DNA of 64,000 bases, taken from contig NZ_LMSL01000040.1 in the NCBI RefSeq assembly GCF_001428405.1, forward strand, positions 212,122 to 276,121, in the 5' to 3' direction. Below the pieces are notes generated by a model, which did no database searches, was not told the origin of the DNA, and saw only the letters and a program-made list of their open reading frames with translations. A program made the position numbers and the translations under genes. Shown here in pieces: positions 1-64,000 of the stretch; the first letter of the stretch is position 1; each line of letters begins with the position of its first letter. The DNA is from Frateuria sp. Soil773 (GTDB lineage: Bacteria > Pseudomonadota > Gammaproteobacteria > Xanthomonadales > Rhodanobacteraceae).

Positions 1-413
1 AGGAACACGATGCCCGCCATCAGCGCCAGCACGATGCGATGGGTATGGCGGAAACGGCACACGTCCATGCGGCCGCGCCGCGAGGCCCACATCGCATTGA
101 CGAACACGCCGAGCACCCCGAACGCCAGCGCCACCTTCGCCAGCAGCAGGTAGCCGAAGCGCGAGCCTAGGCAGCTCGTGCCGCCGCAGCGGACCGCGAA
201 CAGCATGCCGCCGCTGACGAACAGCAACAGCACCACCACCGGCATGAAGCGGCGCACCCTCGCCATCACCGCCTGCTCCAGCCGCTGCATGGCGGTCGCG
301 CCGAGCGGCTTGTGCAGGGCTTCGAGCACGAGTACCTCGAACGCCACCGCGCCGACGAACACGATGGCGCAGGCCAGGTGCACAAGCACAATCCACGGAT
401 ACCAGGCAGCCAT
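1..413 (-). CDS. CopD-like integral membrane protein (3' end cut by window edge)
   Basis: An open frame reads from an ATG at 413 off the left edge, giving 137 residues. It begins MAAWYPWIVLVHLACAIVF and contains about four hydrophobic segments separated by short basic loops. The layout (HxxxA in helix 1, basic loop, second helix) resembles small CopD-like or copper-resistance-associated membrane proteins. That family link is from general appearance and is not firm. It is divergent from the nitric oxide reductase gene, and an FNR-type box at 470-483 is centred 63.5 bp upstream of its start, nearly the spacing seen for other genes of this block, so oxygen-limited expression is likely. Confidence 0.7.
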   Translation of the reverse strand, partial: MAAWYPWIVLVHLACAIVFVGAVAFEVLVLEALHKPLGATAMQRLEQAVMARVRRFMPVVVLLLFVSGGMLFAVRCGGTSCLGSRFGYLLLAKVALAFGVLGVFVNAMWASRRGRMDVCRFRHTHRIVLALMAGIVF

Positions 414-469
414 CGCAGACCTCGACGCAGGGTGACGATGCAGCTTCCGTCGTCGCCGGCCGCCGGGCC

Positions 470-483
470 ATGACCTGCATCAA
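470..483 (-). promoter_or_regulatory. FNR/Anr-type box facing the CopD-like gene
   Basis: On the minus strand this reads TTGATGCAGGTCAT, matching 8 of 10 specified positions of TTGAT-N4-ATCAA. Its centre is 63.5 bp from the ATG at 413. A class II FNR promoter (box at -41.5) would put the transcript start about 22 nt before the ATG. Confidence 0.5.
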
Positions 484-619
484 GCACGGCGCCGGGGCGC
501 ACCCGCGCCCATGCCCGCGCAAGCCCGGCCGCGCGCCTGCGCGCACTGCGTGCGGCGATGCGCGGACGGCCGCACGCAGCGCCTGCGACAACGCGTACGC
601 CCGGCCAGCCGGCGCCGGC

Positions 620-633
620 TTGATCTGCATCAG
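620..633 (+). promoter_or_regulatory. FNR/Anr-type box upstream of the NO reductase gene
   Basis: The sequence TTGATCTGCATCAG matches 9 of 10 specified positions of the FNR consensus. Its centre lies 61.5 bp before the ATG at 688. The ribosome binding site GAGGAG at 674-679 fits a transcript starting near 668. Confidence 0.7.
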
Positions 634-687
634 GGCCGGCGCGCCGGCGACGCCGGAGCATGCGCGCATCTTTGAGGAGATGCGCGC

Positions 688-2970
688 ATGAGTACCGCCC
701 GAAAACTTTGGCTTGGACTGGCCGCCCTGCTGCTGGCCTCGTTCGCCGTGCTGCTGTGGGTCGGCAAGGAGGTGCACCAGCAGGCGCCGCCGCTGCCGTC
801 GGCCGTGGTCACCAGCGACGGCCATACGCTGTATACCCATGCCGACATGGAGCGCGGGCGCGAGGTCTGGCAGAGCATCGGCGGCCAGCAGCTTGGCTCG
901 ATCTGGGGCCATGGCGCGCTGGTCGCGCCGGACTGGAGCGCGGACTGGCTGCACCGCGAGGCCACCGCCATGCTCGAGCTGCTGGCCCGCGACGAAGGCG
1001 CCGCCTCGTTCGATGCGCTCGATGCGGAACGCAAGGCCGCGCTCGAGGCGCGCATCCTGCCGGAGCTTCGCCGCAACACCTACGACGCGGCCAGGGACGT
1101 GATCGTGGTGTCGCCGCTGCGCGCCCAGGCGATGGCGGCCGTGGCGGCGCACTACGAGAGCCTGTTCGGCAACGATCCGGCGACCGCCGGGCTGCGCAAG
1201 AGCTACGCCATGCGCGACAACACCATCGCCGAGATGGAACGCCGCCGCACGGTCACCGCCTTCTTCTGGTGGACCGCCTGGGCCGCCGCCGCCGAGCGTC
1301 CCGGGCGCACGATCAGCTATACGCAGAACTGGCCCTACGACCCCCTGGTGGGCAACAGGCCCACGCCGACCAGCTTCATGTGGTCGATCTTCAGCGTGCT
1401 GTTCATGATCTGCGGCATCGGCCTGCTGGCCTGGTACCACGCGGTGCAGGGCCACCGGGAGGCGCCGGCGGCGCCGCCGGCGCGCGATCCGCTGGCGGAC
1501 CTTAAGCCGACGCCGTCGATGAAGGCCACCGCCAAGTATTTCTGGACGGTCCTGGCGCTGTTCCTGGTGCAGATCCTGCTCGGCGCCACCACCGCGCACT
1601 ACCAGGTGGAGGGCCAGCAGGCCTACGGCATCGCCCTGGCCAACTACCTGCCCTACAGCCTCACCCGCACCTGGCACACCGAACTGGCGGTGCTGTGGAT
1701 CGCCACCGCCTGGCTCGCCACCGGCCTCTACATGGCGCCGGCGATCTCCGGCCACGAGCCGAGGTTCCAGCGGCTCGGGGTGAACTTCCTGTGGGTCTGC
1801 CTGCTGGTCATCGTGGTGGGTTCGTTCGCCGGCCAGTGGTTCGCCGTGATGGACAAGATGGGCCTGAAGTACAACTTCTGGTTCGGCCACCAGGGCTGGG
1901 AATACACCGACCTCGGCCGCTTCTGGCAACTGTTCCTGTTCGTCGGCCTGATGCTCTGGCTGTTCCTGGTCGGCCGCGCGCTGTGGCCGGCGATCAGGCG
2001 GCGCGACGAAACCTCGCATATCGTGGGCCTGCTGTTCCTCTCCACCGTGGCGATCGGCCTGCTCTACGGCGCCGGCCTGATGTGGGGCGAGCACACCCAC
2101 ATCGCGATGGTCGAGTACTGGCGCTGGTGGGTGGTGCACCTGTGGGTGGAGGGCTTCTTCGAGGTCTTCGCGACGGCGGTCATCAGCTACCTGTTCGTCA
2201 AGCTCGGCCTGCTGCGGGTCAGGACCGCGACGACCAGCGTCCTGTTCGCGACCATCGTGTTCATGGCCGGCGGCGTGCTCGGGACCCTGCACCACCTCTA
2301 CTTCACCGGCACCCCGACGGCGGTGATCGCCCTGGGCGCGAGCTTCTCGGTGCTGGAGGTGGTCCCCCTCGCGCTGATCGGGCTGGAGGCTTACGACACC
2401 TGGCGCAAGCAGCACGCGGCGCCGTGGATGGCGCGCTATCGCTGGCCGATCATGTTCTTCGTGGCGGTGAGCTTCTGGAACCTGGTCGGCGCCGGCATGT
2501 TCGGCTTCCTGGTCAACACGCCGATCGCGCTGTATTACATGCAGGGGCTCAACCTCACCCCGCTGCACGGCCATACCGCGCTGTTCGGCGTCTACGGCAT
2601 GCTCGGACTCGGCCTGATGCTGTTCTGCCTGCGCGGCATCAAGCCGGATGCCGAATGGCGCGAGGGCTGGCTGCGCGGCGCGTTCTGGACGCTCAACATC
2701 GGCCTTTCGCTGATGGGCCTGCTGACCCTGCTGCCGCTCGGCCTGCTGCAACTGCAGGCGGCGCTCGAGCACGGCTACTGGTTCGCCCGTTCGGCCGACT
2801 TCATGGACCGCCCGCTGATCCACATGCTGGTGTGGATGCGCGTGCCGGGCGACAGCCTGTTCGCTGTCGGCGCACTGCTGATCGCCCTGTTCGTCGCCTC
2901 GCTCTGGCTCGCGCGCAAGCCCCGGCCGGCCCGCCTGCCGCTGCCGCAGGCGGAAGGCGAGAGCGCGTAG
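688..2970 (+). CDS. norB: quinol-dependent nitric oxide reductase (qNOR, NorZ type)
   Basis: This 760-residue protein reduces 2 NO to N2O at the cytoplasmic membrane with electrons taken directly from quinol. The length is that of single-subunit qNOR: an N-terminal membrane anchor and periplasmic cytochrome-c-like domain without heme c motif (about 1-220, including YTQNWPYDPLVGN), then a heme-copper-oxidase-like catalytic core of many helices. His484 in a VVHLWVE stretch with Glu488 and the His535-His536 pair fit the non-heme iron ligands of NORs. The start has a good Shine-Dalgarno (GAGGAG) and an FNR box upstream. No NorC or NorD/Q genes follow, as expected for qNOR. Confidence 0.95.
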   Translation: MSTARKLWLGLAALLLASFAVLLWVGKEVHQQAPPLPSAVVTSDGHTLYTHADMERGREVWQSIGGQQLGSIWGHGALVAPDWSADWLHREATAMLELLARDEGAASFDALDAERKAALEARILPELRRNTYDAARDVIVVSPLRAQAMAAVAAHYESLFGNDPATAGLRKSYAMRDNTIAEMERRRTVTAFFWWTAWAAAAERPGRTISYTQNWPYDPLVGNRPTPTSFMWSIFSVLFMICGIGLLAWYHAVQGHREAPAAPPARDPLADLKPTPSMKATAKYFWTVLALFLVQILLGATTAHYQVEGQQAYGIALANYLPYSLTRTWHTELAVLWIATAWLATGLYMAPAISGHEPRFQRLGVNFLWVCLLVIVVGSFAGQWFAVMDKMGLKYNFWFGHQGWEYTDLGRFWQLFLFVGLMLWLFLVGRALWPAIRRRDETSHIVGLLFLSTVAIGLLYGAGLMWGEHTHIAMVEYWRWWVVHLWVEGFFEVFATAVISYLFVKLGLLRVRTATTSVLFATIVFMAGGVLGTLHHLYFTGTPTAVIALGASFSVLEVVPLALIGLEAYDTWRKQHAAPWMARYRWPIMFFVAVSFWNLVGAGMFGFLVNTPIALYYMQGLNLTPLHGHTALFGVYGMLGLGLMLFCLRGIKPDAEWREGWLRGAFWTLNIGLSLMGLLTLLPLGLLQLQAALEHGYWFARSADFMDRPLIHMLVWMRVPGDSLFAVGALLIALFVASLWLARKPRPARLPLPQAEGESA

Positions 2971-2990
2971 CGCCCGTAAGGCACGACCCC

Positions 2991-3016
2991 GGGCGCGCGC
3001 CGGCCGGCGCGCGCCC
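2991..3016. terminator. perfect 26-bp GC palindrome after norB
   Basis: A perfect self-complementary sequence made only of G and C lies between norB and the SirB2-like gene. It would fold into a very stable hairpin in RNA. There is no T tract, so it may act as a partial terminator or mRNA-processing or stabilising stem rather than a full stop. Confidence 0.4.
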
Positions 3017-3037
3017 TTCCCACCGGCGGATGCCCGC

Positions 3038-3442
3038 ATGCTCGAGTTCTATCCACAGATCAAATGGGTGCACGTGGCCTGCGTGCTGGCCAGCGGCGGC
3101 CTGTTCGCGCTGCGCGGCCTGCTGTTGCAACTGGGCCGCGCCGGCGCCGCGCACTGGGCGCCGCTGCGCTATCTCGGCTACGCGATCGACACGACGCTGC
3201 TCACCGCGGCGCTGATGCTGCTCACCATCCTGCCCGGCGCGATGTTCGCCAACGGCTGGCTCGCCGCCAAGCTGGTCCTGGTCGCGGGCTACGTCGCGCT
3301 CGGCATGCTCGCGCTGAGGCGCGCGCGCACCGCGCGTGCGCGCCTTGCCCTCTACCTCGCCGCGCTGCTCGCCTACGTCGGCATCCTGGGCATCGCGCGC
3401 ATGCACCACCCGCTGGGCTGGCTGCACGGATGGCTGTCATGA
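3038..3442 (+). CDS. SirB2-family membrane protein
   Basis: A 134-residue protein with four hydrophobic helices, starting MLEFYPQIKWVHVACV. The early K-x-x-H-V helix, the internal LTILPGAMFANGWL stretch and the small size fit the SirB2 family (invasion gene expression up-regulator SirB), whose biochemical role is unknown. It follows norB by 67 bp on the same strand and precedes the PLP enzyme by 76 bp, so it probably shares the norB transcript. A role in assembling or supporting the membrane reductase is a guess. Confidence 0.75.
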   Translation: MLEFYPQIKWVHVACVLASGGLFALRGLLLQLGRAGAAHWAPLRYLGYAIDTTLLTAALMLLTILPGAMFANGWLAAKLVLVAGYVALGMLALRRARTARARLALYLAALLAYVGILGIARMHHPLGWLHGWLS

Positions 3443-3518
3443 GCCCTGTACGGCCGACGCCCGCCGGACCGCGCGCCGCGCTTCCCCCGGCCGGTCCCAC
3501 CCAACCCGACGGAGCCCC

Positions 3519-4625
3519 ATGGACAGCATCGTGCGACTGGTCAACCTGAAAAGCGAAGCCGAGCGCCGCTGGGTGCACAACGCCCTGGCCACGCTCGCGC
3601 AGGAAGCGGCGCGATCGGCCGACACCCACCTGCTCAAGCTGAACTTCCCCGGCTTCCACGGCATCGACTTCTACTTCAAGGACGAGGCCGCGCATCCCAG
3701 CGGCAGCCTCAAGCACCGCCTCGCCCGCTCGCTGTTCCTGTACGCGCTGTGCAACGGCCGCCTGCGCGACGGCCAGGCCGTGGTCGACGCATCCTCCGGC
3801 AGCACCGCGATCTCGGAGGCGTGGTTCGCGCGCCTGCTCGGCCTGCCGTTCACCGCGGTGATGCCCGCCTGCACCGCGCCGGGCAAGATCCGCGACGTGC
3901 AGGCGCTGGGCGGTACCTGCGACCTGGTCGACTCGCCCGCCGAAGTGCATGCCCGCGCCGCCGGGCACGCCGCGCGGGGCGCCTGCCACCTGGACCAGTT
4001 CGGCCTCGCCGAGCGCGCCACCGACTGGCGCGGCAACAACAACATCGCCGAGTCGATCATCGGCCAGTTGGCGATGGAAGCGGAACCCGAGCCGGCCTGG
4101 ATCGTCTGCGGCGCCGGCACCGGCGGCACCTCGGCCACGATCGGCCGCTACCTGCGCTACCGCCGGCTGTACACGCGGCTGTGCGTGGCCGAGCCGGCCG
4201 GCAGCGCCTACGTGCACGGCTGGCGCACGCGCGATGCGCAGGCCGTCGCCAGCAGGCCCACCGTGATCGAAGGCATCGGCCGGCCGAGGGTGGAACCGGG
4301 CTTCATCTTCGACGTGGTCGACCGCGTGGCCGAGGTGCCGGACGCCGCCTCGATCGCCGCGGCCTGGCTGCTGGAGTCGCTGCTCGGCCATCGCTACGGC
4401 GGCTCGTCCGGCACCAACCTGGTCGCCTGCCTGCAACTGGCCGCCGCGATGCGCGAACGCGGCGAGCGCGGCAGCATCGTCAGCCTGCTGTGCGACCGCG
4501 GCGAACGCTATGCGCAGACGCTGTTCGACCGCGACTGGCTCGCCGCGCGCGGGATCGACCTCGCACCGTGGGATGCCGCGCTGCGCGCCAGCCTGGACAG
4601 CGGCCGGCCGCCGCTGGCCGCATGA
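3519..4625 (+). CDS. PLP-dependent beta-family enzyme (cysteine synthase / cystathionine beta-synthase-like)
   Basis: A 368-residue fold-type II PLP enzyme. Lys65 in SGSLKHRLA is the expected Schiff-base lysine, ASSGSTA (about 90) is the substrate-carboxylate loop and [12 protein letters not shown] is the phosphate-binding glycine loop. There is no CBS regulatory domain. Cysteine synthase, cystathionine beta-synthase and threonine synthase-like activities share this fold, so the substrate cannot be assigned. The start was chosen at ATG 3519, with GGAG just upstream. Its stop overlaps the next start (ATGA), giving translational coupling to the prephenate dehydrogenase-like gene. Sitting inside a NO reductase-UbiD operon is unusual for this family. 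Confidence 0.8.
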
Positions 4626-5416
4626 AGACCGCCGGACCGCACGGCTCCGGCACCTTCGCCATGCTCGGCTACGGCCGCTTCGGCGCGGCCTTCGCCGACC
4701 TGCTGGGGCGGGCAGGCCATCGCGTCCATGCCTGGGATCCGCACGCCGAGGTTCCCGCCGCGCTGGCCGCCGGCTCGATGCAGGCCGCGGTCGGCGCGGC
4801 CCGATGGATCGTGCTGGCGATGCCGGTGACGCAGGTGCGCGGCGCCGTGCTGGCGCTGCGCCCGCTGCTGCACGGCGGCCATGTCGTGCTGGACGTGGGC
4901 AGCGTCAAGGTCCATCCCTGCGCGGCGATGGACGAACTGCTCGGCGCGGCGATCCCGCACGTCGGCTCGCACCCCTTGTTCGGCCCGCTCAGCCTGGCCC
5001 GCGGGGAGCATCCGCGACAGGCGGTGATCTGCCCGGCCGCGGCTCATCCGCAGGCCGCGGCGGACGCCGCCGCACTGTTCCGCGGGCTCGGCTGCGAAGT
5101 GGTGGTGCAGAATCCGGAAAGCCACGACCGCGCCATGGCGACGACCCACGCGCTGGCGTTCTTCGTCGCCAAGGGGCTGGTCGGGATCGGCGTGGACGAC
5201 GGCCTGGCGGTGGCGCCGCCTTCGTTCCGGGGCATGCGACACATGCTGGCGGCGGTGCGCGGCGACGCGGGCCACCTGTTCGCCGCGATCCAGCGCGAGA
5301 ATCCGTTCGCCGCCCAGGCGCGTGCGCAACTGCTGGCGGAACTCGAACGGGTACACCGCCGGTTGCTGGCCGACGCGGACGGCGACGGCCTGGCCATCCC
5401 CGGGCCGCCTGCATGA
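4622..5416 (+). CDS. prephenate/arogenate dehydrogenase-like (TyrA family) protein
   Basis: A 264-residue protein. The N-terminal Rossmann fold has GYGRFG and an aspartate after strand 2 (AWDP), favouring [12 protein letters not shown] is the TyrA substrate-loop motif, and a helical C-terminal part carries [14 protein letters not shown], matching the conserved HD-x-x-MA helix of prephenate dehydrogenases. The expected reaction is prephenate to 4-hydroxyphenylpyruvate, or a close analogue. There is no fused chorismate mutase or ACT domain, but a chorismate mutase domain is encoded 8 kb away in the same regulon. It is coupled by ATGA overlaps to both the PLP enzyme before it and UbiD after it, so the three proteins are probably made together. 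Confidence 0.8.
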
Positions 5417-6900
5417 GCTTCCACGACCTGCGCGGGTTCCTCGCGCGCCTCGAGCGCGAGCGGCAATTGCAGCGCGTGGCGGCGCCGGTCGATCCGTACC
5501 TGGAATCCACCGCGCTGTGCCTGCGCGCGCTGCGGGCGGGCGGGCCGGCCCTGCTGATGGAGCATCCGAAGGGCGCGGCGCAGGCGCTGCTGGGCAATCT
5601 GTTCGGCCATCGCCGGCGCATCGAGCTGGTCCTGGCCGGGCGTCCGCTGGCTTCGCTGCGCGAACTCGGCCGGCTGCTCGCGGCGATCAGGGAGCCGCGC
5701 TGGCCATCCGGCCTGCGCCAGGCCCTGGCGACCTGGCCGGAACTGGCCCAGCTCGCCCACGTCGCGCCCCGGCGCGTGCGCGAGGCGGCCTTCGAGCACG
5801 AGACGCTGCGCGGCGGCGACGTCGATCTCGCGCGCCTGCCGGTCCAGCACTGCTGGCCCGGCGATGCCGGCCGGCTGATCACGTTCGGCCTGGTGGTGAC
5901 GCGCGGCCCGGGCAAGCCGCGACAGAACGTGGCGATCTACCGCCAGCAGGTGCTCGGACCCGACCGGGCGATCATGCGCTGGCTGCCGCACCGCGGCGGC
6001 GCGCTCGACTATGCCGACTGGTGCGCGGCGCATCCGCAGCAGCCCTTCCCCGTGCTGGTGGCGCTCGGGGCCGACCCGGCGACGATGCTGGCGGCGGTGG
6101 CGCCGGTGCCCGATAGCGTGTCCGAGCACGAGTTCGCCGGCCTGCTGCGCGGCCAGCGCAGCCGCCTGTGGCACAGCGAACTCACCGGACTCGACGCGCC
6201 GGCCGGCGCGGAGATCCTGCTGGAGGGCTTCATCCGCCCCGGCGACACCGCGCTGGAAGGCCCGTTCGGCGACCACACCGGCTACTACAACGCGCAGGAC
6301 CGCTTCCCGGTGCTCACCGTCGAACGCATGCGCCTGCGTCGCGGGGCGATCTACCACGGCAGCTACATGGGCCGCGCGCCGCACGACGAGCCTTCGGTGC
6401 TCGCGCTGGCCCTGAACGACGTCTTCGTGCCGATCCTGCAGAAGGTGTTTCCGGAGATCGTGGATTTCTTCCTGCCGCCGGAGGCGTGCTCCTACCGCAT
6501 CGCCGTGGTCAGCATCCGCAAGCAGTACGCCGGGCACGCGCGGCGCGTGATGATGGGCGTGTGGTCGTACCTGCGCCAGTTCACCTACACCAAGTTCGTG
6601 ATCGTCACCGACGACGACATCGACGTGCGCGACTGGTCGCAGGTGATCTGGGCCGTGGCGACCCGGGTCGACCCGGCGCGCGACACGATGCTGGTGGAGA
6701 ACACGCCCATCGACTACCTCGACTTCGCCAGCCCGGTCGCGGGCGTGGGCTCCAAGCTCGGCCTCGACGCCACCGGCAAGTGGCCGGCCGAGACCGCGCG
6801 CGCGTGGAGCCGCCCGATCGTGCCCGATGCCGCCGTGGAGCGGCGCGTCGATGCGCTGTGGACGGCGCTGCGGTCCGTGCGCGAGCCCACCCTGCCCTGA
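5413..6900 (+). CDS. ubiD: UbiD-family prenyl-FMN decarboxylase
   Basis: A 495-residue protein, matching the length of E. coli UbiD (about 497). It has the signature [12 protein letters not shown] from Glu282 and the conserved [15 protein letters not shown] and C-terminal DATGKWPAE stretches. UbiD decarboxylates 3-polyprenyl-4-hydroxybenzoate in ubiquinone synthesis using prenylated FMN made by UbiX, which is not in this window. The ATGA overlap with the TyrA-like gene ties it to the norB operon. It may be the sole ubiD or an anaerobically induced copy; the neighbouring ubiU, ubiV and ubiT favour a quinone role over catabolic aromatic decarboxylation. Confidence 0.88.
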
Positions 6901-7004
6901 CCGGCGCCGGCGATTCGGGCCACGGCCGCGCGGGTCACCGCGGCGCCGGGAAAACCGCCGCGCTGCGCACGGAAATCGACGGCTGCCGCCCACGGCGCGC
7001 CGTA

Positions 7005-7021
7005 CCCGCCACGATGGCGGG
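7005..7021. terminator. possible hairpin between convergent genes
   Basis: A CCCGCC / GGCGGG stem with a 5-nt loop lies between the end of ubiD and the end of the small CxxC protein gene. There is no T tract, so its role in termination is weakly supported. Confidence 0.3.
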
Positions 7022-7044
7022 CGATGGGGAGACGCGAAGCCGTT

Positions 7045-7344
7045 TCACGGCGCGGGCGGCAGCGCACTCTCCAGCACCGCCAGCGCCTCGCGCAGCTCGA
7101 CCTGCAGGGCGAGCCACGAACGTTCCCACTGGCCCTCGCGGGGCCGGGCCAGCCCGAAGCGCTGCAGCATGGCGTGCGCCTTGCCCAGTTGCGCGCGCAA
7201 CGCCTCGCCTTCGGCCAGCGCGCGCTCGTGCTCGTCCTTGCCGACCACCAGGATCTTCTTGTCGCGGCATACGCCGATGCACGGCTGCGGCGCCTCGATC
7301 TTGCCGCAGCCGATGCATTGCCAGGCCTGGATGTAGTCGGTCAT
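7045..7344 (-). CDS. small protein with paired cysteines (possible metal site)
   Basis: A 99-residue protein starting MTDYIQAWQCIGCGKIEAP. The cysteines C-x2-C and C-x3-C in the first 30 residues (QCIGCG, PCIGVC) could bind zinc or iron-sulfur. The rest is predicted helical, with a conserved-looking tail rich in Leu and Glu. I do not recognise a named family. It lies 18 bp downstream of the exported DnrO-like gene and is presumably transcribed with it from the promoter shared with ubiU. Its place beside ubiUV suggests a part in anaerobic metabolism, but nothing shows what. Confidence 0.65.
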   Translation of the reverse strand: MTDYIQAWQCIGCGKIEAPQPCIGVCRDKKILVVGKDEHERALAEGEALRAQLGKAHAMLQRFGLARPREGQWERSWLALQVELREALAVLESALPPAP

Positions 7345-7362
7345 GCGCGCCCTTCCCTGGCC

Positions 7363-7863
7363 TCAGTGCGCGTGATGCGGGGCCGGGGCCGGGGCGGCTT
7401 CGGCGGGCCAGCCCGGGTCGTCGAAATAGCGTGGATAGGCGGCCACGGCCTGGCGCATCGCGGCTACCTGGGCCACGTCCTGCGGATCGGCCTTGAGCTT
7501 GTGCGCGGCGGCGAGCAGCGGCACCAGCATGCCGTGCAGGGCCGCGTCGGCCTGCGCGGCGAGCTTGCACCTGGCGAAGATGTCGGCGGCGGCTGCCTCG
7601 ATCAGCGCGACGCGGTCCAGCGCCATGGCATCGCTCATGTGGCCCATCTCGTGGTGGCGCAGTTCGTCCAGCGCGACGCGGATGCGGCCCATGCCGTCGC
7701 GCAAGGGCGCATCGGTGGCCCAGCGCTGCGCCGGCATCGGCGCCTGGGCGCCGGTGGAGGCTGCGTGCGCCGCGTGATCGTGCCGTGGCGAAGCCTGTAC
7801 CGCCGCGGCGAAGGCGATGGCGCCGGCTGCCGCCACGGCGAATCTGGCGAGAAGCGTGGTCAT
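7363..7863 (-). CDS. exported histidine-rich protein, resembles proteins annotated DnrO
   Basis: A 166-residue protein. A signal peptide (MTTLLARFAVAAAGAIAF to about residue 25, ending VQA) is followed by a His-rich segment (HDHAAH), then a helical domain with RWATDAPLRDGMGRIR, ELRHHEMGHM and FARCKL. It ends in APHHAH. The layout recalls small periplasmic proteins annotated DnrO next to denitrification regulators; I recall this from general knowledge and cannot verify it. A copper or heme-related periplasmic role is possible from the histidines. The start was chosen at 7863 with AGGAGT upstream. The FNR box at 7935-7948 lies 78.5 bp upstream and is shared with divergent ubiU. Confidence 0.65.
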   Translation of the reverse strand: MTTLLARFAVAAAGAIAFAAAVQASPRHDHAAHAASTGAQAPMPAQRWATDAPLRDGMGRIRVALDELRHHEMGHMSDAMALDRVALIEAAAADIFARCKLAAQADAALHGMLVPLLAAAHKLKADPQDVAQVAAMRQAVAAYPRYFDDPGWPAEAAPAPAPHHAH

Positions 7864-7934
7864 GCGAACGACTCCTGCATGCGACGGACGCGTCGCGGAT
7901 GCAGTCATCGTAGTCGGCGCCCCGGGCACGGGAT

Positions 7935-7948
7935 CTGATCCACGTCAA
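7935..7948. promoter_or_regulatory. FNR/Anr-type box between ubiUV and the DnrO-like gene
   Basis: CTGATCCACGTCAA matches 8 of 10 specified positions of TTGAT-N4-ATCAA. The centre is 63.5 bp from the ubiU ATG at 8005 and 78.5 bp from the divergent ATG at 7863, so one site could serve both operons. Confidence 0.6.
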
Positions 7949-8004
7949 CGATGCCCGCGCCGGCCGGGTCCACGATATCCGCCGGTCCATCGAGCGAGAA
8001 GCCC

Positions 8005-9003
8005 ATGCAACTGGTCTGTCCCGCCGGCAACCTGCCGGCGCTGCAAGCGGCGATCGACGCCGGCGCGGATGCGGTCTACGCGGGCTTCCGCGACCAGACC
8101 AACGCGCGCGCCTTTCCCGGCCTCAACTTCGGCGACGACGAACTGCGCCGCGGCATCGCCTATGCGCACGCACGCGGGCGCAAGGTCTACCTGGCGCTGA
8201 ACACCTACCCCGACAGCGCGCGCCTGAAGCAGTGGCACGAGGCGGTGGACAAGGCCGCCGGCTTCGGCTGCGACGCGATCATCGCCGCCGAGATGGCGGT
8301 GCTCGACTACGCCGCGCGCACGCACCCGTCGATGCACCGGCACCTCTCGGTGCAGGGCTCGGTCACCACCGCGCCGGCCCTGCGCTACGCGCACGAGCGC
8401 TTCGGCATCGGCCGCGCGGTGCTGCCGCGGGTGCTGTCGATCCAGCAGGTGGAACGATTGTGCGAAGCCTCGCCGGTGCCGCTGGAGGTCTTCGCCTTCG
8501 GCAGCCTGTGCATCATGGTCGAGGGGCGCTGCCAGCTCTCCAGCTACGTCACGGGTGCCTCGCCCAACCGCCATGGCGTGTGTTCGCCGGCCAGCTTCGT
8601 GCGCTGGGAGGAGCACGGCGACGGCCGCCGCAGCGTGCGCCTCAACGACGTGCTGATGGACAGGTTCGAGCCGGCCGAACCGGCCGGCTACCCGACCGTG
8701 TGCAAGGGCCGCTTCGTGGTGGGCGGCGAGACTTTCCACGCGCTGGAGGAACCGACCAGCCTCAACACGCTGGAGCTGCTGCCGCGGCTGGCGCGCGCCG
8801 GCGTCGCCGCACTGAAGATCGAGGGCCGCCAGCGCGGCGTGGCGTACGTCGCCTCGGTCACCCGGACCTGGCGCGACGCGCTGGACCGCTACCGCGCGTC
8901 GCCGGCGCACTGGAGCCCGCGGCCGGGCTGGCAGCAGGCGCTGTCGAAGCATGCCGAGGGTCGCCAGACCACGCTCGGCCCCTACCACCGCTCCTGGCAC
9001 TGA
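8005..9003 (+). CDS. ubiU: UbiU, O2-independent ubiquinone hydroxylation protein
   Basis: A 332-residue U32-family protein, the length of E. coli UbiU (331). Cys169, Cys176, Cys193 and Cys233 align with the four cysteines that hold the [4Fe-4S] cluster in UbiU. With UbiV it forms a heterodimer that hydroxylates the quinone ring without O2, using prephenate as oxygen donor. An earlier in-frame ATG at 7951 would add 18 residues with no family match, so 8005 was chosen. UbiV starts 3 nt after the stop. The FNR box upstream predicts anaerobic induction, as known for ubiTUV in denitrifying Pseudomonas. Confidence 0.95.
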   Translation: MQLVCPAGNLPALQAAIDAGADAVYAGFRDQTNARAFPGLNFGDDELRRGIAYAHARGRKVYLALNTYPDSARLKQWHEAVDKAAGFGCDAIIAAEMAVLDYAARTHPSMHRHLSVQGSVTTAPALRYAHERFGIGRAVLPRVLSIQQVERLCEASPVPLEVFAFGSLCIMVEGRCQLSSYVTGASPNRHGVCSPASFVRWEEHGDGRRSVRLNDVLMDRFEPAEPAGYPTVCKGRFVVGGETFHALEEPTSLNTLELLPRLARAGVAALKIEGRQRGVAYVASVTRTWRDALDRYRASPAHWSPRPGWQQALSKHAEGRQTTLGPYHRSWH

Positions 9004-9006
9004 CCG

Positions 9007-9894
9007 ATGGACACGATGAAACTGAGCCTGGGCCCGCTGCAGTATTTCTGGCCGCGCGAACGCACGCTGGCGTTCTACCGCGAAGCCGCCGGCTGGCCGC
9101 TGGACATCGTCTACCTGGGAGAGACGGTGTGCAGCAAGCGGCGCGAGCTGTCCACGCGCGACTGGATCGCGCTGGCGGCGGAGCTGGCCGAGAGCGGCAA
9201 GCAGGCCGTGCTCTCGTCGCTGGCCCTGATCGAGGCCGAGTCGGAACTGGGCGTACTGCTGCGGCTGGTCGGGGAAGGCCGCTGCTGGATCGAGGCGAAC
9301 GACCTCTCCGCGGTGCAGATGTGCCGCACCCATCGTGTGCCGTTCGTGGCCGGCCCTTCGCTCAACGTCTACAACCATCGCGCGCTGGCGATGCTGGTCG
9401 AGGACGGCCTGCGCCGCTGGGTACCCGGCGTGGAACAGGGCCGGGCCCTGCTGCGCGACCTGCGCGACGCGATGCTGGCCGGGGGCGGATCGATGCCGGA
9501 GCTGGAAGTGATCGCTTTCGGCCGGTTGCCGCTGGCATGGTCGGCGCGCTGTTTCACCGCCCGCGCGCTGGACCTGGCCAAGGACCAGTGCGGCTTCCGC
9601 TGCATCGACTACCCGGACGGCCTGCCGCTGGCCACGCGCGAGGGGCGGCCGTTCCTGCGCATCAACGGCATCCAGATCCAGGGCGAGGAAGTCACCGACC
9701 TCGGCCCCGAAATGCCGGCGCTGCGCGAGCTGGGCGTGGACGTGCTGCGCCTGTACCCGCAGGCCGAAGGCATGGCCGAGGCAGTGGCCCATTTCAACCT
9801 CGCCCGCCGCTCGCCCCAGCCGCCGCCGCGCGTCGCCGCGCGCAACGGCTACTGGCACGGCGAGCCGGGCATGCGGCCGGTCGAGGCGATGTAG
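9007..9894 (+). CDS. ubiV: UbiV, partner of UbiU
   Basis: A 295-residue U32-family protein. Cys42, Cys182, Cys195 and Cys199 match the UbiV iron-sulfur ligands. An alternative ATG at 9016 (MKLSLGP) would number them 39, 179, 192 and 196, almost exactly the E. coli pattern, and may be the true start. It is cotranscribed with ubiU and acts with it in the cytoplasm in O2-independent ring hydroxylation during ubiquinone synthesis. The prephenate reportedly used by UbiUV links it functionally to the chorismate mutase and TyrA-like genes nearby. Confidence 0.93.
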   Translation: MDTMKLSLGPLQYFWPRERTLAFYREAAGWPLDIVYLGETVCSKRRELSTRDWIALAAELAESGKQAVLSSLALIEAESELGVLLRLVGEGRCWIEANDLSAVQMCRTHRVPFVAGPSLNVYNHRALAMLVEDGLRRWVPGVEQGRALLRDLRDAMLAGGGSMPELEVIAFGRLPLAWSARCFTARALDLAKDQCGFRCIDYPDGLPLATREGRPFLRINGIQIQGEEVTDLGPEMPALRELGVDVLRLYPQAEGMAEAVAHFNLARRSPQPPPRVAARNGYWHGEPGMRPVEAM

Positions 9895-10070
9895 CCATCC
9901 CCGCCGCCGCGGCGCCTCCGAAGCGGCGGATGCGCCGCACGGCCCGGCGTCCTTCGCGGCGATGGCCGCGGCGTGGGCGCCGGCTTTGGCTCTCGCCTCG
10001 TGCCATGCCCGCGTGCGAATGCGGACACGGCCATGGAAGGACGGGCGGCCAGGGCCGTCGGCGGGTAGTC

Positions 10071-10092
10071 GCGGCGGCTCCGTGGCCGCCGC
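10071..10092. terminator. possible hairpin between convergent ubiV and fabB
   Basis: GCGGCGGC and GCCGCCGC can pair around a 6-nt loop in the 211-bp gap between the two converging operons. There is no T tract. I see no gene in this gap. Confidence 0.3.
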
Positions 10093-10105
10093 GGCCCGCG
10101 CAGGC

Positions 10106-11314
10106 TCAGACCCTGGCGAACACCAGGGTGCCGTTGGTGCCGCCGAAGCCGAAGCTGTTCGACATCACCGTGGACAGTTTCGCGGGCCGGCTTTCGCGCA
10201 GGATCGGCAAGCCCTCCGCCCGCGGATCGAGCGACTCGATGTTGGCCGAGCCGGACACGAAGCCGCCGTTGAGCATCAACAGGCTGTAGATCGCCTCGTG
10301 CACGCCGGCCGCGCCCAGCGAATGCCCGGTCAGCGCCTTGGTCGAGGACAGCGGCGGCACGGCGGAACCGAACACGTCGCGGACCGCCGCCAGCTCGACG
10401 AGGTCGCCGAGCGGCGTGGCGGTGCCGTGGGTGTTGAGGTAGTCCACCGGCGCCTTAACCCCGGCCAGCGCCATCCGCATGCAGCGCGCCGCCCCCTCGC
10501 CCGACGGCGCCACCATGTCGGCGCCGTCCGAGGCGACGCCATAGCCGACCAGCTCGGCATGCACGTGCGCGCCGCGCGCCTTGGCGTGTTCGTACGCCTC
10601 CAGCACCAGCATGCCGCCGCCGGCGCCGATCACGAAGCCGTCGCGGCCGGCGTCGTAGGGGCGCGAGGCGGCGTGCGGCGTGTCGTTGTAGTGGCTGGAC
10701 AGCGCGCCCATGGCGTCGAACTGCGCGGTCATGCCCCAGTGCAGTTCCTCGCCGCCGCCGGCGAACATCACGTCCTGCGCGCCGTGCCGGATCAGGTCGG
10801 CGGCCGCGCCGATGCAGTGCGCCGAAGTGGCGCAGGCGGCCGCGATCGAATAGCTGAGGCCGAGGATGCCGAAGGCTGTGGCCAGCGTGGCCGACACGGT
10901 CGAGCACATCGTGCGCGGCACCATGTACGGGCCGATCCTGCGCACCCCTTTCCCGCGCAGCAGGTCGCCGGTCTCCACCTGCCACTGCGCGGACCCGCCG
11001 CCGGAACCGGCGATCACCCCGCAGCGCGGGTGGCGCACCTGCTCGGGCGTGAGCCCGGCATCGGCGATCGCCAAGCGCATCGCCACGTAGGCGTAGGCGG
11101 CGGCATCGCCCATGAAGCGCTTGAGCCTTCGCTCGATCGCTCCGTCCAGGTCGATCTGCGGCGCGGCAGCGACCTGGCTGCGCAGGCCTAGCGCGGCGTA
11201 CTCGGGGATCGCGCGGATGCCGCTGCGCAGCTCGCGCAGCGCGCGTGTCACGGTGTCGGCCACGTTGCCCAGGCACGACACGATGCCCATGCCGGTCACC
11301 ACCACCCGGCGCAT
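10106..11314 (-). CDS. fabB: 3-oxoacyl-ACP synthase I (FabB)
   Basis: A 402-residue ketoacyl synthase with the Cys-His-His set Cys161 ([10 protein letters not shown]), His296 ([11 protein letters not shown]) and His331 (GHSLGAAG), plus Lys326, within two residues of E. coli FabB numbering. FabB elongates the cis-3-decenoyl-ACP made by FabA, committing it to unsaturated fatty acids without O2. Its ATG shares one base with the fabA stop (TGATG), so the pair is translationally coupled. The FNR box upstream of fabA places this anaerobic unsaturated fatty acid route under oxygen control, which is not the usual regulation of fabAB. Confidence 0.92.
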
Positions 11315-11829
11315 CAGAAGCCCTCCGTGGACTGGAAAAGGCCCACGCGCATGTCGCTGGCCGTATAGATCGGGCGGTCGTCGACGCAGGTCCTGCCGTC
11401 GGCGATCACCATCGCCAGCCTGCCGCGCACCACGCGGCGGATGTCGATCGCGTAGCTCACCCGCTTCGCGCTGCGCAGCACCTGGCCGGTGAACTTCACC
11501 TGGCCCACGCCCAGCGCGCGGCCTCGTCCCGGTTCCCCCAGCCACGGCAGGAAGAACCCGCTCAGCTGCCACATCGCATCCAGCCCCAGGCAGCCGGGCA
11601 TCACCGGATCGCCGGCGAAGTGGCAGTCGAAGAACCAGAGCGAGGGATGGATGTCCAGCTCGGCGCGGACCTCGCCCTTGCCGTAGGCGCCGCCATGGTC
11701 GGCGATGTGGGTGATGCGGTCGAACATGAGCATCGGCGGCGACGGCAGGCGCGCGTTGCCGTCGCCGAACAGCTCGCCGCGGCCGCAGGCAAGCAGCTGG
11801 TTGTAGTCGAACGAGGAAGGGAGACTCAT
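11314..11829 (-). CDS. fabA: 3-hydroxydecanoyl-ACP dehydratase/isomerase (FabA)
   Basis: A 171-residue protein of hotdog fold, the FabA length. His70 ([12 protein letters not shown]) and Asp84 (LGLDAMWQL) are the catalytic pair at exactly the E. coli positions, distinguishing it from FabZ. It dehydrates 3-hydroxydecanoyl-ACP and isomerises the trans-2 double bond to cis-3, the branch point of O2-independent unsaturated fatty acid synthesis. The perfect FNR box at 11887-11900 lies 64.5 bp upstream of the ATG. It is in an operon with fabB. Confidence 0.93.
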
Positions 11830-11886
11830 GGATGCTTCATTCAGTGGGTGTGCCGGCGAGTCTGCGTGGACGTCCGGTCGGCCGCC

Positions 11887-11900
11887 TTGATGCGAATCAA
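11887..11900 (-). promoter_or_regulatory. perfect FNR/Anr box upstream of fabAB
   Basis: TTGATGCGAATCAA matches all ten specified positions of the FNR consensus. The centre lies 64.5 bp from the fabA ATG, predicting a 5' leader of about 23 nt if the box acts at -41.5. Confidence 0.8.
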
Positions 11901-12001
11901 GCGGCCCGGCGCATGCGGCTCCTGGTCGCAGCCTGTCCGTAGACGGCGCCGGCGATGGCCGTGCGAACGGCGCGGCAGCCGGGCCCGGCCGGTGCCGCAG
12001 T

Positions 12002-12889
12002 TCAGACGTCGCCGCGGTATGCGGCACGCGCGGCGCGGGCAAGGCGCGCACCGCGGTTCAGCGCGATGCGCAGGCCCAGCGGCACCGCCTCCCATGGCAG
12101 GCGTTCGAGCAGGTTGCGCGCGGTGAGGCCGAGTTCGGTATCGCCGGTGAGCACCAGGGCACGCTGGAAGAACAGCGTATCGGCATCCTCCAGCCGGCCG
12201 GCCAGCAGCAACAGGTCGGTCGCGCTGCCGCGCACGCTGGCTTCCGGCGCCTCGTCGACCGCGACCAGGCGTCCGCCGCGCAGTTCCAGCACCCAGCGCA
12301 AGCGCAGGTCGCTCACCTCGACGGCGAGCCGGCGCCCGCGCATGAAGTCCAGCGAGCCGTCGCGCAGCGGCGCCGCCAGCACCCGCGCCATCGCCGCCTC
12401 GAGGAGACGGCGTTGCCAGCGCCCGGGCAAGGCGTGCAACAGGGGCGCCAGCCGTCGTGGCGGCGGCAAGAGGCGCAACAGTCGAGGCGCGGCGGAGGCG
12501 GGATTGGGCAGCATGGCGGGAGCGATCATCGCGATGGTGCGCGTCGGCGTGCCCTGATCCCGGTCAAGTCCCGGGTCGGCCGCGGCGCCTTCCGCCGGAG
12601 CCGCCGGCAGGCCCTGCTGGCGGCAGGCATCGCCGATCACCAGGTCGAGGAGCCGTTGTGCCGAGGTTCCCGGCACGCCGAGCCGCACCGCCAGTCGCTG
12701 CGCCCGGATGCGCACCCTGCGCTCGCGTTCGGGATCGCGCGGCGGTATGCCGGCATGCGGCTTGAGCGCGGCCGCCGCGTGCACCAGCGGACGCCGCGCG
12801 GCAAGCAGCACGATCAGGCCGTCGTCGATGCGGTCGATCGCATCGCGCGTGCGAGCGAGCGCGAAACGCTCAAGCCGCGGCGGACGCAT
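12002..12889 (-). CDS. ubiT: chorismate mutase (AroQ)-UbiT (SCP2) fusion protein
   Basis: One uninterrupted frame of 295 residues carries two domains. Residues about 5-95 form an AroQ-type helical chorismate mutase ([21 protein letters not shown], then [10 protein letters not shown]). Residues about 125-280 are an SCP2 lipid-binding domain of UbiT type ([41 protein letters not shown]). UbiT is the lipid-binding accessory factor of UbiUV. ATG 12889 was chosen because GGAG precedes it; 12919 is also open. An internal ATG at 12529 would give a 175-residue, standalone-length UbiT, so two products are possible. The linker contains an FNR-like box (12554-12567). The gene overlaps the DGC gene upstream and closes the DUF2249 operon. 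Chorismate mutase makes prephenate, the reported UbiUV oxygen donor. Confidence 0.85.
12554..12567 (-). promoter_or_regulatory. FNR-like box inside the chorismate mutase-UbiT linker
   Basis: On the minus strand TTGACCGGGATCAG matches 8 of 10 consensus positions. It lies in coding DNA for the linker (LDRDQG), centred 31.5 bp before the internal ATG at 12529 and 46.5 bp before the one at 12514. It could drive a separate UbiT transcript or be a relic or chance match. Confidence 0.35.
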
Positions 12890-13286
12890 CGGCGCGCTCC
12901 CCGTCCGTGCGCACCGCATCCGGCTTCAAGGCGTGCGCCGCGGGCAATGCCGCGGCCAGGTAGACCCGCCGCGCCAGGACCGGGTCGAAGTCGGCATGCC
13001 GGCGCTTCTTTACCCCATGCCCGGAAAGCACCAGATGGGTGTCGGCCACCACGCCCACGTTGGCGAGGCAGGCCGCGACGCACTTCAGCGCACAGCCGTC
13101 CAGCGCAAGGATGCGCCGGCCGCTCCGCGCGCTGCGCACCAGGCTGGCGACGCCGCCACCGACGCCGGCGATGCACGACATCTCGGCGATGCCTGCGCGG
13201 TCCAGCTTCAACGCGAGATGGTTGGCCATCTGCGCCGCGCTGGAACAGCCGGAGCAGGCATAGACCAGCGGCAACTTGGCATTCAT
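12870..13286 (-). CDS. DGC-domain putative zinc-binding protein
   Basis: A 138-residue protein starting MNAKLPLVYACSGCSSAAQ. The cysteine motif ACSGCSS near residue 11, then DGCALKC near 64, matches the DGC family (putative zinc-binding, often beside denitrification or metal genes), named for the Asp-Gly-Cys motif. Function is unknown. The stop of the membrane protein gene overlaps its start by ATGA, and its own 3' end overlaps the chorismate mutase-UbiT gene, so all are translated from one mRNA. Confidence 0.8.
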   Translation of the reverse strand: MNAKLPLVYACSGCSSAAQMANHLALKLDRAGIAEMSCIAGVGGGVASLVRSARSGRRILALDGCALKCVAACLANVGVVADTHLVLSGHGVKKRRHADFDPVLARRVYLAAALPAAHALKPDAVRTDGERADASAAA

Positions 13287-14557
13287 CGGAAACTCTCCAG
13301 GTTCGACAGGAAGCGGTGCGAACGCCGGCGAACACCGCGCAGGGCCCGCCACAGCAGCCACCAGGCAAGCAGTTGTCCCGCGCCGGCCGCCCGCGCCAGC
13401 CATGCGGCCGGCCCGCCCCGGCCGGACAGCATCACCGCGGCGAACAGCAGTGCCGCGGCAAGCCATTGCGCATGCAGCACGCGCCACTTGTCGCGCTCCG
13501 GCAGCAGGCGCTGCACGCCGGGCAGTTGCACGCCGCGGCCGACGCGGCGATGCAGCTCGATCCAGCCGAGGAAGGCGACGATCTCCAGGGCCATGCCATT
13601 GACCAGCCACGGCAACGCCACCAGCAGGGCCAGCGCGGCGGCCCGCAAGGCGCTGCCGGGATCGAACAGCCAGGCCAGCGCGGCGGCCAGCAGTGCGAGC
13701 AGGCCGCCGCGCCAGCTCCACCACAACGGTCCCCGGCGCGGCCGCGGCGCGCGCCATTGCAGCCACAGCGAGGCCGCCGCGAACGTGCCCGCCAGCGCCG
13801 CAGGCGCCATCCGCAGCACCGCGGCCTCGCCGCGCCACAGGTGCAGCCATGCCCCGCCGAGAAGGGCAGCCACCGCGCCCGCCAGCCACGATGCCTGGAG
13901 CTTCGCCGGCGGCGCGGCGGTGCCCTGGAACATCGGCATGACCACCGGCGCCACGCTCGCCAGCAGCAGGACGATCCAGCCGAGCAGGCCCCAGCCCGCA
14001 TGCACGTCGGCCAGCGTCGGCAACGCGACCGGCCAGGCCAGCACGCCGCCCAGCGCGAGCACGAGGCCACCGCCGAGCAGCGCAGCCAGCAGCGCGAATC
14101 CCAGCGCCGCGGCGAGGCCGGCGCGCAGCAGGCGCTGCATGCCGGCTTCCCACACGCCCGGCAAGGTCATCGCCGCCAGCAGCACGAAGGCCGCAGGCAG
14201 CAGCACACCGGCCGTCACGAGGCCGCCGCGCCATCCCGCATGCAGTCCCGCCACCAGGAAGGCGCTGCCGAGATTGAGCAGCCCGTGCAGCACACCGCCC
14301 CAACGCAGCCCGCGCAGGCGCACGCCGGCCGCCGCCGGCAGGAACTGCAGCACGCTGCCGAACATGGCGTTGCCGAGCACGCCGAGCGTGAACACGTGGA
14401 CCAGCGCCAGCGTGCCCGGCTGCCAGCGCGACTGCAGCAGGCGGTCGGCGTCGACGGCCAGCAGCACGCCGGCGAGCATGCCCCATGGCGGCGCGCTGAG
14501 CAGGAAGCGGCGCGGCAGCGCGACCGCCGGCGCGCGGTCAATCGCGAGCCGGGACAT
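13283..14557 (-). CDS. multi-pass membrane protein, distantly NnrS / heme-copper-like
   Basis: A 424-residue, very hydrophobic protein with roughly 11-12 helices. Histidines sit inside helices in LVHVFTLGVLGNAMFGSVLQ and ADVHAGWG, a pattern seen in NnrS-like and heme-copper-related membrane proteins that accompany denitrification genes. NnrS proteins are linked to NO tolerance. The assignment is by appearance and context; there is no diagnostic catalytic motif. It overlaps the DUF2249 gene by 20 bp and the DGC gene by ATGA. Confidence 0.65.
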   Translation of the reverse strand: MSRLAIDRAPAVALPRRFLLSAPPWGMLAGVLLAVDADRLLQSRWQPGTLALVHVFTLGVLGNAMFGSVLQFLPAAAGVRLRGLRWGGVLHGLLNLGSAFLVAGLHAGWRGGLVTAGVLLPAAFVLLAAMTLPGVWEAGMQRLLRAGLAAALGFALLAALLGGGLVLALGGVLAWPVALPTLADVHAGWGLLGWIVLLLASVAPVVMPMFQGTAAPPAKLQASWLAGAVAALLGGAWLHLWRGEAAVLRMAPAALAGTFAAASLWLQWRAPRPRRGPLWWSWRGGLLALLAAALAWLFDPGSALRAAALALLVALPWLVNGMALEIVAFLGWIELHRRVGRGVQLPGVQRLLPERDKWRVLHAQWLAAALLFAAVMLSGRGGPAAWLARAAGAGQLLAWWLLWRALRGVRRRSHRFLSNLESFR

Positions 14558-14804
14558 CGTCGTGGGGACGGCGGATCAGCACGCGCGCGCCGCCGCCCGG
14601 CAGCACGAAGGCGCGCGCATGCAGGCCGCGCTCGCGCAGCGCCTCGAACAGCGGCAGCGGCAGCCTCGGCGTGAGCACCTGGACCGCCTGCCCCGGCGCC
14701 AGCGCATCGGCTGCCGCCAGGGCCCGTTCCAGCGGCTCGGGCGACGGCAGCCAGCGCAGGTCCAGTTCGGCCGGCATGGAAGTGGAAGGAAGGAACGACG
14801 ACAT
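14538..14804 (-). CDS. DUF2249 protein
   Basis: A small protein (88 residues from ATG 14804, 79 from ATG 14777) with ELDLRWLPSPEPLERALAA at its start and a C-terminal RVLIRRP strand, the usual DUF2249 layout. DUF2249 proteins are small TusA-like folds frequent beside denitrification genes; function is unknown. Start choice is open: 14804 has a GGTGAG upstream but leaves only 42.5 bp to the FNR box centre, whereas 14777 begins right at the domain and leaves 69.5 bp. It is the first gene of the four-gene overlapping operon. Confidence 0.75.
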   Translation of the reverse strand: MSSFLPSTSMPAELDLRWLPSPEPLERALAAADALAPGQAVQVLTPRLPLPLFEALRERGLHARAFVLPGGGARVLIRRPHDDVPARD

Positions 14805-14839
14805 GACGGCTATCTCACCGCGCACGCCGCGCCGGCGCG

Positions 14840-14853
14840 CTGACCTGGATCAA
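14840..14853 (-). promoter_or_regulatory. FNR/Anr-type box upstream of the DUF2249 operon
   Basis: CTGACCTGGATCAA matches 8 of 10 consensus positions on the plus strand. It lies between the porin stop and the DUF2249 start, at the only intergenic point where the four-gene operon could begin. Confidence 0.6.
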
Positions 14854-14876
14854 CGCCGGGGCAGCGTGCTGCGCGC

Positions 14877-16118
14877 TCATCGCGCGCCCATCGCCTGCGC
14901 GCCATGCCATTCCAGTTGCAGCCACAGCTTGGTACTGTCGCGGCCGTAGCCGTCGGCGCGGTAGTCGGCCACTTTCAGCAGGGCGCCGAGCCCCTTCGCC
15001 AGGGGATAGCCCAGCGACGCATTCCACTCGCTGCCGTAGCGTCCGCCGCGGTCGGCGCGATAGTCGTGCCAGGCCAGCATCCAGGCCAGCCTGCCCGCCA
15101 CGCCGGTCTGCCCGAAGCGGCCGTTGACGCTGGCGTAGCGATCTTCCAGGCCGCCGGCAGGCGTCACGTTGAACTGGTCGTCCCAGCCATTGAACGCGTG
15201 CAGGGTCGCCAGCGGCGTCTGCAACGCGTGGCGACCGTTGCCGCCCAGGTGCTCCCAGCCCAGCTTCGCGGTGATGCCGTGCTGCGTCCACGCCGGTTCC
15301 AGGAACCAGTAGCTGTGCGAGAAGTGCTGCGGGTTGTTGGCATAGTCGTCCTGCCGCGCCACCTCCGCGGTCCAGCCGAAGCCCTGCCCTGCCGCCGGCT
15401 GGCCGGTCCAGCGCACGCCGTACGTGCCCGTGGAGGCGCTGGCGACGTCGCGGTCCTCGTGCAGGTAGGCGTAGCCGGTCCATTGCTGCTCTCCGTGCGT
15501 CCAGGCGGCATGGAACAGGTGGGTGTCGAGCCGGCGCTCGCGCATGAGCGGATTCAGCGCATCGCGGCCGGCCACCCGATGCACGCGGTCGAGCCAGCTA
15601 TAGCCCAGTGCCCAGCCTGCCGCCGGTCGCCACTGCAGGGTCACGGCGTCGAAGGTCTGCTCGTGCTGGCGCCAGCCGCTGTTGCCGATCCAGCGCTGGT
15701 TGTCCAGGAGCAGGCGTTGGCGGCCCACCACGGCACCGAACTCCTCTCCCTGCCAGGCCAGCCAGGCCTGGTTGAGCTCGCCGCCGCGCGGATCGGTGAT
15801 GCCCGGGTAACCGGTACGGCCATTGGCACCGCTGTTGTAGCGATCTCCCGCGCTGGCCACGCCCGCGCCTTCCAGCAGGCCGCTCCAGCCATGGCCGAAC
15901 TGCGCGCGCAGGCCCAGCCGCAGGCGCAACGTATCGGCGCGCGCATCGCGCCGGAAGGCGTCGTCGTCGACCTGCTCGTGGCGCAGTCGCGCATCCCATT
16001 CCAGTTGCAGCGGCGCATCGGCGGAACCGGCGGGCGCGGTGCCGGCGCGGGTCGTGCCGGCACCCGCCAGCGCGGCCAGCAAGCAGGCGACCAGCAGGCT
16101 CGTGCGTGTCGTATTCAT
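14877..16118 (-). CDS. alginate-export-type outer membrane porin
   Basis: A 413-residue protein with a signal peptide (MNTTRTSLLVACLLAALAGA, cleavage near residue 25) and then a run of amphipathic beta-strands rich in Trp, Tyr and Gly: LQLEWDARLRHEQ, NQAWLAWQGEEFGAVVGRQRL, ending LWLQLEWHGAQ. This matches the alginate_exp porin family. Members beside denitrification genes are thought to serve nitrate or nitrite passage, but the substrate is unproven. AAGGAGC lies 6 nt before the ATG. Its own FNR box lies 62.5 bp upstream. Confidence 0.85.
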   Translation of the reverse strand: MNTTRTSLLVACLLAALAGAGTTRAGTAPAGSADAPLQLEWDARLRHEQVDDDAFRRDARADTLRLRLGLRAQFGHGWSGLLEGAGVASAGDRYNSGANGRTGYPGITDPRGGELNQAWLAWQGEEFGAVVGRQRLLLDNQRWIGNSGWRQHEQTFDAVTLQWRPAAGWALGYSWLDRVHRVAGRDALNPLMRERRLDTHLFHAAWTHGEQQWTGYAYLHEDRDVASASTGTYGVRWTGQPAAGQGFGWTAEVARQDDYANNPQHFSHSYWFLEPAWTQHGITAKLGWEHLGGNGRHALQTPLATLHAFNGWDDQFNVTPAGGLEDRYASVNGRFGQTGVAGRLAWMLAWHDYRADRGGRYGSEWNASLGYPLAKGLGALLKVADYRADGYGRDSTKLWLQLEWHGAQAMGAR

Positions 16119-16173
16119 GGCGTAGCTCCTTGGGGGTCTGGGCGCAGTCTCCGCAGCACGCGCGCGATACGGA

Positions 16174-16187
16174 CTGACGCCGGTCAA
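16174..16187 (-). promoter_or_regulatory. FNR/Anr-type box upstream of the porin gene
   Basis: CTGACGCCGGTCAA, or TTGACCGGCGTCAG on the minus strand, matches both TTGA/TCAA cores with weaker flanks. The centre is 62.5 bp from the porin ATG, within the spacing class of the other boxes. Confidence 0.55.
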
Positions 16188-16481
16188 ATCCGTCCCGGTA
16201 AACGACCCGCGTGACAACACGCCACACCCTCTGCGGTTACCGATCCGCCGGTCCCCGAAAAAGGGAGGGTCGCTTTACGAAAGAAAGGAGCCCGGATGAA
16301 AGACATCCGGCCGCACGCCCGTGGATGCACCGGGCGTCGCGACGCAGCCGCGGAAGCGGTCGCCAGCCGCCGGCGACTGGATCAAGGACGAGGAGCGGGA
16401 AGAAGTGCCGGAACGGCAGGCATCTATGCCGCCGCACCGGCGCGCGGCAGCGACCGGCCAGTCAACCGTGCACCCAGCGCA
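16188..16481. other. intergenic stretch between porin and fnr genes
   Basis: No supportable gene is seen. A short plus-strand frame with AAAGGAG before ATG 16296 runs on antisense through the regulator gene and was rejected. The stretch is the porin's upstream region and the 3' flank of the regulator. Confidence 0.5.
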
Positions 16482-17246
16482 TCAGGAAGCGAGCAGGCCC
16501 TGGCCGATCCCGCGCAACCCGGCCGGATCGCGCAGCAGCAGCTCGCGTCCCTCGATCTGGATCAGCCCCTGGCTGCGGAAGCGCCCCAGCACGCGGCTGA
16601 CCGTCTCGGCGGCCAGGCGCAGGTAGTTGGCGATGTCGCCGCGCGACATGCTCAGGCGGAAGCGCGTGCCGGAAAAACCGCGGGCCGCGTAGCGCTCGCC
16701 CAGGTCGGTGAGGAAAGCGGCCATGCGCTCGTCCGCGCTGTGGTCGCCGGCCAGCAGGCTGGCGGTGCCCAGCTCCTTGCTGATCAGCCGGAAAAGCTGC
16801 TGCTGCACCGCCGGCATGCGCGCCGCCAGGGCGCTCATCGCCGGAAACGAGAAGCGGCAGAAGTGCGAGGTTTCCAGCGCCACCGCATCGCATGGAAACT
16901 GGTCCGGATAGATCGCGTTCAATCCGATCACCTCGCCGGGCAGGTAGAAGCCGAGCACCTGTTCGTGGCCGTCACGGTCGATCAGGCTGGTCTTCACCGT
17001 GCCGGCGCGCACCGCGTAGATCGCGCGGAACGGGTCGCCGTTGCGGAAGATGAACTCGCCGCCGTGGTAGGGCCCCACGTGCTCGACCAGGCAATGCAGC
17101 GCCGCCAGTTCCGGCTTGCCGTAGCCCACCGCTATGCATGCCCCGGCGAACGCGCAGGTGCGGCAGAAATGGACTTCGTCGCCGTCGTCGGCAATCGGAC
17201 TGGGTGGCTCGGGTAACCGGCCAAAGGGCGGTTGGCTGGGACGCAT
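16482..17246 (-). CDS. fnr: FNR/Anr-type oxygen-sensing Crp-family regulator
   Basis: A 254-residue protein with a cyclic-nucleotide-binding-like beta-barrel and C-terminal helix-turn-helix. Cys28, Cys31, Cys37 (C-x2-C-x5-C) and Cys130 (LETSHFC) are the four ligands of the O2-labile [4Fe-4S] cluster, so this is FNR/Anr rather than cysteine-free Dnr. The recognition helix AAETVSRVLGRF carries Glu214, Ser217 and Arg218, the E-SR set that reads TTGAT half-sites, exactly the boxes found across this block. It lies 30 bp downstream of hemN and probably shares its FNR-box promoter, implying autoregulation. Confidence 0.93.
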   Translation of the reverse strand: MRPSQPPFGRLPEPPSPIADDGDEVHFCRTCAFAGACIAVGYGKPELAALHCLVEHVGPYHGGEFIFRNGDPFRAIYAVRAGTVKTSLIDRDGHEQVLGFYLPGEVIGLNAIYPDQFPCDAVALETSHFCRFSFPAMSALAARMPAVQQQLFRLISKELGTASLLAGDHSADERMAAFLTDLGERYAARGFSGTRFRLSMSRGDIANYLRLAAETVSRVLGRFRSQGLIQIEGRELLLRDPAGLRGIGQGLLAS

Positions 17247-17276
17247 CGTGAAAACGCCTGTGGTGACCGCGCCGGA

Positions 17277-18674
17277 TCAGATCGTGCGCGAGTAGCGCGG
17301 GGTCGACTGATCGCCAAGGTAGGCATCGAAGCACATGGCGATGACGCGCACCAGTAGCCGGCCGCGCGCGGTCACGCGGATCGTGCGCTCGTCGATGCCG
17401 ACCAGCCCGTCCGCGGCCAGCGGCCGCAGGCGCGCCAGCTCGGGGGCGAAGTACTGCGCGAAGATCAGCCGGTGCCGGGCGCCGAACCGCTGCATGTCCA
17501 GCTCGCCATGGCACATCAGCTCGCCGATCAGCGCGCGGCGGATCAGGTCGTCCTCGTCCAGTTGCAGGCCGCGCGCGATCGGCAGCCGGCCGGCGTCCAG
17601 CGCGGCGTAGTAGCCGGTGAGGTCGCGCGCGTTCTGGCCGTAGCTGTCGCCGATGCGGCCGATGGCGCTTACGCCGAGCCCGACGATGTCGCACTCGCCG
17701 TGGGTGGAATAGCCCTGGAAATTGCGTTGCAGCGTGCCTGCGCGCTGCGCGCGCACCAGTTCGTCGTCGGCGCGGGCGAAATGGTCCATGCCGACGTAGA
17801 CGTACCCTGCCGCGCCAAGCCGCTCCAGCGCACGGCCGAACAGCGCCAGCCGCGTGGCCGGGTCGGGCAGCTCGGCGGCGTCGATCTGCCGCTGCGCCTT
17901 GAACAGTTCCGGCAGGTGCGCGTAGCCGTATACCGCCACCCGGTCGGGCGCCAGCCCCACGACCTCCTCCAGCGTGCGCTCGAAGCCCGCCAGGGTCTGC
18001 CGCGGCAAGCCGTAGATCAGGTCCACGCTCGCCGAGACGAAGCCCGAGGCGCGCCCTGCCTCCAGCACCTCGCGCGTCTGCGCCACGCTCTGGATCCGGT
18101 TGACCGCCTGCTGCACCGCCGGATCGAAATCCTGGATGCCCACCGACAGCCGGTTGAAGCCGAGCTCGCCCAGGCCGCGCACATAGTCGCCGTCGGCGAA
18201 CCGCGGATCGAGCTCGATGCCGTATTCGCGGTCGCGCGCACCGCTGAAGCTGAAATGCCGGGCCAGGGACTCCATCAGTTCGTGCATGCGCGGCAGGTCG
18301 AGGAAGTTCGGCGTGCCGCCGCCGAAATGCAGTTGCCGCACCGGACGGTCGCGGTCGAACAGGGGCGCCATCAGCTCGATCTCGCGGTACAACCGCTCCA
18401 GGTAGCGGTCGGCCTTGCCGATGTCGCGCGTGATGATCCGGTTGCAGCCGCAGTAGAAACACGGGCTCAGGCAGAACGGCACGTGCACGTAGAGCGACAG
18501 CGGACGCGGGATCGGTTCTTCGTTGGAGGCGCGGATCGCCTCGCGCAGGGCCATCTCGTCGAAGTCGCGGCGGAACTGCGGCGCCGGGGGATAGCTGGTA
18601 TAGCGCGGCCCGGCGGTGTCATAGCGGGCGACCAGTGCCGGATCGAACTCGGGGGCGGTGATGATGTGGTTCAT
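17277..18674 (-). CDS. hemN: oxygen-independent coproporphyrinogen III oxidase (HemN)
   Basis: A 465-residue radical-SAM enzyme. Cys68, Cys72 and Cys75 (C-x3-C-x2-C, followed by Cys77) bind the catalytic cluster, as in E. coli HemN. GPRYTSYP, HFGGGTPN and GVSAIGRIGDSYGQN are further HemN-specific stretches. It converts coproporphyrinogen III to protoporphyrinogen IX without O2, needed for heme when respiring nitrogen oxides. The ATG at 18674 matches family N-termini but has no Shine-Dalgarno, and the FNR box is centred exactly 41.5 bp upstream, which suggests a leaderless transcript. Confidence 0.95.
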   Translation of the reverse strand: MNHIITAPEFDPALVARYDTAGPRYTSYPPAPQFRRDFDEMALREAIRASNEEPIPRPLSLYVHVPFCLSPCFYCGCNRIITRDIGKADRYLERLYREIELMAPLFDRDRPVRQLHFGGGTPNFLDLPRMHELMESLARHFSFSGARDREYGIELDPRFADGDYVRGLGELGFNRLSVGIQDFDPAVQQAVNRIQSVAQTREVLEAGRASGFVSASVDLIYGLPRQTLAGFERTLEEVVGLAPDRVAVYGYAHLPELFKAQRQIDAAELPDPATRLALFGRALERLGAAGYVYVGMDHFARADDELVRAQRAGTLQRNFQGYSTHGECDIVGLGVSAIGRIGDSYGQNARDLTGYYAALDAGRLPIARGLQLDEDDLIRRALIGELMCHGELDMQRFGARHRLIFAQYFAPELARLRPLAADGLVGIDERTIRVTARGRLLVRVIAMCFDAYLGDQSTPRYSRTI

Positions 18675-18708
18675 GATGGCAGTCTGCGAAACCCCGGCCG
18701 CCCATGCC

Positions 18709-18722
18709 TTGACCCGGGTCAA
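18709..18722 (-). promoter_or_regulatory. FNR/Anr-type box upstream of hemN
   Basis: TTGACCCGGGTCAA is a perfect palindrome with TTGAC half-sites (8 of 10 to consensus). Its centre is 41.5 bp from the hemN ATG. The remaining 262 bp up to the Ntn hydrolase stop at 18985 hold no gene that I can support. Confidence 0.7.
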
Positions 18723-18984
18723 GCGCCCGCAGGCGGGGCGAGGACATATCGCCGCAGCCGCCCACGCGGCGGTCGCTTCGGCAGGAGCATCGCGGCGGCG
18801 AAATCGCCCGCCCGGCCGGTGCGACAGCCGACCGGACGACCGGACGACCCGCCAGGCTTGCGGCACGCCCGCGCCGGCCCCGGTGGAACGGAGTCGAAAG
18901 CATTCGGTGCCGTTGCGAACGGCGGCCATCGCGAACCAGGCGACGCAAGGACGCCCCGGATCTGCGATCAGATCCCCAGCGCGA

Positions 18985-20043
18985 TCAGATCCCCAGGAAG
19001 GCGAAAGGCTTTGAAGGCCTGAAGTCGGCGCTGGTCTCGCCGCTGAAGGTGTTGCGCTGGTCCTTGCCCAGGTCGAGCTTCATGACCCTGCCCGTCCCGG
19101 CCGAGAAATCGAGCTTGTGGAGATCGACCCAGAACGTGTTGGGCGTGAGCGCCGACTCGAAGAAGTACAGCATGCGCTTGTGGTCGACAACGGTTCTCCA
19201 GCGGGTCGAGGAAATGTTCGGCTGCCCGGGCGTGGTGATGCCGAAAGGCACGGAGACGTTGCGGATCACGCTGAACACGCTCGCCAGCGCGACGGCGGGA
19301 TCCTCGCTCTTGGGAATCGCGTTCACGTAGAACGACGCCCGCGCGAACCGGTCGGCCGAGCGGTTGGTTCCGGGCAGCATCACGGTGCCGCCGATCTGTT
19401 TCCAGTACTCGTTGAGCGCGAGTTGCTCCGCGAACACCGGCGAGTTCGTCATGACCTGGTACTGGCGGCCGTGGTGGATCACCTGCCTGCCGTCGATGTA
19501 CTCGACGATCGCGCTGTCGCCGCTCGCGTCCGACATCGAAAGATGCAGCGTGGCCAGGCGGCTTTCTCCGGGAACGTTGTCCGTGACCACGATGAACGGG
19601 TCTTTCTCGAGCGCCGCCACGGCTTCGTCCACCGTTGCGAAGTTGTCCAGGACGTATTGCGCCCACAACGACAGCGAAAGTGCGGGCTTGTCCTTGCTGT
19701 AGGTGGGATATTGGCTTTCCACGAGCCACAGGAGCTGGGCCGACAGCCCCTTCTCGTTCAACCCGTCGGTCGTCGAGATGTCGTATCCCGAGGCAATGAC
19801 GCTTCCGTATTTCGACGTCCATTCCACCGAGTTCGGCCCGGCTTTCCCTTCGCGCCGCATGCCGCGGGGAAACGCCCAGAGATTCGTTCCGACATCCAGC
19901 TTCCAGTCCATGGACCGGGCGGTTATCACGTCTCCGTCCGCACCCAGGTACACCAGGCGGGTACACGCGAAGGACGGCGCGGTGGTCGACGATGCCACTG
20001 CAAGAGCGGCGCCTAGGAGCCAGCGTCCGATGGGATGTCGCAT
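18985..20043 (-). CDS. exported linear amide C-N hydrolase (choloylglycine hydrolase / penicillin V acylase-like, Ntn)
   Basis: A 352-residue protein. The signal peptide MRHPIGRWLLGAALAVASS ends so that mature residue 1 would be Cys27 (ACTRLVYLG), the autocatalytic nucleophile of this Ntn family. TARSMDW and DGLNEKGLSAQLLWL are the conserved Arg/Asp and Asn motifs. The family hydrolyses amides such as bile salts, penicillin V or acyl-homoserine lactones, so the substrate is open. It is last in a minus-strand run after a small membrane protein (49-bp gap) and an outer membrane barrel. Residue use is less Ala/Arg-rich than in neighbours. A 16-bp tandem duplication (18964-18979, 18981-18996) covers its stop. 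Confidence 0.85.
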   Translation of the reverse strand: MRHPIGRWLLGAALAVASSTTAPSFACTRLVYLGADGDVITARSMDWKLDVGTNLWAFPRGMRREGKAGPNSVEWTSKYGSVIASGYDISTTDGLNEKGLSAQLLWLVESQYPTYSKDKPALSLSLWAQYVLDNFATVDEAVAALEKDPFIVVTDNVPGESRLATLHLSMSDASGDSAIVEYIDGRQVIHHGRQYQVMTNSPVFAEQLALNEYWKQIGGTVMLPGTNRSADRFARASFYVNAIPKSEDPAVALASVFSVIRNVSVPFGITTPGQPNISSTRWRTVVDHKRMLYFFESALTPNTFWVDLHKLDFSAGTGRVMKLDLGKDQRNTFSGETSADFRPSKPFAFLGI

Positions 20044-20092
20044 GTTCAACCTCCTGGGGTGGATGAAACGGACGAGCGAGGCTCGCCGGCGA

Positions 20093-20485
20093 TCAGGCCG
20101 GTGGCGGCGGGGAGCGTTCCGGCCGATTTCGCCGCGGCCACTTCGCCCGCGCCTCGTAGAGAAACGACAGGGCGACCAGGGCGGTGCCGAGCGCTCCCAG
20201 AAGCTGGAACCAGGGATTCTCGAAAACCCTGTCGGCAAAGTCCTCTTCCTGCAATTGCAGCCGCAGGAGCCGGATCTCCCGGGCAATCGAATCGACCCCG
20301 CGGCCGTCCCCGGATGCTTCGGCCACGGCATTCACCTGGGCCTTCGCCTGCGCCATCCTCGTCCTCGCCTCGGCATTGGCGCGATGCTCCATCAGGCCGA
20401 CGGTCAGGCTGGTGAGCAGGATCAGCAGGAACCCGAGTCCCCTGAGCAGGGGCGGCACGTGGTCGTGCGTCCGTGGATGTTGCAT
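20093..20485 (-). CDS. small membrane protein with coiled-coil segment
   Basis: A 130-residue protein of unknown family. Residues about 15-32 (LGFLLILLTSLTVGL) form a first membrane segment, then comes a helical, charged stretch (ANAEARTRMAQAKAQVN to REIRLLRLQLQEED) likely to be periplasmic coiled coil. A second membrane segment (LLGALGTALVALSFLY) is followed by a basic, proline-rich tail. It lies between the barrel protein and the Ntn hydrolase with about 50-bp gaps on each side, so an operon is likely. The start was taken at 20485, with only a weak GGCGAGG upstream. Confidence 0.65.
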   Translation of the reverse strand: MQHPRTHDHVPPLLRGLGFLLILLTSLTVGLMEHRANAEARTRMAQAKAQVNAVAEASGDGRGVDSIAREIRLLRLQLQEEDFADRVFENPWFQLLGALGTALVALSFLYEARAKWPRRNRPERSPPPPA

Positions 20486-20535
20486 CTGCCTCGCCTGTGC
20501 TGGGTGGTTCCATTGCGGGGACTGCGTGATCGACG

Positions 20536-21312
20536 TCAGAACCGGTATTCCAGGCCGATCCCCGGCCCCTGCAGGGTGGTGTCGAACTTGAATCCATTCG
20601 ACGTCCTGAAGTCGGTCGAAAGCCAGCGGTAGCCGGCCATGACCGAGAGTCGATCGTTGACGCCGTAGCCCGCCATGAGCATCACGTCCGTCGAGAGGTC
20701 GGATTCGCCGCTGCCGGCCAATGCCCAGCCGCCCACGAACATCCCGTTCGGGAACATGCGCCGGCCCTTGACGCCGACCTGCAGGTCGACCCACCGCTCC
20801 TGCTGCGAACCCGAGTATTGCCGCGGTACGGGAGGCGGCACCGGGACCGGTATCGAATAGGCCAGCCGCGTGCGCGCAGACCATACGCGCACGCCCGCGA
20901 CGAGATCGAGGTACCCGGCATCGCTCTCGATCCAGCCGTACTGGAATGCGAGCAGGCCCGTCGCCGTGCGCGTTTTGAGACGGACCGGCAAGGACGCGCC
21001 GGCTATCGGCGCATACACGGTGGTGAAGAGGTTGGCGAACATTCCGTCCGCAAGCACCCCGTACCTGCCCTTCCGTGCCTCGAAGGCTCCCATGGCGCCG
21101 AGGTCGAGGTTGTCCCAGACGTCGCCGAAGCTCATGCCCGCATGCAGATCGACGGGCAATCGTGCGTGCGCGACGTTGCCGTCGATCGCCGTACCCCACA
21201 GGTACGGGGCGATGCGGAACGTCCATTCGCCGCCGGTCGCATCCTGTGCCGATGCCGCGCTCGACAGGATGCCCAGGACAGCTATCGCCAACCCGCGCCA
21301 TACGATCAACAT
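20536..21312 (-). CDS. outer membrane beta-barrel protein
   Basis: A 258-residue protein. The signal peptide MLIVWRGLAIAVLGILSSAASA is followed by EWTFRIAPYLWGTAIDGNV and repeated amphipathic strands, ending in the C-terminal signature GIGLEYRF, where the last Phe is typical of BAM substrates. ATG 21312 was chosen for the signal peptide and GAGGGAG upstream; a longer frame to 21384 adds residues without signal character. The function is unknown. It is the first gene of the operon with the small membrane protein and the exported Ntn hydrolase. Confidence 0.8.
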   Translation of the reverse strand: MLIVWRGLAIAVLGILSSAASAQDATGGEWTFRIAPYLWGTAIDGNVAHARLPVDLHAGMSFGDVWDNLDLGAMGAFEARKGRYGVLADGMFANLFTTVYAPIAGASLPVRLKTRTATGLLAFQYGWIESDAGYLDLVAGVRVWSARTRLAYSIPVPVPPPVPRQYSGSQQERWVDLQVGVKGRRMFPNGMFVGGWALAGSGESDLSTDVMLMAGYGVNDRLSVMAGYRWLSTDFRTSNGFKFDTTLQGPGIGLEYRF

Positions 21313-21579
21313 TGCCGGCTCCCTCGATCGTGCAATGGACCTACGATCCGACCGTGGCTGAATCCCGGATTCCCCGCGCCACATGCTTCCGATGGATTGC
21401 CGGGGACTATATCAACCGCATCCCGCGCCTGCCATCGGCAGGCTATCGCCCCTGTGGGCATGCACGCCGGGCTTCAACGAGGTGCGTGGGTCGTGCATGC
21501 CATCAAATGCCTATGGATGCAAGGCAGCAAAGATCGTACCTTAGCCGCAGCAGGTTTCTCTTGGATGGAGGAATTGCGC

Positions 21580-23979
21580 ATGTCGGGCCACTGGATCAAG
21601 GTTGCGGAATTCGATCCACGACGCATCATCGACGGACGGATGCGAGTCCGGGAGTTTTCGGCGCGCCTGATGGATTCCGGGGAGTGGATCGTTGTGCGCG
21701 TCGAGCGGCGCTGGTATGTCGGATCGCGTGCCGAGTTCCTCGAGGCTTTCCTGCCGGCGACGCATGCCTCACCACCGGTCGATGACGGCACCTCCATTGG
21801 CGAGCTGCTGCAGACGATGGGCGCATGCGATGCGCTTTATGTCGGCCGGATGGCACCCGCCAGCCGACTGGCGAAGACCTCGACCAAGGACCGTGCCGGT
21901 GAAATGTACGGCCGGGCCGTCAGTCGAGGCATTTTAGGCAAGTTGGCCCTTTGGGAACGCCCTGTTCGGGGTGGCAAGCCCGGTTTGTTCAAAAAGCCGC
22001 CCCCGCCTGCCGCCGCGCCTGATCCCGTCACAACGCATCCACCGATGCAGTTGCCGCCCGATGGCTCGGCGTATTGGCAACGGGATCGGGTTCTCCGAGA
22101 ACGAGAGGTAGCTGAGTGGGCGCGTGCACCTTGGCAAGTACCTGTCGATCATCCGCCCATGCTAGGCGCAGGGGTCGATCCTGACTTCCCGTCGTTCGGT
22201 CTGCCGGCGCACGACGATGCCATCGTTCTGCCGGCTGACGACGAGATCCACAGTGCCGCTCCATGCGAACCTCTGGACGACGTCGCCCCCTCCCCCGGCG
22301 TCCTCGCTGCGGAAGCCGCGGCGCCGACCTTCCCCGAGCTCGACCCGGCGAAAGAGCCCGAGGGCGGTCGCTGGGTAAACGCCGTGCTGGAGGACCACGA
22401 CGCCGGTGAGCCCCTCGTCTTCCGGGGCAACTACGTGCTCGCGATCAGCATTGACCTCGACGAATCGACCGGCACCGATGCCGTGGGAGCGGCGCCGGCA
22501 AGTCATCTGACGCGCGACCCTGGCGCCGAGATCAGGTTGACCGTCACGCTCAACAGCAGCGACTTCGACATATCGGAGCCGCAGCGGCCCCTGATGATCA
22601 GCAAAGCAGGGCTGTCGGTCGGCAAGGCAAGGTTCGACATCCAGCCGAAAATCACGAGCGGCTCTGCGCGTCTCGCGGCGGTCATCCATCGCGAAAACAA
22701 CTTCGTGCAGCAACTCGATATTGCACTCGAAGTCGGAAAGAAAACACTGGAGGGAACGACGGTAACGTCCGTCGGCCGCCCTGTCGAGGTGGCGCAATCT
22801 CTCTCGAGAAGGGACATCGGCCTATCGATACAGCCCTCTCCGCTCGGTGGCTATGACTGCATGACCTGGGGAGCGACGGCCTCCTTCGCGCACCTGCCCA
22901 TCTCCGCAGGCGAGTTGGCGCAGGGGATCGAGAACGTCAGGAAGGCGTTGCTTGGCGTCGTCATGGCGAAGGACGCAAACGGTGGCAGCCCGTTCCAGCA
23001 TGGGATTGTCATCGACCCGGCCATCAGCGCGCGTGGCCTGCGGGTCATCGCAAAGGCCGGCTATCTGTTGTTTCGAAGCCTGTTCTTTCATCCCGCCGCG
23101 GACGCGCAATGCCAGGGTATGGGGACGTACCTGGTGAATGAGGTGACGAAAGCGGACGAGGGCTTCACGCTGCAGGTACTGGCGCGTGACTTCCCCGTGC
23201 CGTGGTCGCTCCTCTACCTCACCGACGCATGGGACGAAAATGCCGTCCAATGGAAAGGATTCCTGGGCGCCAAGCTCATCGTGGAACAGATACCGTTGTG
23301 CAACGACAGCAACCGGCGGGATACCCGCATCCCGGGGATTCCGGATGGTTTGGCGGTGTCGCTGAACTTCAACAGCGACATCGATGTGCAGTTCGGCGGC
23401 GGGCTCGTTGCGGTCCAGCAGGCGTACTGGCACACCGTGACCGAGAGCTCTCCGAGGATCAGGTCGGTTGCCCGGACGAGCAAGGCCGACCTCATCAACT
23501 CGCTCAAGGACGAGACCCTGTCCGACCAGATCATCTATTTCTACTGCCATGCCGAATCCCTGGGCCTGGGTGCCGGGGGCGGGCCAGGCCAATCAAGGCT
23601 CATCATGTCCGGTCCGGAGCAGGTGACCCTGGACGACCTCAACCTCGACGCACCGGCCCAGCAGAAGCTGCGAGGCGCGCCACTGGTCTTCATCAACGCG
23701 TGCGAATCGGGCGAGCTGTCCCCGCTTTTCTACAACGGCTTCGTGCCGTACTTCCTGAGCAAGGGAGCGCGCGGCGTGATCGGTACGGAGTGCAAGGTGC
23801 CAGCCTTGTTCGCCTCCGAATGGGCAAGGCGATTCTTCGACAAGTTCCTTCGCGGATCGCCCATCGGTGAAACCGTGCACGATCTGCGGAACGAATTTTT
23901 CGACGAGGGCGGGAATCCGCTTGGGCTTTTGTACGGCGTGCACTGCAATGCCGATACGCAGATAGATCCACTCCCCTAG
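21580..23979 (+). CDS. CHAT-domain (caspase-like) protease with unknown N-terminal domains
   Basis: A 799-residue protein. Residues about 470-799 form a CHAT domain: His657 in IIYFYCHAE and Cys708 in LVFINACESGE are the catalytic dyad, followed by GARGVIGTE and the closing FFDKFLRGSPIGETV helix. Residues about 1-137 form an unrecognised domain (ADEFDPRR-like start, GRMAPASRLA), 138-262 are proline/acid-rich linker and 270-415 look beta-rich (RLTVTLNSSDFDI). CHAT proteases act in programmed-death and antiphage systems elsewhere. GGAGGA lies 7 nt before ATG 21580. The alpha/beta-hydrolase gene follows after 28 bp. Base composition is less GC-rich than flanking genes, pointing to transfer. Confidence 0.88.
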   Translation: MSGHWIKVAEFDPRRIIDGRMRVREFSARLMDSGEWIVVRVERRWYVGSRAEFLEAFLPATHASPPVDDGTSIGELLQTMGACDALYVGRMAPASRLAKTSTKDRAGEMYGRAVSRGILGKLALWERPVRGGKPGLFKKPPPPAAAPDPVTTHPPMQLPPDGSAYWQRDRVLREREVAEWARAPWQVPVDHPPMLGAGVDPDFPSFGLPAHDDAIVLPADDEIHSAAPCEPLDDVAPSPGVLAAEAAAPTFPELDPAKEPEGGRWVNAVLEDHDAGEPLVFRGNYVLAISIDLDESTGTDAVGAAPASHLTRDPGAEIRLTVTLNSSDFDISEPQRPLMISKAGLSVGKARFDIQPKITSGSARLAAVIHRENNFVQQLDIALEVGKKTLEGTTVTSVGRPVEVAQSLSRRDIGLSIQPSPLGGYDCMTWGATASFAHLPISAGELAQGIENVRKALLGVVMAKDANGGSPFQHGIVIDPAISARGLRVIAKAGYLLFRSLFFHPAADAQCQGMGTYLVNEVTKADEGFTLQVLARDFPVPWSLLYLTDAWDENAVQWKGFLGAKLIVEQIPLCNDSNRRDTRIPGIPDGLAVSLNFNSDIDVQFGGGLVAVQQAYWHTVTESSPRIRSVARTSKADLINSLKDETLSDQIIYFYCHAESLGLGAGGGPGQSRLIMSGPEQVTLDDLNLDAPAQQKLRGAPLVFINACESGELSPLFYNGFVPYFLSKGARGVIGTECKVPALFASEWARRFFDKFLRGSPIGETVHDLRNEFFDEGGNPLGLLYGVHCNADTQIDPLP

Positions 23980-24007
23980 CCTCCATCCAGCCGCGAGGAA
24001 GTGAGCC

Positions 24008-25339
24008 ATGCGAGTCAACCTTCCGGGCACCGATCTCTCCTACTACCTGATCAGCTTCGACAAGTCGGGCAATGAGCGCAGCGAGGACGGCGCCATGGAA
24101 AGTGAGCGGCTGTGCGGCCTGCTCGCTGCCGACGCCGAGCCGATCACGGACGTCTTCTTTGCCAGCCACGGCTGGAAGGGAGACGTGCCCGCAGCGATCG
24201 AGCAGTGCAACAAATGGATGGGCGAGATGGCCAAGATGGCGGTGGATCGCCAGGCCATCCGAGCAAAGGACCCGACGTTCAAGGCGCTGCTCGTCGGCGT
24301 TCATTGGCCGAGCCAGCCTTGGGGGGAGGAATCCATTCCCGCGAGCGGCGATGGCGGCGGAGCGGGTCTGCTCGGCGGCGCATCGCCGGGCGATGAAGAT
24401 GTCGACGCCCTCGTGGACCAGTTCGCCGAATCGATTTCGTCGTCGGTTCCCGCAAGGGAGGCGATCGACACCATCGTCCGATCGGCCGTGGAGCGTGGCG
24501 GCGAGCGTGAACTGGGCGCCGACGTGCTCCACGCGTATGACACCTTGTTGCGCGAAGCCGATCTCTGGTCCGACGAAACGGCAGGCCCTTCCGGCCATAT
24601 CGAAAACTGGAACGCCCAGGATGTGGTGAATACGGCTATCGACGTCACGGCCGAGCCGATGACGCTCGGCATCGCCGACATCAAGGATGCCCTGTTGTCC
24701 CCCCTGCGCCAGTTGTCCTTCTGGACCATGAAAGCCCGCGCGAAGACAGTGGGCGAGACCGGCGTGGCGGGTCTGCTGCGAGCTTTGCAGCGGTCGACCG
24801 CCAGACCCGTTCGCTTCCACTTGATGGGTCACAGCTTCGGCTGCATCGTCTCTTCCGCGGCGGTGGCAGGCAGGAACTGGGAGCCGCTGGTCAGGCCGGT
24901 CAACTCCGTGTTCCTCGTACAGGGCGCGCTCTCGCTCTGGTCGTACTCCACGTTGGGAATGGGTGAGCCCGGCTACTTCGAACGGATCGTCAGCCAAGGC
25001 CGGGTATCGGGACCCATTCTCACCACGTGGTCGACGCACGATGGCGCGGTCGGCAATCTCTATCCCTTGGCGGCACGCCTTGCGAGGCAGGTCGTCATGG
25101 TGGCATATCCGAAATACGGCGGGGTCGGCGCGTTTGGCCTCCAGGGCGTGTCCCCGATCGCGTCGGAGATAACGATAGGGGACGTCAACGCGACGTACGC
25201 GTTCGAGAAATCGAAGGTCTACAACATCGATGCAAGCGATGTCATCAGGAATGGGGACGGCATCTCCGGCGCGCACAGCGATATCGCTCATCCCGAGGTC
25301 GCACACGCCGCCTGGCAGGCGGTCATGGCTTCGATGTGA
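24008..25339 (+). CDS. alpha/beta-hydrolase paired with the CHAT protease
   Basis: A 443-residue serine hydrolase. The oxyanion region VFFASHGWKGD comes near residue 50, the nucleophile elbow is GHSFG with Ser276, and Asp345 (STHDGAVG) and His423 (GAHSDI) complete a likely triad. The HSDI ending resembles PGAP1-like lipases and esterases. No signal peptide or membrane segment is seen, so it is probably cytosolic. A glycine-rich loop (residues 113-128) interrupts the fold after HWPSQPWGEE and could be a flexible cleavage site. It is cotranscribed with the CHAT gene. It could be the effector released or activated by CHAT proteolysis; this is inference. Confidence 0.8.
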   Translation: MRVNLPGTDLSYYLISFDKSGNERSEDGAMESERLCGLLAADAEPITDVFFASHGWKGDVPAAIEQCNKWMGEMAKMAVDRQAIRAKDPTFKALLVGVHWPSQPWGEESIPASGDGGGAGLLGGASPGDEDVDALVDQFAESISSSVPAREAIDTIVRSAVERGGERELGADVLHAYDTLLREADLWSDETAGPSGHIENWNAQDVVNTAIDVTAEPMTLGIADIKDALLSPLRQLSFWTMKARAKTVGETGVAGLLRALQRSTARPVRFHLMGHSFGCIVSSAAVAGRNWEPLVRPVNSVFLVQGALSLWSYSTLGMGEPGYFERIVSQGRVSGPILTTWSTHDGAVGNLYPLAARLARQVVMVAYPKYGGVGAFGLQGVSPIASEITIGDVNATYAFEKSKVYNIDASDVIRNGDGISGAHSDIAHPEVAHAAWQAVMASM

Positions 25340-25354
25340 AGTCATGGCGCCCTA

Positions 25355-25523
25355 TCAACCCACACCGAGACCGCACGACCGCCCGATCTCCAGGATGCCC
25401 CGCCACCCCGTACCGTCGCGGCCGGTGATTGCCACAGCCTCGCCTCGATCTCTGGACGCTACGGCACCAGGCTGAAGCTGACGCCATCGTCGAGCAGGGC
25501 TAAACGTCCGCTGGCGGGCATCG
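25355..25523 (-). pseudogene. decayed C-terminal end of a conjugative relaxase (VirD2/Rlx, DUF3363-like)
   Basis: On the minus strand one frame reads MPASGRLALLDDG and VSFSLVP, then a stop where Trp (TGG to TAG) is expected, then RPEIEARL and TVRGGGASW. A shift to another frame continues ILEIGRSCGLGVG to a stop at 25355. From memory, DUF3363 relaxases end with a similar series (ASGRFA-IDDG, F-LVPW-P-E-LG, VRG--V-W--GR-RG). One nonsense change and one frameshift mark it as dead. It suggests that the neighbouring cargo arrived on a conjugative or mobilisable island. Confidence 0.55.
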
Positions 25524-25799
25524 GGTCGCGCCGCTAGAGGCCGGCAAGCCCACACCCACGACTAGACTCGCAACATCGCAGGCAATTCCTCGTGGGCTGG
25601 CTCGCCCGTCGATCGCGCACCGAATTCGTGCATCACGCTGGGAGCGGCGTAGCCGAAGCCCGTTGAATCGGTAGTCGCAGCGGAAGATGACGGTATCGCT
25701 GGCGATAGCCACCTATAGCCAACGCAACGCATTAACTTCTAAATCAATGCTTTATGCCAACCCTCCGATAGCTGGCAATAGTCCTCGAAGGACGTAAAT
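25524..25799. other. non-coding, less GC-rich stretch at the guaA boundary
   Basis: No supportable gene is present. Base composition falls towards guaA, most clearly at 25725-25800 (runs such as ATTAACTTCTAAATCAATGC). It separates the relaxase relic from the guaA stop, as expected for an island end. No integrase gene and no second copy of the guaA 3' end were found in the window. Confidence 0.5.
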
Positions 25800-27392
25800 T
25801 CACTCCCACTCGATCGTTGCCGGCGGCTTGCCGCTTATGTCATAAACGACACGAGAAACACCACGCAACTCATTGATAATACGGTTCGACACCTTGCCAA
25901 GAAAGTCGTACGGCAGGTGCGCCCAGTGGGCGGTCATGAAGTCGATGGTTTCCACCGCGCGTAGCGCGATCACCCATTCGTAGGCGCGGGCGTCGCCGAC
26001 CACGCCCACCGATTTCACCGGCAGGAACACCGCGAAAGCCTGGCTGGTCTTGTCGTACAGGTCGGCCTTGCGCAGTTCCTCGATGAAGATCGCGTCGGCG
26101 CGGGCCAGCAGTTCGGCGTACTCCGGCTTCACCTCGCCGAGGATGCGTACGCCCAGGCCGGGACCGGGGAACGGGTGGCGGTAGACCATCTCGCGCGGCA
26201 GGCCGAGTTCCACGCCGATGCGGCGCACCTCGTCCTTGAACAGTTCGCGCAGCGGCTCGACCAGCTTGAGCTTCATGTGCTCGGGCAGGCCGCCCACGTT
26301 GTGGTGGCTCTTGATGACGTGCGCCTTGCCGGTCTTGCTGCCGGCGGATTCGATCACGTCGGGGTAGATGGTGCCCTGGGCCAGCCACTTCACCTTGCCG
26401 CCCGCGGCGATCAGCTTTTCCGACTCCTCGTCGAAGATCTCCACGAACAGGCGGCCGATGATCTTGCGCTTGGCCTCCGGGTCGGCCACGCCTTCGAGCG
26501 CCTTGAAGTAGCGCTCGGCGGCATTGACGCGGATGACCTTGACGCCCATGCCGCTCTCATCAGACGCGGCAGCCATGGTGGCCATCACCTGGTCGCCTTC
26601 CTGCCAGCGCAGCAGGCCGGTGTCCACGAACACGCAGGTGAGGCGCTCGCCGATGGCCTTGTGCAGCAGCGCGGCCACCACGGAGGAATCCACGCCGCCG
26701 GAGAGGCCCAGCAGCACGTGGTCCTCGCCGACCAGTTCGCGCACGCGGGCGACTTGGTCCTCGATGATGTTGGCCGCCGTCCACAGCGTGGCGCAGCCGC
26801 AGATGTCGGTAACGAAGCGCTTGAGCAGCGCACTGCCCTGCTTCGTGTGCGTCACCTCGGGATGGAACTGCACGCCGTACCAGCGCTTGTCCTCGTTCTC
26901 CATCACCGCGACCGGGATGCGGTCGGTGACGCCGGTGACGACGAAGCCCGGCGGCGCCTTCGCCACGTGGTCGCCGTGGCTCATCCACACGTCGAGCCGG
27001 TGGCTGCCGGCATGGTCGCTGAGGCCGTCGAACAGGCGGCTTTTCGCCACGATGTCGACCGTGGTGTGGCCGAACTCGCGCGCATCGGCCGCCTCGGTGG
27101 CGCCGCCGAGCTGCGCGGCCAGCGTCTGCAGGCCGTAGCAGATGCCGAGGATCGGCAGGCCCGAGTCGAACACTTCCTGCGGCGCCCTGGGCGCGCCTTC
27201 CAGCGTGGTCGATTCCGGGCCGCCGGAAAGGATGATGCCCTTGGCGCCGAACGCGGCGATCTGCGACGGATCGTGGTCCCAGGCCCAGATCTCGCAGTAC
27301 ACGCCCAGCTCGCGCACGCGCCGCGCGATCAACTGGGTGTACTGCGCGCCGAAGTCGAGGATGAGGATCTTGTCGGAATGGATGTTGGTCAT
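25800..27392 (-). CDS. guaA: GMP synthase (glutamine-hydrolysing)
   Basis: A 530-residue two-domain enzyme converting XMP to GMP. The class I glutamine amidotransferase domain has GICYGLQ (nucleophile Cys) and FHPEVTH; the ATP-pyrophosphatase domain begins at [17 protein letters not shown]; the C-terminal dimerisation domain ends [12 protein letters not shown] 27392 was chosen over an upstream frame to 27434 because [18 protein letters not shown] matches family starts. It is the second of the guaB-guaA pair, with a repeat element between them. Its 3' end is a known island integration site, and the neighbouring DNA looks foreign. Confidence 0.97.
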
Positions 27393-27470
27393 GGACGGCG
27401 AAGACCTGAGGTCGAGAAGAAGATGGAGCGGCATGCCCGGACGTCGCGGCTCGCGTATGACTCCACGCCG

Positions 27471-27555
27471 GTCATCCCGGCGAAGGCCGGGATCCAGCGC
27501 CTTTGCCGGGCAGCGCAGGAAGGCGCCGGATTCCAGCTTTCGCTGGAATGACGGG
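27471..27555. repeat. palindromic intergenic repeat pair (REP-like)
   Basis: Two stem-loops lie between guaA and guaB: CCCGGCGAAGGCCGGG (within 27475-27490) and ATTCCAGCTTTCGCTGGAAT (27530-27549), with GTCAT / ATGACG at the outer edges. This arrangement is typical of dispersed proteobacterial REP-like elements in inverted pairs. It may add mRNA structure between the two gua genes. Confidence 0.7.
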
Positions 27556-27660
27556 CGGGCAAACGACGCGTCGGCGCGGGCCGCTCCGGAAGATCGATCG
27601 CGGATGCCATCGGTACGGGGAAGGCGGCAATCATGGTCGTCTCGCCTTCCCCGCCCTGCC

Positions 27661-29174
<1,514 letters not shown>

Positions 29175-29200
29175 TATCTGCGGCGGAATGTCCCGCCGCC

Positions 29201-30070
29201 TCAGCGGCCGCCGGGCTGCGGGCCGTATGCCTCGGCGGCTTCCAGCGTGTTCTCCAGCAGGGTCGCCACCGTCATCGGGCCGACGCCGCCGGGCACCGGC
29301 GTGATCCAACTGGCGCGCTGCGCCGCGGGCTTGAACTCGACGTCGCCGACCAGCCTGCCGTCGTCCAGGCGGTTGATGCCCACGTCGATCACCACCGCGC
29401 CCGGCTTGATCCATTCGCCCTTGACCAGCCCCGGCTTGCCGACCGCCACGATCACGATGTCGGCCTGCCGCACGAAGTCTTCCAGGTCGCGGGTGAAGCG
29501 GTGGCAGCAGGTGGTGGTGCAACCGGCGATCAGCAGCTCCAGCGCCAGCGGCCGGCCGACGTGGTTGGACACGCCCACCACCACCGCGTGCTGGCCGCGC
29601 ACCGGGCGGTCGGTATGGCCGAGCAGGGTCATCACGCCCTTGGGCGTGCACGGGCGAAGCCCGAAGCGGCGCAGGGCCAGGCGGCCCACGTTCACCGCCT
29701 GGAAGCCGTCGACGTCCTTGCCGGCGTCGATGCGGTCCACCAGCGCGTCCTCGTCGATGTGCTCCGGCAGCGGCGACTGCACCAGGATGCCGTGCACGGC
29801 CGGGTCGGCGTTGAGCCGGTCGATCAGCGCGAACAGTTCGTCCTGGGTGGTGCTGGCCGGCAGGTCGAAGTCGAAGGAGCGGAAACCGACCTGGTGGCAG
29901 GCTTCGCGCTTCTTGCGCACATAGACGACGGAGCCGGGATCCTGCCCTACCAGCACCACCGCCAGCCCCGGCTCGACCAGGCCCTGCGCCTTGCGTTCGC
30001 CGACCCGGCGGGCGATCCGGTCCAGCAGTTCCTGCGCGATGCGTTTGCCGTCGAGAATGCGTGCGCCCAT
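29201..30070 (-). CDS. folD: methylenetetrahydrofolate dehydrogenase / cyclohydrolase
   Basis: A 289-residue bifunctional folate enzyme interconverting 5,10-methylene- and 10-formyl-THF with [13 protein letters not shown] includes the catalytic Lys region, [12 protein letters not shown] and PCTPKGVM are FolD signatures, [12 protein letters not shown] is the Rossmann loop and [12 protein letters not shown] closes the active site. AGGA lies before the ATG, and a GATAAT-like -10 is seen about 35 nt upstream in the gap shared with the divergent acetyltransferase. Confidence 0.96.
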
Positions 30071-30134
30071 GATGGTTCCTGCTGCGAAGGTGCGTATTAT
30101 CCCGGCTCGGCCGCACGCTTATCAAACGATCCCG

Positions 30135-30737
30135 ATGGATACGCCCGAACCGATCCCGCATGCCCTGGAGCCGGATGGCGACGGACTGCTGCTTCGCCCC
30201 TGGCGGACGGAGGACGCCCCCGCCCTGCTCGCCGCCGTGCAGGAATCGCTGGCGACCGTGGGTCGCTGGCTGCCGTGGTGCCATGCCGGCTACGACCTGG
30301 CCGCGGCGCACGACTGGGTCGCGTTCTGCCGCCGAGGATGGACGGCCGGCGAGCATTACGCCTTCGCGGTTCTCGAGCAGGCCTCGGGCACGTTGCTGGG
30401 CGGCGCCGGGATCAACCAGCGCAACCGGCCGCACCGCAGCGGCAACCTGGGCTACTGGGTGCGCCAGTCGCGCCAGGGCGAAGGCATCGCGGCGCGCGCG
30501 GCCGCCCAGGTGGCGCGCTTCGGCTTCGCGCGGCTGGACCTGATCCGGATCGAGGTCGTGGTGTTGCCGGACAACCGCGCCAGCCTGCGCACGGCGGAAA
30601 AACTCGGCGCCCGCTTCGAGGCCGTCGCGCGCCAGCGCATATGGGCCTGGCAACGGCCCATGGATGCCGCCGTCTACGGCTTGATCCCCTCGGACCTGGC
30701 TCAGCCGGCGGCACAGAGCCGCAGCATGTCCTCGTAG
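30135..30737 (+). CDS. GNAT N-acetyltransferase (RimJ/RimL-like)
   Basis: A 200-residue GNAT. LLLRPWRTEDAPALLAAV opens the fold, GGAGINQRN and NLGYWVRQSRQGEG(I)A are the RimJ/L-type strands and acetyl-CoA loop, and DNRASLRTAEKLGARFEA is the C-terminal motif. The targets of this subfamily are protein N-termini or small amines; the substrate here is unknown. It is divergent from folD and converges on the moeB-like gene, overlapping its 3' end by 37 bp. Confidence 0.85.
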   Translation: MDTPEPIPHALEPDGDGLLLRPWRTEDAPALLAAVQESLATVGRWLPWCHAGYDLAAAHDWVAFCRRGWTAGEHYAFAVLEQASGTLLGGAGINQRNRPHRSGNLGYWVRQSRQGEGIAARAAAQVARFGFARLDLIRIEVVVLPDNRASLRTAEKLGARFEAVARQRIWAWQRPMDAAVYGLIPSDLAQPAAQSRSMSS

Positions 30738-31867
30738 CCGGAAAAGACCGCGCCGGCCCCGCAGCCCGGGCATGCCGGATCGCGCGGCAGCCGGCTTTCG
30801 CGGAAACGCATCGCCAGCGCATCGAAATCCAGCAGCCGGCCGACCAGCGGCTCGCCCAGGCCGAGCACCAGCTTCAATGCCTCGGTGGCCTGCAGCAGGC
30901 CGACCGTGCCCGGCAGCACGCCCAGCACGCCCGCCTCGCTGCAGTTCGGCGCATCGGCCGCGGCCGGCGGCTCGGGGAACAGGCAGCGGTAGCACGGGGA
31001 GTCGGCGCGGCGCGGGTCGAACACGCTGACCTGGCCGCGGAAACGCTCCACGGCGCCGTACACCATCGGCAGCCGCAGGCGCTGCGACGCGGCGGCCAGC
31101 AGGTAGCGCGCGGGGAAATTGTCGGCGCCGTCGACCAGCACGTCGTGGCCGGCCAGCAGGCACTCCACGTTGTCCGCCCGGAGCCGTTCGGTGCGGACCT
31201 CGATCCTCACCCGGGGGTTGAGCGCCTGCAGGGCGATGCGGGCGGATTCGGTCTTGGCCATGCCGACCCGCGCGTCAGCATGGATCACCTGGCGATGCAG
31301 ATTGGAACGTTCGACGCGGTCGTCGTCGATCAGGGTCAGTTGCCCGATGCCGGCCGCCGCCAGGTACAGCGCCGCGGGCGCGCCCAGCCCGCCGGCACCG
31401 AGCAGCACCACCTTCGCCGCGGCCAGCCGGGCCTGCCCGGCCTCGCCGACCTGCGGCAGCCGCAGTTGTCGCGCGTAACGCTCGGCCGCATCGGCGTCGG
31501 GGCCGCCGGCCGCGACGGGCAGGCCCTCGGCTTTCCAGCGGTTGAAGCCGCCGGCGACCGAAGCCACCCGGCGGTAGCCGAGCCGCTGCAGCGACTCGGC
31601 CGCCAGCAGCGAGCGCTGGCCGCTGCCGCACAGCGCCAGCATTTCGCGTTCGCGGTCCGGCTCGGCCTGCTCGATGCGCAGTTCCAGGAATCCGCGCGAC
31701 AGCCCCAGCGCGCCCGCCGGCGAACCGGCCGCGCGCTCGGCATCCTCGCGCACGTCGATCAGCAGCGCGCCCTGCGCCTGGCGGGCCAGGGCCTGTGCCG
31801 GCGTGACCTCGGCGACGCGCGCGCGCAGCGCGTCCAGCAAGGCATCGCGGTTCGGTGATTCGTCCAT
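30701..31867 (-). CDS. moeB: rhodanese-ThiF/MoeB fusion (sulfur-carrier adenylyltransferase)
   Basis: A 388-residue protein. Residues about 15-120 form a rhodanese-like domain (LLIDVREDAE, active-site-like LCGSGQRS); residues 130-375 form an E1-like ThiF/MoeB domain with GAGGLGAPAALYL (ATP loop), DDDRVERSNLHRQ and zinc ligands CYRC and CPGC. It would adenylate the C-terminal glycine of a sulfur carrier such as MoaD or ThiS, and the fused rhodanese could supply sulfur. Here the rhodanese is N-terminal, the reverse of eukaryotic MOCS3/Uba4. MoeB versus ThiF cannot be settled from sequence alone, and no carrier gene is adjacent. Confidence 0.85.
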   Translation of the reverse strand: MDESPNRDALLDALRARVAEVTPAQALARQAQGALLIDVREDAERAAGSPAGALGLSRGFLELRIEQAEPDREREMLALCGSGQRSLLAAESLQRLGYRRVASVAGGFNRWKAEGLPVAAGGPDADAAERYARQLRLPQVGEAGQARLAAAKVVLLGAGGLGAPAALYLAAAGIGQLTLIDDDRVERSNLHRQVIHADARVGMAKTESARIALQALNPRVRIEVRTERLRADNVECLLAGHDVLVDGADNFPARYLLAAASQRLRLPMVYGAVERFRGQVSVFDPRRADSPCYRCLFPEPPAAADAPNCSEAGVLGVLPGTVGLLQATEALKLVLGLGEPLVGRLLDFDALAMRFRESRLPRDPACPGCGAGAVFSGYEDMLRLCAAG

Positions 31868-31967
31868 GCGGCCAGTCTAGTCAAACGCGGCGGCCGGTAG
31901 GAGCCTTGCGGCCCGTGGAGACCCGGCAGCGCGGGCATGCGAGGCGCCGGCCCGCCCCGGGAACGGC

Positions 31968-33368
31968 TCAGCGCTTGCGCTTCTTCATCTCGCGGATCAT
32001 CCGCTGGCGCTTGCGGATCTGGCCTTCGGTGAGCACGTTCTTCTTGCCGGCGAACGGGTTGTCGCCGTCGCGGAAGCTGATCCGGATCGGCGTGCCTTCC
32101 AGCCGGAAACGCTTGCGGAAGAAGTTCTCCAGGTAGCGCTGGTAGGCCGGTGCGATGTGCTTGGTGCGGCTGCCGTGGATCACGATGGTCGGCGGATTGC
32201 TGCCGCCCGGGTGCGCGAAGCGCAGCTTCGGCGCGTGCCCGCGCACCAGCGGCGGCTGGTAGCTTTCGTAGGCTTTTTCCAGCGTCTTGGTCAGCTCGGA
32301 CGAACCCAGCTCCTTGGTCGCCGCGGCATGCGCGCGGACCACGGCGCGCATCAGCTCGCGCAGCCCCGAACCGTGCAGGGCCGAGATGAACACCTGCTTG
32401 GCCCAGTCCACGAACACCAGCCGGCGCTCCAGCGCGCGCTGGCACTGCTCGCGCTGGTACGCGTCCATGCCGTCCCACTTGTTGACGGCGATCACCAGCG
32501 CCCTGCCCTCGTCCACCGCGTGGCCGATCAGGGTGAGGTCCTGGTCGGCGAGGTTCTCGCGCGCGTCGATCATCACCACCACCACCTGGGCGGCGGCCAT
32601 CGACTGCAGCGTCTTGATCACGCTGAACTTCTCCACCGCCTCCTCGACGCGCGCCTTGCGCCGCACGCCTGCGGTGTCGATCAGGGTGTAGCGCCGGCCG
32701 TCGCGCTCCAGCGGCACGCGGATCGGGTCGCGGGTGGTGCCGGCGACGTTGGAGACGATCAGCCGCTCTTCGCCGAGCAGGCGATTGATCAGGGTGGACT
32801 TGCCGGCGTTGGGGCGGCCGACGATGGCGACGCGGATGCTGTCGTCCTCGTCCTCGTCGGCCGTTTCGGCCTCGTCGGCAGGCAGCAGCGGCAGCACCGT
32901 GGCGATCAGTTCCTCGGTGCCGCGGTTGTGCGCGGCCGAGAGCGGCAGCGTGGCGCCGATGCCGAACGAGGCGAATTCCGCCAGCGCGTCCTGCTCGTCC
33001 AGGCCGTCGGTCTTGTTGACCGCGGCGATGATCGGCTTGCCGCTGCGGCGCAGCTCGCCGAGGATCACGTGGTCCTGCGGCAGCAGGCCGTCGCGCGCGT
33101 CCACCACGAACACCAGCAGCTGCGCCTCCTCGATGGCCAGGCGCACCTGCTGGGCGGTCAGCACGTCCATCGCTTCCTCGACGCCGGACAGGCCGCCGGT
33201 ATCGACCACCACGAAGGGACGCTCGCCGGTGCGGCAGACGCCGTAGTGGCGATCGCGGGTCACCCCGGGCATGTCGGCCACCAGGGCGTCGCGGCTGCGC
33301 GTCAGGGCATTGAAAAGGGTCGATTTACCGACATTGGGGCGACCGACCAGGGCGACGACGGGCAGCAT
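31968..33368 (-). CDS. der: ribosome biogenesis GTPase Der (EngA)
   Basis: A 466-residue protein with tandem G domains: GRPNVGKST (about 9) with DTGG and NKTD, and GRPNAGKST (about 185) with DTAG and NKWD, followed by a KH-like domain and basic tail (KKNVLTEGQIRKRQRM). Der acts in 50S subunit assembly. It lies 24 bp downstream of bamB on the same strand, the conserved order of this operon in gammaproteobacteria. Confidence 0.97.
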   Translation of the reverse strand: MLPVVALVGRPNVGKSTLFNALTRSRDALVADMPGVTRDRHYGVCRTGERPFVVVDTGGLSGVEEAMDVLTAQQVRLAIEEAQLLVFVVDARDGLLPQDHVILGELRRSGKPIIAAVNKTDGLDEQDALAEFASFGIGATLPLSAAHNRGTEELIATVLPLLPADEAETADEDEDDSIRVAIVGRPNAGKSTLINRLLGEERLIVSNVAGTTRDPIRVPLERDGRRYTLIDTAGVRRKARVEEAVEKFSVIKTLQSMAAAQVVVVMIDARENLADQDLTLIGHAVDEGRALVIAVNKWDGMDAYQREQCQRALERRLVFVDWAKQVFISALHGSGLRELMRAVVRAHAAATKELGSSELTKTLEKAYESYQPPLVRGHAPKLRFAHPGGSNPPTIVIHGSRTKHIAPAYQRYLENFFRKRFRLEGTPIRISFRDGDNPFAGKKNVLTEGQIRKRQRMIREMKKRKR

Positions 33369-33392
33369 GGGAGCGCATGGTTCCTTGGGCGG

Positions 33393-34622
33393 TCAGTGCG
33401 CGGACAGACGGTAGGCGCCGATGCGGCCCTCGACGTCTTCCACGTACACGGTATCGCCCACCACCAGCGGCTGGGCGCGGATCGCCTTCTTCGACAGGCG
33501 CTCGCGGGCGGCCAGCGCGCCGTTGCCGGACTGCAGCCAGTGCACGTAGCCTTCCATGTCGCCGGCCACGATGTAGTTGCCCTGCACGGCGGGGCCGGTC
33601 AGCCAGCGGTACTTCAGCGCGTCGTTCTTCCACATGTCGGCGCCGCCGTTCTTGTCGAACGCCCACACCTGCGAGTCGTCGTTCACGCCGTAGATCGCGT
33701 TGCCGCCGATCGCCATCGAGGTGAAGGTGGAGAACGGATGCGTCCACAGCGGGCGGCCGCTGGGGCCGTCCACCGCGACCAGGTTGCCGTGGTAGGCCGC
33801 GCCGTACAGGGTGGAGCCGTCGAGCAGGATCGCGCCGTCGGCGTCGTCCAGTTGCTCGATCTCGGTGCGGCCTTCGCCGCTGGCCAGGCTCTGCTCCCAC
33901 AGCTTTTCGCCGGTGTCCATGCGCAGCGCGACCAGCTTGCCGCCGTCGCTGCCGAAGAACACCACGCCGTTGGCGACCAGCAGCGGGCCGTTGCCGCGCA
34001 GGCTGAGCAGCGGCACGCTGGTCTGGTCGTAGGCCCAGCGGCGCTCGCCGGTGCCGGCGTCCAGCCCGTACAGGCGGCCGTCGCCGGTGCGCACGATCGC
34101 CAGGCCGCCGGAGATCACCGGCGAGGAAAGCACTTCCGAATTCAGCGTGGCTTCCCAGCGCGGGCTGCCGTCCTTCGCGTTGAGGCCGTAGACGTGGCCG
34201 TCGAGCGTGCCGACGACGACCAGGTCGCCGGCGACCGCGGGGCCGCCGGAGTAGAAGACGTCCTTGCGCTTCTTGTCGCCCCAGCCGAACCAGCCCTGGG
34301 TGCGCGAGCTCTTCGACCACAGCGTCTTGCCCGTGGCCGCGTCGAGCGCGGCGATCTCGCCGCTGGGGCTGGCGGCATAGAGCACGTTGTCCTGCACGGC
34401 CGGGCGCAGGCGCACGCCGCTGTCGCCGGCGCCCTTGCCCACGCTGCTGCGCCACACGCGGGTGACCTGCACGGTCGGCTTGAAATCCTTGGCCAGCGGC
34501 GTCGGCGGCTGGACGTTTTCCTTCTTGAACGAATGGCAGCCGGCCATGACGACCAGCGACGCCAGTGCGGCCAGCCGCACGTGCTTCATCCAACCACGCT
34601 TCTTTTTTGCATCGAAATTCAT
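33393..34622 (-). CDS. bamB: outer membrane assembly lipoprotein BamB
   Basis: A 409-residue PQQ-type beta-propeller lipoprotein of the BAM complex. The lipobox is VMAGC (in ASLVVMAGCHSF), and repeats such as LYGLDAGTGERRWAY and VYGLNAKDGSPRWEA mark the eight-bladed propeller. The start at 34622 overlaps the stop of the TPR gene (ATGA); an internal ATG at 34589 (MKHVRLAAL) would give a more standard signal peptide, so the first 11 residues are uncertain. It is in an operon with the YfgM-like gene and der. Confidence 0.94.
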   Translation of the reverse strand: MNFDAKKKRGWMKHVRLAALASLVVMAGCHSFKKENVQPPTPLAKDFKPTVQVTRVWRSSVGKGAGDSGVRLRPAVQDNVLYAASPSGEIAALDAATGKTLWSKSSRTQGWFGWGDKKRKDVFYSGGPAVAGDLVVVGTLDGHVYGLNAKDGSPRWEATLNSEVLSSPVISGGLAIVRTGDGRLYGLDAGTGERRWAYDQTSVPLLSLRGNGPLLVANGVVFFGSDGGKLVALRMDTGEKLWEQSLASGEGRTEIEQLDDADGAILLDGSTLYGAAYHGNLVAVDGPSGRPLWTHPFSTFTSMAIGGNAIYGVNDDSQVWAFDKNGGADMWKNDALKYRWLTGPAVQGNYIVAGDMEGYVHWLQSGNGALAARERLSKKAIRAQPLVVGDTVYVEDVEGRIGAYRLSAH

Positions 34623-35269
34623 GCGCCCTGCTTCCCGGCCACGGCCAGATCGTCGAGTTTCACCTGCAAGGCACCGCGTTGCGGCGCATCGTCGCCAAGG
34701 ACCGCCATCGCCGCCTGGTAGGCCTTGCGGGCATCGTCCGTGCGACCTAGCTTGACCAGCGCATCGCCGCGTAGTTCCTGCGCCAGCGCCTCGTAGCCTT
34801 TCGCCTGCATGCGGTCCAGCGTGGCGAGCGCGTCGTTCGTCTTGCCGGCGGCGAGCTGCACCTGTGCGATGCGCAACTGGGTCAGGCTCTTGAGGGCCGG
34901 GTTCTGCGCGTGGCCCTCGGCCCAGGCGAGCGAGGCCAGCGCCTTGTCCAGTTGCTTGGACTGCACGTCGCGCTGCGCCTGCTCGCTGACGGCGAACACG
35001 GCGTACGACGACTTGCCGTAGTCCTTCTGCAACTGGTCGATCAACTGGTCGGCCTGGGTCTGCTTGCCGCTGGCCAGCGCGGTCTGCAACTGCTGGTAGA
35101 GGTCGGCGGCCGCGGCCTGGTTGGCCGCCTGGTGGCTGCGCCACTGCTGCCAGCCGAAGATGGCCACCAGGCCAATGGCGATGCCAACGACGATGGAGAG
35201 TCCGTTCTGGCGCAACCACTTCTGTACGAGTTCGCCCTGTTCGTAATCGTCGTATGCGTCAAATGCCAT
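34619..35269 (-). CDS. YfgM-like TPR membrane protein (SecYEG-associated)
   Basis: A 216-residue protein: a cytosolic start MAFDAYDDYEQGELVQKWL, one membrane helix at about 23-40 (SIVVGIAIGLVAIFGW), then a periplasmic TPR-like helical domain (AVSEQAQRD, LRIAQVQLAAGK, GDALVKLGRTDDARKAY). YfgM couples SecYEG to periplasmic chaperones. It occupies the usual place before bamB and der; hisS, often upstream, is absent here. Confidence 0.9.
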   Translation of the reverse strand: MAFDAYDDYEQGELVQKWLRQNGLSIVVGIAIGLVAIFGWQQWRSHQAANQAAAADLYQQLQTALASGKQTQADQLIDQLQKDYGKSSYAVFAVSEQAQRDVQSKQLDKALASLAWAEGHAQNPALKSLTQLRIAQVQLAAGKTNDALATLDRMQAKGYEALAQELRGDALVKLGRTDDARKAYQAAMAVLGDDAPQRGALQVKLDDLAVAGKQGA

Positions 35270-35419
35270 GCAGTCACCATTGGCGGGCCATGCAGCGTGT
35301 CGTGCGAACCGCCGGCCCGGCGCGGAAAAGAAAGGGAAAACAGCTCCTGTCCACGGGCGGGCCGCGGACAATGGGCAAGCATAACCGAAATGCGCCGCCC
35401 GGCGACGGGCGGCGCGGCA

Positions 35420-36400
35420 TCAGGTACCGGCGGGCGCGGCCTTGCCGTCCTGGATGGCGACGCGGAAATGCGCGACGTTGGCGCGGCGGTAGCCGTCCAG
35501 CGCCACCGGCTGGCCGTCCACGCTGACCTGCGCGCCGCTGGCGTTGCCGATGCGCACCTCCAGCGGCTGGTCGCTGTGGTAGACCTTGCTGCTGCCGGCC
35601 GGCAGCAGGCCGTACTCCAGGCGCGAACCGTCGGTGGCGGTGACCTCGACCCAGCTCGCATGGGTCAGGTCGAGGCTGAGGCTGTGCTTGCCGCTGCCGG
35701 TATCGGCCGGCGGCGCCACCGGCCTGGCCGGCTGCAGGTTGTCGCTGCTCAGGTTGGGCACCATCGAGGCGAGCAGCGGCTGATCGTCGTCCGGAGCGGC
35801 CACCTGCGGCGGCGGCATCTGCACGCGGGCGACCTGGGTGCCGGCGGCGCTGGCGCTGTGCGCAGGCACGTCCTGCTGCGCCACCGGGGCGGCGTCGAGC
35901 GGGGAAAGATGGCTCATGTCGCGGTCCAGCGTGCCGCGCACGCCGAGCCAGACCATCGGCACCACGATCACCGCGGTCAGCACCACGTAGGTGGCCGCGG
36001 TGGCATACCGCTCCAGCAGGTAGCGCGAGTGCGAGATGCCGCCGGTGGCCACCAGGGTCGGCGCGTCGCGCTTGATGCGCCCCAGTTCGGCCTGGATGAT
36101 GTCCTCGTCGAGCCCGAGGTGGCGCGCGTACTTGGTGATGTAGCTGCCCAGGTAGACCCCGTAGTCGAGGCTCTCGTGGGCATCGTTTTCCAACTGGCGC
36201 AGGATGCGCAGCGGCAGCTTCAGCGCATGCGCGCACGATTCGAGATCCAGCCCGCGCGCGTCGCGGGCGGCGCGCAGGCGGGTGCCGAAGCTTGCCGGCA
36301 GGATCTGGGGCGATTGATCATCCGTATTCACCGCGGCGGTGTCGAACAGATCAATCTCGCGCGAGTCGTCGCCGACCGGATTGGACTGCTGGGATGTCAT
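35420..36400 (-). CDS. rodZ: RodZ-type cytoskeletal membrane protein
   Basis: A 326-residue protein: an N-terminal helix-turn-helix (FGTRLRAARDARGLDLESCAHALKLPLRILRQLE, about 38-105), one membrane helix (about 132-152, AATYVVLTAVIVVPMVWLGV), a proline-rich periplasmic linker and a C-terminal DUF4115 domain (SWVEVTATDGSRLEYGLLPAG). RodZ links MreB to the elongation machinery and sets rod shape. ATGA overlap with pilW couples the two genes. Confidence 0.92.
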   Translation of the reverse strand: MTSQQSNPVGDDSREIDLFDTAAVNTDDQSPQILPASFGTRLRAARDARGLDLESCAHALKLPLRILRQLENDAHESLDYGVYLGSYITKYARHLGLDEDIIQAELGRIKRDAPTLVATGGISHSRYLLERYATAATYVVLTAVIVVPMVWLGVRGTLDRDMSHLSPLDAAPVAQQDVPAHSASAAGTQVARVQMPPPQVAAPDDDQPLLASMVPNLSSDNLQPARPVAPPADTGSGKHSLSLDLTHASWVEVTATDGSRLEYGLLPAGSSKVYHSDQPLEVRIGNASGAQVSVDGQPVALDGYRRANVAHFRVAIQDGKAAPAGT

Positions 36401-37185
36401 GGGCTAACAGTTGCGTCGAGGGCGTGCGCCTGTTCCGAATCCGGGAACTGGCTTTGCAGTCGCCTGCCGTAATTGAGGGCCGAATCCTTGTTGCCCAGTC
36501 GGTATTCGATGTCGTGGCCGAGCTTGAGCGATGCCGCGCTGGGCTGGCCCAGGGCGTCGAACCGCTGCAGGAAAGCGCGCGCCCGGAACGCATCGTTATT
36601 CAGATAAAGCAGGTTGGCAAGCTGCAGCAGCGCCTCGCCGTTCTGCGGATCGCGCGCCAGCGCCTCGCGCAGGCTAGCCTCGGCGCCGGCGCGGTCGCCG
36701 GCGCCCAACTGGCAGACGCCGGCGTTGGTCAGGGCCACGGCGGGCGTCTGGTAGAACGGGTCGGCGACCGCCTTCGCGAAATAGGACTGCGCCTCGGCGG
36801 ACTTGCCGATCTTGCACAGGAACGCGCCGAGGTTGTTGTTCGGGCCGCCCTTGGCCGGCTCCAGCGCCACCGCCCTGCGGTAGTGCTCCTCCGCTTCCGG
36901 CAGCTTGCCGATGCGCTCGTACAGCACGGCGATCACCGTGTGCGCCGGCGCGTAGTTCGGGTCGAACTGCAGCGCCTTGGTCAGCTTTTCCAGCGCCGTC
37001 TGCAGGTCGCCGTTGGCCATGTACTGCTGGCCCAGCTCGGTATGGATGCGCGCGGCGTCCTTCGCCTCGTCGCTCTTGTTGGCCTTCGGGATCTTCTCGC
37101 TCAGCGAGTCGCCGCCCGAACTGGTGGTGACGCAGCCGGCGAGCGCCAGCATCAGGCCGGCCAGCGCGATTCGATCAAGACGCAT
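36397..37185 (-). CDS. pilW: type IV pilus biogenesis/stability lipoprotein PilW (PilF)
   Basis: A 262-residue TPR lipoprotein. The lipobox is LALAGC at residues 13-18, then about six TPR repeats follow ([59 protein letters not shown]). It is the pilotin needed for PilQ secretin assembly in the outer membrane. It overlaps the 3' end of rlmN by 11 bp and rodZ by 4 bp; this order is conserved in gammaproteobacteria. Confidence 0.93.
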
Positions 37186-38326
37186 GAGCGACTCCCCCTT
37201 CCAGACGCTTGCGGAACTCGGCCTGACGGCGCGTGCGATCCAGCACCTGCCCCTTCAATTGGCCGCATGCGGCGTCGATGTCGTCGCCGCGCGTGCGGCG
37301 AAGCATGGTCAAAACGCCGGCATTGAGCAACTGGGTCTGGAACGCGCGGATGTCATCGGCGCCGGAGCGTTCGAAGCGGGTGCCCGGGAAGGGATTGAAC
37401 GGGATCAGGTTGACCTTGCAGGTCGGCATCCTGCGCATCAGCTTGATCAACTGGCGCGCGTGCTCGGGCTGGTCGTTCACGCCCTTCATCAGGGTGTATT
37501 CGAAGGTGATCGAGGTGCGCGCCCGGCGGGCGAGCCAGCGCTGGCAGGCTGCCATCAGCTCGGCGATCGGGTAGCGCTTGTTGAGCGGCACCAGCTCGGT
37601 GCGCAGCTCGTCGTTGGCCGCGTGCAGCGACACCGCCAGCGACACGTCGATCGACTCGGACAGCTTGTCGATCATCGGCACCAGGCCGGCGGTGGACAGC
37701 GTGACGCGCTTGGAGGCCAGGCCGAAGCCCAGGTCGTCGCGCATCAGGCTCATCGCCTTGACCACGTTGTCGAAGTTCAGCAGCGGCTCGCCCATGCCCA
37801 TCATCACCACGTTGGTGATGCGGCGGTTCTGGTGGGTGACGTTGCCCAGGTACTTCGCCGCCACCCACATCTGGCCGATCACCTCGGCGGTGGACAGGTT
37901 GCGGTTGAAGCCCTGCGTGGCGGTGGAGCAGAACTGGCAGTTGAGGCCGCAGCCGATCTGCGAGGACACGCACAGGGTGCCGCGCGTGGGCTCGGGGATG
38001 TAGACCGCCTCGACGGCGCTGCCGCCGTCCATGCCGAGCAGCCACTTGTGGGTGCCGTCCTGGGCCGCCTTCTCGAAGAGGGTCTTCGGCGGGCCGACGT
38101 AGCAGGTGGCCTCGAGCTTGGCGCGCAGCGCCTTGCCCACGTCGGTCATCTTGCCGAAATCGTCTTCCAGGTGATGGTAGATCCACTTCATCACCTGCTC
38201 GGCGCGGTACGGCTTCTCGCCGATCTGCGTGAAGAAATCGCGCAGGCCCTGGCGATCGAAATCGAGCAGGTTGACCTTGCCGGCGGCGCCGGTCGGATCG
38301 GATGGAATGGCGACTACCTGGTTCAT
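37175..38326 (-). CDS. rlmN: 23S rRNA/tRNA adenine C2-methyltransferase RlmN
   Basis: A 383-residue radical-SAM methyltransferase. The cluster motif is C-x3-C-x2-C in [15 protein letters not shown], with GMGEPLLN and the [10 protein letters not shown] strand. It methylates A2503 of 23S rRNA and A37 of some tRNAs. The N-terminal accessory domain (residues 1-100, with [10 protein letters not shown]) is present. Confidence 0.96.
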
Positions 38327-38393
38327 GTTCTGGAGAATGCGGCCGCGCGGCGGCCGCTTCCTGTTCCTCGCGCCGTCGGGCGCATCGGGTGGA

Positions 38394-38819
38394 TTACCGC
38401 GGGAGCACGTCCGTCTCGGCGAAGAAGTAGGCGATCTCCACCTTGGCGGTCTCGGCGGCGTCGGAGCCGTGCACCGCGTTGGCGTCGATCGACTCGGCGA
38501 AGTCGGCGCGGATCGTGCCCGGCGCGGCTTCCTTCGGGTTGGTGGCGCCCATCAGGTCGCGGTGGGCCAGCACGGCGTTCTCGCCCTGCAGCACGGTGAT
38601 CATCACCGGGCCGGAGATCATGAACTCGACCAGCGCATTGAAGAACGGACGCTCGCGGTGCACCGCGTAGAAGCCCTCGGCCTCCTTGCGGGACAACTGC
38701 TTCATCTTCGCTGCAACGATCTTCAGGCCCGCCTTTTCGAAGCGGGCATAGATTTCGCCGATCACGTTCTTGGCAACGGCGTCGGGCTTGATAATGGAAA
38801 GGGTGCGCTCCAGCGCCAT
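38394..38819 (-). CDS. ndk: nucleoside diphosphate kinase
   Basis: A 141-residue protein, the standard length. His117 in NAVHGSD is the phosphorylated residue, and [11 protein letters not shown] opens the fold. The start at 38819 has GGAG upstream; a longer frame to 38897 has no family match. It balances NTP pools. It lies upstream of rlmN, as in many gammaproteobacteria. Confidence 0.97.
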
Positions 38820-38967
38820 GGGTCTGCTCCGGAAAAACGGGTATCTGAGTGGGCGGGCCGGCCTCGTGCCGACGCAATGTAGGGCCAAATCCGACACGGA
38901 ATGCGGATTTAGCGCACGAAAGTTTGACAGATTCTAACTGATTCGCAAGCCACCCGCCGTTTGTTGG

Positions 38968-38979
38968 AAACGATCGTTT
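38968..38979. promoter_or_regulatory. TetR-type operator, copy 1
   Basis: AAACGATCGTTT, followed by GA and preceded by GG rather than TC, is an imperfectly flanked copy of the palindrome at 39007-39022. The centres of the two copies are 41 bp apart, about four helical turns, on the same face of the DNA. Confidence 0.6.
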
Positions 38980-39006
38980 GACGCCCCGGAAGCGTCGCGC
39001 GTATGC

Positions 39007-39022
39007 TCAAACGATCGTTTGA
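39007..39022. promoter_or_regulatory. TetR-type operator, copy 2
   Basis: TCAAACGATCGTTTGA is a perfect 16-bp palindrome 25 bp before the regulator's TTG start, of the same general form (AAAC-N4-GTTT) as PsrA operators. It probably mediates autorepression and control of the following fad-like genes. Confidence 0.7.
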
Positions 39023-39046
39023 TTCCAGCCTCCGGGGTCGCCCGCC

Positions 39047-39661
39047 TTGAACAGTTCCGTCTCCACCAAGGAACGCATCCTCACCGCTGCCGAGGTGCTG
39101 TTCGCCCAGCGCGGCTTCGACGGCGGCTCGCTGCGCCAGCTCACCGCCGCCGCCGGCGTCAACCTGGCCGCGGTCAACTACCACTTCGGCTCCAAGGACC
39201 GGCTGGTCGAGGAAGTGTTCCGCCGCCGGCTCGACGCCCTCAACGCGCAGCGCCTCGCCGCGCTGGCCAAGGTGGCCGGCCGGCCCGACACCACCCTGGA
39301 AGACGTGCTGGCCGCCTTCATCCGGCCGGCGCTGGAGCTGTCCAGCGACGGCAGCGGCTCGCTGTTCATGCGCGTGCTGGCGCGCGCCTTCGCCGAGCAC
39401 GACGACAACCTGCGCCAGTTCCTGTCCGAGAACTACGGCCACGTGATGCGCCAGTTCACCGCCGAGTTCGCGCGCCTGCTGCCGCAGCTCAGCAAGGAGG
39501 AGCTGTACTGGCGCATCGACCTGGTCACAGGCGCCCTGACCCACGCCATGTCCGGCTTCGGCATGATCCAGCGCAAGAGCGACGTGCCCGAGCGCATCCA
39601 CCGCGAGCAGACCGCCGCGCACCTGATCCGCTTTTCCGCCGCCGGCCTGAGCCACCCCTGA
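39047..39661 (+). CDS. TetR-family regulator, PsrA-like
   Basis: A 204-residue TetR protein. The DNA-binding domain is residues 1-55, with GGSLRQLTAAAGVNLAAVNYHFGSK, which closely resembles PsrA of Pseudomonas, a fatty-acid-responsive repressor of fad genes. The C-terminal ligand domain is typical (DUF1956/TetR_C-like). It begins with a TTG codon (no ATG fits the family N-terminus). Twin palindromic operators lie upstream, and a beta-oxidation multienzyme gene follows after 73 bp, fitting control by long-chain acyl-CoA. Confidence 0.85.
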   Translation: MNSSVSTKERILTAAEVLFAQRGFDGGSLRQLTAAAGVNLAAVNYHFGSKDRLVEEVFRRRLDALNAQRLAALAKVAGRPDTTLEDVLAAFIRPALELSSDGSGSLFMRVLARAFAEHDDNLRQFLSENYGHVMRQFTAEFARLLPQLSKEELYWRIDLVTGALTHAMSGFGMIQRKSDVPERIHREQTAAHLIRFSAAGLSHP

Positions 39662-39734
39662 TTCCGCATCGCCGGCCGGCGACGGCCGTCCTTCCCTGTC
39701 CCGCGTTTTCGAGTTCGATCCACCGGAGAAGCCA

Positions 39735-42122
39735 ATGACCGCTGCACCGTCACCGAAGTCAGCCCTCAGCATCCGCAAGGCCGCCGTGCTGGGCGCCGGC
39801 GTCATGGGCGCGCAGATCGCCGCGCACCTGACCAATGCCGGCGTCGAGACCGTGCTGTTCGACCTGCCCGCCAAGGAAGGCCCCAAGAGCGGCATCGCGC
39901 TCAAGGCCATCGCCAACCTGGCCAAGCTGTCGCCTGCCCCGCTGGCCGACAGGAATCTCGCCAGCGCGATCATTCCGGCCAACTACGACGACGACCTCGA
40001 CCATCTCAAGGACGTCGACCTGGTGATCGAGGCGATCGCCGAGCGGATGGACTGGAAGCTCGACCTCTACCGGAAGATCGCGCCGCACCTGTCGAAGACC
40101 GCGATCATCGCCTCCAACACCTCGGGCCTCTCGATCAACGGCCTGGCCGAGGCGCTGCCGGAGGAAATGCGCCACCGCTTCTCCGGCGTGCATTTCTTCA
40201 ACCCGCCGCGCTACATGCACCTGGTCGAGCTGATCCCGACCCGGCTCACCGACAAGGGCGTGCTGGACGGCCTGGAAGCCTTCCTCACCACGACACTCGG
40301 AAAAGGCGTCGTGACTGCGCGGGACACCCCCAACTTCATCGGCAACCGCATCGGCGTGTTCTCGATGCTGGCCACCATGCACCACACCGAGCAGTTCAAG
40401 CTCGGCTTCGACACCGTCGACGCGCTGACCGGCCCGGCCGTGGGCCGCCCCAAGAGCGCCACCTACCGCACCGCCGACGTGGTCGGCCTGGACACCATGG
40501 CCCACGTCATCAAGACCATGGCCGACACCCTGCCCGACGACCCGTGGCACGCCTACTTCAAGGCGCCGGCGTGGCTGTCCGGCCTGATCGAGAAGGGCGC
40601 GCTGGGCCAGAAGACCGGCGCCGGCTTCTACCGCAAGGCCGGCAAGGACATCGTGGTGCTGGACGTGGCGAAGCAGGACTACCGCCCCTCCGAGCAGAAG
40701 CCGTCCGACGAGGCCGCGCAGATCCTCGCCATCAGGGACCCGGCCGAGAAGTTCGGCAAGCTGCGTGCCAGCGCCGACCCGCAGGCGCAGTTCCTGTGGG
40801 CGACCTTCCGCGACCTGTTCCATTACGCCGCCTATCACCTGGCCGACATCGCCGACACCGCGCGCGACGTGGATTTCGCGATCCGCTGGGGCTACGGCTG
40901 GAAGCTCGGCCCGTTCGAGACCTGGCAGGCCGCGGGCTGGCAGCAGGTCGCCGGCTGGATCGCCGAGGACATCGCCGCCGGCAAGGCGATGAGCAAGGCG
41001 CCCTTGCCCGCCTGGGTCACCGACGGCCGCAAGGGCGTGCACGGCAAGGACGGTTCCTGGTCGGCCGCCTCCGGCAGCTACAAGCCGCGCTCGCAGCATC
41101 CGGTCTACCGGCGCCAGTTGTTCCCCGATCCGATCCTGGGCGAGACCTTCGACCAGGGCAGCACGGTGTGGGAGAACGACGGCGTGCGCCTGTGGACGCT
41201 GGGCGACGACGCCATCGGCATCATTTCCTTCAAGACCAAGATGCATACGGTCAACGACCACGTGCTCGACGGCATCCAGCACGCCATCGGCATCGCCGAG
41301 GAGAAGCTCAAGGCCGTGGTGATCTGGCAGGACTCCGAGCCGTTCTCCGCCGGTGCCGACCTGAAGGGCGCGCTGGGCCTGCTGAAGGACGGCAAGTTCG
41401 ACCAGTTCGAGGCGATGGTCGCCAACTTCCAGCGCACCAGCATGCGCATCAAGCATGCGCTGGTGCCTGTGGTGTCCGCCGTGCGCGGTTTGGCCCTGGG
41501 CGGCGGCTGCGAATTCCAGATGCACTCGGCGCGCACCGTGGCGGCGCTGGAAAGCTACATCGGCCTGGTCGAGGCCGGCGTGGGCCTGCTGCCGGCCGGC
41601 GGCGGCCTGCACGAGCTGGCCGTGCGCGCGGGCAAGGCCAATCCCGCCGACCCGTTCGAGGAACTGAAGAAGGTGTTCGAGACCGTGGCGATGGCCAAGG
41701 TCTCGCCCAGCGCGATCGAGGCGAAGAACATGGGCCTGCTGCGCGACAGCGATGTGGTGGTGTTCAACGCCTACGAGCTGCTCTACGTCGCCAAGCAGGT
41801 GGCCGGCGCATTGGCCGAGAGCGGCTACCGCCCGCCGCTGCCGGCCCGCGCGATCCCGGTCGCCGGCGACGTCGGCACCGCCACCTTCAAGGCCTCGCTG
41901 GCCAACCTGCAGGCCGGCTACTTCGCCTCCGGGCACGACGTGGACATCGCCGCGCGCATCGCCGACACCCTGTGCGGCGGCGCGATCGAGCGCGGCGCCA
42001 CGGTGGACGAGGAGTGGCTGCTGGCGCTGGAGCGCAAGCACTTCGTGGAACTGGCGAAGACCGAGAAGACCCAGGCCCGCATCGCCCACACGATGACGAC
42101 AGGCAAGCCGCTCAGGAACTGA
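39735..42122 (+). CDS. 3-hydroxyacyl-CoA dehydrogenase / enoyl-CoA hydratase (FadN-like order)
   Basis: A 795-residue multifunctional beta-oxidation protein. The order is dehydrogenase first (GAGVMGAQIAAHL at about 19; HFFNPPRYMHLVEL; second C-terminal HAD part near 350-450), then an enoyl-CoA hydratase fold (FSAGADLKGAL, GLALGGGCEFQMHS). This is the reverse of E. coli FadB and like FadN of Bacillus. GGAGAA precedes the ATG. It is followed by a thiolase gene after a 202-bp gap holding a long inverted repeat, so the two are probably one functional unit. Confidence 0.9.
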   Translation: MTAAPSPKSALSIRKAAVLGAGVMGAQIAAHLTNAGVETVLFDLPAKEGPKSGIALKAIANLAKLSPAPLADRNLASAIIPANYDDDLDHLKDVDLVIEAIAERMDWKLDLYRKIAPHLSKTAIIASNTSGLSINGLAEALPEEMRHRFSGVHFFNPPRYMHLVELIPTRLTDKGVLDGLEAFLTTTLGKGVVTARDTPNFIGNRIGVFSMLATMHHTEQFKLGFDTVDALTGPAVGRPKSATYRTADVVGLDTMAHVIKTMADTLPDDPWHAYFKAPAWLSGLIEKGALGQKTGAGFYRKAGKDIVVLDVAKQDYRPSEQKPSDEAAQILAIRDPAEKFGKLRASADPQAQFLWATFRDLFHYAAYHLADIADTARDVDFAIRWGYGWKLGPFETWQAAGWQQVAGWIAEDIAAGKAMSKAPLPAWVTDGRKGVHGKDGSWSAASGSYKPRSQHPVYRRQLFPDPILGETFDQGSTVWENDGVRLWTLGDDAIGIISFKTKMHTVNDHVLDGIQHAIGIAEEKLKAVVIWQDSEPFSAGADLKGALGLLKDGKFDQFEAMVANFQRTSMRIKHALVPVVSAVRGLALGGGCEFQMHSARTVAALESYIGLVEAGVGLLPAGGGLHELAVRAGKANPADPFEELKKVFETVAMAKVSPSAIEAKNMGLLRDSDVVVFNAYELLYVAKQVAGALAESGYRPPLPARAIPVAGDVGTATFKASLANLQAGYFASGHDVDIAARIADTLCGGAIERGATVDEEWLLALERKHFVELAKTEKTQARIAHTMTTGKPLRN

Positions 42123-42302
42123 GATTCGGGATTGGGGATTCGGGATTCGTTAGAGCAACGAATCCTGCGCCCCACGAATTCCGGAATCATTCCGACCATC
42201 ACTCCACCAGATATTCGTTTTTTGAAGTGCCGGGCCAGAGGCCAAGGAGATCGGGATTGCGTCGAACTGCTCTGACGAATCCCGAATCCCCAATCCCGAA
42301 TC
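42123..42302. repeat. long inverted repeat with internal GATTCGGG units
   Basis: The arm at 42123-42150 is the exact reverse complement of 42275-42302 (28 bp); with one mismatch the arms extend to about 36 bp (42123-42158 and 42267-42302). Each arm is itself built of repeated ATTCGGG/ATTGGGG units. Repeats of this look occur between genes in Xanthomonadales. It lies between the fadN-like and thiolase genes. Confidence 0.85.
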
Positions 42303-42324
42303 CCGGCTTTCGGAGAAAGCCAAA

Positions 42325-43530
42325 ATGACCAAGCAAGTGCAAGACGCCTACATCGTCGCCGCCACCCGTACCCCGGTCGGCAAGGCGCCGCGCGGCGTGT
42401 TCCGCAATACCCGCCCGGACGACATGCTCGCCCACGTGATCCGCGCCGTGATGGCGCAGGCGCCGGGCGTCGATCCGCACCGCATCGGCGACGCCATCAT
42501 CGGCTGCGCCATGCCCGAGGCCGAGCAGGGCATGAACGTGGCGCGCATCGGCGTGCTGCTGGCCGGCCTGCCCGACACCGTGCCCGGCGTCACCATCAAC
42601 CGCTTCTGCTCGTCCGGCCTGCAGGCCGTGGCGATGGCCGCCGACCGCATCCGCCTGGGCGAGGAAGACCTGATGCTCGCCGGCGGCACCGAGAGCATGA
42701 GCATGGTGCCGATGATGGGCCACAAGATCGCCATGAACCCGGCGATCTTCAAGGACGAGAACATCGGCATCGCCTACGGCATGGGCATCACCGCCGAGAA
42801 CGTCGCCAAGGAATGGAAGATCAGCCGCGAGGCGCAGGACGCCTTCTCGGTGGAAAGCCACCGCCGCGCCCTCGCTGCCCAGGCCGCCGGCGAGTTCGAC
42901 GACGAGATCAGCCCGTTCGCGCTGGACGACCACTACCCCGACCTGGCTACCCGCAAGATCGTCACCGACAGCCGCACCATCCGCGCCGACGAAGGCCCGC
43001 GCGCCGGCACCACGCTGGAAGTGCTGTCCAAGCTCAAGACCGTGTTCCGCAACGGCCAGTTCGGCGGCACCGTCACCGCCGGCAACTCCTCGCAGATGTC
43101 CGACGGCGCCGGCGCCGTGCTGCTCGCCAGCGAAAAGGCGATCAAGGAATACAACCTGCAGCCGCTGGCCCGCTTCGTCGGCTTCTCCGTCGCCGGCGTG
43201 CGCCCGGAGATCATGGGCATCGGCCCGAAAGAAGCGATCCCCAAGGCACTCAAGCAGACCGGCATCGCCCAGGACCGGCTCGACTGGATCGAACTCAACG
43301 AAGCCTTCGCCGCCCAGGCGCTGGCCGTGATCGGCGACCTCAAGCTCGATCCGGCCAAGGTCAACCCGCTCGGCGGCGCCATCGCGCTGGGCCATCCGCT
43401 GGGCGCCACCGGCGCGATCCGCGTCGCCACCTTGCTCCACGGCCTGCGCCGCCGGAAGCAGAAGTACGGCATGGTGACGATGTGCATCGGCACCGGCATG
43501 GGCGCTGCCGGGATCTTCGAGGCGCTCTGA
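42325..43530 (+). CDS. acetyl-CoA C-acyltransferase (thiolase)
   Basis: A 401-residue thiolase. Cys95 in INRFCSSGLQ is the acyl-accepting nucleophile; NEAFAAQ, GHPLGATGA and the final CIGTGMGAAG bear the other catalytic residues. It would cleave 3-ketoacyl-CoA made by the preceding FadN-like enzyme. AGAAAG precedes the ATG. A strong intrinsic terminator follows. Confidence 0.94.
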   Translation: MTKQVQDAYIVAATRTPVGKAPRGVFRNTRPDDMLAHVIRAVMAQAPGVDPHRIGDAIIGCAMPEAEQGMNVARIGVLLAGLPDTVPGVTINRFCSSGLQAVAMAADRIRLGEEDLMLAGGTESMSMVPMMGHKIAMNPAIFKDENIGIAYGMGITAENVAKEWKISREAQDAFSVESHRRALAAQAAGEFDDEISPFALDDHYPDLATRKIVTDSRTIRADEGPRAGTTLEVLSKLKTVFRNGQFGGTVTAGNSSQMSDGAGAVLLASEKAIKEYNLQPLARFVGFSVAGVRPEIMGIGPKEAIPKALKQTGIAQDRLDWIELNEAFAAQALAVIGDLKLDPAKVNPLGGAIALGHPLGATGAIRVATLLHGLRRRKQKYGMVTMCIGTGMGAAGIFEAL

Positions 43531-43582
43531 CGCCTGTACCGGTGCCCGATTCCGCGGATCGTGCGCCGGCTCCCGGATAGAC

Positions 43583-43614
43583 GAAAGCCCGGTGCGCCAA
43601 GGCACCGGGCTTTC
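43583..43614 (+). terminator. intrinsic terminator after the thiolase gene
   Basis: A 13-bp perfect stem (GAAAGCCCGGTGC / GCACCGGGCTTTC) with a 6-nt loop lies 52 bp after the stop. The A-rich and T-rich outer edges make it able to act in both directions for the convergent gene at 43685. Confidence 0.85.
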
Positions 43615-43684
43615 GATGGTTGCCCGCCATGCATCCCGGCGGGCGGCAATGGCCTTGAAGGCTCATTGCCACGCCGGTAGCCGC

Positions 43685-44080
43685 TTATCCGTTGCTGGGA
43701 CCCTTGCACTGGTCATTGGCGCAATCGAAGTCGAGCTTGAAGCCGCGCCCCACGATGATCTGGACGCCGTTCTTCTGGCTGACGACGTGGCCGTCCAGTT
43801 CCAGTTCCACCGTGTAGATGCCTACCGGCAACGCGCCGATGGTGTAGCGCCCCTTGGCATCCACCGAGACGTGGCGCTGGGCACCGGTCGTGTTGTGCGC
43901 CGAGACGGTCGCACCCACCGGCGCCTTGCCGAAGATGCTGCCCGCCGTGGCTTGCGCGTGGGCCGCGGTGGAGCCCGCCAGGCCAAAGACACCGACGGCA
44001 GCCGCGATCGCCAGGCTTCCCAGGATCGAGCCGAGATGGCGCCGGGAATGATTGTTCGAAAGAGAGCCGTTGTTGCTCAT
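43685..44080 (-). CDS. exported carboxypeptidase-regulatory-like domain protein
   Basis: A 131-residue protein. A long basic n-region and hydrophobic core (SILGSLAIAAAVGVFGLA, cleavage after AHAQ near 43) precede a beta-sandwich domain (GSIFGKAPVGATVSAHNT, GRYTIGALPVGIYTVEL), as found at the N-terminus of Oar-like TonB receptors and as short standalone proteins. A C-terminal CANDQCKG could form a disulfide. Role unknown. AGGAAAA precedes the ATG. Confidence 0.75.
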   Translation of the reverse strand: MSNNGSLSNNHSRRHLGSILGSLAIAAAVGVFGLAGSTAAHAQATAGSIFGKAPVGATVSAHNTTGAQRHVSVDAKGRYTIGALPVGIYTVELELDGHVVSQKNGVQIIVGRGFKLDFDCANDQCKGPSNG

Positions 44081-44492
44081 GGTGATTTTCCTGATTCCAT
44101 TGTGGGGACTGTGGGGACACGAACCACCCGGAAACCGGGCAGTTGCGTGGTAAAGCGTTTGAACAACCTCGCCTGGCTGCGCTGGCAGGCAGGCGGGTAG
44201 CTGCTGGGGACGGCAGCTACCGGCGACCTCCACCCGTTCACCACGGGCCGGCCGGTCGCGCGCAGCGTACGCCGGTGACCGGCCTGCGTCGAAGGGTCAA
44301 AGGTCATGGCTACCTTCGGCACGGGTGGCGGCGACATGCCAGCGGCACCAGACCCGGCGAAAAGCCATCCGTGGGAGGTCTGCCGGACGGCTATCCGTCC
44401 TCCGTTTTCGCCATCCAGGTCATCGCCATGGAGGCGGCAACGGGTTCGCGGGAGCGCAAGGTACGCGCTTCCGTCATCGGCGCCCCCGATGT
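44081..44492. other. intergenic stretch between the ftsK-type gene and the exported protein gene
   Basis: A minus-strand frame of 77 residues (44307 to 44077, starting MTFDPSTQAG) ends in an ATGA overlap with the exported protein's start. It is Arg/Pro-rich, matches nothing I know and is more likely chance than gene. Otherwise I see no feature. Confidence 0.4.
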
Positions 44493-46691
44493 CTACAAGC
44501 CGTCGTCCGGACCGGGCGCCAGCACCTCGCGCACGCCGTTGTGCCCCATCGCCGATACCAGCCCCGCCGCTTCCATGCTCTCGACCAGCCGCGCGGCGCG
44601 GTTGTAGCCGATGCGCAACTGCCGCTGCACGGACGAGATCGAGGCGCGGCGGCTGCGCAGCACGAAGGCGACGGCCTCGTCGTAGAGCGGGTCGAGTTCG
44701 GCGTCGCCATGCTCGTCGCCGAACAGGTCGGCGGCTTCCGATGCGGGGCCGGCGAGGATGTCCTCGCGGTAGGCCGGCGCGCCGTGGCGCTTGAGGTGCG
44801 CGACCACGCGGTGCACGTCCTCGTCGGAGACGAAGGCGCCGTGCACGCGCTGCGGGTAGCCGGTGCCGGGCGGCAGGAACAGCATGTCGCCCTGCCCCAG
44901 CAGCGATTCGGCGCCCATCTGGTCGAGGATGGTGCGCGAGTCGATCTTGGAGGAAACCTGGAACGCCACGCGGGTGGGGATGTTGGCCTTGATGAGGCCG
45001 GTGATGACGTCGACCGACGGTCGCTGCGTGGCGAGGATCAGGTGGATGCCGGCGGCGCGCGCCTTCTGCGCCAGCCGCGCGATCAGTTCCTCGATCTTCT
45101 TGCCGGCCACCATCATCAGGTCGGCCAGCTCGTCGATCACCACCACGATCAGCGGCAGCGTGTCGAGCGGCTCCGGCGCCGCGCCGGGCTCGGTCGCCGG
45201 CTTGTGCAGCGGCGTGCCGGCCGCGCGGGCGTCGCGGATCTTCTGGTTGTAGCCGGCGAGGTTGCGCACGCGCAGTTCCGACATCGCGCGGTAGCGCTCC
45301 TCCATCTCGGCCACGCACCAGTTGAGCGCGTTGGCGGCGAGCTTCATGTCGGTGACCACCGGCGCGAGCAGGTGCGGGATGCCCTCGTAGATCGACAGCT
45401 CCAGCATCTTCGGGTCGATCATGATCAGGCGCACGTCGTCGGGCGTGGCGCGGTAGAGCATCGACAGGATCATCGCGTTCACCGCCACCGACTTGCCCGA
45501 GCCGGTGGTGCCGGCGACCAGCATGTGCGGCGCGCGCGCCAGGTCGGTGACCACCGGTTCGCCGGTGATGTCCTTGCCCATCGCCAGCGCCAGCGGCGAG
45601 TCGTGTCCGCGGTAGGCGTCGGAGCGGAAGATGTCGGCCAGGCCGATCGTCTGCCGCTGCTCGTTGGGCAGCTCCAGGCCCATGCAGGTCTTGCCGGGAA
45701 TCGTCTCGACCACGCGGATCGAGGTACGGCCCAGGCCGCGGGCCAGGTCCTTCATCAGCGCGACGATCTGGTTGCCGCGCACGCCCACGGCGGGCTCCAC
45801 TTCGTAGCGGGTGATGACCGGACCGGCCGAGGCGCCGACCACGGTCACCGGCACCTTGAACTCGCGCAGGCGCTGCTCGATCAGCACCCCGGTCTCCGCC
45901 AGCGATTCGGCCGAGGCCACGTCGCCGGTATCGGAGCGGGTCAGCAGCAGGTCCAGCGGCGGCAGCTCGAAGTTGCGCGGGGCAGCCTGCGCCGGCTCGG
46001 CCACGGCCGGCCGGCTGGGCGGGGCGAGTGCCGCACGCGCCGCGGGTGCGCCATCGTCGTTCGAGGCGCTGCGCAGGGTGGACGGCAGCACGCGCACGGC
46101 GGCGCCTGCGGGCTCGATGCGCACGGCGGCCGGCCCGGCCGTGGATGTGTCTTCCGCGACGGGTGCCCGGGCAGGCACGTCCGCGACCGCTTCCGTTCCT
46201 GGCAGGCGGGACCCAGACGCATCGGCGACGGCCGTGGCTTCCGCATGGTCGCTCGGCTTCGCCAGTACGGGCGGACGCATCACGATCCGCCCGGCTTCCG
46301 GCGCGCGCGCTGGCCCCGTTCCGGCCATGCCGCTCAGGGCGCGCACGATGCTGGCGGTCGACGTACCCGGCGGGCGGGTGCCGCGGCCTTCCGGCATGCC
46401 GGCCGCGACACGCTCCTGCCGCGGCGCGACCGGGCGTTGCAGCCGCCACGGCTCGGCCGGCGTCTCCATCGTGGCGATCTTCGGCGCATACGGGTTCGGC
46501 GAAGCCACCGGCTGCGCGGCACTCCGTGAAACCGTGCCGGACTTCCTGCCCTGCTGCGCCCGCCGCGCCGACGCGGGCCGGCGGACCGCGCGGCGGGTAT
46601 TGCGTCCGCGATTGCGCAAGGCGCGCCACCGACGGAAAACCACGAGGCCAAGGGTCACCAGGGCCAGGGCGACAAGAACGAACGTGAACAT
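44493..46691 (-). CDS. FtsK/SpoIIIE-type DNA translocase with a single N-terminal membrane segment
   Basis: A 732-residue protein. Only one hydrophobic helix (residues 3-19, [17 protein letters not shown]) replaces the four helices of standard FtsK. A basic, Ala/Pro-rich linker of about 200 residues leads to the FtsK alpha and beta motor: [15 protein letters not shown] (Walker A), [13 protein letters not shown] (Walker B) and [15 protein letters not shown] gamma winged-helix ends it ([22 protein letters not shown]), which would read KOPS-like sites. It would pump DNA at division or conjugation. The start was taken at ATG 46691; a TTG at 46718 is open. This may be the only FtsK or a second copy. 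Confidence 0.85.
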
Positions 46692-46836
46692 GCGGGGATG
46701 GAGGGTTCTTCGATGCAAATGCAGGCCGACATGCTAGCGCATGCGCCATGCGGCCCGCGCCGCGCACGCCGGCCGCGGCCGGCGCGCAACGGCCCGGCTG
46801 CGCCCGTGCGGTGGCCGAAGGCAACCCGCCGCGTGC

Positions 46837-47295
46837 TTACTCGCCGCCGGCGCGCCGCGGCCGCCGCGCCATGTGCAGCAACGGAAACGGCCGCCCCTGG
46901 CCGTCCAGCGGCGAGCGGCCGACGACCTCGAAGCCGGCCTGCCGGTAGAAACCCAGCGCCTGGACGTTCTGCTCGTTGACGTCGAGCGCATCGGCGGCCA
47001 GCACCTCGACCGCATGGGCCAGCAAGGCCCTGCCGATGCCCCGGCCGCGGCTGGCCGGATCGACGAAGAGCATCTCGACCTTGCCGCCGGCCACGCCCAC
47101 GAAACCGCGCACGCGGCCCGACTCGTCGCGGCAGGCGCGCAGCGTCACCGCGGGGAGGCCGTCGTGCAGGACCAGGGGCCGCAGCGCGGCGATGTCCGCC
47201 TCGTCGAGAAAGTCGTGGGTGGCGCGCACCGAGGCTTCCCACAGCGCGGCCAGTGCCTCGTATTCGCCGGGGTCGACGGTGGTGATCCGGTTCAT
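46837..47295 (-). CDS. GNAT N-acetyltransferase
   Basis: A 152-residue GNAT of PhnO/YjhB-like size. VEMLFVDPASRGRGIGRALL is the acetyl-CoA-binding motif and DVNEQNVQALGFYRQAGFEVVG the C-terminal signature. ATG 47295 has AGGA upstream; 47301 adds two residues. The substrate is unknown. It is divergent from the DUF202 gene. Confidence 0.85.
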   Translation of the reverse strand: MNRITTVDPGEYEALAALWEASVRATHDFLDEADIAALRPLVLHDGLPAVTLRACRDESGRVRGFVGVAGGKVEMLFVDPASRGRGIGRALLAHAVEVLAADALDVNEQNVQALGFYRQAGFEVVGRSPLDGQGRPFPLLHMARRPRRAGGE

Positions 47296-47411
47296 GGGCA
47301 TCCTGGCGTCCAGTGCGGCGGACCGCACATGATCGCGCAAGCGGCGCCCCGTGGCATGCGGGCAAGCCGCTTCACTTGCCCTGGACGCCGGGTGCGGCAT
47401 GGATGCATCCC

Positions 47412-47795
47412 ATGATCCCGCACTTCAGCGACCACGCCGCCAACGAACGCACCTATCTCGCCTGGGTGCGCACGGCGATCGCGGTGATGGCGTTCGGCTT
47501 CCTGCTGGAGCGGTTCGACATCTTCCTGTCCTATGCCGCCCGCGCCGCCGGCCATTCGATCCCCGGCCTGCACGTGCGCGCTTCCGAATGGCTGGGCCTG
47601 CTGCTGTTGCTGTTCGGGGCGCTGGTGGTGCTGCTCGCCACCGTGCGCTTCAACCGGAACCGCAAGCTGATCGACAGCGAGCAGGTCCATGCCTACGGCG
47701 GCACCTTGCTGGAACGCGTGATGGCGCCGCTGCTGATCGTCATGGCCGGCTTCCTGGCGGTATACGTGGCGCGGCAGCTCGTCGCGCTGGGATAG
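47412..47795 (+). CDS. YidH/DUF202 membrane protein
   Basis: A 127-residue protein with the family start ANERTYLAWVRTAIAVMAFGF, three hydrophobic helices (about 20-40, 58-78, 104-122) and a central RFNRNRKLID loop. The family sits in the inner membrane, function unknown. The frame extends upstream but only ATG 47412 gives the family N-terminus. Confidence 0.88.
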   Translation: MIPHFSDHAANERTYLAWVRTAIAVMAFGFLLERFDIFLSYAARAAGHSIPGLHVRASEWLGLLLLLFGALVVLLATVRFNRNRKLIDSEQVHAYGGTLLERVMAPLLIVMAGFLAVYVARQLVALG

Positions 47796-47930
47796 CCCAC
47801 CGGCGCGCCCGTCCCGGTAGCGGAGGCGCCGCAGCCATTGATCCGCCCCGGAAAACGGCAGTCCCCTGGCGACGCGTTGTACCCTCGCCCGCCTCCGCGG
47901 CGGAACATGCCGATCGACGCAGGAAACCCG

Positions 47931-48434
47931 ATGACCGAGCAAGCCCGCGCACTGGCCGACCGGCTGATCCGCAACTTCAACGACGCCGCGCTCGAGCACC
48001 ATGTGCGCGACCCGCTCTACGAGACCCTGTGCGCCCGCCTGGCGCCGGGAACGGCGGCATGCAAGCTGGGCGCCTCGATCGATACCGTCGCGCCCGGCAA
48101 GCGTTCGTGCCCGTACCACTTCCACTACGCGCAGGAGGAGATGTTCATCGTGCTGGAGGGCCACGGGACCCTGCGCGTGGCCGGCGAGACGCTGCCGATC
48201 CGCAGCGGCGACGTGATCTTCGTCCCGCCCGGCCCCGACTACCCGCACCAGATCGTCAACACTTCCGACGCGCCGCTGAAATACCTGTCCATCGGCACGC
48301 GCGAGACGCCCGAGCTGGTCGAGTACCCCGATTCGGGCAAGTACGCGGCGATCGCCGTCCGCGACGACGCTACCCGGCTGCATGTGGTGCAGCGCAGCGA
48401 GAACAGCCTCGACTACTGGGATGCCGAGCCCTGA
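47931..48434 (+). CDS. single cupin-domain protein
   Basis: A 167-residue protein. The cupin motif 1 (CPYHFHYAQEEMFIVLEGHGTLRV) carries the His-His-Glu metal set and motif 2 (PPGPDYPHQIVN) the last His. No other domain is present. The ligand or reaction is unknown. AGGAAA lies 5 nt before ATG 47931. Confidence 0.85.
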   Translation: MTEQARALADRLIRNFNDAALEHHVRDPLYETLCARLAPGTAACKLGASIDTVAPGKRSCPYHFHYAQEEMFIVLEGHGTLRVAGETLPIRSGDVIFVPPGPDYPHQIVNTSDAPLKYLSIGTRETPELVEYPDSGKYAAIAVRDDATRLHVVQRSENSLDYWDAEP

Positions 48435-48555
48435 TCCGCCGTGCACGCCTGCGGCCGCCAAGGTGAACGGACGGCGGCCATGGCAACACCGAATTCACCC
48501 GTTGCTGATCTTCGCGCGCCAACACTCCGGGCCTCGCTCCCACGAGGAAACCGCC

Positions 48556-48972
48556 ATGAAGAACACCGCCATTCTCGCCGCCGCGCTCACCCTGGGGCTG
48601 GCCGGCGCCGCCATGGCGCAGGATGCCCTCACCGAGCGCCAGGTGCGCACCCAGCTCGAACAGCAGGGCTACACCAAGGTGCACGACCTCAAGTTCGACG
48701 ACGGCATGTGGCGGGCGCATGCCCGCAGCGGCGACGGTACGCGCGTGTCCGTGCGGGTCGATCCCAGGACCGGCCAGGCTTTCCCCGACGAGCAGGTTTC
48801 CCGCCTCAGCGAGACCGACGTACGCGCCGCGCTCTCCACCGAGGGCTATACCGACGTGCACGACGTCGGCTTCAAGCACGGCGTCTGGCACGCCAAGGCG
48901 GACGACCGGGCCGGCAAGCGCGTGAAGCTGCAGATCGATCCGGAGACGGGCAAGATCATCGGCACCGATTGA
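48556..48972 (+). CDS. exported tandem PepSY-like protein
   Basis: A 138-residue protein. The signal peptide MKNTAILAAALTLGLAGAAMAQ is followed by two repeats of about 55 residues: LTERQVRTQLEQQGYTKVHDLKF and LSETDVRAALSTEGYTDVHDVGF, each ending in a VRVDPRTGQ / LQIDPETGK strand. Such PepSY-like modules are small periplasmic domains of unclear, often metal- or protease-related, function. GAGGAAA precedes the ATG. Confidence 0.8.
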   Translation: MKNTAILAAALTLGLAGAAMAQDALTERQVRTQLEQQGYTKVHDLKFDDGMWRAHARSGDGTRVSVRVDPRTGQAFPDEQVSRLSETDVRAALSTEGYTDVHDVGFKHGVWHAKADDRAGKRVKLQIDPETGKIIGTD

Positions 48973-49136
48973 GCCCTGCCCACACCTTGCAACTTCAGCA
49001 TTGCCCGCACGGAATCTGCGAGCGCCGGTTCAGGGCAATCGCCCGACTGCCGCGCCAGGCTCCTTGCCAGACCCAGGCAAGCCGATCCACGGTGGACGAA
49101 GACGCACCGCCGGCTGGGCATGACGAGCCCCGAACC

Positions 49137-49173
49137 ACGGCCACCGGCCGGCACATGCCGGTCCGGTGGCCGT
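49137..49173. terminator. large hairpin in the gap after the PepSY gene
   Basis: An 11-bp outer stem (ACGGCCACCGG / CCGGTGGCCGT) encloses an inner 5-bp stem. It lies 165 bp after the PepSY stop and 66 bp before the next start. It has no T tract. The rest of the 266-bp gap shows no gene. Confidence 0.45.
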
Positions 49174-49238
49174 ACCTGGATACCCGGCCCGCGCCCGGTT
49201 CGGCCATCATGGCGATCCCCCATCAGCAGAGACCGGCC

Positions 49239-49706
49239 ATGCGTATCGCCGCATCGTTGCAGGCACGCGCCGGCGGCTTCGTCCGCCGCGCCATGCCGCG
49301 GCGGCCCGGCCGCGCGGCGATAGCCGCCCTGCCTCTGCTGCTGGCCGCATGCGCAAGCCTGCCCAACGGCGCCTGCGGGCCCGGCATGCACGGTGCCGTG
49401 CGCGACGAACTGTACTTCGGCACCGCGATGCCGCAGGGACAGGTATCGCCCGGCGACTGGGACCGCTTCCTGCGCGACACGGTGACGCCCCGCTTCCCGC
49501 AGGGTCTCACCGTATCCGCCGCTTCCGGCCAATGGCGCGGCGCCGACGGCGGGATCGTGCGCGAACCGGCCTACGCGGTCACCCTGGTCCATCCCGACGA
49601 CGACGCCAGCGAGCAGGCGGTGCGCGCGATCGCCGGCGCCTACAAGGCGCGCTTCGCGCAGGAGGCGGTGCTGCGCGTGCGCTCGCCTGCCTGCGCCTCC
49701 TTCTGA
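49239..49706 (+). CDS. DUF3574 lipoprotein
   Basis: A 155-residue protein with lipobox LLAAC (Cys38 from this start) and then a DUF3574 domain (VRDELYFGTAMPQG, WRGADGGIVREPAYAVTLVHPDD, KARFAQEAVLRV). A later ATG at 49293 gives a more usual 20-residue lipoprotein signal (MPRRPGRAAIAALPLLLAAC) and may be the true start. Function unknown. It converges on the czc operon with only 12 bp between stops. Confidence 0.8.
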   Translation: MRIAASLQARAGGFVRRAMPRRPGRAAIAALPLLLAACASLPNGACGPGMHGAVRDELYFGTAMPQGQVSPGDWDRFLRDTVTPRFPQGLTVSAASGQWRGADGGIVREPAYAVTLVHPDDDASEQAVRAIAGAYKARFAQEAVLRVRSPACASF

Positions 49707-49718
49707 ACGCCATGCGCG

Positions 49719-52700
49719 TCATGGCGTGCGAACCGCCGCACGCCGGGCCGCACGCTGCTCGATCCAGTCGTACAGCACCGGCAGCAGCACCAGGGTCAGC
49801 AGGGTCGAGCTGATCAGGCCGCCGACCACCACGGTGGCGAGCGGGCGCTGGGTTTCCGCGCCCACGCCGCTGGACAGCAGCATCGGCACCAGGCCCAGGA
49901 TCGCCACGCTGGCGGTCATCAGCACCGGGCGCAGGCGCAAGGCGGTGCCGCGGAGCACCGCGTCGCGCACCGCCAGCCCCATGCCGCGCTGCCCGTTGAG
50001 GAAGCTCACCAGCACGATGCCGTTGAGCATCGCCACACCGAACACCGCGATGAAGCCGATCGCCGAGGGCACCGACAGGTATTGTCCGGTGACCGCCAGC
50101 GCGACGATGCCGCCGATGGTGGCGAACGGCACGTTGGCCAGGATCAGCGCAGCGTACTTCACCGAATTGAAGGCGGTGTAGAGCAGCACGAAGATGAAGA
50201 AGATCGTCGCCGGCACGATCAGCGCCAGCCGCTTAAGCGCGCGCTGCTGGTTCTCGAACGCGCCGCCCCACTCACTGTAATAGCCCGGCGGCAGCTTCAC
50301 CTGTTGCGCGATCGCGGCATTCGCCTGCTGCACGAAACCGTCGATGTCGCGTCCGCGCACGTCCATCTGGATCACGGCGTAGCGCTGCAACTGCTCGCGG
50401 CGGATGAACGAGTAGCCCTCTGCATCGCTCACCTCGGCCACCTGCGACAGCTTCACCAGTGCGCCATCCGGCGCGCGGATCGGAATGCGCCGGATCGCCG
50501 GCAGCGAGGCCTTGTCGTCATCGTCCAGCCGCACGGCGATATCGAAGCGCTTCACCCCGTCGAGCAGGCTCGTCACCGGCTCGCCGCCGATGCCGTTCTT
50601 CACCACCGTCAGCACGTCGTCGGCATTCAGGCCGTAGCGCGCCAGCGCCTCGCGGTCGACGCGGATGCGGATCTGCGGCTTGCCTAGGTTCGCCTCCAGC
50701 GCGAGGTCGGCGACGCCTGGCACGCCGGCCAGCACATCCTTGATGCGCGCGCTCAAACGGTCCAGCTCGCCCAGGTCGTCACCGTAGAGCTTCAACGCCA
50801 GGGTGGCACGCACGCCGGAGATCAGCTCCTCGATGCGCATCTGGATCGGCTGGGTGTAGCTCACCACCGCGGTCGGCAGCGCGTCGGACAGGGCCTGCTG
50901 CATCGCCTGCTCGATGCTTTCCAGCGTCTCGCCCTTGCGCCATTGCTGCTTCGGCTTGAGCGGCGTGTATACCTCCATGTAGTTCACGTCGGCGGTCTCG
51001 CCCTTCTCGGCGCGGCCGATCATCGCCAGCGTGGTCTCGACCTCGGGAAACTGCTGCTTGACCAGCGCCGATACCTGCCGCGAGATGGCGATCGATTCAT
51101 CCAGCGAGGCCGAGGGAATCGAGGTGATGCGCCACATGATGGCGCCCTCCTTCAGGTTCGGCATGAACTCCTTGCCCAGGAACGGGAACAGCGCCAGGCT
51201 GCCGACCAGCGCGATGGCGGCAGCGGCGAGCACCCACCGGCGATGCGCCAGCGACCAATCCAGCACCCGGGCATAGCGGCGCTTCAGGAAGGCGACCAGG
51301 CGCGTGTCCTTCTCCTCCTTCGGCTTCAGCACCAGCGCGGCCAGTACCGGCACCAGGGTCAGCGCGAGCGCCAGCGAGCCGGCCATGGCGAAGCCGATGT
51401 TGAACGCCATCGGCTTGAACATCTTGCCTTCCAGCCCTTCGAGGCTGAACAGCGGCAGGAACACCACGATGATGATGGCGATGGCGAACGCGACCGGGTT
51501 GGCCACCTCGCGGGCCGCCGCCAGCACGGCGGCGCTGCGGTCCACCGGCAGGCCGTGCGACTTGCGCTTGGCCATGATGCGGAAGGCGTTCTCCACCATC
51601 ACCACCGCGCCGTCGACCATCATGCCGATGCCGATCGCCAGCCCGGCCAGCGACATCAGGTTGGCCGAGAGCCCGGCCTGCTCCATGCAGATGAAGGCGA
51701 TCAGCATCGCCAGCGGCAATGCCAGCACGACCACCAGCGCGCTGCGCAGCTCGCCGAGGAACAGGAACAGCACCAGCGCCACCAGGATCGAGCCCTCGAC
51801 CAGCGCGCGCACCGCCGTGTCCACCGCCGCGTTGACCAGCCCGGTGCGCTCGTACACCGGCTTCACCGCCACGCCGGGCGGCAGCGCCTGCCTCACCGTG
51901 TCGAGCTTCGACCTGACCGCGTCGACCACGCTCTTGGCGTTCTCGCCGATGCGCGCCAGCGCCTGGCCCATCACCACTTCCCGGCCGTCGCGGGTGACCG
52001 CGCCGGTGCGCGGCGCGCCCGCCTCGACGACCGCGGCGACGTCGCGCACGTACACCGGCGTGCCGTCCTCGGTCTTCAGCACGATGCTGCCCAGGTCCTG
52101 CGCATTGCGCACCAGCCCCAGCCCGCGCACCAGGTACTGCTCGCGGCCGACGTCGACGAAGTTGCCGCCGACCTGGGCGTTGTTGGCCTGCAGCGCCGCG
52201 ATCACGTCCTTGAAGCCGAGCTTGTGCGCGATCAGCTTCACCGGGTCGATGCGCACCTGGTACTGCTTCTCCTGCCCGCCCCACGAGGTGACGTCGTCGA
52301 CGCCGGGCGCGGTGCGCAGGATCAGGCGGATGGTCCAGTCCTGCAACGTGCGCAGGTCCATGTCGTCCGGCGCGGCGCCCTTCGCCTCCCTCGGCTGCTC
52401 GTCGGCACGCTCCACGGTGTACCAGAACACCTGGCCCAGGCCGGAGGTGTTCGGCCCCATCTCGGGCTTGCCGTAGCCGGCAGGCAGGCGGTCGCCGACC
52501 TGCTGCAGCCGCTCGTTGACCAGTTGGCGGGCGAAGTAGATGTCCATGCCGTCGTCGAAATAGACCGACACGTAGGACAGCCCGAACAGGCTCACCGAGC
52601 GGATCTGCTCCACCTTCGGCAGGCCGGCCAGGGCCGACTCCACCGGCGTGGTCAGCAGTTGCTCGACGTCTTCGGCGGCCAGTCCGGGCGCCTCGGTGTA

Positions 52701-52850
52701 CACGTTGACCTGCACCGGCGTGACGTCGGGGAACGCATCGATCGGCAACTGGCGCACCGCCTGGAAACCCAGGAAGCCGACCGCCGCGAAGGCGATCAGC
52801 ACCAGCACCTTGTAGCGCAGGGAAAGTTCGACCAGTCGCTCCAGCATCAT
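49719..52850 (-). CDS. czcA: CzcA-type heavy-metal RND efflux pump
   Basis: A 1043-residue inner-membrane antiporter with twelve helices and two large periplasmic loops. GIGMMVDGAVVMVENAFR in the fourth helix region has the acidic residue of the HME-RND family proton relay. It expels divalent (Co/Zn/Cd) or monovalent (Cu/Ag) metals; the residues seen do not settle which. ATGA overlap with czcB (52847-52850) and of czcB with czcC gives a tightly coupled czcCBA operon. Confidence 0.95.
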   Translation of the reverse strand: MMLERLVELSLRYKVLVLIAFAAVGFLGFQAVRQLPIDAFPDVTPVQVNVYTEAPGLAAEDVEQLLTTPVESALAGLPKVEQIRSVSLFGLSYVSVYFDDGMDIYFARQLVNERLQQVGDRLPAGYGKPEMGPNTSGLGQVFWYTVERADEQPREAKGAAPDDMDLRTLQDWTIRLILRTAPGVDDVTSWGGQEKQYQVRIDPVKLIAHKLGFKDVIAALQANNAQVGGNFVDVGREQYLVRGLGLVRNAQDLGSIVLKTEDGTPVYVRDVAAVVEAGAPRTGAVTRDGREVVMGQALARIGENAKSVVDAVRSKLDTVRQALPPGVAVKPVYERTGLVNAAVDTAVRALVEGSILVALVLFLFLGELRSALVVVLALPLAMLIAFICMEQAGLSANLMSLAGLAIGIGMMVDGAVVMVENAFRIMAKRKSHGLPVDRSAAVLAAAREVANPVAFAIAIIIVVFLPLFSLEGLEGKMFKPMAFNIGFAMAGSLALALTLVPVLAALVLKPKEEKDTRLVAFLKRRYARVLDWSLAHRRWVLAAAAIALVGSLALFPFLGKEFMPNLKEGAIMWRITSIPSASLDESIAISRQVSALVKQQFPEVETTLAMIGRAEKGETADVNYMEVYTPLKPKQQWRKGETLESIEQAMQQALSDALPTAVVSYTQPIQMRIEELISGVRATLALKLYGDDLGELDRLSARIKDVLAGVPGVADLALEANLGKPQIRIRVDREALARYGLNADDVLTVVKNGIGGEPVTSLLDGVKRFDIAVRLDDDDKASLPAIRRIPIRAPDGALVKLSQVAEVSDAEGYSFIRREQLQRYAVIQMDVRGRDIDGFVQQANAAIAQQVKLPPGYYSEWGGAFENQQRALKRLALIVPATIFFIFVLLYTAFNSVKYAALILANVPFATIGGIVALAVTGQYLSVPSAIGFIAVFGVAMLNGIVLVSFLNGQRGMGLAVRDAVLRGTALRLRPVLMTASVAILGLVPMLLSSGVGAETQRPLATVVVGGLISSTLLTLVLLPVLYDWIEQRAARRAAVRTP

Positions 52851-53944
52851 TCCTCTCCCAGTTGCGAACGCAGCAGCCGCGCCTTGAGCGCGAAGGCGCC
52901 CTTGCGCACGTAGCGGGCGCCGGGTTTCAGTCCGTGCGTGACGACGATCCAGCCGTCGCGCGACTCGCCGGTCTCCACCGCCGCCGGCTCGAAGCGGCCG
53001 TTGCCCTTGTCGAGGAACACGCTGGGCTGGTTCTGCAGCAGCACGACCGCCTCGGCCGGCACCGCCAGCGCCGGCGCCGCGTCGCCGATGGCGAGCCGCG
53101 CATCGACCAGTTCGCCCGGATGCAGCAGGTCGGCGCGGTTGTCCACCGCGATGCGCACCGAGACGGTGCGGGTGCGCTCGCTGGTCTGGTGCGCGCGCTG
53201 CACCACCTTGCCGGGCAGCTCGCCGCCGTGCACCAGGATGCGCGCGGCGCCGCCGGGCTTGACCCGCTCGGCGTCGGACGGCGCCAGCTGCGCCTCCACC
53301 CACACCGAGTCCTCCTGCACCAGGGTGAACAGCGTGCGGCCGGGTTCGACCCGTTCGCCGACCAGGAACGCATCGGTGGTGATGCGTCCGGCGACCGGCG
53401 CAAGCAACTCGAAACTGCCGTCCGCGGCGGCCGATCCCTTGCGCAGCAGCGCGCCGATCTGGCCGTCCGACAAGCCGTAGGCGCGCAGCTTGGCGCGGGC
53501 CTGGTCGCGCTGCACGCGGGCCTCGTTGTAGCGCCGCGCCGACACCGCCTGCGGGCCGAGCGAGGCGATCCGCCGCCAGTCTTGCTCGGCCACGATCAGC
53601 GCGCCCTGGGTCTCGGCCGCCTGCACGCTGGACAGCACCAGCAGCGGCTGGCCGGCCTTCACCACCTCGCCGAGCCTGGCCTTGCGGGAAAGCACCTGCG
53701 CCTCCACCCGGGGCGCCACCAGCACGGTCGAATACGCATCGACGACCACTTCGCCGGGCGCCTTCAGCTCCTCGGCCAGCGCCTGCGGCGCGGCCACGCC
53801 GACCGCGATGCCGGCCTCCTTGACCGCCTCGGCGTCGAGCGCCAGCGGATCGGCCGGCGCGGGTTCCTGCGCCCATGCGCCGAGCGGGATCGAAAAGCCC
53901 AGCGCGAGGCCGAGCAGGCTGCGTTTGAAGAAAGTACGGTTCAT
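52847..53944 (-). CDS. czcB: CzcB-type membrane fusion (adaptor) protein
   Basis: A 365-residue periplasmic adaptor. The signal peptide (MNRTFFKRSLLGLALGFS, cleavage after AWA) precedes the barrel-sandwich lipoyl halves (VLVAPRVEAQVLSRKARLGEVV and FELLAPVAGRITTDAF) around a short hairpin, then beta-barrel and membrane-proximal domains. It links CzcA to the outer membrane channel. There is no His-rich N-terminal metal-binding extension. Confidence 0.9.
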   Translation of the reverse strand: MNRTFFKRSLLGLALGFSIPLGAWAQEPAPADPLALDAEAVKEAGIAVGVAAPQALAEELKAPGEVVVDAYSTVLVAPRVEAQVLSRKARLGEVVKAGQPLLVLSSVQAAETQGALIVAEQDWRRIASLGPQAVSARRYNEARVQRDQARAKLRAYGLSDGQIGALLRKGSAAADGSFELLAPVAGRITTDAFLVGERVEPGRTLFTLVQEDSVWVEAQLAPSDAERVKPGGAARILVHGGELPGKVVQRAHQTSERTRTVSVRIAVDNRADLLHPGELVDARLAIGDAAPALAVPAEAVVLLQNQPSVFLDKGNGRFEPAAVETGESRDGWIVVTHGLKPGARYVRKGAFALKARLLRSQLGEE

Positions 53945-55215
53945 CGGGAGGTTTCCTGGGTGCGGCCGTCGAGCCAGTCGGTGAGACGGCCCGCGGCGCC
54001 GAGATAGTCGAACCAGGCCTGCCAGGCCTGGCTTTCCAGTTCCTGGCCGGACAGCGCGGTGTCCAGGCTCTGCTTGAGCTGCACGAGGTAGTCGGAGGTG
54101 CCGATCTCGCCGGCGCGCCAGAGCCTCTCCAGCAGGGCGGCACGATCCTCGAAGGCGGCCGCGCGGCCCTGGCGGAACGCGGCGGCCGCATCGCGCAGGG
54201 CGGCATAGCGCGCCTGCGCTTCCTGCAACCCGGCATGCAGCCGCTGCCGCTGTGCGCGCAGCTCGGCCGCGGCGGCCTCGGCCTCGGCGCGCGCGGCGGC
54301 GACTTCGGCACGACCGCTGTTGAGTACCGGCAAGGGGATCGCGATGATCACCCCGATCACCCGGTCGCTGAGCGGTCCGTTGCGCACGCGGCCGCCGACC
54401 AGGCCGAGCGTGGGATCGGGTATCCGCGCACGGCGCGCCACCTGCACGCCGGCATCGGCGCTCGCCTGCCGCGCGCTTGCCTGGCGCCACTCGGGCCGCT
54501 CGTCGTCAGGCAACGGGACGATGCCCGCCGGCGGCGGCATGCCGTTGTCCAGCGCCGGCAGTGGATCGACCGCGTCGCCGCCGATCGACGACAGCGTCGC
54601 GCGCGCCGCGGCCTCGTTGCCGATCAAGGCCGCCTGCTGGATCTGCGCCTCGCCCAGCGCAAGGCCGGCCAGGTCGCGTTCGGGGCTGCTGATGTCGCCG
54701 ACCTTGAGCTGTTCGGCGGCCAGCGCGTCGAAACGCTGCATCAGCGCCAGCCGGCGCTGGCCCAGCGCGCGCTGGCGCGCGGCCAGCGACGCTGTCGCCC
54801 ACGCTTTCAGCCAGCGCGCGGCGAGGTCCCGCCGCAGCAGTTCGTAGCCCGCCTCGCTGGCGAGCAGGTCGGCGCTCCCCTGGCTGGCGCGGGCGCGGCG
54901 CTTGCCGGAAAGATCCAGCGCCAGGCTGATTCCGGCCGTGCGCCGGTCGACGTCGGCGTTCTCCGCCTCCAGCGACAGCGACGGGTTGTACAGCGGTTGC
55001 GCGGCCGCCTGCGCGCGCGCCTGCGCGGCGGCCAGCCCGGCGCGCGCGGCCTGCACGTCCGGGCTGGCCGCCCAGACCCGGCGCACGGCGTCCTGCAACG
55101 GCGACGGTGCCTGCGCGGCGGCGGATGGGGATGGATCGGGGCGTGGCGCGGCGCTCAAGGTCGCCATGGCCAGCAGGCATGCGGCACCGAGCGATGCCGT
55201 ACGTGGGACGGACAT
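53941..55215 (-). CDS. czcC: CzcC-type outer membrane efflux protein (TolC family)
   Basis: A 424-residue TolC-family channel with signal peptide (MSVPRTASLGAACLLAMATL) and two repeats of long helical, Ala-rich stretches (AQARAQAAAQPLYNPSLSLEAEN; AAARAEAEAAAAELRAQRQRL). It completes the tripartite pump. It is preceded at 73 bp by a small cysteine/histidine-containing exported protein gene. Confidence 0.92.
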   Translation of the reverse strand: MSVPRTASLGAACLLAMATLSAAPRPDPSPSAAAQAPSPLQDAVRRVWAASPDVQAARAGLAAAQARAQAAAQPLYNPSLSLEAENADVDRRTAGISLALDLSGKRRARASQGSADLLASEAGYELLRRDLAARWLKAWATASLAARQRALGQRRLALMQRFDALAAEQLKVGDISSPERDLAGLALGEAQIQQAALIGNEAAARATLSSIGGDAVDPLPALDNGMPPPAGIVPLPDDERPEWRQASARQASADAGVQVARRARIPDPTLGLVGGRVRNGPLSDRVIGVIIAIPLPVLNSGRAEVAAARAEAEAAAAELRAQRQRLHAGLQEAQARYAALRDAAAAFRQGRAAAFEDRAALLERLWRAGEIGTSDYLVQLKQSLDTALSGQELESQAWQAWFDYLGAAGRLTDWLDGRTQETSR

Positions 55216-55288
55216 GAAATCTTCTCCTGGAAACGGTCACGGAGCGACGCGCCGCCTGCACGGCGGCTTCATCGCGGAACGGGCGTTT

Positions 55289-55672
55289 TCAGGCGATCGG
55301 AGGGCGCAGCAACGAGCCGGTCGCGGCCGGCGTGAAGCCCGAATGGATTTCGGGCGAGGCGAACGAGACGTCCATGTGCGCCACCGGCAGCACGAGCGCC
55401 GCCGGCAAGGCCGCCGAGTGCGCGCAGGCGCAGTGGCAGCCGCCCGCCTCGCCGAGCAGGCAGGCGTCGGCGGCATCGACGGAGGCGTCGGCCGGGGCCA
55501 TCGCGACGGCGACCGTCGGCACCGCGGAGACCGCGGCGATGCGCGCCGCCGGCCTGTCGCCCAGGCAGATCGTGCCGCTGACCAGCTTGATCAACAGCAC
55601 CGCCACGGCCAGTACCCACAGGCCGCGGTGGCGGCGCAGGCGGGTCAGCAGCGTGGGCGTGGAGCGAGGCAT
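55289..55672 (-). CDS. small Cys/His-containing exported protein upstream of czcCBA
   Basis: A 127-residue protein: basic start, one hydrophobic segment (about 18-35, GLWVLAVAVLLIKLVSG) and a cysteine-rich stretch GGCHCACAH. Small proteins of this kind (CzcI-like, DUF2946-like) often precede czc or cus operons and may bind metal in the periplasm. The similarity is in size and layout only. Confidence 0.6.
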   Translation of the reverse strand: MPRSTPTLLTRLRRHRGLWVLAVAVLLIKLVSGTICLGDRPAARIAAVSAVPTVAVAMAPADASVDAADACLLGEAGGCHCACAHSAALPAALVLPVAHMDVSFASPEIHSGFTPAATGSLLRPPIA

Positions 55673-55746
55673 GCGGCGATGCTATCGATCCGCCCCGCTG
55701 TTAGACAATTGCATTTCGCGGACGCCATGCCGCGCACCGCGAAGGA

Positions 55747-55779
55747 GCGTCCCGGAGGTTCCGCGAACCTCCGGGACGC
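55747..55779 (-). terminator. strong hairpin after rsgA
   Basis: A 14-bp perfect stem (GCGTCCCGGAGGTT / AACCTCCGGGACGC) with a 5-nt loop ends 14 bp downstream of the rsgA stop. It probably insulates the czc operon that follows on the same strand. Confidence 0.75.
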
Positions 55780-55792
55780 CCGTCGCGCGCGT

Positions 55793-56860
55793 TCAGGCGT
55801 CGCGCCCTTTGCGCTCGCGCTGCAGTTGCTGCACCTGCCGGCTCATCAGGCCGAAGCGGCGCGCATGCTCGTGGCGTTCGCGCGCCGTGTACGCCGCCTT
55901 GGCCGCTTCGCGCTGCAGCTTGCGATAGCTGGCCAGCCTGCGGGCGTCCAGCCGGCCTTCGGCGAGCGCCCGCTCGACCGCGCAGCCCGCGTCGCCCTCG
56001 TGCCTGCAATCGCGGAAGCGGCACTGCGCGGCGAACGCCTCGATGTCGTCGAACACCGCGCCCACGCCGGCCTCGACCGCGCCGATGCGCAACTCGCGCA
56101 TGCCCGGCGTGTCGATCACCCAGGCGCCGGACGGCAAGGCGAACATCTCGCGCGAGGTGGTGGTGTGCCGGCCCCTGGCGTCGTCCTCGCGGATGCCGCC
56201 GGTGGCCTGCGCGGCGCGGCCCACGAGGCTGTTGGCCAGGGTCGACTTGCCCACGCCGGACGAACCGGCGAACGCCACCGTCCGTCCCTCTTCCAGCCAC
56301 GGAGCCAACCGCGCGGCGGAAGCGGGCGACGTCGCATCGACGGCCACCGCGGCGACGCCGGCGGCGATCGCCTGCACGGCATCGACGTAGCCGGCGGTGT
56401 CCGCGCAGAGGTCGGCCTTGGTCAGCACGACGACCGGCTCGATGCCGGCCTCGAACGCCACCGCGAGATAGCGTTCCAGCCGCGACGGATTGAAGTCGTC
56501 GTTGCACGAGGTGACCACGAACAGGCTGTCGAGGTTGGCGGCGATCGCCTGCATGCGGTGCTCGCCGCCGGCCGCGATGCGCGCGACCAGCGACTGCCGC
56601 TCGATGATGCGGAGCACGCGCGGCGCCTCCGTTTCGAGCAGTACCCAGTCGCCCACGGTGACCGCGGGTTCGATGGCTGCGGCCACGGCGTGCGGCAGCG
56701 CGACCAGGGCCGCACCGCGGGCGGACAGCACGGACAGGCCATTGCGGTGCACGCCGACGACGCGGGCGGGATAGCCGGCCTCGAAGTCCTCGAGCGTGAG
56801 ATGGCGGGCATGGCCCGGCCGCCAGCCGAGCTGGTGGAGCGTGAATGTCGGAAACGGCAT
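55793..56860 (-). CDS. rsgA: RsgA-type ribosome small-subunit GTPase
   Basis: A 355-residue circularly permuted GTPase: OB fold first, then G4 (LTKADLC), G1 (GSSGVGKST) and G3 (DTPGMREL), and a C-terminal zinc knuckle (CRFRDCRHEGDAGC). RsgA matures the 30S subunit. ATG 56860 (MPFPTFTLHQLGW) was chosen; the frame is open further upstream to 57100, but without family match. Its OB fold is divergent, so it may be the YloQ-like paralogue rather than the main RsgA. Confidence 0.9.
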   Translation of the reverse strand: MPFPTFTLHQLGWRPGHARHLTLEDFEAGYPARVVGVHRNGLSVLSARGAALVALPHAVAAAIEPAVTVGDWVLLETEAPRVLRIIERQSLVARIAAGGEHRMQAIAANLDSLFVVTSCNDDFNPSRLERYLAVAFEAGIEPVVVLTKADLCADTAGYVDAVQAIAAGVAAVAVDATSPASAARLAPWLEEGRTVAFAGSSGVGKSTLANSLVGRAAQATGGIREDDARGRHTTTSREMFALPSGAWVIDTPGMRELRIGAVEAGVGAVFDDIEAFAAQCRFRDCRHEGDAGCAVERALAEGRLDARRLASYRKLQREAAKAAYTARERHEHARRFGLMSRQVQQLQRERKGRDA

Positions 56861-56982
56861 GCGTGGAACCCCAGGGAAAGACGATACGCAGCGGCCGCCC
56901 TTGCGGGAAGCCGGACGAAAACGCCGGGGTCGACATGCCCAATGGCTGCGGATGCGCCGCGTCGCGGCCATCCGGAGGAAGA

Positions 56983-57027
56983 TCAGTGCAGCGCCAGCCC
57001 GGCGGAGATGTGGGACGAAACAATCAT
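56983..57027 (-). CDS. possible 14-codon leader peptide
   Basis: AAGGAGGTCAAGAGAA immediately before ATG 57027 is one of the strongest Shine-Dalgarno matches in the window, yet it serves a frame of only 14 codons (MIVSSHISAGLALH) ending 122 bp before the rsgA ATG. It could be a regulatory leader or an unannotated microprotein. There is no support other than the ribosome binding site. Confidence 0.35.
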   Translation of the reverse strand: MIVSSHISAGLALH

Positions 57028-57121
57028 TTCTCTTGACCTCCTTATGCGCGTCTGGGTGGATGGGGGTTCGCAGGGTAATGGCACGTGCCGCATCGCGCAA
57101 GCGTGCGAGGCGGGTTGCACG

Positions 57122-58393
57122 CTAGGCGTCATCATCATCGTCATTGCCCTTGCCGACGATGATCCGCGCGTTGCGCTGCCAGGTGCAGTACGACCAGGCC
57201 CAGTCGAGCATCACCACCAGGCGGTTGCGGAAACCGATCAGGAAGAAGATGTGCGCGACCAGCCAGAACCACCAGGCGAACAGGCCCGACAGGCGCATGC
57301 CGCGCACGTCGACCACCGCCGCGCCGCGGCCGATGCTGGCGAGCGAACCGTAGTCGCGGTAGCGGAAAGCGCGCGTGGTACGGCCCGCCAGGCGGTCGCC
57401 GATCGCGCCGGCGACGTGCAGGCCCATCTGCTTGGCCGCCGGGGCCTGGCCCGGCACCAGCCGGCCGTCCTGCTCGACGTGGGCGAGGTCGCCGGCCACG
57501 AACACCTCCGGATGCCCGGGCAGCGACAGGTCGGGTTCCACCAGCACGCGCCCAGCACGGTCGCACGGCGCACCCAGTTGCGCACCCAGCGACGAGGCGG
57601 CCACGCCGGCGGCCCACAGCACGGTACGCGCCTCGATGCGCTGCGCGTCCACCTGCACGCCGGCCTCGTCCACGCCGGTGACCGCGGCGCCCAGGTGCAC
57701 GCGCACGCCCATGCGTTCGAGCCTGCGTTGCGCCTCGGCCGACAGCGTCGGCGGCATTGCCGCCAGCACCCTCGGCCCGGCTTCCACCAGGTGGATCTGC
57801 GCGGTGCGCGGGTCGGCTTCGCGGAACTCGTCGCGCAGGGTGTGGTGCGCGATCTCCGCCAGCGTGCCGGCCAGCTCGACGCCGGTGGGGCCGGCGCCGA
57901 TCACCACGAAGCTCAGCCATGCGGCGCGGCGTGCCGGATCTGGCTCGCGCTCCGCCGCCTCGAAGGCGCTGAGGATGCGGCGGCGGATCGCCAGCGCATC
58001 GTCCATGGTCTTCATGCCGGGCGCATGACGGGCCCAGTCGTCGTGGCCGAAGTAGGCATGGCTCGATCCGGTCGCCACCAGCAGGTAGTCGTAGTCGAGC
58101 GTGCCGCCGGCCAGCGCGACGCGGCGCTGCCGCAGATCGATGCCGCGCGCCTCGTCCATGCGCACGGTGACGTTGCGCTGCCGGCGCAGGATGTGCCGCA
58201 GCGGCGCGGCGATGTCCGGCCCGGACAGGCCCGCGGTGGCCACCTGGTACAGCAGCGGCTGGAACAGGTGGTGGTTGGTGCGGTCCACCAGGGTGATGCG
58301 CACCGGCGCCGAGCGCAGCGCGCGGGTGGCCCACAGGCCGCCGAAGCCGCCGCCGAGTATCACGATGTGCGGTACGGCGCTTGGCGTGGACAT
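57122..58393 (-). CDS. ndh: type II NADH:quinone oxidoreductase
   Basis: A 423-residue flavoprotein. The FAD-binding start HIVILGGGFGGLWATRAL, second nucleotide fold FVVIGAGPTGVELAG and FVAGDLAHVEQDG are NDH-2 landmarks; a hydrophobic C-terminal amphipathic region (FAWWFWLVAHIFFLIGF) anchors it to the membrane, and the tail is Asp-rich (NDDDDDA). It feeds electrons from NADH to quinone without proton pumping. Confidence 0.93.
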   Translation of the reverse strand: MSTPSAVPHIVILGGGFGGLWATRALRSAPVRITLVDRTNHHLFQPLLYQVATAGLSGPDIAAPLRHILRRQRNVTVRMDEARGIDLRQRRVALAGGTLDYDYLLVATGSSHAYFGHDDWARHAPGMKTMDDALAIRRRILSAFEAAEREPDPARRAAWLSFVVIGAGPTGVELAGTLAEIAHHTLRDEFREADPRTAQIHLVEAGPRVLAAMPPTLSAEAQRRLERMGVRVHLGAAVTGVDEAGVQVDAQRIEARTVLWAAGVAASSLGAQLGAPCDRAGRVLVEPDLSLPGHPEVFVAGDLAHVEQDGRLVPGQAPAAKQMGLHVAGAIGDRLAGRTTRAFRYRDYGSLASIGRGAAVVDVRGMRLSGLFAWWFWLVAHIFFLIGFRNRLVVMLDWAWSYCTWQRNARIIVGKGNDDDDDA

Positions 58394-58639
58394 GGGCTCT
58401 CCCGGACGGTGCAATCCGCGCACCTTAAGCCGCAATGGCCGAGGATGTGTAAGCAAACCGTCGATGCGGGGATCGCCTGTGCCGGAGCCATCGGCACCGC
58501 GGCGCCGCAACCGGGGTGGCCGGCCATGCGTTCCGGCAACGGATCGTTTCCTTCACGCCCCTACAAGACCGGACGGCGTACCCCTATGTTGGCGGCCAGC
58601 CGCGCAACGGCGCGGACATCCATGCACAGGAGCATTCCC

Positions 58640-59341
58640 GTGATCGAACGCAGACCTTTCGACAGCCTGGGCGGTGCCGACCACGGCTGGCTCGACGCCA
58701 AGCACCATTTCTCCTTCGCCGGCTACCACGACCCGAACCGCATGGGCTGGGGCGCGCTGCGCGTATGGAACGACGACACCATCGCGCCGCAGACCGGCTT
58801 CCCGCCGCATCCGCATGCGGACATGGAGATCATCACCTATGTCCGCGAGGGCGCAATCAGCCATCGCGACAGCCTCGGCAACGAGGGTCGCACCCAGGCG
58901 GGCGACGTGCAGGTGATGAGCGCCGGCAGCGGCATCACCCATGCCGAGTACAACCAGGAGGCGGACACCACGCGGATCTTCCAGATCTGGATCATCCCCG
59001 ACACCCAGGGCCAGCCACCCGCGTGGGGCACCCGCCCCTTCCCCAAGGGCGACCGCTCCGGACGCTTCGTGGCGCTGGCCAGCGGCTTCAAGGAAGACGC
59101 CGATGCCCTGCCCCTACGCACCGATGCGCGCGTCCTCGGCGCCACCCTCAAGGCCGGCGAAAGCGCGGAATACACCATGGCCGCCGGCCGCTACGGCTAC
59201 CTGGTGCCGGCCAAGGGCGCGGTCGAGATCAACGGCGTAAGGCTCGACGCGCGCGACGGCGCGGCGATCCGCGACGAAGCCGTGCTGCGCGTCACCGCGC
59301 TGGAAGACGCGGAACTGGTGCTGGTCGACGCGGCGCCGTGA
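58640..59341 (+). CDS. pirin-family quercetinase-like protein (YhaK type)
   Basis: A 233-residue bicupin, the length of E. coli YhaK. PHPHADMEIITYV gives two metal-binding histidines, and GSGITHAEYN is the second pirin motif. GTG 58640 was chosen because AGGAG (58628-58632) is correctly spaced and MIERRPFDSLGGADHGW matches the family start; an ATG at 58622 adds six residues. It may degrade quercetin or sense redox stress. Confidence 0.88.
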   Translation: MIERRPFDSLGGADHGWLDAKHHFSFAGYHDPNRMGWGALRVWNDDTIAPQTGFPPHPHADMEIITYVREGAISHRDSLGNEGRTQAGDVQVMSAGSGITHAEYNQEADTTRIFQIWIIPDTQGQPPAWGTRPFPKGDRSGRFVALASGFKEDADALPLRTDARVLGATLKAGESAEYTMAAGRYGYLVPAKGAVEINGVRLDARDGAAIRDEAVLRVTALEDAELVLVDAAP

Positions 59342-59387
59342 TAGCCCTCCCGTTCGGATGACGGTGGCTGCATGCATATGCTTCCTT

Positions 59388-59409
59388 GCCCGGGAAACGG
59401 TTCCCGGGC
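59388..59409. terminator. hairpin between convergent pirin and permease genes
   Basis: GCCCGGGAA and TTCCCGGGC form a 9-bp stem with a 4-nt loop in the 149-bp gap. It could serve as a bidirectional terminator, although no long T tract follows. Confidence 0.6.
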
Positions 59410-59490
59410 ATCGGGGATTCCTATACCGAAGGGTGCCGGACGCCCCGCACCACGCCGCGTCTCTTGCAACAGAGGAAAGACCGACCCCGG

Positions 59491-60723
59491 CTAACGCCCA
59501 CGCATCGCGCTGGCCGGGGACACGCGGGTCGCCAGCACCGACGGGAACAGCGTGGCGAGCAGGCTCAGGGCGAACACCGCCAAGGCGCCGTAAAGGATGT
59601 ACTGGAACGGCAATGCCGTACCGGACCGGTAGACGAGCAGCGCATGGTTGGCACTCACGGCCAGGCCCCCTCCTAGGACGACGCCGGCCGCCGTAAGTAC
59701 CGCGTTCTGGCCCAGGAAGTAGCCGAACACGGCCGTCCTGCTGGCGCCCAGCGCGCGCATGACGCCCACCTGCTTGCGCCGCTGCTGCACCCAGAACGAG
59801 GTGAGCCCGAAGATGCCCAGGCCCGTGAAGACCATGGTCAGTATCGCCGCCAGCAACAGCGTCCAGGCGGTAGTGGTCTCCGCGGAGAAATAGGCCCTGC
59901 GCATGTGGGCGAACGAATCGACCGAGACTTTTTCCGCCGTTGCGTACTCGGTGCGGAGAATGGAATCGATCGACGCGATGAGCTTTTCGCATGCGTCGGC
60001 CTCGACGCAGCCGGGCGCCTTCAGCCGAATGGCGAACTGGCTCACGAAGGGTGCGTTGACGGCGGTGACCGCACCCAGCGGAAAGACCACCGCGGCGAAC
60101 GGATTGGCCGCATCCATGCTGGGCCGCAGGATGTCGTCGATCACACCGACCACGTGGTACGCGCGCTGCGGCCCGTAGAGCAGCGCCCCCGCCGCGTGTC
60201 CACCGGGCCATAGCTGCTCCGCCAGGGATTTCGTCACCAGGACGGCATCGCCGGTGGGCGTGAACAGGTCCAGGTCCGCTCCCACGTAGTCGTCGTGCTG
60301 CAGCGGCCGACCGGCAATCACGCGCAGATCCAGCGCGCGGGCGAACCCTTCCAGCCCGAAATAGCTGGATGCGGACACGGTATCCGTATCGTGGTTCTGC
60401 GGCACGGTGGAGAAACTGGCCACGAAATTGGCCTCCGAAAGCGGCGTCGCATTGGTCGGCGCGGCGGCGGCGACCTGCGGCAGCGCCCTGATCCGGCTCA
60501 GCGCCGAGCGCGCGGCATCGGCGTTGTCCGCGGGATTCCCGCCGCCGATCCGGGCCACCAGCAGGGCAGTCTCGTCGATGCCGTTGGGCAGCGAGACTTC
60601 CCGCATGTGGCGTACGGTCAGGTGGATCACGTTCACCAGTACGGCCATCGCCACGATGATTTCCAGGACGATCAGCGTCGCGGACAGGCGATGGCGCTTG
60701 AGGGCGGATACGGCTGGAGACAT
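59491..60723 (-). CDS. MacB/FtsX-type ABC permease (second copy)
   Basis: A 410-residue permease: helix at about 16-36 (SATLIVLEIIVAMAVLVNVIHL), a large periplasmic MacB-like domain (about 40-280), then three C-terminal helices (LLLAAILTMVFTGLGIFGL; AVLTAAGVVLGGGLAV; ALAVFALSLLATLFPS) with GVMRALGASRTAVF between. It lacks an ATPase domain and lies 15 bp after a related permease, so they probably form a heterodimer. The ATPase partner must be encoded elsewhere, likely beyond the right edge. Confidence 0.88.
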   Translation of the reverse strand: MSPAVSALKRHRLSATLIVLEIIVAMAVLVNVIHLTVRHMREVSLPNGIDETALLVARIGGGNPADNADAARSALSRIRALPQVAAAAPTNATPLSEANFVASFSTVPQNHDTDTVSASSYFGLEGFARALDLRVIAGRPLQHDDYVGADLDLFTPTGDAVLVTKSLAEQLWPGGHAAGALLYGPQRAYHVVGVIDDILRPSMDAANPFAAVVFPLGAVTAVNAPFVSQFAIRLKAPGCVEADACEKLIASIDSILRTEYATAEKVSVDSFAHMRRAYFSAETTTAWTLLLAAILTMVFTGLGIFGLTSFWVQQRRKQVGVMRALGASRTAVFGYFLGQNAVLTAAGVVLGGGLAVSANHALLVYRSGTALPFQYILYGALAVFALSLLATLFPSVLATRVSPASAMRGR

Positions 60724-60738
60724 GGCTGGTCCGGATGC

Positions 60739-62037
60739 CTAGAGGAGTTTCAGGTTGCCCGCCGGGGATATCCGGCAGGCCCGCCATGCGGGAAGCAACG
60801 CTGCCAGTACCGCGGCGCCGATCGAAAAGACGATGCACCAGCCCAGCGTCGTGACGCCGATCCCGATCAGGTGCGCGTAGCGGGACGGCTGCGCCGCTAT
60901 CGCCATGAGGCTTGCCCAGGCAATGAACGCCCCGACGAGGCCTGCGGCCAGGCCCACCACCGCCGATTCGATCATCAACTGCGCAAAGACGTCGGCTCGC
61001 CTGGCTCCCAGGGCGCGCCTCAACGACGTCTCGCCGCTGCGTCGCATGAACTTGGCCAGCAGCAGCGCGATGGAATTGACGATGCCCACGATCAGGAACA
61101 CGAGCGCCAGCCAGCGCTGGGTGCTGGCCTCGTCGGGAACCGCGCTGTGCGAGGCCAGCCATTTCACGAGCGGGGTCACCGCCGCCGTCGCCGGATCGAG
61201 GCTCGCGCCGAGCGAGTTCTGCTGGCTTACGAACCGGGCAAGGAAATCCCGGAACCCGCGCTGCTGCCCGGAATCCTCCAGTATCGTCCAGAGCGACAGC
61301 CAGGCACAGGTGGACGCCTGCGGGCTCGTCTCCCCTCCGGTGCATTCCAGTTGCCGCGGCTGCATCGCCATTGCCCTGGCCACGCTGAGCGGCACGTAGA
61401 TGTCGATGGCCGACCCGAACGGGTCGCCGCCCAGGTCCGACGCGTAGAAGCGGGGCTGCGGCTGCCAGTCCCGCGCCACGCCGACGATCGACAGGCTGTG
61501 GCCGGCGACGCTGATGATGCGCCCCACCGCGCTGCCTTCCCCGAACAAGCGTCGTGCCAGCTCGTCGGAAATGACCACCTGGAAGGTGGGATCGGTATCG
61601 GCGTCCTTCGACCAGGCGCGGCCCTCGCGGAACCCGATGTCGAAGGTGTGGAAGACGGCGCTGGTGGCGATCAGGGCATTGGCCCGCCGCGGATAGCGCT
61701 CCTGCCCCGTGGGCGGCAGGCTGACGTTGGACAGAGCCAACGGGCTGAGCGGGTACCGGCTGGCGCGCAGGATCTGAAGAGCCGTATCGAAATTGAGCAA
61801 CTCCCCATTGGCGGCTTTGCCGTCCTTGTGGGCATGGCCCGGTGCCAGGGTGCCCAGCTCGATGTGGAAAAGCTGGCCGCGCCGGCTCGGCACCGGATCG
61901 GCGCCCAGGCTGTCGACGACCGTCTGGGTGGCGGCGGAGGTACCCGCGCCCACCGCCAGGCCCGCGACCATCAGCAGGGTCATCGCCGGGGACGAGACGA
62001 GGCTGCGCAAAGCCACTCGGAAATAGTAGAGAAACAT
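60739..62037 (-). CDS. MacB/FtsX-type ABC permease (first copy)
   Basis: A 432-residue permease of the same layout: ALRSLVSSPAMTLLMVAGLAVGAGT (about 9-33), a periplasmic domain, then SIALLLAKFMRRSGETSLRRALGARRADVF with the FtsX signature and two further helices. The start was set at ATG 62037, since a longer frame to 62073 adds a basic prefix. Such permease pairs export peptides or lipids or do mechanotransmission. It belongs to the operon with the PDZ-like and HExxH genes. Confidence 0.88.
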   Translation of the reverse strand: MFLYYFRVALRSLVSSPAMTLLMVAGLAVGAGTSAATQTVVDSLGADPVPSRRGQLFHIELGTLAPGHAHKDGKAANGELLNFDTALQILRASRYPLSPLALSNVSLPPTGQERYPRRANALIATSAVFHTFDIGFREGRAWSKDADTDPTFQVVISDELARRLFGEGSAVGRIISVAGHSLSIVGVARDWQPQPRFYASDLGGDPFGSAIDIYVPLSVARAMAMQPRQLECTGGETSPQASTCAWLSLWTILEDSGQQRGFRDFLARFVSQQNSLGASLDPATAAVTPLVKWLASHSAVPDEASTQRWLALVFLIVGIVNSIALLLAKFMRRSGETSLRRALGARRADVFAQLMIESAVVGLAAGLVGAFIAWASLMAIAAQPSRYAHLIGIGVTTLGWCIVFSIGAAVLAALLPAWRACRISPAGNLKLL

Positions 62038-62090
62038 GCCGCAACCTCTGGAGACAGCTTCGCGCACGATCATGGAAAGCCCATTGCCGG

Positions 62091-62630
62091 CTACCTGCCT
62101 GGGACCACGGGCTCGGGCGATGGCGGTACGGGCAGGCCGCCCGGAGGCGGCGGTGCCGGTTCCGGGCCCTTCGCGAGGGACCTGAATACGGCCAACCGCT
62201 CGTCGTCGAGACGGCGGCGCAGCGGCGCTCCGTTGCCGTCGGCAAGCTGGACGGTAACGGCCCGTTTTCGCCCGAGCAGGGCAAGCAGGTCCCGTGGCGT
62301 CCTGGCCCGCTGCCCATCCACGGAGAGCAGCCGCTCGTTGGCGCGAAGCCCCCAGAAGCCGTCATCGGGCGACGGCTCGATCCGGTACGAGCCATCCTGC
62401 TGCCGCACGAACGTCAAGGCATGGCCCTGGTCGCAGACCCGCAGCATGTCGTCGGTGGCAAGGACACCGCAGTCCTGCCTGCCCGCGATACCGGGCGTTC
62501 CGGCGGAAGCGACCGGCAGATGGCCTAATACGGCAAGCAACGGGAGCAGCCACACGGCCCATGCCCGCCTCCGCCGCCGTTGATGGCTGGCCCGGACGTT
62601 TCCGGCGCGGATCGACTGAAAACGGATCAT
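62091..62630 (-). CDS. exported protein with PDZ-like domain
   Basis: A 179-residue protein. A basic start, hydrophobic segment (about 24-42, AWAVWLLPLLAVLGHLPVA) and SAG cleavage site are followed by one PDZ-like module (FWGLRANERLLSVDGQRARTPRDLLALLGRK, with carboxylate-binding-like loop) and a Pro-rich tail. Two cysteines (Cys54, Cys66) could pair. ATGA overlap with the gene before it couples their translation. It may bind a peptide in the periplasm; this is inference. Confidence 0.65.
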   Translation of the reverse strand: MIRFQSIRAGNVRASHQRRRRRAWAVWLLPLLAVLGHLPVASAGTPGIAGRQDCGVLATDDMLRVCDQGHALTFVRQQDGSYRIEPSPDDGFWGLRANERLLSVDGQRARTPRDLLALLGRKRAVTVQLADGNGAPLRRRLDDERLAVFRSLAKGPEPAPPPPGGLPVPPSPEPVVPGR

Positions 62631-63520
62631 GGTGCCAAAGCCTCCTCCCGCCGGCTTGCCGCTGGCCGCGACGGCGCCTGGACGGCGCAGAGCGAGGCCA
62701 GCCAGCGTTGCATGGACGCGCGTGCCGACGCGTCTTCCGCCACGCTACCCAGGCGCGTCGAGCAGGCATGGAAGGTGAGCACGCCATCGTCGCCGTAATA
62801 GAACAGCATCTCGCACAGGGGACAGTCGAACAGGTCGCTGACCAGGCGGGTCACATGCCGCAGGCGTTCCGGCTCGGGAATCCGCTCGCCGCGCAGTGGC
62901 CTGGTGACGATTTCGTCACCGATGCGTGCGCCGAGCAATGGGATGCCCTGCGGCCGCTCGACGTAGAACCTGTTGCGCGTCCCTGCCGGGCCATCGATGA
63001 CGTCGCCATCCCTCCAGCTGAAATACGACCAGATGGACTTGCGGATCGGATCGCGCAGCGCGCTGGTGTCGGGAATACTTTCGCCGAAGCCGAACACGTA
63101 GCGCGGCACCGCGACGGCGATCCCGCTCCTGGCGACTACGTGCCACTGCGTGGGAAGCGGCAGTTGCACCAGGGACGCACCCTTGGCGGCCCAGGGATAG
63201 CACACCGTGCCTGCCGGCCACAGGCTGACCATGGCGCGGTGGAACCACGATGGCGAAAGGTTTCCCCAGCCGGCCACGTGTGCGGACAGCGACCTGGCAT
63301 CGATGTCGAAGAGCCGGTTGATCACGTAGCCGTAGGCACGCAGTTCGCCGGCGCTTTCGCGAAGCAGCACGCGCGGGAGCGTCTTGCCGTGATCCACGTG
63401 GACATGGCTGCAAAGCTCGGCCAGCCCCATGCGGACCGGGCCGCCGTCCGCCGCCGCCGCGACGATCTTCAGCAGCGGATCTCCCTCCGAGTGCAGCAGA
63501 AGCACGGCTGGCCTAGGCAT
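62627..63520 (-). CDS. unknown protein coupled to the HExxH gene (possible degenerate ATP-grasp)
   Basis: A 297-residue protein of unclear family. YGYVINRLFDID near residue 65, then WFHRAMVSLWPAG and a C-terminal part with CEMLFYYGDDGVLTFHAC, recalls the two-lobe plan of RiPP-associated ATP-grasp proteins with an NRL motif, but no clear ATP-binding glycine loop is visible, so this is tentative. AGGAGGAGG precedes ATG 63520, which lies inside the end of the HExxH gene; it also overlaps the PDZ-like gene by ATGA. Confidence 0.55.
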   Translation of the reverse strand: MPRPAVLLLHSEGDPLLKIVAAAADGGPVRMGLAELCSHVHVDHGKTLPRVLLRESAGELRAYGYVINRLFDIDARSLSAHVAGWGNLSPSWFHRAMVSLWPAGTVCYPWAAKGASLVQLPLPTQWHVVARSGIAVAVPRYVFGFGESIPDTSALRDPIRKSIWSYFSWRDGDVIDGPAGTRNRFYVERPQGIPLLGARIGDEIVTRPLRGERIPEPERLRHVTRLVSDLFDCPLCEMLFYYGDDGVLTFHACSTRLGSVAEDASARASMQRWLASLCAVQAPSRPAASRREEALAP

Positions 63521-64000
63521 ATTCGACGTCCTCCTCCTCGACGCGCACCCTGGCGCGGATCGCTTCCTGCATGGCATCCAGGCGCTCGAGCAAAACGGCG
63601 TCGACGCCTTCCGCGGTGATCAGGAAATCGGTCATGGACTGATTGCTCAAGAAACCGGAGACGAATTGCAGCGTCCGCGCACGGATTCTCGCCTGGTCGT
63701 GCTCCGGCGCCGAAAGCAGCCCGGCCTCGCCGGCGGCCTCCATCAACTTGAAGCAGGCGAAATAGACGAAGACCGCATGGATGAACGAGGAATTGGGAAT
63801 CGGATTGCCGGACCACGGCGATACCGGCCGCACCTCGTTGCCCCTGTGGCAGAAGCTCCCGTGCACGTACTCGCACGCCGCCAGGTAATTGTGGATGGAC
63901 TCGTGGAGTATCTTTTCGGCCGCCATCGCGGCCGAGAACTCGGGCAGGTGCGGATTGAGCATGCGGATCGCGCCGATCTGCCGGGTCATGTGCTCCGACG
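63513..64000 (-). CDS. HExxH-motif protein, possible peptide-modification enzyme (5' end cut by window edge)
   Basis: The frame is open to the right edge (SEH before Met at 63989), so the N-terminus lies outside. From that Met, His29, Glu30 and His33 form HESIHN, and SPWSGNPIPNSSFIHAVFVYF contains His71. The series HE--HN, SPW--(D/N)P-P and IHAV-VY resembles the HEXXH motif domain family linked to RiPP modification, some members of which are alpha-ketoglutarate-dependent hydroxylases. It is upstream of the coupled NRL-motif, PDZ-like and permease genes. Confidence 0.65.
   Translation of the reverse strand, partial: SEHMTRQIGAIRMLNPHLPEFSAAMAAEKILHESIHNYLAACEYVHGSFCHRGNEVRPVSPWSGNPIPNSSFIHAVFVYFACFKLMEAAGEAGLLSAPEHDQARIRARTLQFVSGFLSNQSMTDFLITAEGVDAVLLERLDAMQEAIRARVRVEEEDVEYA

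Follow-up and report, generated by a model that had tools for sequence, protein, structure and literature searches.

The window analysed here, a stretch of 64,000 nucleotides (G000:C40:212122-276121), breaks off at its right edge within a group of minus-strand genes. The contig carries on for 116 kb to the right, and this sequence supplied the missing right-hand part of what appears to be a six-gene operon, lying partly just beyond the window and comprising a precursor, an HExxH protein, a protein designated 'NRL', a PDZ-like protein and two permeases. The features are listed below, with positions above 64000 continuing the window numbering.

64786-65052 (L002:8786-9052), minus strand, outside the window: precursor-like ORF P0009, 88 aa, 86 nt upstream of the HExxH gene
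64750-64780 (L002:8750-8780): GC-rich hairpin with a 14-bp stem, directly after the precursor stop codon (z=-4.2)
63513-64700 (L002:7513-8700), minus strand: HExxH protein P0001, 395 aa, of which 63513-64000 lies in the window and the rest was completed outside it
62627-63520, minus strand: 'NRL' protein P0014, 297 aa, a putative pseudo-ATP-grasp and presumed substrate-handling partner of the HExxH enzyme
62091-62630, minus strand: PDZ-like protein P0011, 179 aa, exported or membrane-anchored (PDZ_6, E=0.0018, under the Pfam cut-off)
60739-62073, minus strand: permease 1, P0012, 444 aa, MacB/FtsX-type (MacB_PCD/FtsX above the Pfam cut-offs), corresponding to the ADOP N-terminal half
59491-60723, minus strand: permease 2, P0013, 410 aa, MacB/FtsX-type (MacB_PCD/FtsX above the Pfam cut-offs), corresponding to the ADOP C-terminal half

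All five frames that the preliminary description had assigned to a right-edge operon are present on the minus strand, overlapping or closely spaced and running leftwards. The true start of the 'NRL' gene is 63520, not 63577, and its ATG sits within the 3' end of the HExxH gene; the start of the PDZ-like gene joins the preceding stop by an ATGA overlap. A scan for promoters and terminators gave nothing above chance. Upstream, an unrelated glycine-transporter-family gene lies ~490 nt beyond the precursor ORF, and a subclass B3 metallo-beta-lactamase gene (L002:16193-17230, window ~72193-73230; 347.7 bits against a cut-off of 240) lies ~7 kb from the operon. Some 4 kb downstream are CzcCBA-like heavy-metal RND efflux genes (window 49719-55215), which show no sign of belonging to the operon.

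Co-conservation of the gene pair and its precursors

We searched 233 genomes of the family, 369 of the class, 398 of the order and 398 of the phylum, among which the HExxH and 'NRL' pair occurs in few, scattered genomes. An alignment-based search for HExxH relatives recovered 12 loci, while a scan of genome contigs with a single HExxH sequence returned no match. In the final set, 16 HExxH copies are spread over 15 distinct loci, of which 12 are from Xanthomonadales. Carriers include Dyella flagellata, Stenotrophomonas maltophilia, S. geniculata, two further Stenotrophomonas, Xanthomonas albilineans, X. sp. GPE 39, X. hortorum and a Luteibacter MAG, and the three distant loci (L035-L037) belong to Chitinimonas, a marine gammaproteobacterium and a Bacteriovoracaceae MAG. 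An HExxH protein from a Rhizobium lusitanum plasmid was set aside; its gene adjoins a radical SAM gene, a different architecture.

An 'NRL'-family gene adjoins the HExxH gene in all 16 copies, and in a genome of the window's own family (G103) the two are fused into a single 724-aa ORF (L013:9237-11411). Furthermore, the distances among the HExxH and among the 'NRL' proteins co-vary (Mantel r=0.95, 0 of 5000 permutations). Since the two genes lie side by side in 15 loci and their distances co-vary, their pairing is not due to chance.

The permease pair is present at 11 of the 12 Xanthomonadales loci (missing from L013) and a Methyltransf_24 gene at 10 of the 12, the exceptions being the window locus and L010. 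The PDZ-like protein is unique to the window copy, where it holds the place of the relatives' methyltransferase. A related XRE-type regulator lies nearby in six loci. Several single loci showed further peculiarities. Two HExxH and pseudo-ATP-grasp copies surround one precursor at L013:5633-11411, and the 18 kb of this locus contain no permease. At L034:9999-10766 and L033:10047-10847 the methyltransferase appears disrupted; the X. hortorum protein has a tail resembling the end of a neighbouring transposase-like ORF, and that of X. sp. GPE 39 is split over two ORFs. Peptidase_M3 relatives with signal-like N-termini (L027:4766-6598 and L034:13558-15360) stand on opposite flanks of the cassette in two genera and are candidate leader or product peptidases. 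Upstream of the Dyella locus, a ricin-B-lectin-like ORF (L026:6206-6637; weak Pfam match under the cut-off) adjoins a LuxR-like regulator fragment.

A precursor-like ORF had been predicted to the right of position 64,000, and one was indeed found there, preceded by a good ribosome-binding site. Its product starts with a stretch resembling a signal peptide, has a His/Asp core (VDVDTGDGHWHYDP) and ends in SFDV. A short precursor gene with leader-like and core-like parts stands beside the maturase in 15 of 15 loci, with 1-3 precursor-like peptides per locus. ORFs ending in F[DN][VA](E) occur upstream of the HExxH gene in 14 of the 15 loci (20 ORFs), compared with 1 of 1292 other ORFs. Similarly, 19 of these 20 ORFs have a signal-like N-terminus against 75 of 693 background ORFs, as called by a simple criterion that asks for a positive start, a hydrophobic stretch and a small-x-small site. 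The precursors are under purifying selection (dN/dS 0.09-0.33 in nine homologous pairs).

The cores differ among the carriers. Xanthomonas and Stenotrophomonas share GHHxDSIGSHHHH, the Dyella core reads HHDDDSFGQHHHHD, and the window core, with few His, departs furthest from the rest of the His/Asp set. Chitinimonas and the marine gammaproteobacterium (L035/L036) have poly-Gln cores, and the fifteenth locus, L037, carries a signal-like poly-Asn ORF between the HExxH and 'NRL' genes that ends in GFDRDGFGF. The F[DN]V tail lies ~15-25 residues away from the polar tract. The hairpin 3' of the precursor stop also recurs in most relatives. No second precursor was found in the window's genome. A match of the precursor to the NCBIfam family 'BLB8/JUQZ-1' (E=0.029) was rejected because it spans the signal-peptide part only, and because JUQZ-1 is a Brevibacillus bacteriocin.

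A predicted peptide hydroxylase and its ATP-grasp-like neighbour

All seven HExxH family members tested matched TIGR04267 (IPR026337), the aKG-HExxH peptide beta-hydroxylases that include ChlH (8s5f), SjiH (22ob), BpmH and PesO (best E=5.5e-11). The window protein scored 34.3 bits (35.8 in the genome search), under the curated cut-off of 40; it represents a divergent subfamily and is thus filed as a relative of TIGR04267, not as a clean member. Its AF2 model (pTM 0.87) matched only two PDB structures at E<0.001 in Foldseek, ChlH (8s5f, E=7e-10, TMt 0.71) and SjiH (22ob, E=5e-9), and no peptidase. Residues H266, E267, H270, W296 and H308 are invariant among the 16 family members, and ChlH shares with them the HExxH motif, the SPW segment and the distal HA.fV[YF] histidine. 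The resemblance to RiPP-linked HEXXH proteins seen in the preliminary description is therefore upheld by profile and fold, and the protein appears, from sequence and model, to be an aKG-HExxH-type peptide beta-hydroxylase.

The substrate residues of characterised aKG-HExxH enzymes are His, Asp, Phe, Gln and Pro (PMC12636437, PMC13060819), a range that fits the His/Asp, Gln or Asn-rich cores found here; the substrates of ChlH (His/Asp) and PflC (Gln) agree with the core compositions of this operon. The system resembles that family in model fold, in the HExxH and distal His/SPW pattern and in the short precursor alongside. Unlike those systems, the window enzyme stands alone, with no radical SAM, MNIO or cyclophane enzyme in the operon, and the operon adds a putative pseudo-ATP-grasp partner and a signal-like precursor leader to an enzyme below the profile cut-off.

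The Pseudomonas pfl/pos systems (PflA-PflF; PMC12636437) also offer a close comparison, sharing an HExxH enzyme, consecutive polar residues (poly-Gln), a fixed C-terminal tail and transporters. They have a nitrile-hydratase-type leader, an ARMD tail, an MNIO-nitroreductase and a GNAT protein (PMC12636437), whereas the present family has a signal-like leader, an F[DN]V tail, a putative pseudo-ATP-grasp, the relatives' methyltransferase and FtsX permeases. PflC and PosC hydroxylate consecutive Gln and cut before the fixed C-terminal tetrapeptide (PMC12636437). By analogy, the main reaction here could be oxidative backbone cleavage or amidation at the F[DN]V tail instead of core hydroxylation, since a polar tract followed by a fixed tail is found here too, with poly-Gln in L035/L036. 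We regard this as unlikely: F[DN]V differs from ARMD and stands apart from the polar tract rather than adjoining it, and the window operon contains neither a pfl/pos-type ARMD motif nor an MNIO-nitroreductase gene.

The 'NRL' family, by contrast with its partner, is invisible to profile searches; its 16 members gave no meaningful match in Pfam or NCBIfam, and none of the 16 matched any ATP-grasp model. One structure model of the window protein (pTM 0.72, pLDDT 68) nevertheless returned 282 PDB matches at E<=0.001 in Foldseek. The best 50 of these are led by ITPK1, ArgX, PsnB, LysX, RimK and MdnC, with Foldseek TM values of ~0.5-0.6 for the ATP-grasp matches. The modelled fold is that of an ATP-grasp protein. 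This assignment rests on structure, as hhalign found no significant similarity between the family and MvdD-type ATP-grasps (probability <1%). In a low-confidence profile alignment, FGAFDFIV..FLEINP of the MvdD-type proteins pairs with GEMLLYV..FHAFSP of 'NRL' in the last two strands, so that the metal-binding D..E.N is seemingly swapped for L..A.S in the window protein, with the ligands apparently replaced family-wide. The three Mg-binding residues, Asp, Glu and Asn, thus appear to have been lost, in a residue register that is plausible but inferred, given the non-significant comparison. The earlier suggestion of a degenerate ATP-grasp gains support from the predicted fold and the apparent absence of metal ligands.

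Like the graspetide ligases PsnB, MdnC and MvdD, 'NRL' has a modelled ATP-grasp fold and is encoded beside a RiPP-like precursor. Unlike them, it matches no Pfam or NCBIfam ATP-grasp profile, seems to lack the metal ligands and is accompanied by no obvious graspetide core motif. It seems rather improbable that 'NRL' has rebuilt its active site and works as a divergent ATP-grasp ligase or kinase, which would make the product, hydroxylated and also cross-linked or phosphorylated, a divergent graspetide. The graspetide macrocyclases PsnB and MdnC and ITPK kinases are among its best fold matches, the strongly conserved D14, N68, R69, Q125, P139 and E237, with the mostly conserved Lys of QKS, could build another site, and the cores offer Asp and His. 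However, the D..E.N ligands appear replaced across the family, the precursors show no obvious graspetide-type Thr/Ser...Glu/Asp repeats, and poly-Gln and poly-Asn cores give little for ester or amide ligation. Strict adjacency, fusion and co-evolution would instead be explained by a pseudo-enzyme that binds the peptide before presenting it to the hydroxylase, and we infer that 'NRL' is a substrate-handling partner of the HExxH enzyme.

Very little favours a peptidase that merely cuts the precursor into a small, exported, metal-binding periplasmic peptide without RiPP chemistry: HExxH is a metallopeptidase motif, PflC cleaves hydrolytically without a leader (PMC12636437) and the cores are His-rich, but the PDB matches at E<0.001 are to aKG oxygenases only and the residues common with ChlH reach beyond HExxH.

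Export and the proposed pathway

Each permease corresponds to one half of the ADOP 'orphan' permeases (TIGR03434), P0012 to the N-terminal and P0013 to the C-terminal half (E about 1e-42); together they reach 289 bits against the model's cut-off of 622. As in ADOP systems, both halves are represented and no ATPase lies nearby; unlike single-chain ADOP, they are two separate genes, and unlike a MacB-type exporter they have no ABC ATPase fused or alongside. The preliminary description had expected an ABC ATPase and further maturases just beyond the edge. No ABC ATPase lies within ~100 kb of the operon on this contig; from ~80 kb to 384 kb of contig C40, ABC_tran gave only a weak partial match at C40:268271, inside an RsgA-like GTPase gene. 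Neither further maturases nor a leader protease or ATPase were found in the operon. Elsewhere in the genome, seven to eight tandem split ADOP-type permease pairs are followed by one ABC ATPase (G000:C41:402421-421752), an unusual array that might provide an ATPase for shared use.

The matches to ADOP halves, together with a signal-like precursor N-terminus suggesting Sec, leave the idea of product export by the MacB/FtsX permeases tentative; the precursor sequences suggest Sec export. An export signal serving as precursor leader is also known from bufferins and DAG-RiPPs (MNIO RiPPs with signal peptides; PMC12636315). These differ from the window operon, which has no MNIO and would use HExxH chemistry instead.

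Overall, we put at about three in four the probability that this is a RiPP-like operon whose peptide is beta-hydroxylated and exported by Sec, and in which a pseudo-ATP-grasp handles the substrate as a partner protein. The RiPP-like cluster first proposed thus stands as regards the HExxH kinship, the ATP-grasp fold and the precursor, and falls as regards the ABC ATPase and further maturases. In the proposed pathway, the 88-aa precursor with its Sec-signal-like leader would be made at a high level, and the hairpin after its stop codon may keep the maturation genes at a lower level. The HExxH enzyme, using Fe(II) and alpha-ketoglutarate, would beta-hydroxylate polar residues of the core, most likely His and Asp, in the cytoplasm. 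The pseudo-ATP-grasp, keeping the graspetide-macrocyclase fold, would not ligate; it may bind the precursor by its leader, its C-terminal F[DN]V tail or both, and offer the core to the HExxH enzyme. With a signal peptide on a peptide modified in the cytoplasm, modification must precede export, so the modified peptide would then exit by Sec, and signal peptidase would trim it. At the inner membrane or in the periplasm, the split ADOP-type permeases and the PDZ protein may act in export, release or self-protection, the permeases borrowing an ATPase from elsewhere or running without one. Beta-hydroxy-Asp and beta-hydroxy-His are known siderophore ligands, and a metal-binding peptide is our weakly favoured guess for the product.

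PDB sequence searches returned chance matches only, and in open-access papers we found no report of such a cluster, whether under HExxH with ATP-grasp, the genera or an inactive ATP-grasp. The operon represents a RiPP-like family that seems not to have been described, in which two proteins, fused in one case, form a compact system for modifying small precursors. More speculatively, and on balance doubtfully, a dead ATP-grasp could serve as the recognition subunit of an aKG-HExxH oxygenase that hydroxylates Sec-exported low-complexity tracts (poly-His/Asp, poly-Gln, poly-Asn), defining a new RiPP class of metal-binding peptides. The family would show a pseudo-ATP-grasp acting as a RiPP partner protein and would add tracts of His/Asp, Gln and Asn behind signal-peptide leaders to the range of the aKG-HExxH enzymes. 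It also gives a family name to proteins of Xanthomonas, Stenotrophomonas, Dyella and Luteibacter that profiles do not recognise.
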